A DNA stretch of 39,283 nt from contig WTJU01000070.1 in NCBI GenBank assembly GCA_011526285.1, positions 1 through 39,283 of the forward strand, written 5' to 3'. This DNA is from Candidatus Arcticimaribacter sp. GTDB taxonomy: Bacteria; Bacteroidota; Bacteroidia; Flavobacteriales; Flavobacteriaceae. This document shows, piece after piece, positions 1 to 39,283 of the stretch (positions are counted from its first letter, which is position 1; every line of letters begins with the position of its first letter). The notes below the pieces were generated by a model, which did no database searches, had not been told where the DNA came from, and saw only the letters and a list, made by a program, of their open reading frames with translations. A program made the position numbers and the translations under genes.

Positions 1-25
1 GTCAAAAGTAGCAAATAATAAGGCA

Positions 26-1057
26 ATGGAAGAAAGTCGAGAACGCAAAATCAAGTTGGGAATCTCTATTGGAGACCCAAACGGTGTAGGCATCGAGCTT
101 ATCTTAAAAGTATTTCAAGATAAACGGATGTTCGACTTTTTCACCCCAATTGTCTTTGCCAATACAAAATTGTTGAGTGCACAGCGCAAACACTTCGACT
201 TACAAACCTCTTTTTCACCCCATGAACTAGGAAAAAAACTGAGTAAAAATCAATTGAACATTGTTGAGGTGTTTAAAGCCGCTTTTGAAACCACTTTTGG
301 CGAAGCGACAGACGAAGCAGGGAAAATTGCTTTTGCCTCATTAAAAACAGCGACCAAGGCTTTAAAAGATGGACAAATAGATGTTCTTGTTACAGCACCC
401 ATCAATAAAAAAAACATACAAAGCGAGGAATTCAATTTCCCAGGGCACACAGACTATCTGGCAAAAATTCTGGAAGGAGAGAGCCTTATGTTTATGGTGA
501 GCGAGAAATTGCGGGTAGGATTACTCACCGATCATATTCCTGTAAGTGAGGTTGCCGCTGCAATAACTCCGGCACTAATCAAACAAAAGGTTGCGAAAAT
601 GAAAGCCGCTTTAACTGTAGATTTCGGAATTGCAAAACCCAAAATAGCCTTACTAGGGATTAACCCACACACTGGAGACAATGGTGTTATTGGTAAAGAA
701 GACGATAAAATTCTGCGCCCCACACAAAAAGAGATTTATGCTGAAGGAACCTTGTTGTTTGGCCCCTATGCTGCCGATAGTTTTTTTGGCACCGACCTAC
801 CAAATCAGTTTGATGCTGTTTTAGCCACCTATCACGATCAAGGCCTCATTCCCTTTAAAACACTCACTTTTGGCCGTGGTGTTAATTTCACAGCAGGCTT
901 AAATAAAGTTAGAACTTCTCCCGACCACGGAACAGCCTATGACATTGCGGGGAAGGGAACAGTAAATAGCGCTTCTTTTGAAGAAGCTCTTTTTACTGCT
1001 AGAGAAATATATTTTAACCGAGAAGCCCACGAAACCTACAGCAAAAAGGAAGAATAA
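26..1057 (+). CDS. pdxA: 4-hydroxythreonine-4-phosphate dehydrogenase PdxA
   Basis: Oxidises 4-phosphohydroxy-L-threonine with NAD(P)+ in the DXP-dependent pathway to pyridoxal 5'-phosphate; cytosolic, metal dependent. The N-terminus carries the family start GISIGDPNGVG (residues 12-22). The three metal-binding histidines are visible at H170 (TDHIP), H215 (NPHTGD) and H270 (YHDQGL); their spacing of 45 and 55 residues is the same as in E. coli PdxA (H166/H211/H266). The length of 343 aa is normal. The start is uncertain: the frame stays open to the window edge, and base 1 (G followed by TCA AAA) could be the last base of an ATG just outside, adding 9 residues. ATG 26 is the first in-window start. 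The DUF177 gene follows after 64 bases on the same strand. Confidence 0.95.
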   Translation: MEESRERKIKLGISIGDPNGVGIELILKVFQDKRMFDFFTPIVFANTKLLSAQRKHFDLQTSFSPHELGKKLSKNQLNIVEVFKAAFETTFGEATDEAGKIAFASLKTATKALKDGQIDVLVTAPINKKNIQSEEFNFPGHTDYLAKILEGESLMFMVSEKLRVGLLTDHIPVSEVAAAITPALIKQKVAKMKAALTVDFGIAKPKIALLGINPHTGDNGVIGKEDDKILRPTQKEIYAEGTLLFGPYAADSFFGTDLPNQFDAVLATYHDQGLIPFKTLTFGRGVNFTAGLNKVRTSPDHGTAYDIAGKGTVNSASFEEALFTAREIYFNREAHETYSKKEE

Positions 1058-1094
1058 AACTTTGACTAAAAAGGGCTTAAAATATATTTTTTTG

Positions 1095-1102
1095 TAAATT
1101 TG
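1095..1102 (+). promoter_or_regulatory. Bacteroidota-type -7 box before the DUF177-rpmF pair
   Basis: TAAATTTG matches the TAnnTTTG -7 consensus of Bacteroidota sigma-ABfr promoters. It lies 19 bases before the ATG at 1122, so a transcript would start roughly at 1108-1110. No well-placed -33 TTTG is seen; the sequence upstream is an A/T tract. This would give DUF177-rpmF its own promoter independent of pdxA. Confidence 0.5.
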
Positions 1103-1121
1103 CCCCCTCAATGACAAGCGT

Positions 1122-1640
1122 ATGGAAGATTTGACCGAATTTGTCCTCCCTTTTGTCGGGCTTAAAGAAGGTCAACACAGCTTCTCGTTTGAAATTGATA
1201 CAACGTTCTTTAACGCATTTGAATTTAGTGACTTTAATCACCCCGCTGTCAAAGTAGATTTGTTGCTTGACAAGAAGGCAAGCCTTATGAATTTTAGCTT
1301 TAAGGCGAAAGGAACAGTAGGTTTAGTCTGTGACGTGTCCAACGAAATATTTGATTTTCAAATTGACACGAACTTAGACTGGATTGTAAAGTTTGGCGAT
1401 GCCTATGATGATGACCACGATGAATTCTTGGTTTTGCCCCACGGCAGCTATCAAGTGAGTGTTGCTCAACCTATCTATGAAATGATAGTTTTATCTGTAC
1501 CACTCAAAAAAGTTCATCCAGGCGTATTAGATGGAACACTAGATTCTGCATTATTAAAACGATTAGAAGAATTACAACCCAAAGAGGAGAAGTTGGAAAA
1601 CAACGATCCACGATGGGATAAATTAAAAGATTTACTATAA
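1122..1640 (+). CDS. DUF177 (YceD-family) protein, ribosome-linked
   Basis: A 172-aa acidic protein of the DUF177/YceD family, whose genes sit directly upstream of rpmF across bacteria; the family is associated with 23S rRNA accumulation and large-subunit assembly. Recognition rests on the immediate rpmF neighbour (18-base gap) and the family-like segments 'KGTVGLVCDVSNE' in the middle and 'LPHGSYQVSVAQPIYEMIVL', followed by a charged C-terminus ending in 'DPRWDKLKDLL', a typical flavobacterial ending. In this lineage the cysteine positions of the middle motif are reduced to one (VCD). No signal peptide or membrane segment. The start ATG 1122 sits about 20 bases after a TAnnTTTG promoter box, leaving a short leader. 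Confidence 0.85.
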   Translation: MEDLTEFVLPFVGLKEGQHSFSFEIDTTFFNAFEFSDFNHPAVKVDLLLDKKASLMNFSFKAKGTVGLVCDVSNEIFDFQIDTNLDWIVKFGDAYDDDHDEFLVLPHGSYQVSVAQPIYEMIVLSVPLKKVHPGVLDGTLDSALLKRLEELQPKEEKLENNDPRWDKLKDLL

Positions 1641-1658
1641 AACTAAAACAGGACGACA

Positions 1659-1856
1659 ATGGCACATCCTAAAAGAAAAATATCGAAAACGAGAAGAGAC
1701 AAAAGAAGAACGCACTACAAAGCAGCGCCTTCACAAATCGCTACTGATAGTACTACTGGAGAAGCTCACCTTTACCACCGTGCACACTGGCATGAAGGGA
1801 AGTTGTATTACAAAGGAAAAGTCTTAATCGACAGTACTGAAGAAGCAACTGCTTAA
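1659..1856 (+). CDS. rpmF: 50S ribosomal protein L32
   Basis: A 65-aa basic ribosomal protein of the large subunit. The N-terminal [19 protein letters not shown] is the L32 hallmark, followed by the [17 protein letters not shown] segment characteristic of Bacteroidota L32. It contains no cysteines, so it is the zinc-free (C-minus) form. It follows the DUF177 gene by 18 bases and is closed by a strong hairpin terminator at 1875-1905, so DUF177-rpmF is probably a transcription unit of its own. Confidence 0.97.
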
Positions 1857-1874
1857 TATTCAGTATATTACAAA

Positions 1875-1905
1875 AAAAATGCTCTCCATAAACGAGAGCA
1901 TTTTT
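1875..1905 (+). terminator. Rho-independent terminator after rpmF
   Basis: An 8-bp perfect stem ATGCTCTC (1879-1886) / GAGAGCAT (1894-1901) with a 7-base loop is followed by a T-run and preceded by an A-run that extends the stem by A-T pairs. It lies 19 bases after the rpmF stop and separates rpmF from fabH. fabH, on the same strand 78 bases further on, must therefore have its own promoter or depend on read-through. Confidence 0.9.
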
Positions 1906-1982
1906 CGTATAAAAGATTTTGTTTCGTTTAAAAAACGACTATCTTCACTTAGCAAAACTTTCCGGGAAAAGAGAAGAAACCA

Positions 1983-2999
1983 ATGACACGGACAAGCATA
2001 GCTCCTATCAAAGCAGCCATCACGGCGGTTGGAAGTTACGTACCAGAGGAGGTACTGACCAATCAAGATCTTGAACAGATGGTTGATACCAACGATGAGT
2101 GGATTCAAACAAGAACAGGGATACGTGAAAGAAGAATAGCCAAATCACCTTCCCATGCTACTGGCTATATGGCCACTATGGCAGCACTAAACCTTTGCGA
2201 GAAAAATAACATAGACCCCAAAAGCATTGACTTGGTTCTGGTCGCAACCATCACACCAGATTATCAAGTATCTTCCACAGCCCCATATGTGGCGTCTCAA
2301 ATTGGAGCAACGTCTGCTTTTGCTTACGACCTCTCCGCAGCATGCTCAGGATTTCTGTATGGCATCTCTACCGCTGCGGCATATATATCTTCAGGGCAAT
2401 ACCAACGTGTGTTGTTGATTGGGGCAGATAAAATGTCCTCTATCGTAGATTATAGCGATCGTACAACGTGCATTATTTTTGGCGATGGAGCTGGCGCAGT
2501 TCTTTTTGAAGCGTCAAAAAACGCCTATGGTTTTGAAAGTGCTGTTCACGGTAGCAATGGCATAGGAAGAGACTATTTGAATATTCATGACGGTGGTTCG
2601 CTTCACCCTGTCAACGAAAACACATTTAAAGAAAAAAACCACTTGGTGCGACAAGAAGGGCGAACAGTTTTTAAATATGCAGTCAAGCATATGAGTGAGG
2701 CCAGTAATAAGGTATTAGAGAAGCATGCATTAACGCACGAAGACATAAACTACATGATTGCGCATCAAGCCAATAAACGAATTTTAGATGCGACCGCCCA
2801 ACAACTGGGAATAGCAAACGAAAAAGTGTTGACCAACATTGAACGTTACGGAAACACAACCGCAGCGACCTTACCTCTTTTATTGTCTGACTATGAAACG
2901 GAATTCAAAAAAGGAGATAAACTCTTATTTACCGCTTTTGGCGGAGGGTTTACTTGGGGAGCTGCATATTTAACCTGGAATTACGATATCAAAAACTAA
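1983..2999 (+). CDS. fabH: beta-ketoacyl-ACP synthase III (FabH)
   Basis: Condenses acetyl-CoA (or a branched acyl-CoA) with malonyl-ACP to start type II fatty-acid synthesis; cytosolic thiolase-fold enzyme. The catalytic triad is present: C121 in DLSAACSGF, H261 in IAHQANKRI and N291 in RYGNTTAAT. The substrate-loop motif DEWIQTRTGIRERR is at residues 38-51. 338 aa is close to the usual 320-330. It leads a plus-strand unit with accB (12-base gap) and accC, so initiation of fatty-acid synthesis and acetyl-CoA carboxylase subunits are encoded together. Bacteroidota FabH enzymes often use branched primers, but specificity cannot be read from sequence alone. Confidence 0.96.
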   Translation: MTRTSIAPIKAAITAVGSYVPEEVLTNQDLEQMVDTNDEWIQTRTGIRERRIAKSPSHATGYMATMAALNLCEKNNIDPKSIDLVLVATITPDYQVSSTAPYVASQIGATSAFAYDLSAACSGFLYGISTAAAYISSGQYQRVLLIGADKMSSIVDYSDRTTCIIFGDGAGAVLFEASKNAYGFESAVHGSNGIGRDYLNIHDGGSLHPVNENTFKEKNHLVRQEGRTVFKYAVKHMSEASNKVLEKHALTHEDINYMIAHQANKRILDATAQQLGIANEKVLTNIERYGNTTAATLPLLLSDYETEFKKGDKLLFTAFGGGFTWGAAYLTWNYDIKN

Positions 3000-3011
3000 A
3001 ACATAGTATCT

Positions 3012-3512
3012 ATGGATCTTAAGGAAATTCAAAATCTAATCAAATTTGTTGCAAAATCGGGGGCTTCAGAAGTCAACCTAGAAATGGATGATGTGAAAAT
3101 TACCATCAAGACAGGCGACGGAAAAGCAGGAGGAGAAAGCACGACCATTGTACAGCAAATGCCACCTGTGGTTGCGCAACCTATGGCTGCTGCACCAGTA
3201 GCTGCTGCACCAACGCCTGCAGCGGTAGAAACACCTGCTCCAGAAGCAGCAAAGGCAGAAGAAAGCGACAATTATATTACAGTAAAATCGCCTATTATTG
3301 GAACCTTCTATCGCAAACCTTCACCAGACAAACCTGTGTTTGCTGAGGTAGGACAGCAAATTGCAGAAGGAGATGTACTTTGTGTGATTGAAGCGATGAA
3401 ACTTTTCAATGAGATAGAATCTGAGGTAAGCGGGAAGATTGTCAAAGTATTAGTGGATGATTCATCACCAGTAGAATTTGAACAACCGTTATTTTTGATT
3501 GACCCATCATAA
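3012..3512 (+). CDS. accB: acetyl-CoA carboxylase biotin carboxyl carrier protein (AccB/BCCP)
   Basis: Carries biotin between the biotin carboxylase (AccC, next gene) and the carboxyltransferase in malonyl-CoA synthesis. The C-terminal biotinyl domain (about residues 86-166) has the biotinylation motif EAMKLF with the acceptor lysine at K130. The first ~40 residues form the N-terminal dimerisation segment, and an Ala/Pro-rich flexible linker fills residues ~48-82, as is typical for BCCP. 166 aa is a normal length. It lies 12 bases after fabH and 22 bases before the accC ATG. Confidence 0.97.
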
Positions 3513-3534
3513 GTTAGAAACCAAACGTTCTTTT

Positions 3535-4875
3535 ATGTTTAAAAAAATATTGATTGCCAATCGAGGTGAGATTGCCATGCGCGTTATTCGCACATGCAAG
3601 GAAATGGGCATTAAATCAGTAGCGGTCTATTCAACCGCTGATGCTGAAAGTCTTCACGTTAAGTTTGCTGATGAAGCAGTATGCATAGGTCCACCCTCAA
3701 GCAGTGAGTCCTATTTGAAAATGGCGAATATCATTGCGGCAGCAGAGATTACCAATGCAGACGCTATTCATCCTGGTTATGGTTTCCTTTCTGAAAACGC
3801 AAAGTTTTCAAAAATGTGTGCTGAGCACGATATAAAATTTATTGGTGCTTCCAGCGAAATGATCAATAAAATGGGGGATAAGGCATCAGCCAAAGCCACA
3901 ATGAAAGCTGCAGGTGTACCAACCATTCCGGGATCAGAAGGCTTACTAGACAGTTTTGAAGAAACATTAGCATTGGCCAAAGAAATTGGCTACCCTGTAA
4001 TGCTTAAAGCTACTGCAGGTGGTGGTGGTAAAGGAATGCGAGCTGTGTGGCAAGAAGAAGATTTGCAAAAAGCATGGGAGAGCGCCCGCCAAGAAGCAGC
4101 CGCCTCTTTTGGAAATGACGGGATGTACATGGAGAAACTCATTGAGGAGCCACGTCATATTGAAATTCAAGTTGTAGGAGACAGCTTTGGCAAGGCGTGT
4201 CATTTGTCTGAACGCGATTGCTCAGTACAAAGAAGACACCAAAAACTTACCGAAGAAACCCCTTCACCATTCATGACAGACGAGTTGCGAGATCGAATGG
4301 GTGAAGCAGCGGTAAAAGCCGCTGAATACATTGAATATGAAGGCGCAGGAACAGTAGAGTTTTTGGTCGACAAGCACCGTAATTTCTACTTCATGGAAAT
4401 GAATACTCGAATACAAGTTGAACATCCAATTACAGAGCAAGTAATTGATTTTGACTTAATTCGCGAACAAATTTCTGTTGCAGCAGGGATACCAATATCT
4501 GGGAAACACTACCTTCCAAAACTTCATTCTATAGAGTGTCGTATCAATGCGGAAGACCCATATAATGACTTCCGTCCCTCCCCTGGAAAAATTACGAATC
4601 TACATGTTCCCGGAGGACACGGTGTGCGTTTAGACACCCACGTATATTCGGGATACATTATACCGCCCTACTATGACTCTATGATCGCGAAATTGATTAC
4701 CACCGCTCAAACCCGAGAAGAGGCAATCAACAAAATGAAACGCGCGTTAGATGAGTTTATAATTGAAGGAATAAAAACCACAATTCCGTTTCACCGTCAG
4801 TTAATGGATGAGCCGGATTATGTGGAAGGGAATTATACCACGAAATTCATGGAGAGTTTCGAAATGAAATCCTAA
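3535..4875 (+). CDS. accC: acetyl-CoA carboxylase biotin carboxylase subunit (AccC)
   Basis: Carboxylates the biotin of AccB using ATP and bicarbonate. From ATG 3535 the protein is 446 aa and starts [14 protein letters not shown], the classic AccC N-terminus; an in-frame TTG at 3499 would add 12 unrelated residues and overlap accB, so ATG is preferred. ATP-grasp features: MGDKA (113-117), glycine-rich loop GGGGKGM (162-168), [13 protein letters not shown] (225-237), and the metal/bicarbonate site [12 protein letters not shown] (287-298). Length agrees with stand-alone bacterial AccC (~450 aa). The carboxyltransferase subunits are not in this window. A strong terminator follows 5 bases after the stop. 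Confidence 0.97.
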
Positions 4876-4879
4876 CGAG

Positions 4880-4907
4880 AAAGACCGCAAAACTGCGGTC
4901 TTTTTTT
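4880..4907 (+). terminator. Rho-independent terminator after accC
   Basis: A 10-bp perfect stem AAAGACCGCA (4880-4889) / TGCGGTCTTT (4894-4903) with a 4-base loop is followed by more T's. It ends the fabH-accB-accC unit. The T-run overlaps the stop codon (4906-4908) of the convergent peptidase gene, so the same hairpin may also slow minus-strand transcription, though on that strand it is followed by only three U's. Confidence 0.9.
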
Positions 4908-7044
4908 ATCCTTTTATTTTCTGTTTTGTTTTTTCAGGAAGCACTCGATACCCCATATTATAAAGGGTAAATCCAAAGATATCGGCAGCCTGTTCAATGC
5001 GTTTGCTCACAGGAGTTCCTGCGCCATGTCCCGCTTTAGTTTCAATACGAATTAAAACAGGATTTTCTCCTTGTTGTTTCGCTTGAAGCTCTGCTGCAAA
5101 TTTGAATGAATGTGCGGGCACTACACGATCGTCATGATCACTTGTAGTAATTAATGTAGCAGGGTAGTTTATTCCTTCTTTTACGTTGTGAACAGGGGAG
5201 TACCCCTTTAGGTACTCAAACATTTCTTTAGAATCTTCTGCTGTTCCGTAATCATATGCCCATCCTGCACCAGCAGTAAAGGTGTGATACCGCAGCATGT
5301 CTAGAACGCCAACAGCAGGAAGAGCTACTTTCATTAGGTCTGGTCGCTGTGTCATGGTTGCTCCCACAAGCAGACCACCGTTTGATCCTCCGCGAATGGC
5401 CAGAAATTCTGGAGATGTATATTCTTCTTTTATTAAGAATTCAGCAGCGGCAATAAAGTCGTCAAAAACATTTTGTTTCTGTTGTTTTGTTCCAGCCTTG
5501 TGCCAAGCTTTTCCATATTCCCCACCTCCGCGTAAATTGGGAACGGCATAGATTCCTCCTTGCTCCATCCACACCGCATTTAAAATACTAAACGAAGGGG
5601 TTAAACTAATATTAAACCCTCCGTAACCATAGAGAATAGTTGGGTTTTTCCCGTTGCGTTCTAGCCCTTTTTTATGGGTAATAATCATGGGTATTTTTGT
5701 TCCGTCTTTCGAAGTATAAAAGACTTGACTAGAAACATAAGCTTCAGGTGAAAAGTCAATGGGAGGAGTCCAATAAAGCGCGCTTTTTTTATCCTTGGGG
5801 AGATATTGATAAACAACACTAGGATTGGCGTAGTTTGTAAAACGATAATACAAAACATCGTCTTCTTTTTTTCCAGAAAACCCACGCACTGTTCCAATAC
5901 CGGGAAGATCAATTTCTCCAAGGGTTTTACCGTCAAAATCGTATTGATATACCTTAGAAAGTGCATCAATCATATATTCAGCAAAAAAGAAGCCACCTCC
6001 AGAGGTAACGCTGAGCACATGTTCGTTATGCGGAATAACGTCCGTCCAATTTTCTATCGCTGGAGCTTGTGCGTTTACTTTTACAAGGCGCTGGTTTGGT
6101 GCCTCGTGGTTGGTCACTAAGTATAAGAGATCTCCCTTATTCTCCAACAGGTAATGATCACTGTCATAAGATCCCGCCATGGTACGCAATGGGGCTTCTT
6201 TGTTTCTAAGGTCTTTTAAAAACAACTTGTTCCCTGAGGTTGAAACAGAAGCAGAAATCAAGAGATAATGACCATTATCGGTGACTTGTGCACCCACATA
6301 GCGATTTTTCTCAGCATCTTTCCCTCCATAAATTAGTTCGTCTTCAGCTTGTGGTGTTCCTAAACGGTGGAAATACAACTTGTGTTGATCTGTTTTTTGC
6401 GAGAGTTCACTGCCCTCAGGCTTGTCATAACTCGAATAAAAGAAACCATCATTCTTTAGCCAGTTTATACCACTAAATTTGATGTTCTTTAAGGTGTCTT
6501 CAACCACCTCTTTGGTTTCAGTATCAATTACAATGATTTTACGCCAATCACTTCCACCTTCCGAAATAGCGTATGCTGCTTTGCTCCCATCTTTAGAAAA
6601 CTGAATGCCAGCAAGGGAGGTAGTTCCATCTTCTGCAAAGGTGTTTGGATCTAGAAAAACACTTGCTTCTTCTTTGTTGTCCCGATAGCGATAGAGAACA
6701 TATTGATTTTGAAGCCCTTCATTTTTATAGAAGTATGTAAACTCTCCCTCTTGAAAAGGAGCACTTATTTTTTCGTAATTCCAGAGCGCTTCTAAGCGTC
6801 CTTTAAGTTCTTTACGGAAAGGAATTTTATCGAGTTGATCAAACGTAAGATCATTTTGATTTTGAACCCAATCAGCGGTTTCTTCACTTAAATCATCTTC
6901 AAGCCAACGATAATTATCAACAACTTCGGTGTCAAAATAGGTGTCAACAACAGCCTGTTGTTTTGTTTCAGGATAGGTAATTGAAGCCTCTTCTTGGCAA
7001 GACCACAATAAAATTAAACAGATTAAGGCAAGTACTTTTTTCAC
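4906..7044 (-). CDS. prolyl oligopeptidase family (S9A) serine peptidase, lipoprotein
   Basis: Cleaves short peptides, usually after proline. The N-terminus [17 protein letters not shown] is a lipoprotein signal with lipobox LWSC (C16), so the enzyme should be anchored in the envelope. Residues ~22-70 and ~435-712 form the alpha/beta-hydrolase domain around a seven-bladed beta-propeller (~75-430). The catalytic serine is S554 in GGSNGGLL, the acidic residue lies in DHDDRVVP (D638/D639), and the histidine is H673 in KAGHGAG. The order and spacing match prolyl endopeptidase (porcine enzyme S554/D641/H680). At 712 aa it is full length. It is monocistronic, 36 bases downstream of asd on the same strand. 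Confidence 0.95.
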
Positions 7045-7080
7045 AATTCACAGTTTTAAACCATGAAATGTAACAAACTT

Positions 7081-8076
7081 TTAAGCACCAATCAAGTTGT
7101 TTTCAATGAGGTACTCTGCAATTTGAACGGTGTTTGTTGCTGCTCCTTTTCTCAAGTTGTCTGAAACAATCCAAAGATTGAAGGCATTTTCTTGTGAGAA
7201 ATCTTTACGAATTCGACCAACAAATACATCGTCTTTACCTTCTGCATATATAGGCATTGGGTAGGTGTTTGTCTCAGGATTATCTTGCACTACAACCCCC
7301 GGACTGTTGTGAAGTAAATGGCGAATATCTTCAACCGTTGAAGCCGATCTTAATTCAACATTTACTGATTCACTGTGCCCCCCAACCACTGGAATACGGA
7401 TTGCAGTAGCTGTAACACGAATTTGATCATCCCCGAGAATTTTCTGTGTTTCTTTCACCAATTTCATTTCCTCTTTGGTATATCCGTTGTCTTGAAAAAC
7501 GTCACAGTGTGGTAGAGCATTGCGGTGAATAGGATAGGGATAGGCCATCTCACCTTGTTTGTTTTCGTATTCGTTTTCTAATTGACGCACTGCTGCCACC
7601 CCAGTCCCTGTAATAGATTGATAGGTAGAAATGACCAAGCGATCAATACCGTATTCTTTTTGTAAAGGAGCCAACGCAACCAACATTTGAATGGTTGAAC
7701 AATTTGGGTTGGCAATAATTTTATCTTCTGCAGTGAGGAGGTGTGCGTTAATTTCTGGCACAACGAGTTTCTTGTCGGGATCCATTCGCCAAGCAGAAGA
7801 ATTATCAATAACTGTTGTTCCAGCTGCAGCAAATTTTGGCGCCCATTCTAAAGAAGTTGCACCACCTGCAGAAAACAAAGCCACATCAGGACACATTTCT
7901 ACAGCGGTCTCAAGACCTACTACAGAGAATTCCTTGTTTTGAAAAATAATGGTTTTACCAACCGAACGCTCAGAGGCCACTGGGATTAATTCTGTAACTG
8001 GAAAATTTCTCTCAGCAAGAACTTTAAGCATTACATTTCCAACCATTCCTGTAGCTCCAACAACTGCAACTTTCAT
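7081..8076 (-). CDS. asd: aspartate-semialdehyde dehydrogenase
   Basis: Reduces L-aspartyl-4-phosphate to aspartate semialdehyde with NADPH, the branch point to lysine/DAP, threonine and methionine. The N-terminal Rossmann motif is VAVVGATGMVGN (residues 3-14), the catalytic cysteine C126 lies in ANPNCST, and the active-site histidine H234 in VGGHSESV. 331 aa from ATG 8076 is the normal length. An in-frame TTG at 8097 would add 7 residues but lies inside the -7 promoter box at 8095-8102, so ATG 8076 is chosen. The next gene upstream is alr, so two cell-wall precursor enzymes are neighbours, though the promoter suggests separate transcription. Confidence 0.96.
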   Translation of the reverse strand: MKVAVVGATGMVGNVMLKVLAERNFPVTELIPVASERSVGKTIIFQNKEFSVVGLETAVEMCPDVALFSAGGATSLEWAPKFAAAGTTVIDNSSAWRMDPDKKLVVPEINAHLLTAEDKIIANPNCSTIQMLVALAPLQKEYGIDRLVISTYQSITGTGVAAVRQLENEYENKQGEMAYPYPIHRNALPHCDVFQDNGYTKEEMKLVKETQKILGDDQIRVTATAIRIPVVGGHSESVNVELRSASTVEDIRHLLHNSPGVVVQDNPETNTYPMPIYAEGKDDVFVGRIRKDFSQENAFNLWIVSDNLRKGAATNTVQIAEYLIENNLIGA

Positions 8077-8094
8077 ATCGTTATAAATTTTTGG

Positions 8095-8102
8095 CAAAAG
8101 TA
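8095..8102 (-). promoter_or_regulatory. Bacteroidota-type -7 box for asd
   Basis: On the minus strand TACTTTTG matches TAnnTTTG, 18 bases before the asd ATG. A TTG lies about 20 bases further upstream (minus strand, ...GGTTG then CTGGCTC...), near the expected -33 position. It also indicates that the TTG inside this box is not the translation start. Confidence 0.55.
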
Positions 8103-8174
8103 GGCATTATCCTAAGAGCCAGCAACCAAGAATGTGAAAAAACCAAATATTCAACAAAAAGTTATAAATAAAAC

Positions 8175-9263
8175 TTAGCTGACGTACAGACGTTTAATGC
8201 GCTTACCTAAACCGGTGAATAATTCATAGGAAATTGTTCCTGCTTTTTCAGCAAGCTCGTTGGCAGGGTGTTCTTGGCTGAACACAATTGCATGATCATT
8301 TAAGGAACAACCAATTTTAGAAACATCTACCATCATAAGATCCATACAAACATTTCCAATGATAGGAGCCCATTGGTCGCGAATCCATACCCCACCATTT
8401 TCTTTTCCAAATGCGCGTTGAATTCCATCGGCGTGACCAATGGGTAGAACAGCGATGGTGCTTTTTTTGGGGGCAATCCAACCTTGATTGTACCCTACAC
8501 TTTCTCCTTTTTGAATGGTATGAATCTGAACAATTGAAGTAGCTAATGAAGCAATGGGCTTTAACTCTTTATCCCAATCTGTGCGGTTGGCAAAGCCGTA
8601 AAGACCAATGCCTGTGCGAACGGCATCAAATTGAGCGTCTGGATAGTTAAAGCTACCAGAGCTGTTGAGCAAGTGAAAAAAAGGAAGGTCTTCACTGCTG
8701 TTTTCCACCTTGGTCTTTATCTGTTTAAATTGTTCAATTTGGGCTTGAGTAAACGAACACGGTTGTTCGTTTTCAGACGCCGCTAAATGAGAGTAAACGC
8801 TTTTTAGCTTAAAGGGAAGGGTGGCTAAAGTGGCAATAAACTCTAACAATTCTTCTTCTGACAAACCAATACGGTTAAGCCCTGAATTGAATTTTAAATG
8901 CACGGGATAGTGGTCTAGCTTTTTGGCCTTTACTTGCTTTAAAAAAGCTGCAATAAATGCCTTAGAATACAAAGCAGGTTCTAGTTCGTGTTCAATTAAT
9001 AAAGCAGAATTTTCGATTAAGGGATAAAAAACCATAATGGGGGTTTTTATTCCTGCTTCACGTAATTCGACTCCTTCTTGTGCATAGGCAACAGCCAGAT
9101 AGTCGCACCCAAGTTTCACAAGATGTTTGGCAATTTCAACAGCTCCTAGACCGTAGGCATTCGCTTTAACCACAGCAATCATCTTTGTTTGTGATGACCA
9201 TTGGTTTCGCAACACATGGTAATTGTGGGTAAGGCAGTTTAAATCAATGGTTAGTTGGGTCAC
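8175..9263 (-). CDS. alr: alanine racemase
   Basis: PLP-dependent interconversion of L- and D-alanine for peptidoglycan. The PLP lysine K33 sits in [10 protein letters not shown]; the substrate arginine region is [11 protein letters not shown] (R131); the second catalytic base is Y258 in SVGYNQGW. 362 aa is a normal stand-alone Alr, without the MurF fusion found in some Bacteroidota. The start is GTG at 9263, overlapping the tdk stop in a GTGA arrangement (4-base overlap), which implies translational coupling to tdk. No ATG near the start would keep the N-terminal strand. Confidence 0.95.
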
Positions 9264-9871
9264 TTTTTTTTCTTTTCAGACTTCTTTTGTTGTGCCTTTT
9301 TTCGCTCTTTGAAAAATGCAGCCCGACTTAAAGGTTCGTACGCTTCTTTTTCCCCTAAGACAACCAAATCATCATCAGATGAGGTTCTAAAACTGTATTG
9401 TGCTAAGTTTCCAGTTCGTGTACACACAGCGTGAACTTTCGTAACATATTCTGCTGTTGCCATTAAATGCGGCATAGGCCCAAAGGGATTTCCTTTAAAA
9501 TCCATATCTAGCCCTGCAACAATAACCCGTATGCCTTGATTGGCCAAATCATTACACACTTGCACAATTTCGTGATCAAAAAATTGCGCTTCGTCTATGC
9601 CAACCACGTCACAATCGTTCACTAAAAGTGGAATATTGGCTGCGGCAGGAACAGGGGTAGAGCGAATATGGTTTTGATCATGTGAAGTGACCAATTCATC
9701 GTCATAGCGGGTGTCAATGGCTGGTTTAAAAATTTCTACCTTTTGCTTGGCAATTTGCGCTCGTTTTAAACGACGAATTAGCTCTTCGGTTTTCCCAGAA
9801 AACATGGAACCGCAAATGACTTCTATCCAGCCAAATTGTTCACTTTGATTTACCGTATTTTCTAAAAACAT
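9260..9871 (-). CDS. tdk: thymidine kinase (type II, Tk1-like)
   Basis: Phosphorylates thymidine with ATP in the salvage pathway. Walker A GSMFSGKT is at residues 21-28 (K27), followed by the usual IRRLKRA; the DEAQFF Walker B-like motif and the [14 protein letters not shown] segment are intact. From ATG 9871 the protein is 203 aa; the longer frame to 9928 would begin upstream of the promoter box at 9917-9924 and is rejected. The structural zinc site is degraded: the usual CxxCG is CTRTG and the later C..C pair is replaced by SRAAF, leaving one cysteine. The C-terminus is a lysine-rich tail. It overlaps alr by 4 bases. Confidence 0.95.
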
Positions 9872-9916
9872 TTTTGTAATTTCACCCAAAAGGGGACATT
9901 CCCCAAGGCCTTCTAA

Positions 9917-9924
9917 CAAAGGTA
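9917..9924 (-). promoter_or_regulatory. Bacteroidota-type -7 box for tdk-alr
   Basis: Minus-strand TACCTTTG matches TAnnTTTG, 45 bases upstream of the tdk ATG at 9871, in the divergent gap to the gene at 9955. The expected transcript start (about 9910) lies inside the longer in-frame extension of tdk, supporting the shorter protein. Confidence 0.45.
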
Positions 9925-9954
9925 TCAAAACAATTTGTTCTTAAGAATCGTTCT

Positions 9955-10551
9955 ATGCTTAATCCCATAAAAAAAGAACTCGAGCGACTGGCCCACGAGA
10001 TTTTAGCGCAAAAGGAAACAGCGAACACAAGATCGCTCTTAGAACAGGTGCAAGCGCTTTACAAGCAATTAATTCTTCTGGAGCATTATGAATCTCAGTC
10101 AAAAACACAAGAAGTACAAACCTCAGAAGTAGCACCAGTAATGGATACTATCAATGAATTGGTCACTGAACTTCCTCTGGAAGAAGAGTCTGCAGCAATT
10201 GAAGATTTGTTCGCCTCTGTTGCCAACCCTGTTTTTGTAAAAAAAGAAACAGAGGTGAAACAAGAATCCAATTTTGAAGAGAAAGAAAGCCATGAAGCTC
10301 CACGAAACTTAAATGACGTGTTGGGAAAAGGAATTCAAATAGGACTCAATGACCGTTTAGCCTTTATAAAAAACCTTTTTGATGAAAGTGCTGAAGATTA
10401 TCAACGCGTAATCTCTCAAGTTCAAACCTTTGGCTCATGGGAAGAAGCACAAACCTTTATTGAACACATGATAAAACCCGATTATAACTATTGGGAAGGG
10501 AAAGAAGCTTTTGAACTTCGCTTCCTTAAATGCCTCGAATCTAATTTTTAA
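9955..10551 (+). CDS. conserved flavobacterial hypothetical protein, acidic
   Basis: 198 aa, no recognised catalytic motif. The N-terminal ~45 residues are predicted helical and charged (LNPIKKELERLAHEILAQKE, then LLEQVQALYKQLILLEHYE), followed by a Glu-rich, probably disordered linker (~50-115). A better structured C-terminus (~118-198) starts LNDVLGKGIQIGLNDRLAFI and contains SWEEAQTFIEHMIKPDYNYWEGKEA. No signal peptide or membrane segment, so it should be cytosolic. It heads a plus-strand run with the DoxX-like gene, rsmI and recJ with almost no spacing, so it may be co-expressed with an rRNA methyltransferase and a DNA-repair exonuclease. The helix-linker-domain layout suggests an adaptor, but no function can be assigned. 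Confidence 0.8.
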   Translation: MLNPIKKELERLAHEILAQKETANTRSLLEQVQALYKQLILLEHYESQSKTQEVQTSEVAPVMDTINELVTELPLEEESAAIEDLFASVANPVFVKKETEVKQESNFEEKESHEAPRNLNDVLGKGIQIGLNDRLAFIKNLFDESAEDYQRVISQVQTFGSWEEAQTFIEHMIKPDYNYWEGKEAFELRFLKCLESNF

Positions 10552-10560
10552 GTGATACAT

Positions 10561-10917
10561 ATGAAAACCAAACGAATTCTCTACTGGACAACCACAGCAC
10601 TACTCTGTTTATCCATGCTCATTAGTGGTATTTTTCCATTAATAGATAACGAACACCCCATAGAAGAATACACAAAACTGGGATACCCCATCTACTTGAT
10701 TAACTTTATCAGCATTGCTAAACTATTAGCGGTAGGAATGATTCTTCACAACCGATTAAAACGTTTAACCGATTGGGCGTATGCAGGACTTTTTTATGAC
10801 TTTATCCTTGCATTTATGGCGCATTATATGGTGAACGATGGAGAACAGTGGGGAGTCTTGGTTCCCATAATTCTATTATTAACGTCTTATTTTTATAAAG
10901 ATCAGGTTCGAACATAG
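10561..10917 (+). CDS. small DoxX-like integral membrane protein
   Basis: 118 aa with four hydrophobic segments (about residues 7-24, 42-62, 70-90 and 95-112), the layout of DoxX-like four-helix membrane proteins. The stretch PIYLINFISIAKLLAVGMIL and the final FYKDQVR resemble the DoxX-like family common in flavobacteria. Start: ATG 10561 is preferred to an in-frame GTG at 10552 that lies next to the preceding stop; the difference is three residues. The stop TAG is directly followed by the rsmI ATG (no intervening base), so the two are almost certainly translated from one message. The role is unknown; some DoxX-family members act in oxidative-stress or quinone contexts. Confidence 0.75.
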   Translation: MKTKRILYWTTTALLCLSMLISGIFPLIDNEHPIEEYTKLGYPIYLINFISIAKLLAVGMILHNRLKRLTDWAYAGLFYDFILAFMAHYMVNDGEQWGVLVPIILLLTSYFYKDQVRT

Positions 10918-11595
10918 ATGACAAAACTCTTTCTAGTACCAACACCCATTGGGAATCTTAAAGACATCAGTTTACGCGCCCTAGAGGTGCTCGAAGCGGT
11001 CGATTTAATTTTGGCAGAAGATACTAGAACGAGTAGAAAACTTTTGCAACACTACCAAATTGACACTCCGTTGCAAAGTCATCACATGCACAACGAGCAT
11101 TCAACCCTGCCACACATTATTCGTCAATTACAGCAAGGCAAGTCTATTGCTGTGATTTCAGACGCAGGGACTCCAGCCATTTCTGACCCTGGTTTTCTAT
11201 TGGTACGAGAAGCAATAGCAAATCAGATTGCTGTAGAGAGTTTGCCGGGTGCAACTGCATTTGTGCCTGCACTAGTGCAAAGTGGTTTACCCAATGATCG
11301 CTTTGTTTTTGAAGCTTTTTTACCCCCAAAAAAAGGAAGACAAACGCGATTAGAAAAAATTGCAGAAGAAGAGCGTACAACAATCCTCTACGAATCGCCA
11401 CACAAACTTTTGAAGACATTAACCCAACTACAAGAGTTGTGTGGACAAGAGCGGCAAATCTCCATTTCTCGTGAATTGACAAAGTTGCACGAAGAAACCT
11501 TTCGGGGAACATTGGCCAAGGCTATTGCTCATTTTAATCAGAAAGCACCTAAAGGCGAATTTGTTTTGTGCTTGAGTGGCAAATCAAAAAAATAA
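10918..11595 (+). CDS. rsmI: 16S rRNA (cytidine(1402)-2'-O)-methyltransferase RsmI
   Basis: SAM-dependent 2'-O-methylation of C1402 in the decoding centre of 16S rRNA; a tetrapyrrole-methylase-fold protein. Diagnostic motifs: LFLVPTPIGNLKDIS (residues 4-18), LAEDTRTSRKLL (32-43), VISDAGTPAISDPG (79-92), and the proline/glycine-rich LPGATAFVPALVQSGL. At 225 aa it lacks the C-terminal ~50-residue extension of E. coli RsmI, which is usual in this phylum. It begins immediately after the preceding stop codon and ends two bases before recJ. Confidence 0.95.
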   Translation: MTKLFLVPTPIGNLKDISLRALEVLEAVDLILAEDTRTSRKLLQHYQIDTPLQSHHMHNEHSTLPHIIRQLQQGKSIAVISDAGTPAISDPGFLLVREAIANQIAVESLPGATAFVPALVQSGLPNDRFVFEAFLPPKKGRQTRLEKIAEEERTTILYESPHKLLKTLTQLQELCGQERQISISRELTKLHEETFRGTLAKAIAHFNQKAPKGEFVLCLSGKSKK

Positions 11596-11597
11596 AG

Positions 11598-13283
11598 ATG
11601 CGCTGGGAAGCTACTGCAATGCCAAATGCTGAAAAAGTAAACCAATTACAACAAGAATTGGGTGTTTCAGCCGTTGTTGCTGCTTTGCTGGCACAAAGAG
11701 GAATTAATGATTTTTATTCTGCAAAAAATTTCTTCCGCCCAAAATGGGAAGATTTACACGATCCGTTTTTAATGACCGATATGGACCAAGCGGTCGCTCG
11801 AATTCAAAAAGCGATAGCCGCTAAAGAACAGATGATGGTCTTTGGTGATTATGATGTAGATGGAACTACCTCTGTGGCTTTAATGACCACCTATTTAAAA
11901 GAAAATGGGGGCAGTGTTACCGCCTATATTCCTGACCGGTATACAGAAGGGTATGGTATTTCATATCAGGGAATAGATCGTGCAGCACAAGAAAAAATAA
12001 GTTTGATTATTGCATTAGACTGCGGGATAAAAGCCACTGAAAAAGTAGCCTATGCCAAAAAAAAAGGCATTGACTTTATCATTTGCGATCACCACTTGCC
12101 CGGAGAGATCATTCCAGAGGCGATAGCAGTGCTGGACCCCAAAAGAACTGATTGTAATTACCCTTTTGATGAACTTTGTGGCTGTGGAATAGGCTTTAAG
12201 CTTATTCAAGCACTCAACCAAAAACAAGGGAAAAGCGAAGAACAGCTTTACCCTTATTTAGATTTGGTGGCTACAGCAATTGCTGCTGACATAGTTCCTA
12301 TGGTGGGGGAAAACCGCACCCTTTGTTTTTTTGGTTTAAAACAGCTGAGAGAAGCCCCACGATTAGGGATAAAATGCTTTATTGAGCAATTGAAAAAACC
12401 TCTCACAGTAAGTGATTTAGTGTTTAAAATCGCTCCTAGAATTAATGCTGCAGGGCGAATGGATCATGCATTGACAGCAGCTAAGCTACTAGTGAGTGAA
12501 ACCCCGCAAGAAGTAAAAACGATTGCTGAAGCCATTGAAACATTCAATGCCGAGCGAAGGGCAACAGATGAACGCATTACGCAAGAAGCGCTTCATCAAA
12601 TTGAACAACGCAGAGAAGAAAGCCATCCTGCTACAGTAGTCTTTCACGACACTTGGCATAAGGGAGTGTTGGGAATTGTCGCTTCTCGCTTGATTGAAAC
12701 CCACTATCGCCCCACGGCAGTGCTCACCCGATCTGGCGAAGACTACGTAGGTTCAGTTCGCTCAGTCAAAGGGTTTAATGTTTATACTGCTTTGGAAGAT
12801 TGCTCTGCACATCTCCTTCAGTTTGGAGGGCATAAATATGCCGCAGGTCTCACCATGAATGCCAACCAATTAGAAAAATTTAAAACCGCTTTTGAAAATG
12901 CAGTGAATTCACGCATTTTACCCGAACAAAAAGAAGCAATTTTAAATTATGACCTTTCTATAGACATCAATGCCATTGATCACAAGTTGTTTAGAATTAT
13001 AGAACAAATGGCACCCTTTGGCCCCCACAATATGCGCCCCGTTTTTAAAAGTGAAAACTGTTATGATAGTGGTGCTAGTCGTGTGGTGGGAAAAGATCGA
13101 AGCCATTTGCGTCTATCTGTGGCAACCAATAAAGGTAGCTTAACCGGAATAGGGTTTGGTCTTGCACATCATTTTCAAGCCATACAATCAGGCGCTCCTT
13201 TTCATATTCTCTATACCCTAGATGAAAATGAATGGAACGGAACAGTTTCTTTACAGCTCCGGATAAAAGACATTAAATTTTAA
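11598..13283 (+). CDS. recJ: single-stranded-DNA-specific 5'-3' exonuclease RecJ
   Basis: DHH-superfamily exonuclease of the RecF recombination pathway and mismatch repair. DHH motifs: FGDYDVDGTTS (82-92), ALDCG (139-143, D141) and the name-giving CDHHLPGE (163-170); the DHHA1 domain lies around residues 340-450, including VASRLIE and GGHKYAAG, followed by an OB-type domain. From ATG 11598 it is 561 aa; an in-frame TTG at 11568 would overlap rsmI and add 10 unrelated residues. MRWEA is the expected flavobacterial N-terminus. It converges with pgi with 10 bases between the stops. Confidence 0.95.
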   Translation: MRWEATAMPNAEKVNQLQQELGVSAVVAALLAQRGINDFYSAKNFFRPKWEDLHDPFLMTDMDQAVARIQKAIAAKEQMMVFGDYDVDGTTSVALMTTYLKENGGSVTAYIPDRYTEGYGISYQGIDRAAQEKISLIIALDCGIKATEKVAYAKKKGIDFIICDHHLPGEIIPEAIAVLDPKRTDCNYPFDELCGCGIGFKLIQALNQKQGKSEEQLYPYLDLVATAIAADIVPMVGENRTLCFFGLKQLREAPRLGIKCFIEQLKKPLTVSDLVFKIAPRINAAGRMDHALTAAKLLVSETPQEVKTIAEAIETFNAERRATDERITQEALHQIEQRREESHPATVVFHDTWHKGVLGIVASRLIETHYRPTAVLTRSGEDYVGSVRSVKGFNVYTALEDCSAHLLQFGGHKYAAGLTMNANQLEKFKTAFENAVNSRILPEQKEAILNYDLSIDINAIDHKLFRIIEQMAPFGPHNMRPVFKSENCYDSGASRVVGKDRSHLRLSVATNKGSLTGIGFGLAHHFQAIQSGAPFHILYTLDENEWNGTVSLQLRIKDIKF

Positions 13284-13293
13284 GCGCCCTTCT

Positions 13294-14931
13294 CTATTGT
13301 TTAAGGTGCTTTAATAATGCAGTGGTAGAGACATCGTGTTGCGCGATTTCATTACCAGTCAAATCATTGAGAACGGTATTGGCCAACTGTTTTCCTAGTT
13401 CTACACCCCACTGGTCATAGCTAAAGATGTTCCACAAGATACCTTGTACAAAAATCTTTTGTTCATACATAGCGATAAGTTTCCCTATACTTTCGGGCTT
13501 AAGTGCATCAATTAACAAGGTGTTGGTAGGTTTGTTTCCTTCAAAAACTTTAAAAGGAGCCAAAGCATCTATTTCTGACTGGGATAAGCCTTTGCTTTTC
13601 AGTTCTTGCTCTGCTTCACTTCTTGTTTTTCCGCGCATCAATGCTTCGGTTTGAGCAATAAAATTGGCCATTAGTTTATTCTGGTGCTCTGTTTCGCCAT
13701 AAAGCGATTTTTTGAACCCGATAAAGTCTGCAGGAATCACCTTCGTTCCTTGATGGATATGTTGGAAAAAAGCGTGTTGAGCATTGGTTCCAGATCCTCC
13801 CCAGATAATTGTTCCTGTTTGGTAGTCAATTTTATTTCCCTGACGATCTACTCCTTTACCGTTACTTTCCATAATGCCTTGTTGCAAGTAGGCAGGAAGG
13901 TTGCGCAAGTATTGTGTGTAGGGGATAATCGCTTCACTTTCTGCTCCCCAAAAGTTATTATACCACACGCTAATTAAGGCCAGTAAAACGGGAATGTTTT
14001 CTTGAAAATCTGCTGTTTTAAAGTGTTCATCCATTTTATGTGCACCTGCTAATAATGCTTCAAAATGGTTTGGCCCAACAGCAAGAGCAATGCTTAATCC
14101 TACTGCACTCCACAAGGAAAAACGCCCTCCAACCCAATCTTTCATTGGAAAAACGTTATCGGGATGTATGCCAAAGGCCGCAATTTTTTCAAGGTTGGTA
14201 GACACAGCGACAAAGTGTTGCGCAATTGCCTCTTCAGGGGCATGGGTTAGAAACCATTGGCGGATGGTTGTCGCATTGCTCAAGGTTTCTTGTGTTGTAA
14301 ACGTTTTAGAGACAATGACAAACAAGGTAGTCTCTGGGTCTAAGGTTTTAATCACTTCTCGCACGTGGTCTCCTTCTACATTAGAAACAAATTGTACGTT
14401 GAGGTGGTTTTTGTAATAAGCCAAAGCTTCAGTTACCATGGCAGGACCTAAATCAGACCCACCAATTCCAATATTTACAACATCGGTAATGGCTTTGCCA
14501 GTATATCCTTTGTGTGCACCAGAGATAACAGCATCACAAAAAGAATTGATTTTTGCTTTTATGGCATGTACTTCAGGCACAACGTCTAATCCGTTTTCAT
14601 AGATTTGGGCAGTAGCTGGAGCACGAAGTGCAGTGTGTAGCACAGCACGTCCTTCGGTTTGATTTATGGCTTCTCCGTCAAAGTAAGCACGCATGGCAGC
14701 TTTTAAGTCAACTTCATTGGCTAGTTCTTCTAGCAGATCAAGGGTTTCTTTGGTCAAGCGATTTTTAGAAAAATCAACCAAAAAGTCTTCCCATTGAATG
14801 GAAAAGGAATCGAAACGATTCGGATCTTTTTCAAAAAGATCTTGTATGCGGTTGTTTTTTTCAGCCTGAAAGTGCTCTTGAAGTTTTTTCCAACTTTGTG
14901 TAGTTGTAGGGTTAATTTTGGGTAGCGTCAT
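13294..14931 (-). CDS. pgi: glucose-6-phosphate isomerase
   Basis: Interconverts glucose-6-phosphate and fructose-6-phosphate in glycolysis/gluconeogenesis; its product fructose-6-phosphate is also the substrate of GlmS encoded later in the window. Family motifs are visible: [43 protein letters not shown] (signature 1) and [14 protein letters not shown] (signature 2 with the catalytic lysine). From ATG 14931 it is 545 aa, the usual length of the eukaryote/E. coli-type enzyme. An in-frame TTG at 14937 would overlap the upstream stop; the ATG sits two bases after the M23-peptidase stop, so the two genes are probably co-transcribed. Confidence 0.97.
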
Positions 14932-14933
14932 AA

Positions 14934-16205
14934 TCAATTCATTGCGAGTAGTGGTGTCTTTTCTTCAGCGAAAGAAAGACAGTTCAATTGTTGTTCGGTT
15001 TCTTTAATGTGTTCAAAAAAGCGGGTTTTAAGCTCTTTTGAGATTGGTTTTGCCTCAGGCAGTTTTTGTTTAAAAGGGTCTACTTGGCGCCCGTTTTTCC
15101 AGAAGCGATAGCACACGTGTGGCCCTGAGGTATTGCCTGTCATGCCCACCCAACCAATCACGTCACCTTGTTTGACGTATTGACCAACTTTTACTTTTCT
15201 GCGTTTCATGTGTAAATACTGGGTGGAGTAGGTGTTGTTGTGTCTTATTTTAACGTAGTTGCCATTCCCGCGGGTATAGCTTGCTTTAGTGACCCGTCCG
15301 TTTGCGGTAGCCATAATGGGAGTACCTACAGGGGCAGCATAGTCTGTACCTCGATGAGGTTTAACACGTCCGTAATACGCAATTCTGCGTTTTAGGTTGT
15401 AACGCGAAGAAATGCGGCTAAATTTAACTGGTGCTTTGAGAAAGGCACGGCGTAGGTTTTTGGCGTTGTTATCAAAATAATCAACGATACCTTTAATGCT
15501 ATCGGTTTCAAATTCATAAGCATAAAGCCCTTTTCCGCGATGTTCAAAATAAGCGGCTTTAATTTTTTCTATGCCTACAGAAATACTGTCATCCACAAAT
15601 TTTTCAGTATAGATTACCTTAAAACGATCGCCTTTATCTAAACGAGTAAAGTCAATGGTCCAAGCATAAACATCAGCCATAAAATAGGTGAGCATATTGT
15701 TGTAGCCACTGTTTTGCATGGTTTCGTATAATGAGCTTTGAATTACTCCTGTAGCTTCTAATTCAACTGTGCGGATGGGTTTGTTTACCTGCTCTCCAAA
15801 AATGCTATCCCGAAGTTGAATGACGCTGTACCCTAACGCATCGGGATGATAGATAAAAGCTTTAGGTGTTGGAACACTGTCTTTTGAAAACAACAGGGTA
15901 TAGGGTTTTCCAATTTGTAGTTTTCGCACATTGACTTTTCCTTTGATGACTTGTAAAATCTCATATACTTGCGGGTAGTCAATCCCGTTGCGTTCTAATA
16001 TAGCACCAAAAGTATCGCCTCGTTTTATTTTTAGTTGTTTGTGGTCATACTGGTTAAAGTCGTAACCATAGCGCATGTCAGGTTCAACCACAACCACAGG
16101 GGATTCAACTTCCTCTGGTAAAGCCTTTGTTTCTTCATCACAAGAAATCAGCACGACAAAAGCGAAACAGAGTAAAAGCGGGAAAGAAAAAAGAATTCGG
16201 TTCAT
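14934..16205 (-). CDS. M23 family metallopeptidase lipoprotein (peptidoglycan hydrolase-like)
   Basis: 423 aa. The N-terminus ends in lipobox LISC (C22), so the protein is lipid-anchored in the envelope. Residues ~55-105 form a LysM/OapA-like segment ([16 protein letters not shown]); the C-terminal LytM domain (~280-385) has [13 protein letters not shown] with zinc ligands H284 and D288, H332 in YLHMKR, and H363 in GPHVCYRF. The canonical HxH motif is HVC here: the third zinc ligand position holds cysteine (C365) instead of histidine. The overall design matches DD-endopeptidase/MepM-type cell-wall hydrolases. pgi follows two bases downstream; the pairing looks like chromosomal convenience rather than shared function. 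Confidence 0.92.
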
Positions 16206-16277
16206 GGAACAAATTTCGGAAACATTTCAGGGTAAACTAAGAATAAAAAAGAGCAGTTATTAAAAAAGTTAACAACA

Positions 16278-17093
16278 TTAATTCAAGACAATTTCAAAGG
16301 GGTGCTGTAGGTTTTTAAATTTTTCTAAATCACAGTCAATGGAACCAACCCGCAAGTCAGCGCGTAGTCTAATGGGGATTTTATTGGCATCATCACTCAC
16401 CCAAAGGGTAACGCTTTCTTGTTCGCTAAATACCCGTCCACTTTGTACTAAGGGGCGAAGTTTCAAACAGCGCACTTTTCCAAAGGCAGTCTCGAGGGTC
16501 TCACGCCCTAAAAAACGAAGTTTGAAGAGGTAGTTTTCTTGGTCGAAAAACATGTTGAGCTCAATGGACTCTCCTTTCTTTATGTCTGTGGTATCGTAGA
16601 AGTTACGCAAATAGTAAAACGCTGAAATGAGGTCTTGTGCATTCTCATCAATCTCATGTTTGCTGGTGGCTTTCTTTTTCTTGTCTTTTACCATCGCTTC
16701 ACGCGTTTCGTGGTCGAAAAAGATTTCAAGGTCTTTGGTATATCCCCCTTCGTCTATGTCGCGAAGAAACCATCTAGGTAAGCCATCGTGTTGCCCGAAG
16801 TAGGATTGATAGTGGTCTTCTACTTTGAAGAATAAACGAGCTAATCCTGTTGTGCGTCCATAGCCTTTTGCGTGAAAAACAGGAACTTGATCTAAAGTAT
16901 CTGCGGTTATTTCTAAACTAACTCTACTAGCGTTAAAGACTCCATAATGAATTCTAAACTCAAACCATTCACCATCTTTAAATGCTTTTTGAGCAGTTGT
17001 TTTAGGAACCAAAACATCGGCTTGGGCAAGTGTTTTTGTCCACCCAAAGCACAGCAATAAAAACAGTAAGATTGAATACAGGTTTAACTTCAT
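16278..17093 (-). CDS. DUF3108 domain-containing secreted protein
   Basis: 271 aa from ATG 17093, with a Sec signal peptide (MKLNLYSILLFLLLCFGWTKTLAQ, cleavage after about residue 24). An in-frame start at 17117 would add 8 residues before the signal and is less likely. The mature part is a beta-rich DUF3108 domain: FKDGEWFEFRIHYGVFNAS at the start, GYGRTTGLARLFFKVEDHY, and FGKVRCLKLRPLVQSGRVF near the end. The family is predicted to be periplasmic or outer-membrane associated; function unknown. It lies between uvrC and the M23 peptidase on the same strand, 72 bases before the latter, so a shared envelope role with the peptidase is possible but only inferred. Confidence 0.88.
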   Translation of the reverse strand: MKLNLYSILLFLLLCFGWTKTLAQADVLVPKTTAQKAFKDGEWFEFRIHYGVFNASRVSLEITADTLDQVPVFHAKGYGRTTGLARLFFKVEDHYQSYFGQHDGLPRWFLRDIDEGGYTKDLEIFFDHETREAMVKDKKKKATSKHEIDENAQDLISAFYYLRNFYDTTDIKKGESIELNMFFDQENYLFKLRFLGRETLETAFGKVRCLKLRPLVQSGRVFSEQESVTLWVSDDANKIPIRLRADLRVGSIDCDLEKFKNLQHPFEIVLN

Positions 17094-17151
17094 GCACAGC
17101 AATTTATAAAAAAGCACGCACCTCTCCTTGGCTTTAATTTTAAATTAACGC

Positions 17152-18948
17152 TTATGTTTTTGTGTGAAGATGCTGGTGGAGTTGTTTTCCTTTTTTTTCA
17201 CCCAGTACTGCAATTAAATCTTCCACCTTAGCTTCTTTAATGCGCTTAAACGATTTAAACTTCTTGAGCAGATTCTCCTTGGTTTTTGGCCCTACGCCAG
17301 GGATTGCATCTAACCCAGAGCGAATGGCGCCTTTACTGCGTTTGTTACGGTGAAATGTGATACCAAAGCGGTGGGCTTCATTGCGCAGGTACTGAATCAC
17401 TTTTAGGCTTTCTGATTTTTTATCTAAATAAAGCGGGATAGGATCTTGCGGAAAATAGATCTCCTCTAGGCGTTTAGCAATTCCAACAATGGCGATTTTC
17501 CCTCTCAATTCAAGACGATCAAGACTTTTTAGTGCAGAAGACAGCTGCCCTTTACCTCCGTCAATAATGATGAGCTGTGGGAGTGACTGCCCTTCTTCTT
17601 GTAAGCGTTTGTAGCGCCTGAAAACCACTTCTTCCATAGAAGCAAAATCATCTGGACCAACAACAGTTTTAATGTTATAGTGACGATAATCTTTCTTGTA
17701 GGGTTTTCCATCACGAAAGACCACACAAGCGGCAACGGGGTTTGATCCTTGTAAGTTAGAATTATCGAAACACTCAATGTGGCGTGGTTCCTCCTGCAAA
17801 CGAAGGTCGGCTTTCATTTGTGCCATTAAACGGTTGGTGTGACGGTCGGGATCTACAATTTGCATTTGTTTGAAACGCTCCATACGGAAATACTTTGCAT
17901 TGCGTTCAGACAAGTCGACCAAGTGTTTTTTGTCCCCCAACTGTGGAATGGTGACCTTGATTTTGTCGCCTAAATCTACAGCGAATGGCAGATACACTTC
18001 TGGCGATTGAGAATGAAAGCGTTGACGAATTTCGACTATGGCCAGTTGTAATAATTCTTCTGGAGTTTCAGCCAGTTTCTTTTTAATCTCAATGGTATGG
18101 GAGCGAATAATTGACCCATAGGATAGCTGCAAAAAATTTACATAACCATAGGCTTCATCGGTAATGATCGAAAACACATCAACATTTGAAATTTTAGGAT
18201 TTACAATGGTAGATTTGGCTTGGTAGTTCTGTAGAACATCAAGTTTTTCCTTGATTTTTTGTGCTTCTTCAAAGGCCATATTTTCTGCATGCTGCTGCAT
18301 TTGTCGCTTGAATTGCTGGAGGGAATCTTTAAAATTTCCTTTGATTATAGCGCGAATGGCTTTTATATTTTCATCGTATTGTTCTGCACTAATTTTGTCA
18401 ACACAAGGGGCCAAACAGTTCCCCAAATGATATTCTAAACAGACTTTATATTTTTCTGCGGCTATCTTTTCTGCAGAGAGGTCATAGTTACAGGTGCGAA
18501 GCGGATAGAGTCCTTTGATGAGGTCTAACAACGTACGCACTGTTTTCATACTGGTATAAGGACCATAATACTCAGAGCCGTCTTTGATGATTTTTCGGGT
18601 GGCAAAAATACGCGGAAAGCGTTCTTTTTTGATACAAATCCAAGGGTAGGTTTTGTCGTCTTTCAACAACACGTTGTAGCGCGGTTTGTGCTTTTTAATG
18701 AGATTGTTTTCTAAAAGCAAAGCATCCATTTCGCTTTCTACTACAATGTGCTCGATGTTCACAATATTGCGCACCAGTAAGCGGGTACGATGGTTGTCGT
18801 GGGTTTTGGTGAAATAGGAATTAACCCTCTTTTTGAGGTTTTTAGCCTTTCCTACATAAATGATGTTTCCTTTGGCATCATAATACTGATAGACCCCCGG
18901 ATTATTTGGCAGTGTTTTCAGCTGTACAGAAAGATCAGTTTGTTCCAT
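17152..18948 (-). CDS. uvrC: excinuclease ABC subunit UvrC
   Basis: Makes the two incisions in nucleotide excision repair with UvrA/UvrB. The GIY-YIG nuclease domain is N-terminal (PGVYQYY at 17-23, YVGKAKNLKKRV at 31-42); a UVR (UvrB-binding) helix pair is around residues 200-235 (FKRQMQQHAENMAFEEAQKI); the RNase H-like C-terminal nuclease includes ECFDNSNLQGS and IIDGGKGQL; a helix-hairpin-helix segment ends the protein (LDAIPGVGPKTKENLL). 598 aa is typical. The four-cysteine region CNYDLSAEKIAAEKYKVCLEYHLGNCLAPC is present. ATG 18948 follows the promoter box at 18967-18974 by 18 bases. Confidence 0.97.
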   Translation of the reverse strand: MEQTDLSVQLKTLPNNPGVYQYYDAKGNIIYVGKAKNLKKRVNSYFTKTHDNHRTRLLVRNIVNIEHIVVESEMDALLLENNLIKKHKPRYNVLLKDDKTYPWICIKKERFPRIFATRKIIKDGSEYYGPYTSMKTVRTLLDLIKGLYPLRTCNYDLSAEKIAAEKYKVCLEYHLGNCLAPCVDKISAEQYDENIKAIRAIIKGNFKDSLQQFKRQMQQHAENMAFEEAQKIKEKLDVLQNYQAKSTIVNPKISNVDVFSIITDEAYGYVNFLQLSYGSIIRSHTIEIKKKLAETPEELLQLAIVEIRQRFHSQSPEVYLPFAVDLGDKIKVTIPQLGDKKHLVDLSERNAKYFRMERFKQMQIVDPDRHTNRLMAQMKADLRLQEEPRHIECFDNSNLQGSNPVAACVVFRDGKPYKKDYRHYNIKTVVGPDDFASMEEVVFRRYKRLQEEGQSLPQLIIIDGGKGQLSSALKSLDRLELRGKIAIVGIAKRLEEIYFPQDPIPLYLDKKSESLKVIQYLRNEAHRFGITFHRNKRSKGAIRSGLDAIPGVGPKTKENLLKKFKSFKRIKEAKVEDLIAVLGEKKGKQLHQHLHTKT

Positions 18949-18966
18949 GCGACAGAGGATCTAAGC

Positions 18967-18974
18967 CAAAAATA
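18967..18974 (-). promoter_or_regulatory. Bacteroidota-type -7 box for uvrC
   Basis: Minus-strand TATTTTTG matches TAnnTTTG, 18 bases before the uvrC ATG in the short divergent gap to the cyclo-ligase gene. No convincing -33 element was found. Confidence 0.45.
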
Positions 18975-19005
18975 ATGCTTTTCTTTGTGTAGCAGCCGAG
19001 ATGCG

Positions 19006-19566
19006 ATGGACAAAAACACGCTACGACAACACTACAAAAATAAACGTGCCGCTTTATCGAGTGAAGAGCGGGCAGATTTGAGCCTATCGATCACCAACCA
19101 ACTCCTTCTTTTACCTATTTGGGACAAGACCTATTTTCATTTGTTTATGGGGAGTGCATCACATAAGGAAGTAGATACGGAGGGAATTCTAACGCTTTTA
19201 CAAGGAAAAGACAAGCAGGTGATTTTACCACGTATGGAACCCAAAAACACACTCGCCCATATTTTGTTGACTGATGCTACTCTGATACGTCTAAATGCAT
19301 GGGGAATACCTGAGCCTGTTGAAGGGCTAGAAGTACCCCTAAAAAAGTTAGAAGTGGTTTTTGTTCCTTTATTGGCGTATGATCAAAACGGAAATAGAAT
19401 TGGATATGGTAAAGGGTATTATGATCGGTTTTTAGCCAATTGCCCTGCTACATGCATTAAAATTGGGGTGTCTTTTTTCCCGCCAGAAGATTTGATTCCC
19501 CATGAGGAAAATGACATTCCATTGAACTATTGTGTTAGCCCAAATAAAATCTATCGTTTTGGTTAA
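19006..19566 (+). CDS. 5-formyltetrahydrofolate cyclo-ligase
   Basis: ATP-dependent conversion of 5-formyl-THF to 5,10-methenyl-THF, salvaging a storage or inhibitory folate. Family hallmarks: an N-terminal basic helix with RQHYKNKRAALS, the LFMGSASHKEVDTEGIL segment, and the nucleotide/folate motif NRIGYGKGYYDRFLA. 186 aa from ATG 19006 is normal; an in-frame TTG at 18985 would add 7 unrelated residues. The stop overlaps the convergent lspA stop within the palindrome TTAA (19563-19566). Confidence 0.93.
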   Translation: MDKNTLRQHYKNKRAALSSEERADLSLSITNQLLLLPIWDKTYFHLFMGSASHKEVDTEGILTLLQGKDKQVILPRMEPKNTLAHILLTDATLIRLNAWGIPEPVEGLEVPLKKLEVVFVPLLAYDQNGNRIGYGKGYYDRFLANCPATCIKIGVSFFPPEDLIPHEENDIPLNYCVSPNKIYRFG

Positions 19567-20207
19567 CTGAAAATCTTTTTATTAAAAAACAGTAGGATTG
19601 CTACCCCAGTACTAATGGCTGTATCTGCTACGTTAAATACATATTCGAAAAACGTATAGTTTTGCCCACCAATGCCTGGCAACCATTTTGGCCAGGTCCA
19701 AGTAACCAAGGGAAATTGAAGCATGTCTACCACATGACCATAAAAAAGACCAGCATAGCCTTCTTCTGGGAAAAGTGTGGCAACTTGACCGTAACTATGG
19801 GAAAAAATTACACCATAAAAGAGAGAATCAATAAGATTACCAATGGCACCAGCAAAAATGAGACACAATGCCAAACGAAGTGATTGGGCACTTTCTCGTT
19901 TTAAAATTGAGTGAAGCCAATACCCTAAGTAACTGATGGCAACAAGGCGAAATAGGGTCAGTAATAATTTTGCAATGTCTTCACTTAAAAAAGGGAGAAT
20001 GTCATTGATCTTGGTTCCCCAAGCCATGCCTTTATTTTCGATAAATAACAATTTAAAAAACCCCCAATCAACAATGGCTCCCTGCCCATAGACGGACAAA
20101 GGGTAGTTAAGTTTAATGTAGAACTTCGACGCCTGATCTACCCCCAAAACCAATAGAATGATTAGGGCTGCGCTTTGTAAAGTAATGTTTGGAAATCGAA
20201 TTTTCAT
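19563..20207 (-). CDS. lspA: lipoprotein signal peptidase (signal peptidase II), extended form
   Basis: Inner-membrane aspartyl protease that cleaves prolipoprotein signal peptides after lipidation; it would process the lipoproteins seen in this window. Four hydrophobic segments are visible, with LGVDQASKFYIK at 21-32, IENKGMAWG at 56-64, AGAIGNLIDSLFYG at 119-132, and the catalytic aspartates D161 (GHVVDM) and D195 (FNVADTAIS). At 214 aa it is longer than the E. coli enzyme (164 aa), mainly from an insertion between the GNLID motif and VVDM (~133-157) and a second at ~171-186, the Bacteroidota-type form. ATG 20207 is preferred to a start at 20225. It is the last gene of the ileS cluster. Confidence 0.94.
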   Translation of the reverse strand: MKIRFPNITLQSAALIILLVLGVDQASKFYIKLNYPLSVYGQGAIVDWGFFKLLFIENKGMAWGTKINDILPFLSEDIAKLLLTLFRLVAISYLGYWLHSILKRESAQSLRLALCLIFAGAIGNLIDSLFYGVIFSHSYGQVATLFPEEGYAGLFYGHVVDMLQFPLVTWTWPKWLPGIGGQNYTFFEYVFNVADTAISTGVAILLFFNKKIFS

Positions 20208-20231
20208 TTGTTTTCGAAAAGTCAAAAGTAA

Positions 20232-20849
20232 CTATTTTCTATTGGATGCGTGGGAAATATTTCCGCTGTTGGATTCAAGGATTAAATCTGCTTCTGCTTT
20301 TGATGAAAAGCGGCCTTGAACTTCCCCTTTTTTTGATAGAGCAAAAACGTTTTGATTGCCATTATGTAATACAATAGGCGCCTTATTTGTTAAAATAGTT
20401 CCCTTAATTCCTGCACTTAAAATCGCTACATTCCCCTCGTTTTGTTTCAAGACAAGTTTTTTTATTTTGCCCTGAATAGTACTTTTTGCCTGTTGTATTT
20501 GAAGGGAAAGGGTCTTTGTTGTTGGGAGCTTTATCTGTAATGTGCTGGCCATCACTTTGTGTGCGCTTAGTTTATCGTGGAAAGGATCAAAACTAGGGGA
20601 AAGTTGTTCTTCTATATGCAATTCGTTCCCTATGGGTGTAGACCTCAAGCGCAATTCGTTTTGATATTCTCCCTCAGTAATGTATCGAATTTCAATCGTA
20701 GCCCGAACTTCCCCACTGATTTCAACCTGATTGGCATAGGGTAATGTGAGTTGCAGGATGGAGATTTTATCTGCAGGCCAAGACAAGTGAGAAGCGTTTT
20801 GCCCGAATAAAGGCCAAGCGAGAAGAAAAACCGCAAGTAGGCGGAGCAA
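20232..20849 (-). CDS. secreted DUF4097-like beta-repeat protein, function unknown
   Basis: About 205 aa. The strongest N-terminus starts at TTG 20849, two bases after the dksA-like stop, and gives a clean signal peptide (MLRLLAVFLLAWPLFGQ). The frame is open further up to 20945, but that part lies wholly inside the upstream gene and starts with another TTG. The mature part is a run of short beta-strands, including TLQIKLPTTKTLSLQIQQAK, KKLVLKQNEGNVAILSAG and GRFSSKAEADLILESNSGNI, the pattern of DUF4097/auto-transporter-adhesin-head-like right-handed beta-helix proteins in Bacteroidota. No catalytic motif is visible. It sits between the dksA-like gene and lspA, 24 bases before lspA, so it should be co-transcribed. 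The family call is tentative. Confidence 0.7.
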   Translation of the reverse strand: MLRLLAVFLLAWPLFGQNASHLSWPADKISILQLTLPYANQVEISGEVRATIEIRYITEGEYQNELRLRSTPIGNELHIEEQLSPSFDPFHDKLSAHKVMASTLQIKLPTTKTLSLQIQQAKSTIQGKIKKLVLKQNEGNVAILSAGIKGTILTNKAPIVLHNGNQNVFALSKKGEVQGRFSSKAEADLILESNSGNISHASNRK

Positions 20850-20851
20850 AA

Positions 20852-21235
20852 CTATTTTTGCATGTTTTTTGCTTCGATACTCAAAGTTGCGTGAGGCACC
20901 AAAATCAAACGTTCTTTTTGGATTAATTTCCCAGTTACGCGGCAAACACCATAAGTTTTGTTTTCAATTCGCATCAATGCATTTTTCAAATCACGGATGA
21001 ATTTTTCTTGACGCAATGCGAGCTGAGTATTGGCTTCTTTTGACATGGTTTCTGACCCCTCTTCAAACGCCTTAAAGGTGGGAGAGGTGTCTTCAGTTCC
21101 ATTGTTCCCATTGTTCATGTAAGAACTCTTGAGTAACTCTAAATCTTGTTTTGCTTTTTCAATTTTTTCTTCAATTAAGACCTTAAATTCCTCAAGATCT
21201 TTATCTGAATAGCGGTTTTTGATTACTTCACTCAT
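20852..21235 (-). CDS. TraR/DksA-family protein lacking most zinc ligands
   Basis: 127 aa. The N-terminus is a long coiled coil (residues ~10-90, e.g. DLEEFKVLIEEKIEKAKQDLELL), followed by a short C-terminal module YGVCRVTGKLIQKERLILVPHATLSIEAK. DksA proteins bind the RNA polymerase secondary channel and tune transcription, often with ppGpp. The canonical four-cysteine zinc finger is reduced to C98 with H115, so it may fold without zinc. The acidic coiled-coil tip of E. coli DksA is not obvious; the region around residues 41-60 (NNGNNGTEDTSPTF) would be near the tip. Its ATG overlaps the ileS stop by 4 bases (ATGA), implying translational coupling. This zinc-poor form is typical of Bacteroidota. 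Confidence 0.9.
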   Translation of the reverse strand: MSEVIKNRYSDKDLEEFKVLIEEKIEKAKQDLELLKSSYMNNGNNGTEDTSPTFKAFEEGSETMSKEANTQLALRQEKFIRDLKNALMRIENKTYGVCRVTGKLIQKERLILVPHATLSIEAKNMQK

Positions 21236-24200
21236 GGCAATAGTTTTTGTAGGTTGACTACTGTTTTAATTTGATCGAATTCAATTGTCTCCCCTTCACG
21301 AAGGCTTTTTTCAACGACAATTTTATCGGTAAGTGTTTCTTGCTGAATGTATTCTTGGTGGGTTTCTAGCACCTTGTTCAGAAGAGCATCTTCTCCCAAA
21401 TATAAAATAATTTTGTCAGTGACCTCGAGTCCGCGGTCTTTTCTTAAGTTTTGAATGCGGTTAATCATCTCGCGGGCAATGCCTTCTTCAACGAGGGCAT
21501 CATCAAGTTGAATGTCTAAGGCTACGGTCAGCCCATTACCGTTAGCAACTAACCATCCTTCAATGTCTTTTGATTCTATAAGTACATCGTTTGGTTCTAG
21601 TTGGGCGGCTTCCCCACCAATGGTAACAGCAACTGTTTCTTCGGCCTCTAGTTGTTTAATTTGCTCTTCATTTAACGCGTTGATTATGGCCACGGCTTCT
21701 TTCATATTTTTTCCAAAACGAGGCCCCAAAGCTTTAAAGTTGGGTTTGATTTCTTTTACTAAAATATCACTCGCATCATCAAGAAGTTCGATGGATTTAA
21801 CGTTAATCTCAGATTGAATTAGATCGGCTACCTTTTCAATTGCTTCTTTTTCTTGTGCATTGCGAACAGGCACCATGATTTTTTGCAAGGGTTGACGTAC
21901 TTTAATTTGCTCTTTTTTGCGAAGGGAAAGCGCTAAAGAAGAGATGGTTCTTGCTTTTCCCATACGGTCTTCTAAGGCAGGGTTTCGCAAGGAAGCGTTT
22001 GCCACAGGGAAGTGTGCTAAATGCACAGAAGCATATTGTTCGAGCTGTGTGGCTTCGCAAAGATCGCGATAGAGTTGATCGGCATAAAAAGGAGCTACAG
22101 GAGCCATTAGTTTACTCACACTTAACAAACAATCAAACAAGGTTTGGTAGGCGGCGATTTTATCTTTTTCATAGTCTCCTTTCCAAAATCTTCTTCGCGA
22201 TTGTCTCACATACCAATTGCTTAAAATCTCTTGAACAAAGTCGGCAATTAAACGTGTTGCTTTCGTAGGTTCATAGTCGTTATAAGCTTCGTCTACTTGT
22301 CCAATGAGACGATGTAGTTCTGAGAGTATCCATTGATCCATCTCTGGTCGTTCTTCAACGGGAATGCTTGTTTCATTGTAGGTAAAGTTGTCAATATTTG
22401 CATAGAGACTAAAGAAAGAATAGGTGTTGTGAAGGGTTCCGAAGAATTTCCTTGATACTTCTGCAATGCCATCCAGGTCAAATTTAAGATTGTCCCATGG
22501 ATTTGCGTTTGAAATCATGTACCATCGGGTAGCATCAGCACCATATTTTTCTAGCGTTTCAAACGGGTCGGCTGCATTGCCTAAACGTTTGGACATTTTC
22601 TGCCCGTTTTTGTCTAAGACCAGTCCGTTAGAAACTACATTTTTATAGGCAATCGAGTCGAAAACCAGTGTTCCAATGGCATGAAGTGTATAGAACCATC
22701 CCCTTGTTTGATCAACACCCTCAGCGATGTAATCAGCCGGGAACGCTTCATTGTTGTCAATCATTTCCTTATTTTCAAAAGGATAGTGCCATTGGGCATA
22801 AGGCATAGATCCTGAATCGAACCATACATCAATCAAATCGCTTTCACGGTACATGGCCTGACCACTTTCACTGCACAATACAATGGGGTCAACGGTGTTT
22901 TTGTGAAGATCGATTTGATCATAGTTTTCTTCGCTCATATTCCCCACTTCAAAGTCTTTGAAGGGGTTCTCTTTCATTAAGCCTGCCGCAATCGATTTTT
23001 CAATGGCTTCTACCAACTCTTCTACCGAGCCAACGATGGTGCTTTCTTTGCCATCTTCGGTGCGCCAAATGGGCAAGGGGATTCCCCAAAAGCGGGAACG
23101 TGATAAGTTCCAGTCGTTGGCATTGGCAAGCCAATTACCAAAACGCCCTTCTCCGGTAGCTTTGGGTTTCCAGTTAATTTTGTTGTTGTTGGCGACCATT
23201 TTGTCTCTCACATCGGTCACTTTGATGAACCAAGAATCTAGCGGATAGTAAAGGATGGGCTTGTCCGTTCGCCAACAGTTGGGATAGGAGTGAACGTATT
23301 TCTCAACTTTGAACGCACGGTTCTCTTCTTTAAGTCGTATAGCAATCTCAACATCAACTGATTTTTCGGGAGCTTCACCCTCAGGGTAATAGGCGTTTTT
23401 AACGAATTTACCCCCAATGTCAGGGAGTCCAGCATAAAACTTTCCAGCTAAGTCTACCAAAGGGACTTCATTTTCGTTTTCGTCTTTAACCAAAAGTGGC
23501 GGCACAGGTGGAGTAGCTTCTTTGGCTACTTGAGCATCATCTGCACCAAAAGTGGGAGCAGTGTGTACAATCCCAGTTCCGTCTTCTGTCGTTACAAAGT
23601 CTCCCGCTATTATTCTGAATGCGTTTTCAGGATTATTTAGCGGAAGTGGCGCTTGATGCCATAATTGCTCATAACGTATACCAATGAGTTCTTCTCCTTT
23701 GATTTCTTGTTGAATGAAGTATGGGATCTTTTTTGCTCCCGGCTCATATGAACGTAAGGCTTCTTGGTTGTCAACGGCATTGTATTTTCCTGAAAACTGT
23801 TTGTTTACAAGTGCTTTTGCCAAGAGTACCCGTATGGGCAAGTGTGTATATTGATTAAAGGTCTCTACCACCACATAATCAATTTTTTTACCCACAGTAA
23901 GCGCGGTGTTAGAGGGTAAAGTCCAGGGAGTTGTGGTCCATGCCAAGACATACAATGCATCATTCGCTTGTAAACGCACGGGTAAAGTCTCGGGTAAGGT
24001 TTTAAACATAGCTGTGATGGTGGTATCAGTCACATCACGGTAGGTGCCTGGTTGGTTTAGCTCATGGGAACTAAGACCTGTTCCGGCTTTGGGAGAGTAG
24101 GGCTGAATGGTGTAGCCCTTGTACAGCAATCCTTTGTCATAGATTTGCTTGAGCAACCACCATACGGATTCAATATATTTTGACTTATAGGTAATATAGG

Positions 24201-24639
24201 GGTCTTCCATATCTACCCAATATCCCATTTGTTCAGTGAGGCGATTCCACACATCGGTATAGCGCATCACAGCATTTTTACAGGCGTCGTTATATTCTTC
24301 TACACTAATGCTTTTTCCAATGGCGTCTTTAGTAATGCCTAACTCTTTTTCTACACCCAGCTCAACAGGAAGTCCATGCGTATCCCACCCGGCTTTTCTT
24401 TTTACTTGAAACCCTTTTTGGGTCTTGTAGCGACAAAAAATATCCTTAATGGCGCGCGCCATCACGTGGTGAATACCTGGCATCCCATTGGCCGAAGGAG
24501 GCCCCTCATAAAACACATAGGGAGGATGACCTTCACGGGTACTCACACTCTTTTCAAAGATGGATTGATCTTCCCAAAAAGAGAGGATGTCTTGTGCTGT
24601 TTGTGCGAGGTTGAGTTGCTTTCTATCCTTAAAGCTCAT
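21232..24639 (-). CDS. ileS: isoleucyl-tRNA synthetase
   Basis: Class I aminoacyl-tRNA synthetase charging tRNA-Ile, with an editing domain. The HIGH-type signature is PSANGMPGIHHV (GIHH at 55-58); the KMSKS-type signature is NGQKMSKRLGN; the CP1 editing region includes WTTTPWTLPSNTALTV and GTGIVHTAPTFGADD. The length of 1135 aa and the absence of a C-terminal zinc finger fit the longer, eukaryote-like IleS subtype found in Bacteroidota, the subtype often associated with lower mupirocin sensitivity (family knowledge, not tested here). From ATG 24639 the protein begins MSFKDRKQLNLAQTAQDIL; the longer frame to 24708 adds an unrelated cysteine-rich leader. First gene of ileS-dksA-like-DUF4097-like-lspA. 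Confidence 0.97.
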   Translation of the reverse strand: MSFKDRKQLNLAQTAQDILSFWEDQSIFEKSVSTREGHPPYVFYEGPPSANGMPGIHHVMARAIKDIFCRYKTQKGFQVKRKAGWDTHGLPVELGVEKELGITKDAIGKSISVEEYNDACKNAVMRYTDVWNRLTEQMGYWVDMEDPYITYKSKYIESVWWLLKQIYDKGLLYKGYTIQPYSPKAGTGLSSHELNQPGTYRDVTDTTITAMFKTLPETLPVRLQANDALYVLAWTTTPWTLPSNTALTVGKKIDYVVVETFNQYTHLPIRVLLAKALVNKQFSGKYNAVDNQEALRSYEPGAKKIPYFIQQEIKGEELIGIRYEQLWHQAPLPLNNPENAFRIIAGDFVTTEDGTGIVHTAPTFGADDAQVAKEATPPVPPLLVKDENENEVPLVDLAGKFYAGLPDIGGKFVKNAYYPEGEAPEKSVDVEIAIRLKEENRAFKVEKYVHSYPNCWRTDKPILYYPLDSWFIKVTDVRDKMVANNNKINWKPKATGEGRFGNWLANANDWNLSRSRFWGIPLPIWRTEDGKESTIVGSVEELVEAIEKSIAAGLMKENPFKDFEVGNMSEENYDQIDLHKNTVDPIVLCSESGQAMYRESDLIDVWFDSGSMPYAQWHYPFENKEMIDNNEAFPADYIAEGVDQTRGWFYTLHAIGTLVFDSIAYKNVVSNGLVLDKNGQKMSKRLGNAADPFETLEKYGADATRWYMISNANPWDNLKFDLDGIAEVSRKFFGTLHNTYSFFSLYANIDNFTYNETSIPVEERPEMDQWILSELHRLIGQVDEAYNDYEPTKATRLIADFVQEILSNWYVRQSRRRFWKGDYEKDKIAAYQTLFDCLLSVSKLMAPVAPFYADQLYRDLCEATQLEQYASVHLAHFPVANASLRNPALEDRMGKARTISSLALSLRKKEQIKVRQPLQKIMVPVRNAQEKEAIEKVADLIQSEINVKSIELLDDASDILVKEIKPNFKALGPRFGKNMKEAVAIINALNEEQIKQLEAEETVAVTIGGEAAQLEPNDVLIESKDIEGWLVANGNGLTVALDIQLDDALVEEGIAREMINRIQNLRKDRGLEVTDKIILYLGEDALLNKVLETHQEYIQQETLTDKIVVEKSLREGETIEFDQIKTVVNLQKLLP

Positions 24640-24717
24640 AGCGAGTAGTTCTAAAGCTGCGAAATTAAGGAATTTTATACATTTACACTTTACCCTAAAC
24701 ACCAACATAACAACCAG

Positions 24718-25314
24718 ATGAGTACTTTTGATTTCACTTTTGATCTTACACTAGAGAACAAACGAGTAGAACTTCGCCCACTTGCCAAAACAGACATCGC
24801 TTTTTTACTTCCTTTTTCCCTTAAAGAACCCGCTTTATGGGACTATTCTATTACTTCGGCAGCTGGTGAAGAAGCGCTAACAACCTATGTAGAAAATGCC
24901 CTAGCGTTACGAAACAACAAAAAGGGGTATCCTTTCTTAGTCTTTGATAAGGCCACCCAGCAAGTAGCAGGGAGTACTCGTTTTTATGACATGGATTTTC
25001 ACCACAAAACTCTTAGCCTAGGATACACTTGGTATGGAAAAAAATTTCAACGGACAGGACTTAACCGTCAATGCAAACTTTTACTCTTAACCTTTTCTTT
25101 TGAAAAACTGAAAATGGAGCGGGTAGAGTTTAGAGCAGATGCGCGAAATCAGCGCAGTTTGGATGCCATGAAAGGAATTGGTTGTACCCTAGAGGGGATA
25201 TTAAGAAATAATTGCACCTCACCGAGCGGCCGAAGAAACAGCGCAGTCTTGAGTATTTTAAAAGAAGAATGGGATGGAGGACTTAAAAATAAATTAATGG
25301 AGAAGATTCACTAA
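24718..25314 (+). CDS. GNAT family N-acetyltransferase (RimJ/RimL-like)
   Basis: 198 aa acetyl-CoA-dependent acyltransferase. N-terminal NKRVELRPLAKTDIAFLLPF is the usual RimJ/RimL-like strand-helix; the acetyl-CoA-binding region is LGYTWYGKKFQRTGLNRQCK, where the standard Q/RxxGxG loop appears as QRTGLN; the C-terminal half RVEFRADARNQRSLDAMKGIGCTLEGILRNN is the classic 'N-x-R-S-x-x-A-x-x-x-x-G' segment. The substrate is unknown; such proteins acetylate N-termini, amino acids or drugs. Single gene in a divergent position to ileS; its TAA stop overlaps the convergent TonB-receptor TAG stop (25311-25314). Confidence 0.92.
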   Translation: MSTFDFTFDLTLENKRVELRPLAKTDIAFLLPFSLKEPALWDYSITSAAGEEALTTYVENALALRNNKKGYPFLVFDKATQQVAGSTRFYDMDFHHKTLSLGYTWYGKKFQRTGLNRQCKLLLLTFSFEKLKMERVEFRADARNQRSLDAMKGIGCTLEGILRNNCTSPSGRRNSAVLSILKEEWDGGLKNKLMEKIH

Positions 25315-27836
25315 AAACGAAACTGTCCTCCCAGATTCAAACTTCTTCCCGGTGCAGAAATTCCCGAGGCAAAACTTCGGTAGTGCAGGTCAAAAATATT
25401 TTCGATTGCTGCATTTAGGCTTAAACGTTCAGTAACTCTATACTGTCCTAAAAAAGAATAGGTGCTCCAACTAGGAGATCCCGCAAAACCACTAGGGTCT
25501 TCTGCAGTAGTTACCATGGGGGTTTCTTCTAAACCATCTTCCCCTCCTAGACTATAATGCTCAGGAGATTTACTACTATTGAAACGTTGCCGCAGTAAAA
25601 GCGAAAACTTTTCTTTAGCATATTTTAAATCTACCCCTCCGTAGTAAGGCAATATAGAAGGGAGCGGACCAAGTTCTAAGTTTTCTGCGGCTGCAGTATA
25701 TGTAAATTGCGCTGTTGCGCTCAGGGGATTACTAATTCGCCAGCCTCCTTCAAAAGAAAAGCCATAAATACGACCATTTCCAATGTTGGCATTTGCCTGT
25801 GTGGTCACGATCTCATCACTAAACATTATTGTTGCAGGAGCGAGGGTGGTATGGTCTTCAGCGATAGGATAGGCCATTCGCCCAATATAGTTGCGTATAG
25901 AGCTATTGTAAAAGCGAAGGTTGAAACTAACCGTTTTGTCCATAGGGTGATACGATACCCCCCCGTCATAAGTGTACACATATTCAGGAGCTAGGTCTGG
26001 ATTTGGAACTAATAGCATTCCTTTGTCTTCTCTAATTTTTCCGAGATCGTCTACATTGGGCGATCGAAAACCGCTAGAGGCCAAAAGATTAATTCTCCAA
26101 TCTTTAGAAGGGCGATAAGCAATAGAGAAACTACCTGTTAATGCTGTATTGTTTGACGCTACTTTATCGAGCTCAGAATCGATAAGTGCAGTATCGTTCC
26201 AAGCAGCATTTAGCTGCGTGTTAGTCAATCGTGTTCCCAAAGCTACAGTCGTTTTATCATTAAGATCGAAACGGAAATTACCATAGCCAGCAATTATAGC
26301 ATATCGACTTCCGTCGCTAGGATAACGGGTTGGTATCGTGCGTTGATTTTCTTGACCTATAATCCTATTATTAGCAATTTGTAGGTCTACAGCAAATGCC
26401 TCAGATTGTATTCGGTTGTGCACCCATTCAAACCCATAGGCCACACTAAAGCGTTCTGTCTTTGCCATTTCAAAATCACCGTTGATGCTAAAAACATCTA
26501 CCTTTTCTTTTTGTGTTTCTCTGCTTAAACTAGCGAAATTTCGTTTAATTCTCGACTCATCGACTTGTTGAAAAGCAGTGGTAACGGTTCCTTTATAAAG
26601 CAATTTTTTTCGAGGAAACAGTTTTAGTTGAGGTGAAATTAACAAACGCTTTTGAGGGCCATAAAACCACTCAGCAAAGCGCAAAGTACCGTCACGCGAT
26701 TCATTGAGCTTGTCAAATCGAGGAATGTTCGAAGAATTGGAAAATTGAAGGTTGACTAATAATTGCGATTCGTTTGGAAGATTGACGACAAACTTTTGCA
26801 AAAGGTCCAATTGACTATAGCCGCTGTTTTTTTGCACATTAGGATCTTCATTGGCGGTAGGAGACGAAAAGTAGGAAGACGTGTTGTTGGCTGAATAGTT
26901 GTTTACAAGCCCCCAACTGTTGTAGCCATGTTGCCGATTTTTCCCCATACGGATATCACCAAAATCAGAATAGGTAAGGCTGGAAAAACTTGCCCAATTT
27001 TTAAAGCTTGCCTCTGTTTCAAAATGCTGAATAAAAGCATTTTGAGCACTATTGAAGTTAGTCGACACCATGGACTGCATGGTCTCTTTGTTGTTAATTT
27101 TTGGTGTTTTTGTATAGTAGTGCACAACTCCTCCTAATGCATCAGAACCATAGCCCACAGAAGAGGCACCATAGATAACCTCAACCCGTTCAATACTGTT
27201 AGGGTCAACGGTGATTGCATTTTGTAGGTGTCCAGAGCGGTAAATAGCATTGTTCATTCGAATCCCGTCTACCACTAACAACACACGATTAGCTTCAAAA
27301 CCGCGAAGTATTGGACTCCCACCTCCACCTTGTGATTTTTGTAAGCGAACCCCAGGAGCCATAAGGAGTAAATCTGCACCAGTAGTAGGCGCTTCTTTTT
27401 GAATGGCTGTTTTATCGATTAGTGAAACATGTTCTGCTATTTTCTGCGATTGTGCTGCGGTTCGTGCAACAGAGAGTACAATTTCACCCAGTTTTTTTTC
27501 GTCTAAGAAAAGCGCAACAACATGATTTTGGGCTTCAATTTCTTTAGAACTTAAATTAAGATTTTCATAGCCCATTAGCTGGAACGAAAGTTGATCTTCG
27601 GCTAAGAATTGACTCAGTTCAAAACGGCCAATTTCATTTGTCGTGGTGTAGCGGTCTTTGTATTGGTTAATAACCATTACTTGTTCTAATGGTTGTTGGG
27701 TAAACGCATCAATAACGGTAACCGTTTGTGCTTGAGCAAAGTTGGCGCAAAGCAGCAAAAGCGCAAGTTTAAAACGCTGCGTTTTAAGCAAATATTTGGT
27801 GAAGAATCGGAAGTGATTTCGGGCTTGAAAATCCAT
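25311..27836 (-). CDS. TonB-dependent outer-membrane receptor (HmuR/haem-receptor-like plug)
   Basis: 841 aa from ATG 27836. Signal peptide, then a carboxypeptidase-regulatory-like domain (~38-115, VIDAFTQQPLEQVMVIN... ISLSTKE-type fold), plug domain (~140-240) with LLLMAPGVRLQKSQGGGGSP, ILRGFEANRVLLVVDGIRMN and VEVIYGASSVGYGSDALGG, and a beta-barrel ending in the C-terminal aromatic F (LNLGGQFRF). The plug wording NRVLLVVDGIRMNNAIYRSGHLQN resembles haemoglobin/haem-type receptors, but the ligand is not provable. The start is uncertain: ATG 27836 and ATG 27851 lie inside recO, while TTG 27791 overlaps the recO stop by 8 bases and gives a compact signal peptide (MLKTQRFKLALLLLCANFAQA). No SusD partner is adjacent, arguing against a glycan-import pair. 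Confidence 0.93.
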   Translation of the reverse strand: MDFQARNHFRFFTKYLLKTQRFKLALLLLCANFAQAQTVTVIDAFTQQPLEQVMVINQYKDRYTTTNEIGRFELSQFLAEDQLSFQLMGYENLNLSSKEIEAQNHVVALFLDEKKLGEIVLSVARTAAQSQKIAEHVSLIDKTAIQKEAPTTGADLLLMAPGVRLQKSQGGGGSPILRGFEANRVLLVVDGIRMNNAIYRSGHLQNAITVDPNSIERVEVIYGASSVGYGSDALGGVVHYYTKTPKINNKETMQSMVSTNFNSAQNAFIQHFETEASFKNWASFSSLTYSDFGDIRMGKNRQHGYNSWGLVNNYSANNTSSYFSSPTANEDPNVQKNSGYSQLDLLQKFVVNLPNESQLLVNLQFSNSSNIPRFDKLNESRDGTLRFAEWFYGPQKRLLISPQLKLFPRKKLLYKGTVTTAFQQVDESRIKRNFASLSRETQKEKVDVFSINGDFEMAKTERFSVAYGFEWVHNRIQSEAFAVDLQIANNRIIGQENQRTIPTRYPSDGSRYAIIAGYGNFRFDLNDKTTVALGTRLTNTQLNAAWNDTALIDSELDKVASNNTALTGSFSIAYRPSKDWRINLLASSGFRSPNVDDLGKIREDKGMLLVPNPDLAPEYVYTYDGGVSYHPMDKTVSFNLRFYNSSIRNYIGRMAYPIAEDHTTLAPATIMFSDEIVTTQANANIGNGRIYGFSFEGGWRISNPLSATAQFTYTAAAENLELGPLPSILPYYGGVDLKYAKEKFSLLLRQRFNSSKSPEHYSLGGEDGLEETPMVTTAEDPSGFAGSPSWSTYSFLGQYRVTERLSLNAAIENIFDLHYRSFASGISAPGRSLNLGGQFRF

Positions 27837-28503
27837 GCAGGTGTAGTTCATAATAGTAGACCAATGCTTCGAGCAATTCACGCCTAGAATGTTGATTTAG
27901 TTTAGGCAATGAGCTACTAGCAAAATTCGTGCCCAAGAGTTCTTTTAAATGTTGTGCTGGCGGGCCATCAATGAATTTTTCGTTGGGAGGGGAAGAAGTA
28001 AAACAACCACTCATTAAACTAAAATAGGGGCTATCTTCTTGTTCTACAAAAGGATAGAAACCTAAAAACTGGGTCAACTTTACCAAGAATAACAAATGAA
28101 AATTTGCAATTTCGTCGTGAGTATCTAGCCATAAAAGAGCGTTTTCAAGGTATTCAAACAAGAGCGGATCTGCATCTTCTTGTTGTAAGCTTTTGTAGAG
28201 AACTTCAGCAAGAAATAATGCAATGGTATTTTTTTCAATAGCGGTATATATGCTCTGATAAGGAGGGTCAACCTTTAATTCTTTAATAAAGTTTAAGCCT
28301 CCTTTGTTTTTATGCTGAAAGTGGATATCAAGCAAACTAAGGGGCTGAAAGTGTGCCTTTCTAATCTTCCCTTTTTTACTGCTTAAAATTCCTTTAAGGA
28401 GGAAAGACTGTTTCCCTAGGGCTTTGGTATAGCAATGGGCAATAAGACTATTGTCGTTGTACTTAAGAGTATGAAGAACAAGGGCTTTGGTTTGAACCAG
28501 CAT
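27784..28503 (-). CDS. recO: DNA repair protein RecO
   Basis: Recombination mediator that helps load RecA on SSB-coated DNA (RecFOR pathway). 239 aa with an N-terminal OB-fold (TKALVLHTLKYNDNSLIAHCYTKALGKQSFLLKGI) and a helical C-terminal domain containing FHLLFLVKLTQFLGFYPF, the family's recognisable helix. The zinc cysteine cluster of some RecO proteins is absent (one cysteine, SGCF). The gene starts 10 bases after the gdhA stop and its 3' end overlaps the start region of the TonB receptor. Confidence 0.93.
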   Translation of the reverse strand: MLVQTKALVLHTLKYNDNSLIAHCYTKALGKQSFLLKGILSSKKGKIRKAHFQPLSLLDIHFQHKNKGGLNFIKELKVDPPYQSIYTAIEKNTIALFLAEVLYKSLQQEDADPLLFEYLENALLWLDTHDEIANFHLLFLVKLTQFLGFYPFVEQEDSPYFSLMSGCFTSSPPNEKFIDGPPAQHLKELLGTNFASSSLPKLNQHSRRELLEALVYYYELHLHGFSSPKSLPILHQIFA

Positions 28504-28513
28504 TTACAGGTAT

Positions 28514-29854
28514 TTACACTACACCTTGTGCCAACATGGCGTCTGCAACTTTTACAAACCCGGCGATATTCGCTCCTTTAACATAGTTGATGAACTCCCC
28601 TTCTTTGCCATAGGTTATACATGATTGGTGGATGTCTTGCATAATGTTTTGAAGTCGGTTGTCTACTTCTTCTCGGCTCCAACTGTAACGTAGAGAATTT
28701 TGCGCCATTTCTAAACCAGAGACCGCAACCCCTCCTGCATTGGACGCTTTTCCGGGAGCAAATAATATTTTGTTGTGGGTAAAATGATGAATTGCATCTG
28801 GTGTTGTTGGCATGTTCGCCCCTTCACCTACCGCCTTACAGCCATTGTTAACGAGTGTTTTGGCATCGTCTAGATTCAATTCGTTTTGTGTTGCACAGGG
28901 GAGGGCAACATCACAGGTTACTCCCCAAGGGGTTTTACCTTTATGGAATTCTGCCGAGGGATATTTTTCTAGGTATTTATGGATACGGTCACGTTTCACG
29001 TTTTTAAGATCCATAACATAGGCAAGTTTTTCAGCATCAATTCCATCCTTGTCGTAAATGAACCCAGAAGAGTCGGAAAGTGTAAGTACTTTTCCGCCCA
29101 ATTGAATAACTTTTTCAGCGGCATATTGTGCTACATTTCCTGAGCCAGAAATGACCACCTTTTTTCCTTTAAACTCATCTCCTTTGGTAGCGAGCATTTG
29201 CTGGGTGAAATAAACAACACCATAACCTGTAGCCTCTGGACGAATGAGCGATCCTCCCCAGCTAACACCTTTTCCAGTAAGTACACCAGTAAACTCGTTT
29301 TTCAGGCGTTTATATTGACCAAAGAGGTAGCCAATTTCTCTACTTCCAACGCCTATGTCTCCTGCTGGGATGTCTCGGTTAGGGCCAATATGTCGGAAAA
29401 GTTCTGTCATAAAACTTTGACAAAAGCGCATGACTTCTGTGTCTGTTCTTCCTTTTGGATCAAAATCTGATCCGCCCTTTCCTCCTCCCATCGGTAATGT
29501 GGTAAGGCTGTTTTTAAAGATTTGTTCAAAAGCCAAAAACTTAAGAACACTTAAATTAACCGAAGGGTGAAAACGTAACCCTCCCTTGTAGGGTCCAATG
29601 GCTGAGTTCATCTCGATGCGGTACCCGCGGTTCACTTGAATTTCTTCTTGATCATCAATCCATGCTACACGAAATGAAACTACTCGTTCCGGTTCTACCA
29701 TACGCATCAAAATATTTTGTCCATAATAAATATCGTGTTGCACAATGTAGGGGATAACCGTTTCAGCCACCTCGGTAACGGCCTGCATAAATTCAGGCTC
29801 ATTCTGATTGCGTTGGTTTACCTGAGATAAAAAGGATTGGATGATCTTTTCCAT
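28514..29854 (-). CDS. gdhA: NADP-type glutamate dehydrogenase
   Basis: Interconverts glutamate and 2-oxoglutarate plus ammonia; hexameric, cytosolic. Glutamate-binding and catalytic motifs: K90 in GPYKGGLRFHP, K114 in FKNSLTTL and catalytic K126 in PMGGGKGGSDFDPKG; the Rossmann motif GSGNVA is at 237-242 with S following the second strand (TLSDSSGF), as in NADP(H)-preferring biosynthetic enzymes. 446 aa is the usual length of this class. Located between radA (34 bases upstream) and recO (10 bases downstream). Confidence 0.96.
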   Translation of the reverse strand: MEKIIQSFLSQVNQRNQNEPEFMQAVTEVAETVIPYIVQHDIYYGQNILMRMVEPERVVSFRVAWIDDQEEIQVNRGYRIEMNSAIGPYKGGLRFHPSVNLSVLKFLAFEQIFKNSLTTLPMGGGKGGSDFDPKGRTDTEVMRFCQSFMTELFRHIGPNRDIPAGDIGVGSREIGYLFGQYKRLKNEFTGVLTGKGVSWGGSLIRPEATGYGVVYFTQQMLATKGDEFKGKKVVISGSGNVAQYAAEKVIQLGGKVLTLSDSSGFIYDKDGIDAEKLAYVMDLKNVKRDRIHKYLEKYPSAEFHKGKTPWGVTCDVALPCATQNELNLDDAKTLVNNGCKAVGEGANMPTTPDAIHHFTHNKILFAPGKASNAGGVAVSGLEMAQNSLRYSWSREEVDNRLQNIMQDIHQSCITYGKEGEFINYVKGANIAGFVKVADAMLAQGVV

Positions 29855-29888
29855 TGTTTGATGTTTAGTAATTCTAAGTTAGTTTTTT

Positions 29889-31250
29889 TTACCCAAACAG
29901 ATGTTGAACCACTTCTTCAATTTTTTGACACATTACAATTTGAATTCCTGTCTTTGGTAAAGTGTTTTGTTTGAAGGAAGCAGTTATGATGCGTTCAAAA
30001 CCTAACTTTTCAGCTTCGCTGATGCGTTGGTCAAGTTTTGGTACAGGGCGAAGTTCACCCGAAAGGCCAATTTCAGCTGCAAAACAGGTGTTTTTCGCCA
30101 AGGCGATGTCGTAATGACTTGACAATATGGCCGCCACAACAGCAAGATCTAATGCAGGGTCTTCGCTACTAATTCCGCCAGTGATATTAAGGAAAACATC
30201 TTTCGCACCCAGTTGAAATCCTGCTCTTTTTTCTAACACAGCTAAAAGCATGTTTAGTCGTTTAGCATTAAACCCTGTTGTGCTGCGTTGAGGTGTACCG
30301 TAAACAGCGCTACTCACAAGTGCTTGCACTTCTAGCATTAGCGGTCGTACTCCTTCCATAGTGCTTGCAATGGCATGTCCACTCATTTGTGCATCGCTTT
30401 GGGTAAGTAAAAGCTCGCTCGGGTTGTTCACCCCACGCAAACCAGTAGATTGCATTTCATAGATTCCAATCTCTGCGGTTGAACCAAAACGGTTTTTCTG
30501 TGCCCTTAAAATGCGGTAAATATGATTGCGATCTCCTTCAAAATGCAAAACAGTATCGACCATATGCTCCATGACCTTTGGCCCTGCAATGTTTCCATCT
30601 TTGGTAATGTGTCCCACTAAAATCACAGGAGTATGTGTTCTTTTGGCAAACTGAATCAGCTCTGCGGTACATTCTTTAATTTGTGAGACGCTTCCAGGAC
30701 TACTTTCAATATAATTGGTTTGAAGGGTTTGAATGGAGTCAATGATTACTACATCAGGAACAATTTCTCCAATTTGATGAAATATTTTCTGTGTTTGAGT
30801 TTCGCTAAGAACATAGCAATGGTCGTTTTTGGCTTGAATCCTATCTGCACGCAGTTTAATTTGGCGCTGACTCTCTTCTCCAGAAACATAGAGAACTTTT
30901 TTCTTTAGTTGCAGTGAGATTTGGAGCAAAAGTGTAGATTTTCCAATTCCGGGCTCACCTCCCAATAAGGTTACAGCACCTGGAACTAGCCCTCCTCCTA
31001 AAACACGATCTAATTCTTCATCGGGGCAACGTAAACGACTTTCTTTGTCTGTAGCAATTTCTGCTATTGGAATTGGCCGATTGCGTGTTGGTGTGTTTTC
31101 CTCAGGCGGAGTCCATCCTTTTTCTGTGGGTTTTTCTATCACTTCTTCAACCAGCGTGTTCCACTCCTTGCAACTATTACATTGTCCTTGCCATTGTGGG
31201 TGTTGTGCCCCACATTTTTGACAAAAGAAAGCTTTTTTGACTTTACTCAT
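29889..31250 (-). CDS. radA: DNA repair protein RadA (Sms)
   Basis: RecA-like, DnaB-type branch-migration helicase used in recombinational repair. The N-terminal C4 zinc finger is C10-C13-C24-C27 (CQKCGAQHPQWQGQCNSC); Walker A GEPGIGKS at 98-105; Walker B around DVVIIDSIQTL; the RadA-specific KNRFG motif at 252-256; a C-terminal Lon-protease-like domain without protease function (EDPALDLAVVAAILSS..., GLSGELRPV). 453 aa is normal. Preceded by a 46-base gap to the flippase-like gene and followed by gdhA. Confidence 0.97.
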   Translation of the reverse strand: MSKVKKAFFCQKCGAQHPQWQGQCNSCKEWNTLVEEVIEKPTEKGWTPPEENTPTRNRPIPIAEIATDKESRLRCPDEELDRVLGGGLVPGAVTLLGGEPGIGKSTLLLQISLQLKKKVLYVSGEESQRQIKLRADRIQAKNDHCYVLSETQTQKIFHQIGEIVPDVVIIDSIQTLQTNYIESSPGSVSQIKECTAELIQFAKRTHTPVILVGHITKDGNIAGPKVMEHMVDTVLHFEGDRNHIYRILRAQKNRFGSTAEIGIYEMQSTGLRGVNNPSELLLTQSDAQMSGHAIASTMEGVRPLMLEVQALVSSAVYGTPQRSTTGFNAKRLNMLLAVLEKRAGFQLGAKDVFLNITGGISSEDPALDLAVVAAILSSHYDIALAKNTCFAAEIGLSGELRPVPKLDQRISEAEKLGFERIITASFKQNTLPKTGIQIVMCQKIEEVVQHLFG

Positions 31251-31296
31251 AGGTTAAAAATAACCAAGCTGCTGATGGTGTCAAAGAAATAGTGCC

Positions 31297-32265
31297 TTAC
31301 TTTTTTTGATTAACCAAAGGCAGCAATAAAAAGGAAATACTTCCAAAAAGAAGAACCATAATGGTTTGTGCAGTCCACATGATCCAACCAAAAGCCAAGC
31401 TCGCCTCTTTTGAGATGCCATAGCTAATAAGGACGAGGGAGACAGAGAAGGGATAAATACCAATGCCGCCATTTGTAGCCGAAATAGCAAGTGCCCCAAC
31501 AATAAACCCAATTAAGAGCGGTTCGAAACCTAACGAATACGTTTCGGGTAGAGAGAATTTAATCATGTAAAACATGGCGATATACATTACCCAAATGAAG
31601 AGGGTATGAAAGAGATACGCCCATTTTTTTTCCATTCGTACAATGGTTAAAAAACCTTCACTCAAACCGTTAAATAAAGCGATGATTTTTACCGCTACAG
31701 GATGTTGTGTTTTTTTAATTTGCTGGAAAATAAAATAAAATGCCCCCCCTCCAATGAGCAAAACAGCAGCAAGAGACCATGGGTCAATTGCTTTTTCTTC
31801 CAACAAGGAATAAATCATATCAGACTCTAGGCTAAGTGCTAGTCCTATTGTTAGAAGTAACATTAACAAGTCAATAGCGCGTTCTGCTATAATAGTTCCA
31901 AAGCTTTTTTCAAAAGGGATCCCCTCATAGGTTTGCATAACTGTAGCACGGAAAAGTTCTCCTGATCGTGGGACGCCGAGGTTGGCAATGTAGGTAATAA
32001 AAATGGCTAAAATATTGTTGATTAACCGCGGGCGATAACCCAAGGGGTGTAGCATAAAATTCCACCGATAAGCTCGTGAAAAATGACTTAGCAGTCCCAT
32101 GACTAAAGAAATCAAAATATAACCGTAATGGGCATCTTTAATGGAGGAGTAAATAGTTGCGCGGTCCTCTGCCGTGGTATTGCTAATCGACAAATAAATA
32201 AAAAGAAAACCTATGCCTAGCGGCACAAGGGTTTTTATCAGTTTTGTTCTCGTTGCTTTTTCCAA
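31297..32265 (-). CDS. flippase-like / lysylphosphatidylglycerol-synthase TM-region family membrane protein
   Basis: 322 aa with about seven to eight hydrophobic segments, of the UPF0104/LPG-synthase-TM (AglD/MprF-flippase-like) family; recognisable pieces are FSRAYRWNFMLHPLGYRPR, ANLGVPRSGELFRATVMQ and the C-terminal GGIGIYPFSVSLVL. There is no cytosolic synthetase domain as in full MprF, so it is more likely a lipid or lipid-linked-substrate translocator; the substrate is unknown. The start is TTG at 32265, three bases after the panD stop: it is the only usable start in this frame, since the next ATG lies well inside the second membrane segment. Translational coupling to panD is therefore likely. 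Confidence 0.88.
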   Translation of the reverse strand: MEKATRTKLIKTLVPLGIGFLFIYLSISNTTAEDRATIYSSIKDAHYGYILISLVMGLLSHFSRAYRWNFMLHPLGYRPRLINNILAIFITYIANLGVPRSGELFRATVMQTYEGIPFEKSFGTIIAERAIDLLMLLLTIGLALSLESDMIYSLLEEKAIDPWSLAAVLLIGGGAFYFIFQQIKKTQHPVAVKIIALFNGLSEGFLTIVRMEKKWAYLFHTLFIWVMYIAMFYMIKFSLPETYSLGFEPLLIGFIVGALAISATNGGIGIYPFSVSLVLISYGISKEASLAFGWIMWTAQTIMVLLFGSISFLLLPLVNQKK

Positions 32266-32268
32266 AAC

Positions 32269-32619
32269 CTAGGAGAGCAAATTAGTTCCTTCGTTAGGGA
32301 AAACAAGCTTGGGTTGGAGTTGTTTTGCTTCTTCAATTGGAAGAGTACAGTAACTAATGATAATTATTATATCTCCCTTTTGTACTTTTCTTGCTGCAGG
32401 ACCATTGAGTGTAATTTCACCTTCATTTCTTGCTCCTTCAATAACATAGGTCTCTAGTCGTTCACCATTGTTAATGTTAACAATTTGAACTTTTTCTCCA
32501 GCAATGAGGTTGGCCGCATCCATTAATTCTCGGTCAATGGTAATACTTCCTATATAGTTAAGATCTGCGCCTGTTACGGTAACACGGTGAATCTTAGATT
32601 TTAGTACTTCGATTTGCAT
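32269..32619 (-). CDS. panD: aspartate 1-decarboxylase (PanD)
   Basis: Makes beta-alanine for pantothenate. 116 aa pyruvoyl-dependent proenzyme; the self-cleavage site G24-S25 lies in [13 protein letters not shown], the catalytic pyruvoyl group forming from S25. Other conserved parts: [20 protein letters not shown] and [18 protein letters not shown]. It lies 12 bases downstream of panC, which uses its product, so the pair forms the pantothenate unit. Confidence 0.96.
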
Positions 32620-32631
32620 GGCGCAAAGATA

Positions 32632-33471
32632 TTAAAATTTGACGTTGTCAATAAGGCGAATCTCTCCCAATTTCACAGCAATAAATGCCCTTGCTTCCTG
32701 TTCAATTTTTTTACCGTAAAGGGGCTGTAAAGAAGTAGCATCTGCAATGCAAAAATAGTCGAGTTCAAAATCAGGCGATTGATGAAAAAAGTGCCTAGCC
32801 TCATCGATAATTTCTTCAATGGAAAAGCGTCCCTTTTTTTCTTTTGCTTGCAAAAGCGCCTGATAAACTTGTGGTGCAATGGCTCTTTGTTTTGGTGTTA
32901 AACGGGTGTTTCGAGAGCTCATCGCAAGGCCGTCAGCTTCGCGAATAATTGGGCAATTGACAATTTGAATGGGGAGCTCTTTTTGTTTTACCAAAGCGTG
33001 TATAATTGCCAGTTGTTGGTAGTCTTTCTCGCCAAAATAGGCTTTTGTAGGCATAAAACTTCGCAGTAGTTTTTCTACAATGGTTGCTACACCTTGAAAA
33101 TGTCCTTTGCGTGAGCCCCCCTCCATGGTTTTTTCGAGTTCGCCAAAGTCATACACCTCACTTTTGGTTGTTTCGGGATAAAGGTCTTCTACTTCAGGTG
33201 CATAAACCACCACTTTCTCACCAAAAAGCGAGAGCTTTTCTAAGTCTTGGTCAAGTGTTTTAGGATAAGCGTTTAGGTCGTTAGCATTGTCAAACTGTGT
33301 TGGGTTGACAAAAATTGTTACCACCACCAAATCATTTTGGTTTACGGCTCTTTCTACCAAAGCAAGATGGCCATTATGCAATGCTCCCATGGTAGGCACC
33401 AAGCCAAGCGTTGTATGTTTTTGTAGGGCAAGATGGTTTTTTAGAGGGACAAGCGCTTCAAACAGCCTCAT
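32632..33471 (-). CDS. panC: pantothenate synthetase (PanC)
   Basis: Joins pantoate and beta-alanine using ATP. 279 aa; nucleotidyltransferase signature PTMGALHNGH (26-35), FVNPTQFDN, and the second signature YFGEKDYQQLAII; the KMSKS-like loop region is LAMSSRNTRLTPKQR. Start ATG 33471. It is the first gene of a long minus-strand run (panC-panD-flippase-like-radA-gdhA-recO-TonB receptor) and is divergent from the GT5-like gene at 33573, with a 101-base gap between the two start codons. Confidence 0.96.
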   Translation of the reverse strand: MRLFEALVPLKNHLALQKHTTLGLVPTMGALHNGHLALVERAVNQNDLVVVTIFVNPTQFDNANDLNAYPKTLDQDLEKLSLFGEKVVVYAPEVEDLYPETTKSEVYDFGELEKTMEGGSRKGHFQGVATIVEKLLRSFMPTKAYFGEKDYQQLAIIHALVKQKELPIQIVNCPIIREADGLAMSSRNTRLTPKQRAIAPQVYQALLQAKEKKGRFSIEEIIDEARHFFHQSPDFELDYFCIADATSLQPLYGKKIEQEARAFIAVKLGEIRLIDNVKF

Positions 33472-33530
33472 TTAGCAAAAGATTAACAGGCTAAAAGTAC
33501 TGTTTTTTCTAATGATCGGAAGATTTTTTG

Positions 33531-33538
33531 TAATTTTG
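33531..33538 (+). promoter_or_regulatory. Bacteroidota-type -7 box for the GT5-like/DUF4270/glmS unit
   Basis: TAATTTTG matches TAnnTTTG, 34 bases before the ATG at 33573, in the divergent gap to panC. The sequence TTTTTTC about 21 bases upstream is only a weak -33 candidate. Confidence 0.5.
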
Positions 33539-33572
33539 CTAAACTTTCGTGCTAGAAGGTTAAATCGTCTTT

Positions 33573-34373
33573 ATGCAAAACAAAAAAGTACTGGTCATTT
33601 CTTCGGAGGTTATCCCCTATCTCCCACAAAGTGAACGTTCAATCAATTCGTTCAAAATACCAAAATCCATTAATGATGCTGGGGGGCAAACACGTATTTT
33701 TATGCCGCGCTACGGTCTAATTAACGAACGTAGACACCAATTGCATGAAGTTATTCGTCTATCCGGTATGAATCTCGTCATTAACGATATGGATATGCCG
33801 CTAATCATTAAAGTAGCATCTATTCCAAAAGAGCGTATGCAGGTCTACTTTATAGACAATGATGAATACTTTAAGCGCAAGCAAATGCTTCATGATGCCG
33901 ATGGAAAGTTGTTTGAAGACAATGACGAACGAATGATTTTCTTTACCAAAGGAGTTATTGAAACCGTTAAAAAACTAAACTGGTCTCCAGATATAATATT
34001 ATTTCACGGATGGTTTACTGCCCTATTCCCGTTATATATGAAAACCTATTTCGCAGAAGACCCCATTTTTGAGCAAAGCAAATTGGTTACTGCGATCTAT
34101 CAAGACGATTTAAACGGAAATTTAGCGGCTGAGCTGAAAGACAAAATTGCTTTCGACCAGATAAGTGATGACCTCACAAGTTTGGCAACGCCAGATTATA
34201 AAGCGCTAATGGATTTAGCTATACGCTATTCAGACGGTTTAGTTTTGGCAAGTGATTCAATAGATCCATCAATAGTAAAGCAAGCAGAAGAGAGCGGTTT
34301 GCCCTTGCTCAACCATTCTGATAGTACTGCTGAAAACGCTTACGTTGAATTTTTCAATACGCAGTTTCTTTAA
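33573..34373 (+). CDS. half-length GT5-like protein (glycogen/starch synthase N-domain only)
   Basis: 266 aa resembling the N-terminal (acceptor-side) Rossmann domain of glycogen/starch synthases: VLVISSEVIPYL at the start, FMPRYGLIN (44-52), MQVYFIDNDEYF and LNWSPDIILFHGWFTALFPLYM, the equivalent of the family's 'PDVVHAHDWHTAL' segment. The nucleotide-sugar-binding C-domain is missing entirely and the ADP-glucose KxGGL loop near the N-terminus is replaced by PQSERSINS, so a normal glycogen synthase reaction is unlikely. No signal peptide. The same gene order (this protein, a DUF4270 lipoprotein, glmS) is familiar in flavobacteria, so the short form is a conserved protein rather than a broken gene. 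Six bases separate it from the next gene. Confidence 0.85.
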   Translation: MQNKKVLVISSEVIPYLPQSERSINSFKIPKSINDAGGQTRIFMPRYGLINERRHQLHEVIRLSGMNLVINDMDMPLIIKVASIPKERMQVYFIDNDEYFKRKQMLHDADGKLFEDNDERMIFFTKGVIETVKKLNWSPDIILFHGWFTALFPLYMKTYFAEDPIFEQSKLVTAIYQDDLNGNLAAELKDKIAFDQISDDLTSLATPDYKALMDLAIRYSDGLVLASDSIDPSIVKQAEESGLPLLNHSDSTAENAYVEFFNTQFL

Positions 34374-34378
34374 TACCA

Positions 34379-36196
34379 ATGAAACGAATTAAACTCCTTA
34401 TCTCTGTTGGCTTTGCTGCCCTATTGTTTGCGGCTTGTAACCCTGAGTACAATACGGTTGGTGCAGATTTAGTTTCTACGGACCTCTTTGATACTGAGAC
34501 CCGTGAATTTCCTGTTTTTGTCTCTCAAGACATCTTAGAAGATGTTCAGGCAGACCAACAAGCCGTTGCACATTTTGGGAATTATGACTTTCCTTTTTTT
34601 GGTCGAAGAAAAGCATCAATTACCAGCCAAATTAATGTTCAAGCAGATCCTACTTTTGGGTTGTATTCCCAAGCAATTGAAGACGCGGTAGATTCTACCA
34701 ACGTAAATATCATTAATGAAAACGAACGTGTACTATCGGCATATCTCGAAATACCATTTTTAGTCAATCAAGACGACCAAGACAACGATGGTCTCATAGA
34801 TATTTTTGATGTTGATGATACTAACCCCAACAGTGATTCTGACAACGATGGTTTAACAGATTTGGAGGAAGCACAGTTAGGCACCGATCCCTTGGATGTT
34901 GATTCAGACGGAGACGGGGTGAATGACAATGAAGATGATGTGAACGACGGGTATGATTCAGAAAGCCAACGCTATGCAATCGACTCAATTTATGGGAACC
35001 GCAATGCGCCAGTACATCTAAAAGTAACCGAACTCACCTATTTCCTCAACAGCCTTGATCCTAATGACAACTTTGAAACAGCGGCAAACTATTATTCTGG
35101 AACCGACTTTTATGAAGATGGCTTTACTGGCGAGACCCTTTTTGATGATCGTTACCAATTGAATTTTGAGGAGATACTATTTTATTATGAAGAAGATGAT
35201 CCTGAGACACCTGATGTTGACGAAACAACTCAAGTGGAAACACGATTATCACCGAGAATTCGAATTCCTTTAAACCCTGATTTTTTTCAACGAAAACTGT
35301 TAAACGAAGAAGGAAACCAGACACTAAAAAATCAGAACTATTTCAATGCACATGTTAAAGGACTTAACATACGTGTTGATGATGCTTCCAATGATATATA
35401 CATGCTTTTAAACCTTTCTGCGGCAAGTATAAAAATGACCTATGAATACGACACTGTAGAGAACCAAGGAACAGAAGACACAGAAGACGATGAGATTGTA
35501 CAAGCAGAGCGCTCTTTTGTTATGCCATTGGGGGGTGTTCGAATTAATCACCTGAAAAACGAAGGCGAGTCGACCATTAACACCAACGTTAATACCAACG
35601 AACGACTCGTATTAAAAGGAGCATTAGGAACAAGAGCGAGAATCACCCTTTTTGATCAAGACGATACCACCCAAAACCTAGAGAACTTTAAGTCACCAAA
35701 TATCTTAGTGAATGAGGCAAACCTGGTTTTCTATGTTGACCCATCCATTACTGAAAATTGGACAGCAAATGATCGTATTGCAGAACGCTTATACCTTTAC
35801 CGTTTAAACGATAACCTTCCGCTAGCAGATTATTTTTCTGATCCTACCAACGGGGCAGAACCAGAAGAAACAAAAACAGTTCATAGCGGGATATTAGAAT
35901 ACCAAGAAGGAATCCCGTATCGTTATAAATTTAGAATCACAGAACACGTTTCCAATCTGTTGCGTTCAGAAGACGAAAACTTAGCCGAAAACATTGATTT
36001 AGGACTAGTTGTAACTTCAGACATTAACGCCATAGGCGTAAAAACTGCGCGTATCAGTGAAACCGATGAAATCAACTTCCCTGTGGCAGCAATTTCAAAC
36101 CCATTAGGAACAGTTCTTGTGGGGCCACAGCCGGATGAAGCGCTTGAAAACTTGCGCTTGAAGCTCGAAATCATTTATACCAATTTTGATAACTAA
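34379..36196 (+). CDS. DUF4270 family lipoprotein with calcium-binding-type repeats
   Basis: 605 aa. Signal peptide with lipobox FAAC (C20), so it is a lipoprotein, probably outer-membrane or surface. The DUF4270 family is specific to Bacteroidota and has no known activity; typical pieces are CNPEYNTVGADLV after the lipid cysteine and PRIRIPLNPDFFQRKLL and AERLYLYRLNDN further on. Between residues ~132 and 192 there is an Asp-rich insert with DxDNDGL-type loops (DQDNDGLIDIFDVDD, SDSDNDGLTDLEE, DVDSDGDGVNDNEDD), the pattern of thrombospondin type 3/calcium-binding repeats. It is co-oriented with the GT5-like gene (6-base gap) and glmS (5 bases downstream). Confidence 0.88.
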   Translation: MKRIKLLISVGFAALLFAACNPEYNTVGADLVSTDLFDTETREFPVFVSQDILEDVQADQQAVAHFGNYDFPFFGRRKASITSQINVQADPTFGLYSQAIEDAVDSTNVNIINENERVLSAYLEIPFLVNQDDQDNDGLIDIFDVDDTNPNSDSDNDGLTDLEEAQLGTDPLDVDSDGDGVNDNEDDVNDGYDSESQRYAIDSIYGNRNAPVHLKVTELTYFLNSLDPNDNFETAANYYSGTDFYEDGFTGETLFDDRYQLNFEEILFYYEEDDPETPDVDETTQVETRLSPRIRIPLNPDFFQRKLLNEEGNQTLKNQNYFNAHVKGLNIRVDDASNDIYMLLNLSAASIKMTYEYDTVENQGTEDTEDDEIVQAERSFVMPLGGVRINHLKNEGESTINTNVNTNERLVLKGALGTRARITLFDQDDTTQNLENFKSPNILVNEANLVFYVDPSITENWTANDRIAERLYLYRLNDNLPLADYFSDPTNGAEPEETKTVHSGILEYQEGIPYRYKFRITEHVSNLLRSEDENLAENIDLGLVVTSDINAIGVKTARISETDEINFPVAAISNPLGTVLVGPQPDEALENLRLKLEIIYTNFDN

Positions 36197-36201
36197 AGCC
36201 T

Positions 36202-38049
36202 ATGTGTGGAATCGTTGCTTACATTGGAGATCGTCTAGCACAACCCATTGTAATTAAAGGGTTAAAACGATTGGAATATCGGGGATATGATTCTACCGGA
36301 ATTTCAATCTACAATGAGGCAGGACTCCATACCTTTAAAACAAAAGGTAAAGTAAGTGACCTAGAAGAAAAACTAGAGCAGTACCCAAAGCAAAGCTCAA
36401 CCCTAGCCATGGGTCACACCCGTTGGGCTACCCACGGAGTGCCAAACGACACCAACGCCCACCCACAAACCTCTAACTCTGGTAACCTATCCATTGTCCA
36501 TAACGGGATTATTGAAAACTATGCCTCTCTAAAAAAGGAGTTAACCCATCGTGGCTTCACCTTTAACTCTGATACAGATACTGAAGTTTTGGTGAATCTT
36601 ATAGAAGACGTAAAAGAGCGTAAAGGAGTAAAACTCGGTAAAGCAGTGCAAATCGCATTGTCACAAGTTATTGGGGCCTACGCTATTGTGGTGTTCGACC
36701 AACGCAAACCCAACGAAATCATTGCCGCGCGACTAGGGAGCCCATTGGCGATTGGTATAGGAGAAGAAGAATTCTTTGTCGCTTCTGATGCGACCCCTTT
36801 TATTGAATACACCAAAGAGGTGATTTATTTAGAAGAAGAGCATTTGGCGATTATCCGTCGTGGTAGAGCGGTGCGTATCCGTAAAATAAAAGACGATAGC
36901 CTTATTGAGCCTTATGTAGAAGAACTTCAAATGAGTTTGGAGAACATTCAAAAAGGCGGCTATGATCACTTCATGCTCAAAGAAATATTTGAGCAACCAA
37001 AAGCCATTCAAGACACTCTACGCGGACGTCTTCTGTCCAATGAAGGAGTTATAACCCTATCCAGTCTTCGTGAGCATGAAAACCGTTTCCTCAAGGCTAA
37101 ACGTATTTTAGTGATTGCCTGTGGCACATCGTGGCATGCTGGTTTGGTGGCTGAATATCTGTTTGAAGAATTTACACGCATTCCCGTTGAGGTAGAATAT
37201 GCCTCTGAGTTTCGCTACCGCAATCCCATTATTTATCCAGACGATGTAGTCATTGCTATTTCCCAATCTGGAGAAACAGCAGATACCATTGCAGCAATTA
37301 ATATTGCCAAAGAAAAAGGGGCCTTTGTCTATGGTATTTGTAATGTTGTGGGGTCTACCATCTCCCGTATAACCGACACAGGATGCTATACCCATGCTGG
37401 CCCAGAAATAGGAGTTGCCTCTACCAAAGCCTTTACCACACAGATTACCGTTATTTCCCTCATTGGGTTATACCTTGGAAAAGCCAACGGTACACTTTCG
37501 CGCTCACAGTATCAAGAGTATGTAACAGAATTGGAAACCCTACCAAAGAAAGTAGAACATATCCTTACTTCGCAAGCATTTATTGAAGAGGTTGCCACTT
37601 CTTTTGAATCAGCCCAGAACTGTATTTACCTTGGGCGAGGCTATAATTTCCCTGTAGCCCTAGAGGGAGCATTAAAACTAAAAGAGATTTCCTACATCCA
37701 CGCAGAAGGGTACCCAGCGGCTGAAATGAAGCACGGCCCTATTGCGTTAATTGATAAAGAAATGCCCGTAGTGGTGATTGCCACCAAAAAAGGGCACTAC
37801 GAAAAAGTAGTTTCTAACATCCAAGAGATTAAATCTAGAGAAGGACGAATTATCGCTTTGGTGAGTGAAGGCGATACACAGGTGAAAGAATTGGCAGACT
37901 ACTGCCTTGAAATTCCCGATGCCGCCGAACCTTTTGTACCCATCTTGTCAACCATTCCACTCCAATTACTTTCCTATTACATTGCTGTGCAACGCGGGTG
38001 TAATGTAGATCAGCCTAGAAATTTGGCAAAGTCGGTTACTGTGGAGTAG
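36202..38049 (+). CDS. glmS: glutamine-fructose-6-phosphate aminotransferase (isomerising)
   Basis: Makes glucosamine-6-phosphate from fructose-6-phosphate and glutamine, the first committed step to UDP-GlcNAc for peptidoglycan and LPS. The N-terminal nucleophile C2 is in MCGIVAYIGD; glutaminase motifs HTRWATHG and HPQTS follow; two SIS sugar-isomerase domains are recognisable by ACGTSWHAGLVAEY and SQSGETADTI, then YLGRGYNFPVALEGALKLKEISYIHAEGY. The C-terminus is the classic RNLAKSVTVE. 615 aa is full length. The DNA coding for this C-terminus is equivalent to the region recognised by TnsD in attTn7, and sequence of different character begins right after the stop. Confidence 0.98.
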   Translation: MCGIVAYIGDRLAQPIVIKGLKRLEYRGYDSTGISIYNEAGLHTFKTKGKVSDLEEKLEQYPKQSSTLAMGHTRWATHGVPNDTNAHPQTSNSGNLSIVHNGIIENYASLKKELTHRGFTFNSDTDTEVLVNLIEDVKERKGVKLGKAVQIALSQVIGAYAIVVFDQRKPNEIIAARLGSPLAIGIGEEEFFVASDATPFIEYTKEVIYLEEEHLAIIRRGRAVRIRKIKDDSLIEPYVEELQMSLENIQKGGYDHFMLKEIFEQPKAIQDTLRGRLLSNEGVITLSSLREHENRFLKAKRILVIACGTSWHAGLVAEYLFEEFTRIPVEVEYASEFRYRNPIIYPDDVVIAISQSGETADTIAAINIAKEKGAFVYGICNVVGSTISRITDTGCYTHAGPEIGVASTKAFTTQITVISLIGLYLGKANGTLSRSQYQEYVTELETLPKKVEHILTSQAFIEEVATSFESAQNCIYLGRGYNFPVALEGALKLKEISYIHAEGYPAAEMKHGPIALIDKEMPVVVIATKKGHYEKVVSNIQEIKSREGRIIALVSEGDTQVKELADYCLEIPDAAEPFVPILSTIPLQLLSYYIAVQRGCNVDQPRNLAKSVTVE

Positions 38050-38051
38050 GT

Positions 38052-38387
38052 ATGTGTGTTGATAGTTCTTACCCCTATAAATGGATGGTAAGATTTTCAG
38101 TATCAATTATCACCACTCATCTTTGGGATTCAAATTATTCTGAATATCAAGAGTATTTATATCAACGAATTTGTAGTTATAGAGAAGATTTTCTTACCCC
38201 TATTGGGTATAGGAAGATATCTCAAATCTTCAATGAAGAAGGATTGAAAACACTTCGTGGGAGTGTGTTTAAGAACAACCATATTCACTCAATTTATAAG
38301 AAAGGTAAGATTAGAGAAGAACGAATCAATCGTTTGGATGTAGTTGTGGTTTCCGTTCCGACAATTGAATTGTTTCAAAGTTCATAA
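38052..38387 (+). CDS. small protein with a recombinase-domain-like helical motif
   Basis: 111 aa. The segment TPIGYRKISQIFNEEGLKTL, then RGSVFKNNHIHSIYKKGKIREERIN, follows the pattern 'G-x-x-x-I-a-x-x-L/F-N-e-x-G-x-x-T-x-r-G-x-x-F/W-x-x-x-x-v-x-x-I-x-k' of the DNA-binding recombinase domain in large serine recombinases and of short phage/marine proteins sharing it. There is no serine-recombinase catalytic domain, so this is not an active recombinase by itself; it may be a DNA-binding protein or a remnant. The start is uncertain: ATG 38052 lies 2 bases after the glmS stop, but ATG 38085 (MVRFSVSI...) would exclude the first copy of a 13-bp DNA repeat from the coding region. Confidence 0.55.
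   Translation: MCVDSSYPYKWMVRFSVSIITTHLWDSNYSEYQEYLYQRICSYREDFLTPIGYRKISQIFNEEGLKTLRGSVFKNNHIHSIYKKGKIREERINRLDVVVVSVPTIELFQSS
38066..38078 (+). repeat. 13-bp direct repeat, copy 1
   Basis: TTCTTACCCCTAT, identical to bases 38191-38203, 125 bases apart. Here it would be read as (S)SYPY in the long-start version of the small ORF. Confidence 0.6.
38191..38203 (+). repeat. 13-bp direct repeat, copy 2
   Basis: TTCTTACCCCTAT, identical to bases 38066-38078 but in another reading frame (FLTPI), so the identity is at DNA rather than protein level. The end of this copy takes part in a short hairpin TACCC-CTATT-GGGTA (38195-38209). Confidence 0.6.
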
Positions 38388-38562
38388 TTTTTAAAGTTTG
38401 TCAAAGGACTTCTTTGAGAGAGTCAATCTAATATATAGGAACTCTGTTTTCCTTCAGTAATTGGTCTAATATTGTTTCCATAGTGTTCTTCTTTATAGTT
38501 CAGTTTAGTTCTGTTTCCTTCTATAAATATGAACAATGTTAATTTTTGGTAATTTTATTACT

Positions 38563-38730
38563 ATGAATCCAACACTTTCAGATTGGTTTGATGTAATTAA
38601 AAATTGTAGTGTGACTAACACTTACAAAATGGGATGGTGTAAATCTATTGTGGAGTGTTGTATTGAAAATGATTCAAAGGAACTCATTTCTGAATTAGAA
38701 AATGAAATCACCTTAGATGAGATATTATAA
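38563..38730 (+). pseudogene. possible N-terminal fragment of an HNH-endonuclease family protein
   Basis: 55 aa from ATG 38563 (an in-frame ATG at 38536 would add 9 residues). The piece WFDVIKNCSVTNTYKMGWCK, then SIVECCIENDS...EITLDEI, resembles the helical N-terminus of many HNH-endonuclease/restriction-type proteins, where 'NTYKMAWAKAIVE' is followed by a strand ending 'I-x-x-D-E-I-A' and then 'KYYWNQ'. Here translation stops right after LDEIL, so the nuclease part is absent. The next small ORF continues in the same frame after this single TAA but does not resemble the missing part. It could be a truncated gene, a deliberately short protein such as a regulator, or chance similarity. Recognition is from memory of the family and is moderate. 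Confidence 0.4.
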
Positions 38731-38733
38731 GAC

Positions 38734-38928
38734 ATGATGGATACCGAAGATGAGGATTCATATCGAGACCTCAACGAAAAGAAAGTATCAAAACTATCAG
38801 ATGGATGGAGAGAAGGAAGAAACCTCGTCATGAAACTCAGAAGTGGTTTATTCAAGAAATTAAATGATGAGGAACTCGATGATTTAATGGATGTAATCTC
38901 AACCTCATTTGATATGATTAGACGATAA
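38734..38928 (+). CDS. small acidic hypothetical protein
   Basis: 64 aa, starting ATG 38734 (a second ATG at 38737 is equally possible), three bases after the previous stop and in the same frame. It is highly charged and mostly helical: EDEDSYRDLNEKKVSKLSD, then GLFKKLNDEELDDLMDVIS. No cysteines, no membrane segment, no family recognised. Its tight spacing suggests co-translation with the preceding small ORF, and a hairpin with a T-run follows 13 bases after the stop. It looks phage- or island-like in size and composition. Confidence 0.5.
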   Translation: MMDTEDEDSYRDLNEKKVSKLSDGWREGRNLVMKLRSGLFKKLNDEELDDLMDVISTSFDMIRR

Positions 38929-38941
38929 GAAAACAATTTTG

Positions 38942-38965
38942 AAACTTTCTATATAAGTTTTTTTT
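38942..38965 (+). terminator. weak Rho-independent terminator after the small ORF pair
   Basis: AAACTT (38942-38947) and AAGTTT (38955-38960) form a 6-bp stem with a 7-base loop, running into eight T's (38958-38965). The stem is AT-rich, so it is weak, but its place just after the last plus-strand ORF and before the convergent gene fits termination. Confidence 0.45.
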
Positions 38966-39024
38966 ATTATCAATCAAATAGAGGTCCTTAAATACATATT
39001 CAAATACTATATCTTTTTTGTTAA

Positions 39025-39283
39025 TTATAGATTCTTTTTTAGGTTTATTTTTTGTAAACCACCCTTATCAAATGAATCTTTAAATTGAATTTTTAATAAT
39101 TCACAAATCTGTTTATTTGTACTTATATCATATAATTCCTCTGGTTCAACGTCACCTCCTAACATTGTTTTTAAAATTCCTATTTTCTTTAATTCGTAGT
39201 AGAATTTAATCATCCAAATTTCAGTACCCGACTCTCCATTAAACCCTTTGAATTTTTCGTCTTCAAAATCATCAGTGTAATAC
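39025..39283 (-). CDS. unidentified protein, C-terminal part (gene runs off the window)
   Basis: The frame is open from the window edge to a stop at 39025-39027, so this is the last ~86 residues of a longer protein; the ATG at 39213 is internal or an alternative start. The visible sequence begins YYTDDFEDEKFKGFNGESG, continues TEIWMIKFYYELKKIGILKT and MLGGDVEPEELYDISTNKQI, and ends in a basic tail (GGLQKINLKKNL). No signal peptide or motif that I recognise. It points towards the plus-strand small ORFs and shares their AT-rich composition, so it probably belongs to the same island. Confidence 0.5.
   Translation of the reverse strand, partial: YYTDDFEDEKFKGFNGESGTEIWMIKFYYELKKIGILKTMLGGDVEPEELYDISTNKQICELLKIQFKDSFDKGGLQKINLKKNL

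Follow-up and report, generated by a model that had tools for sequence, protein, structure and literature searches.

Tn7-type insertion targets the conserved end of glmS, and integron-like arrays consist of short cassettes lying head to tail between repeated recombination sites at one locus. Phage large serine recombinases (LSRs) such as that of TP901-1 combine resolvase, recombinase and zinc-ribbon domains, with no known tail beyond them. In the SSV-type tyrosine integrases of Archaea, the recombination site lies inside the integrase gene and integration splits the gene into int(N) and int(C), as described in the accessible part of a 2021 review (PMC8371274), which treats tyrosine enzymes and calls self-disrupting recombinases exclusively archaeal. 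An artificial fusion of an integrase with its directionality factor (RDF) has been used to drive recombination in the attL × attR direction, according to the accessible text of PMC6511857. In the accessible text of the literature covered, which took in neither subscription papers nor preprints, there is no serine integrase disrupting its own gene and no glmS-targeting LSR in Bacteroidota, and the accessible part of PMC10083194 contains no occurrence of glmS; a bacterial serine version of the self-disrupting integrase appears to be new. Here we present evidence that a small gene behind glmS of Candidatus Arcticimaribacter sp. is very probably the stranded tail of an LSR, derived from an integrative element inserted at the glmS 3′ end. 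The attP of such elements would lie within the LSR gene or, in the class that we call type A, between the LSR stop codon and a tail in the −1 frame, and integration would leave LSR and tail at opposite element ends.

The window, the whole 39283-bp stretch analysed, is an entire contig from a 1.98 Mb genome (136 contigs, 84.8% complete). All features considered lie on its forward strand. According to the ORF list, glmS occupies positions 36202-38049, and its 3′-terminal codons (..AKSVTVE*) serve the family as attB. The 111-aa tail ORF (38052-38387), a type A integrase tail by profile match, starts with ATG 2 nt 3′ of the glmS TAG stop, and 0.9 kb of the contig remains beyond it; its conserved domain, matched by the profile of the tails, spans 38079-38375. 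A glmS-end core at 38029-38048, the sole copy in the window, is read as the glmS-side att junction and includes a 13-base core (38036-38048) with a putative crossover at the A|C step 38038|38039. Junction alignment places an element-side att arm, GATAGTTCTTACCCC, at 38061-38075, within the 5′ coding part of the ORF. The tail gene contains two copies of the sequence CTTACCCCTAT at a spacing of 125 bp (38068-38078 and 38193-38203), and similar paired motifs are seen by eye in several type A relatives; the pair is possibly a set of recombinase-binding motifs. Downstream, a short ORF (38536-38730) may be a cargo remnant: over residues 10-51 it is similar to the N-terminal part of an HNH protein encoded in a glmS cassette of genome G070 (locus L026; 18/42 identical by blastp). 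A 64-aa ORF at 38734-38928 is a further possible cargo gene, with no match in Pfam or among the fetched loci.

The remainder of the element is absent from this assembly. An inverted partner of the element-side arm was found in loci L143 and L148; in the window's own genome, the partner-like pattern of the GATAGTTCTTACCCC arm has no second copy. No distal glmS-end core was found in the window or the own genome, where four other core-like matches proved to be unrelated places. The MAG, at 84.8% completeness, contains no other match to the Recombinase domain (PF07508) and none to the catalytic resolvase domain (PF00239) at E ≤ 1. The window element is incomplete, its LSR end lying beyond the contig end or having been lost.

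A sequence-only reading of the window had described the product as a stand-alone mini-protein with a recombinase-domain signature and no catalytic domain. The latter holds, as PF00239, the domain that defines the catalytic part of an LSR, is absent from the ORF. The signature motif is likewise present, but a profile check found the likeness to PF07508 to be weak: residues 46-83 score 13.8 bits (E = 0.073) against a Pfam cut-off of 21.1 bits. Among 38 aligned tail relatives, 16 touch PF07508 at E ≤ 0.1, the best with E = 2.2e-4. The structure prediction proposed in the same reading yielded a confident model (mean pLDDT 84), yet the integrase-domain matches that it returned have scores that unrelated folds also reach. 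Serine integrase DNA-binding domains stand near the top of the structural list, where 9y66_A (Z 7.2, 94 aligned, rmsd 10.1) and 9dxh_A (Z 6.7, 69 aligned, rmsd 3.1) are accompanied by unrelated rows scoring alike, and Foldseek gave E = 1.3. The predicted structural likeness of the tail to serine integrase domains is modest. By sequence, the tail profile found nothing convincing in the PDB, and an LSR query matched just two catalytic-domain chains there; an AF2 model of the whole LSR made without an alignment was unusable (pLDDT 35).

The identity of the tail is indicated by one IMG/VR record (L112; 7,327 bp), which we read as circular because it carries a 77-bp perfect end repeat. It encodes a 733-aa protein with PF00239 at residues 26-180, PF07508 at 205-302 and a zinc ribbon (PF13408) at 323-390, all three above cut-off, which makes it an LSR. 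Its last ~110 residues belong to the tail family of the window, the window protein being 46% identical to the LSR C terminus over 85 aa (39/85). The glmS-end core lies inside this LSR gene with 0 mismatches, at codons 599-603, just before the tail. The protein shares these domains with phage LSRs and aligns over residues 26-544 to the TP901-1 integrase, from which it differs in its tail and in having the core within its gene. Known LSRs align to its front only, the best 15 alignments per collection falling within residues 22-554, and coverage of at least 80% was reached by 0/58 plasmid records and 0/160 phage records. The window ORF matches the profile of these LSR C-terminal tails and has the glmS-end core directly upstream. 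What had been proposed as an accessory factor or relic does have a recombinase-type DNA-binding domain without the catalytic part, and can be named more specifically as an LSR C-terminal tail.

In chromosomes, the two parts of this protein are found separated. Among 395 genomes of the order, 19 give matches at E ≤ 1e-20, in 24 alignments: six LSR parts that end at residues 561-609 and 18 tails that begin at residues 566-638, with 0/24 running from the catalytic part into the tail. The LSR of a Polaribacter chromosome assembly (L142), 36% identical to that of L112 and convergent with glmS, enters the antisense glmS strand and stops at ..YSTVTDFAKFRG*, and tails lie at distal cores. Joining this LSR in silico at the core to either distal tail keeps the frame, giving proteins of 726 or 716 aa. 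L142 was initially delimited as an element of 11 kb with its end at core 15830, but an arm test made this less likely and favours core 18387. LSR ends of the form ..AKFLG* recur in L178, L179, L180 and the remnant L182, and the LSR of L181 ends differently. In a 4.8-kb element of a divergent class with a glmS-proximal tail (L183), in silico joining of the ends restores a continuous 696-aa ORF across the core, with one undetermined residue. L112 is the one record found with a complete fused LSR–tail, the remaining fusions being such in silico joins. A tRNA att site, suspected from the peptide ‘STVTDL’, was rejected, as no tRNA lies at the junctions and the letters are antisense glmS. In L144, from the same genome as L143, another LSR (5533-7183) is convergent with glmS, and no tail was found in the 7.3 kb fetched.

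Judged by sequence, the arrangement that defines suicidal integrases is present in L112, L142 and L183 and in the LSR parts that end in antisense glmS. As in the SSV type, the recombination site is inside the integrase gene. The differences are that the SSV-type enzymes are tyrosine integrases of Archaea and the present family is serine-type and bacterial, and that the SSV-type C part carries the catalytic domain (accessible text of PMC8371274), whereas in the present family every known LSR domain stays with the N part, leaving just a DNA-binding tail as the C part. Since the parent carries the serine resolvase domain PF00239, it would work like suicidal integrases yet is no member of the archaeal tyrosine type.

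The tail family is centred on the glmS end. At E ≤ 0.1, 44 of 100 relatives give a match, many at chance level; with a tail profile, 32 of the 395 genomes of the order are positive (E ≤ 0.001), against 4/395 of a phylum sample, the own genome among them. A scan of genome contigs turned 91 pattern matches into 43 tail loci, mostly Flavobacteriales; long-frame hits at L017 (a Cas9-like ORF, judged by reading) and L020 (unrelated) were discarded as relatives. The circle L112 brings the total to 44 loci, 28 of which have glmS within the fetched stretch. The supposition that such proteins recur in marine phages was not confirmed: the window and L026 tails as queries matched nothing in the phage collection, this one IMG/VR circle carries a relative, and searching viral contigs with the window protein, alignment A2 and both LSRs added nothing new except a distant LSR (L131). 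The exact 13-base core TNACNGTNGARTR lies at most 155 nt upstream of 40 of the 49 tails with a visible 5′ end, compared with 393 of 20,000 random windows from the same sequences (2.0%); nine tails lack an exact core, two of them at contig edges. Tn7-type elements likewise use the conserved glmS end as target; here, however, each element boundary repeats about 13-20 bp of that end and there is a serine integrase, and no transposase of the Tn7 kind was seen. The association with an integration hotspot beside glmS, suggested by the sequence-only reading, is borne out.

Two arrangements are distinguished. In type A, the window's kind (22 tails), core and glmS share one orientation and the tail is directed away from the core; in type B (18 tails), core and tail have opposite orientations, and wherever glmS is present the tail is directed back at it. 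Either way, the tail occupies an element end and faces inward. Viewed in isolation, the window shows a small gene behind glmS, as expected of an independent cellular DNA-binding gene that merely adjoins it. The neighbourhood survey of homologues called for by the sequence-only reading speaks against such a gene with element ends, repeated cores, copies away from glmS and the LSR fusion, and genome G005 of the window's genus has no tail behind glmS; we consider this alternative highly improbable. Another member of the genus, G010, has just a short decayed likeness there, judged by eye. Some 33 bp from the end of glmS (codons for PRNLAKSVTVE or close to it) are present at L072 8779, L086 844 and L082 8602 with no glmS gene detected, adjoining cassettes and, in L072 and L086, behind a similar gene; they may mark a second landing place or a junction that has moved. 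Tails of a divergent class (..SPKLWVIPLS..) are seen at L094 7485-7661, L098 about 6129 and L183 near 15800.

Type A elements part LSR and tail in a slightly different manner. On a 6.3-kb contig of a Lutibacter MAG (L093), the order is LSR, core, tail; the LSR stop overlaps the tail ATG (TAATG) and the tail is in the −1 frame. The 9.4-kb element L143 has its tail at one core and its LSR, 54% identical to that of L093 and with an interrupted frame, at the other; rejoined, the tail is again in the −1 frame, without an ATG. Because the tail is in the −1 frame, a type A tail is ‘severed’ in the sense of being parted from the LSR gene end, not cut from a demonstrated single frame. Since both type A LSRs end with the heptamer G GGA AAG, an LSR–tail fusion by −1 frameshifting is possible, an idea based on these two LSR ends together with a remnant in L142; the heptamer is missing from L024, and similar heptamers are also found elsewhere in the L093 LSR gene.

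The attPs reconstructed by joining element ends are palindromic around the core, which suggests where the crossover takes place. Across 22 joined cassette or element ends, some of them from nested arrays and therefore potentially mispaired, 343/682 positions are symmetric about the A|C step (in the ACN codon of ..SVTVE), compared with 161-234 at 20 other centres. The arms GGGTAAGGATAACCG and CGGTTATCCTTACCC in L143 and L148 are exact inverted repeats, and the L183 attP is symmetric at 23/31 positions. Arms of different loci share symmetry too (63 pairs, mean 12.4, sd 3.3, max 20) and several nested pairings score low, so that the summed signal carries more weight than any one attP pairing. Asymmetry of the A|C step is a potential reason for the opposite insertion orientations of types A and B.

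Several genomes have further copies of the core directly 3′ of glmS, bounding cassettes of about 0.4-3 kb; many of these contain a tail together with one or two ORFs of cargo. When one LSR was used as the query, only four fetched loci matched (L093, L112 and the overlapping L027/L076), so that most tandem cassettes show no LSR at this sensitivity. A member of the window's genus, G008 (L023), contains a cassette of 695 bp in which a broken tail is accompanied by a single 93-aa ORF. Cargo elsewhere includes an MvaI/BcnI restriction enzyme with two DNA methylases (L143), the PADLOC candidate defence protein PDC-S18 (L093 and L142) and an HNH_4 protein (the G070 cassette). L112, L142 and L183 each have, in addition, a gene for a serine resolvase (203-227 aa), and L143 has a resolvase-like ORF of similar kind, judged by eye. 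Like integron-like arrays, the glmS cassettes lie head to tail and are bounded by repeated sites; they differ in that these are serine-integrase att sites and that most cassettes seen hold an integrase tail besides cargo. The tail matches of G012, G009, G099, G001, G011, G082 and G078 lie within a few hundred bases of contig ends. Because the glmS-end locus seems to break assemblies, cassettes are probably under-reported. After the distal cores at L142 15830, L146 66 and L024 10814 comes a palindrome-like sequence (TAACTACTTGATTATCAAGTA or close to it) that may be the native glmS terminator, moved away by insertions. At L090 6995-7978, the tail frame continues into sequence resembling an IS3-type transposase, judged by eye, likely an insertion into the tail.

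The tails that remain uninterrupted are under purifying selection. Among 16 type A and 19 type B tails, chosen for being uninterrupted, median dN/dS is 0.15 for type A (102/120 pairs with usable dS) and 0.19 for type B (69/171), and pN is below pS in 120/120 and 171/171 pairs, respectively. The overlap with the att arm and a start codon that is not conserved might suggest a spurious ORF in a DNA-level att repeat; however, the excess of synonymous change in all 291 pairs and the confidently predicted fold (mean pLDDT 84) make this hardly conceivable, and the ORF reported in the earlier reading is real, with homologues in 32/395 genomes of the order. The tails also appear to move independently of glmS: of 36 listed cross-locus pairs, restricted to tail identities ≥ 0.78 with glmS inside the fetched stretch (a cut-off that favours this outcome), 32 show greater identity between the tails than between the glmS genes, for example window/L091 (0.814 versus 0.661) and L069/L070 (0.969-0.990 versus 0.844), the four others being L092 with both L094 tails and two L073 pairs.

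Whether the stranded tail acts on its own can be weighed from the same data. One possibility is that, once integrated, the tail is expressed as part of the glmS transcript and works as a stand-alone protein binding att arms, in an accessory or directionality role. Uninterrupted copies are under purifying selection, tails persist in cassettes without a detected LSR, and the L093 tail has an ORF of its own, with an ATG overlapping the LSR stop; artificial integrase–RDF fusions are functional, according to the accessible text of PMC6511857. An in-frame ATG just after the glmS stop is present in the window, L091 and L102, the only three of 20 type A tails to have one, but 12 of the 20 lack any ATG, GTG or TTG upstream of the domain in the open frame, chromosomal copies of G008, G009, G013 and G024 are interrupted, and in L112 the tail is fused to the LSR. 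We regard an independent role as unlikely. A plain fused directionality factor also fits poorly, since the artificial fusion drives attL × attR and the fused form here belongs to the circle. That the tail is a functionless relic of integration agrees with the unconserved start codon and with the interrupted and truncated copies; on the other side, 45 of 57 tail hits are full-length in a single frame, intact tails keep a low dN/dS (which may have been acquired in autonomous elements), and the window copy is intact with an ATG, so that it may be translated. We judge the chances of a pure relic to be evenly balanced.

We envision the following sequence of events for the stranded LSR tail. A free circle would make the LSR with its tail, and the LSR would integrate the circle at the glmS end, the copied core leaving glmS intact. 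Because attP is within the integrase gene (in type A, directly beside it) and attB is the glmS 3′ end, recombination between them would part the LSR from its C-terminal DNA-binding tail; the type B LSR would then end in a few residues of antisense glmS, and in type A the tail would become the glmS-proximal element end. LSRs of this family presumably catalyse these integrations. Holding the att arms, synapsis or direction are candidate tasks of the tail, and its loss would block or redirect the reaction after integration. By analogy with suicidal tyrosine integrases, shedding it would be expected to stabilise the integrated state, from which an intact relative could provide rescue in trans; LSR-less cassettes would likewise move in trans, and the window copy would largely be a by-product of integration. 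A broader picture, which we put forward tentatively as the less probable outcome, is that of bacterial serine-type ‘suicidal’ integrases whose integration at glmS sheds the DNA-binding tail as a directionality switch, with LSR-less tail-plus-att cassettes moved in trans by related LSRs, building integron-like defence-gene arrays behind glmS in Flavobacteriales, and with type A fusion by −1 frameshift at G GGA AAG.

If true, a bacterial serine-type example would mean that the self-disruption trick was invented independently, and it suggests a built-in one-way switch in serine integrases, enzymes whose directionality is of practical weight. Small ‘recombinase-like’ genes beside glmS and protein ends of the form STVTD(F/L)AKFLG would be explained as att junctions, and the findings indicate a hotspot of defence cassettes behind glmS, at which several assemblies break.
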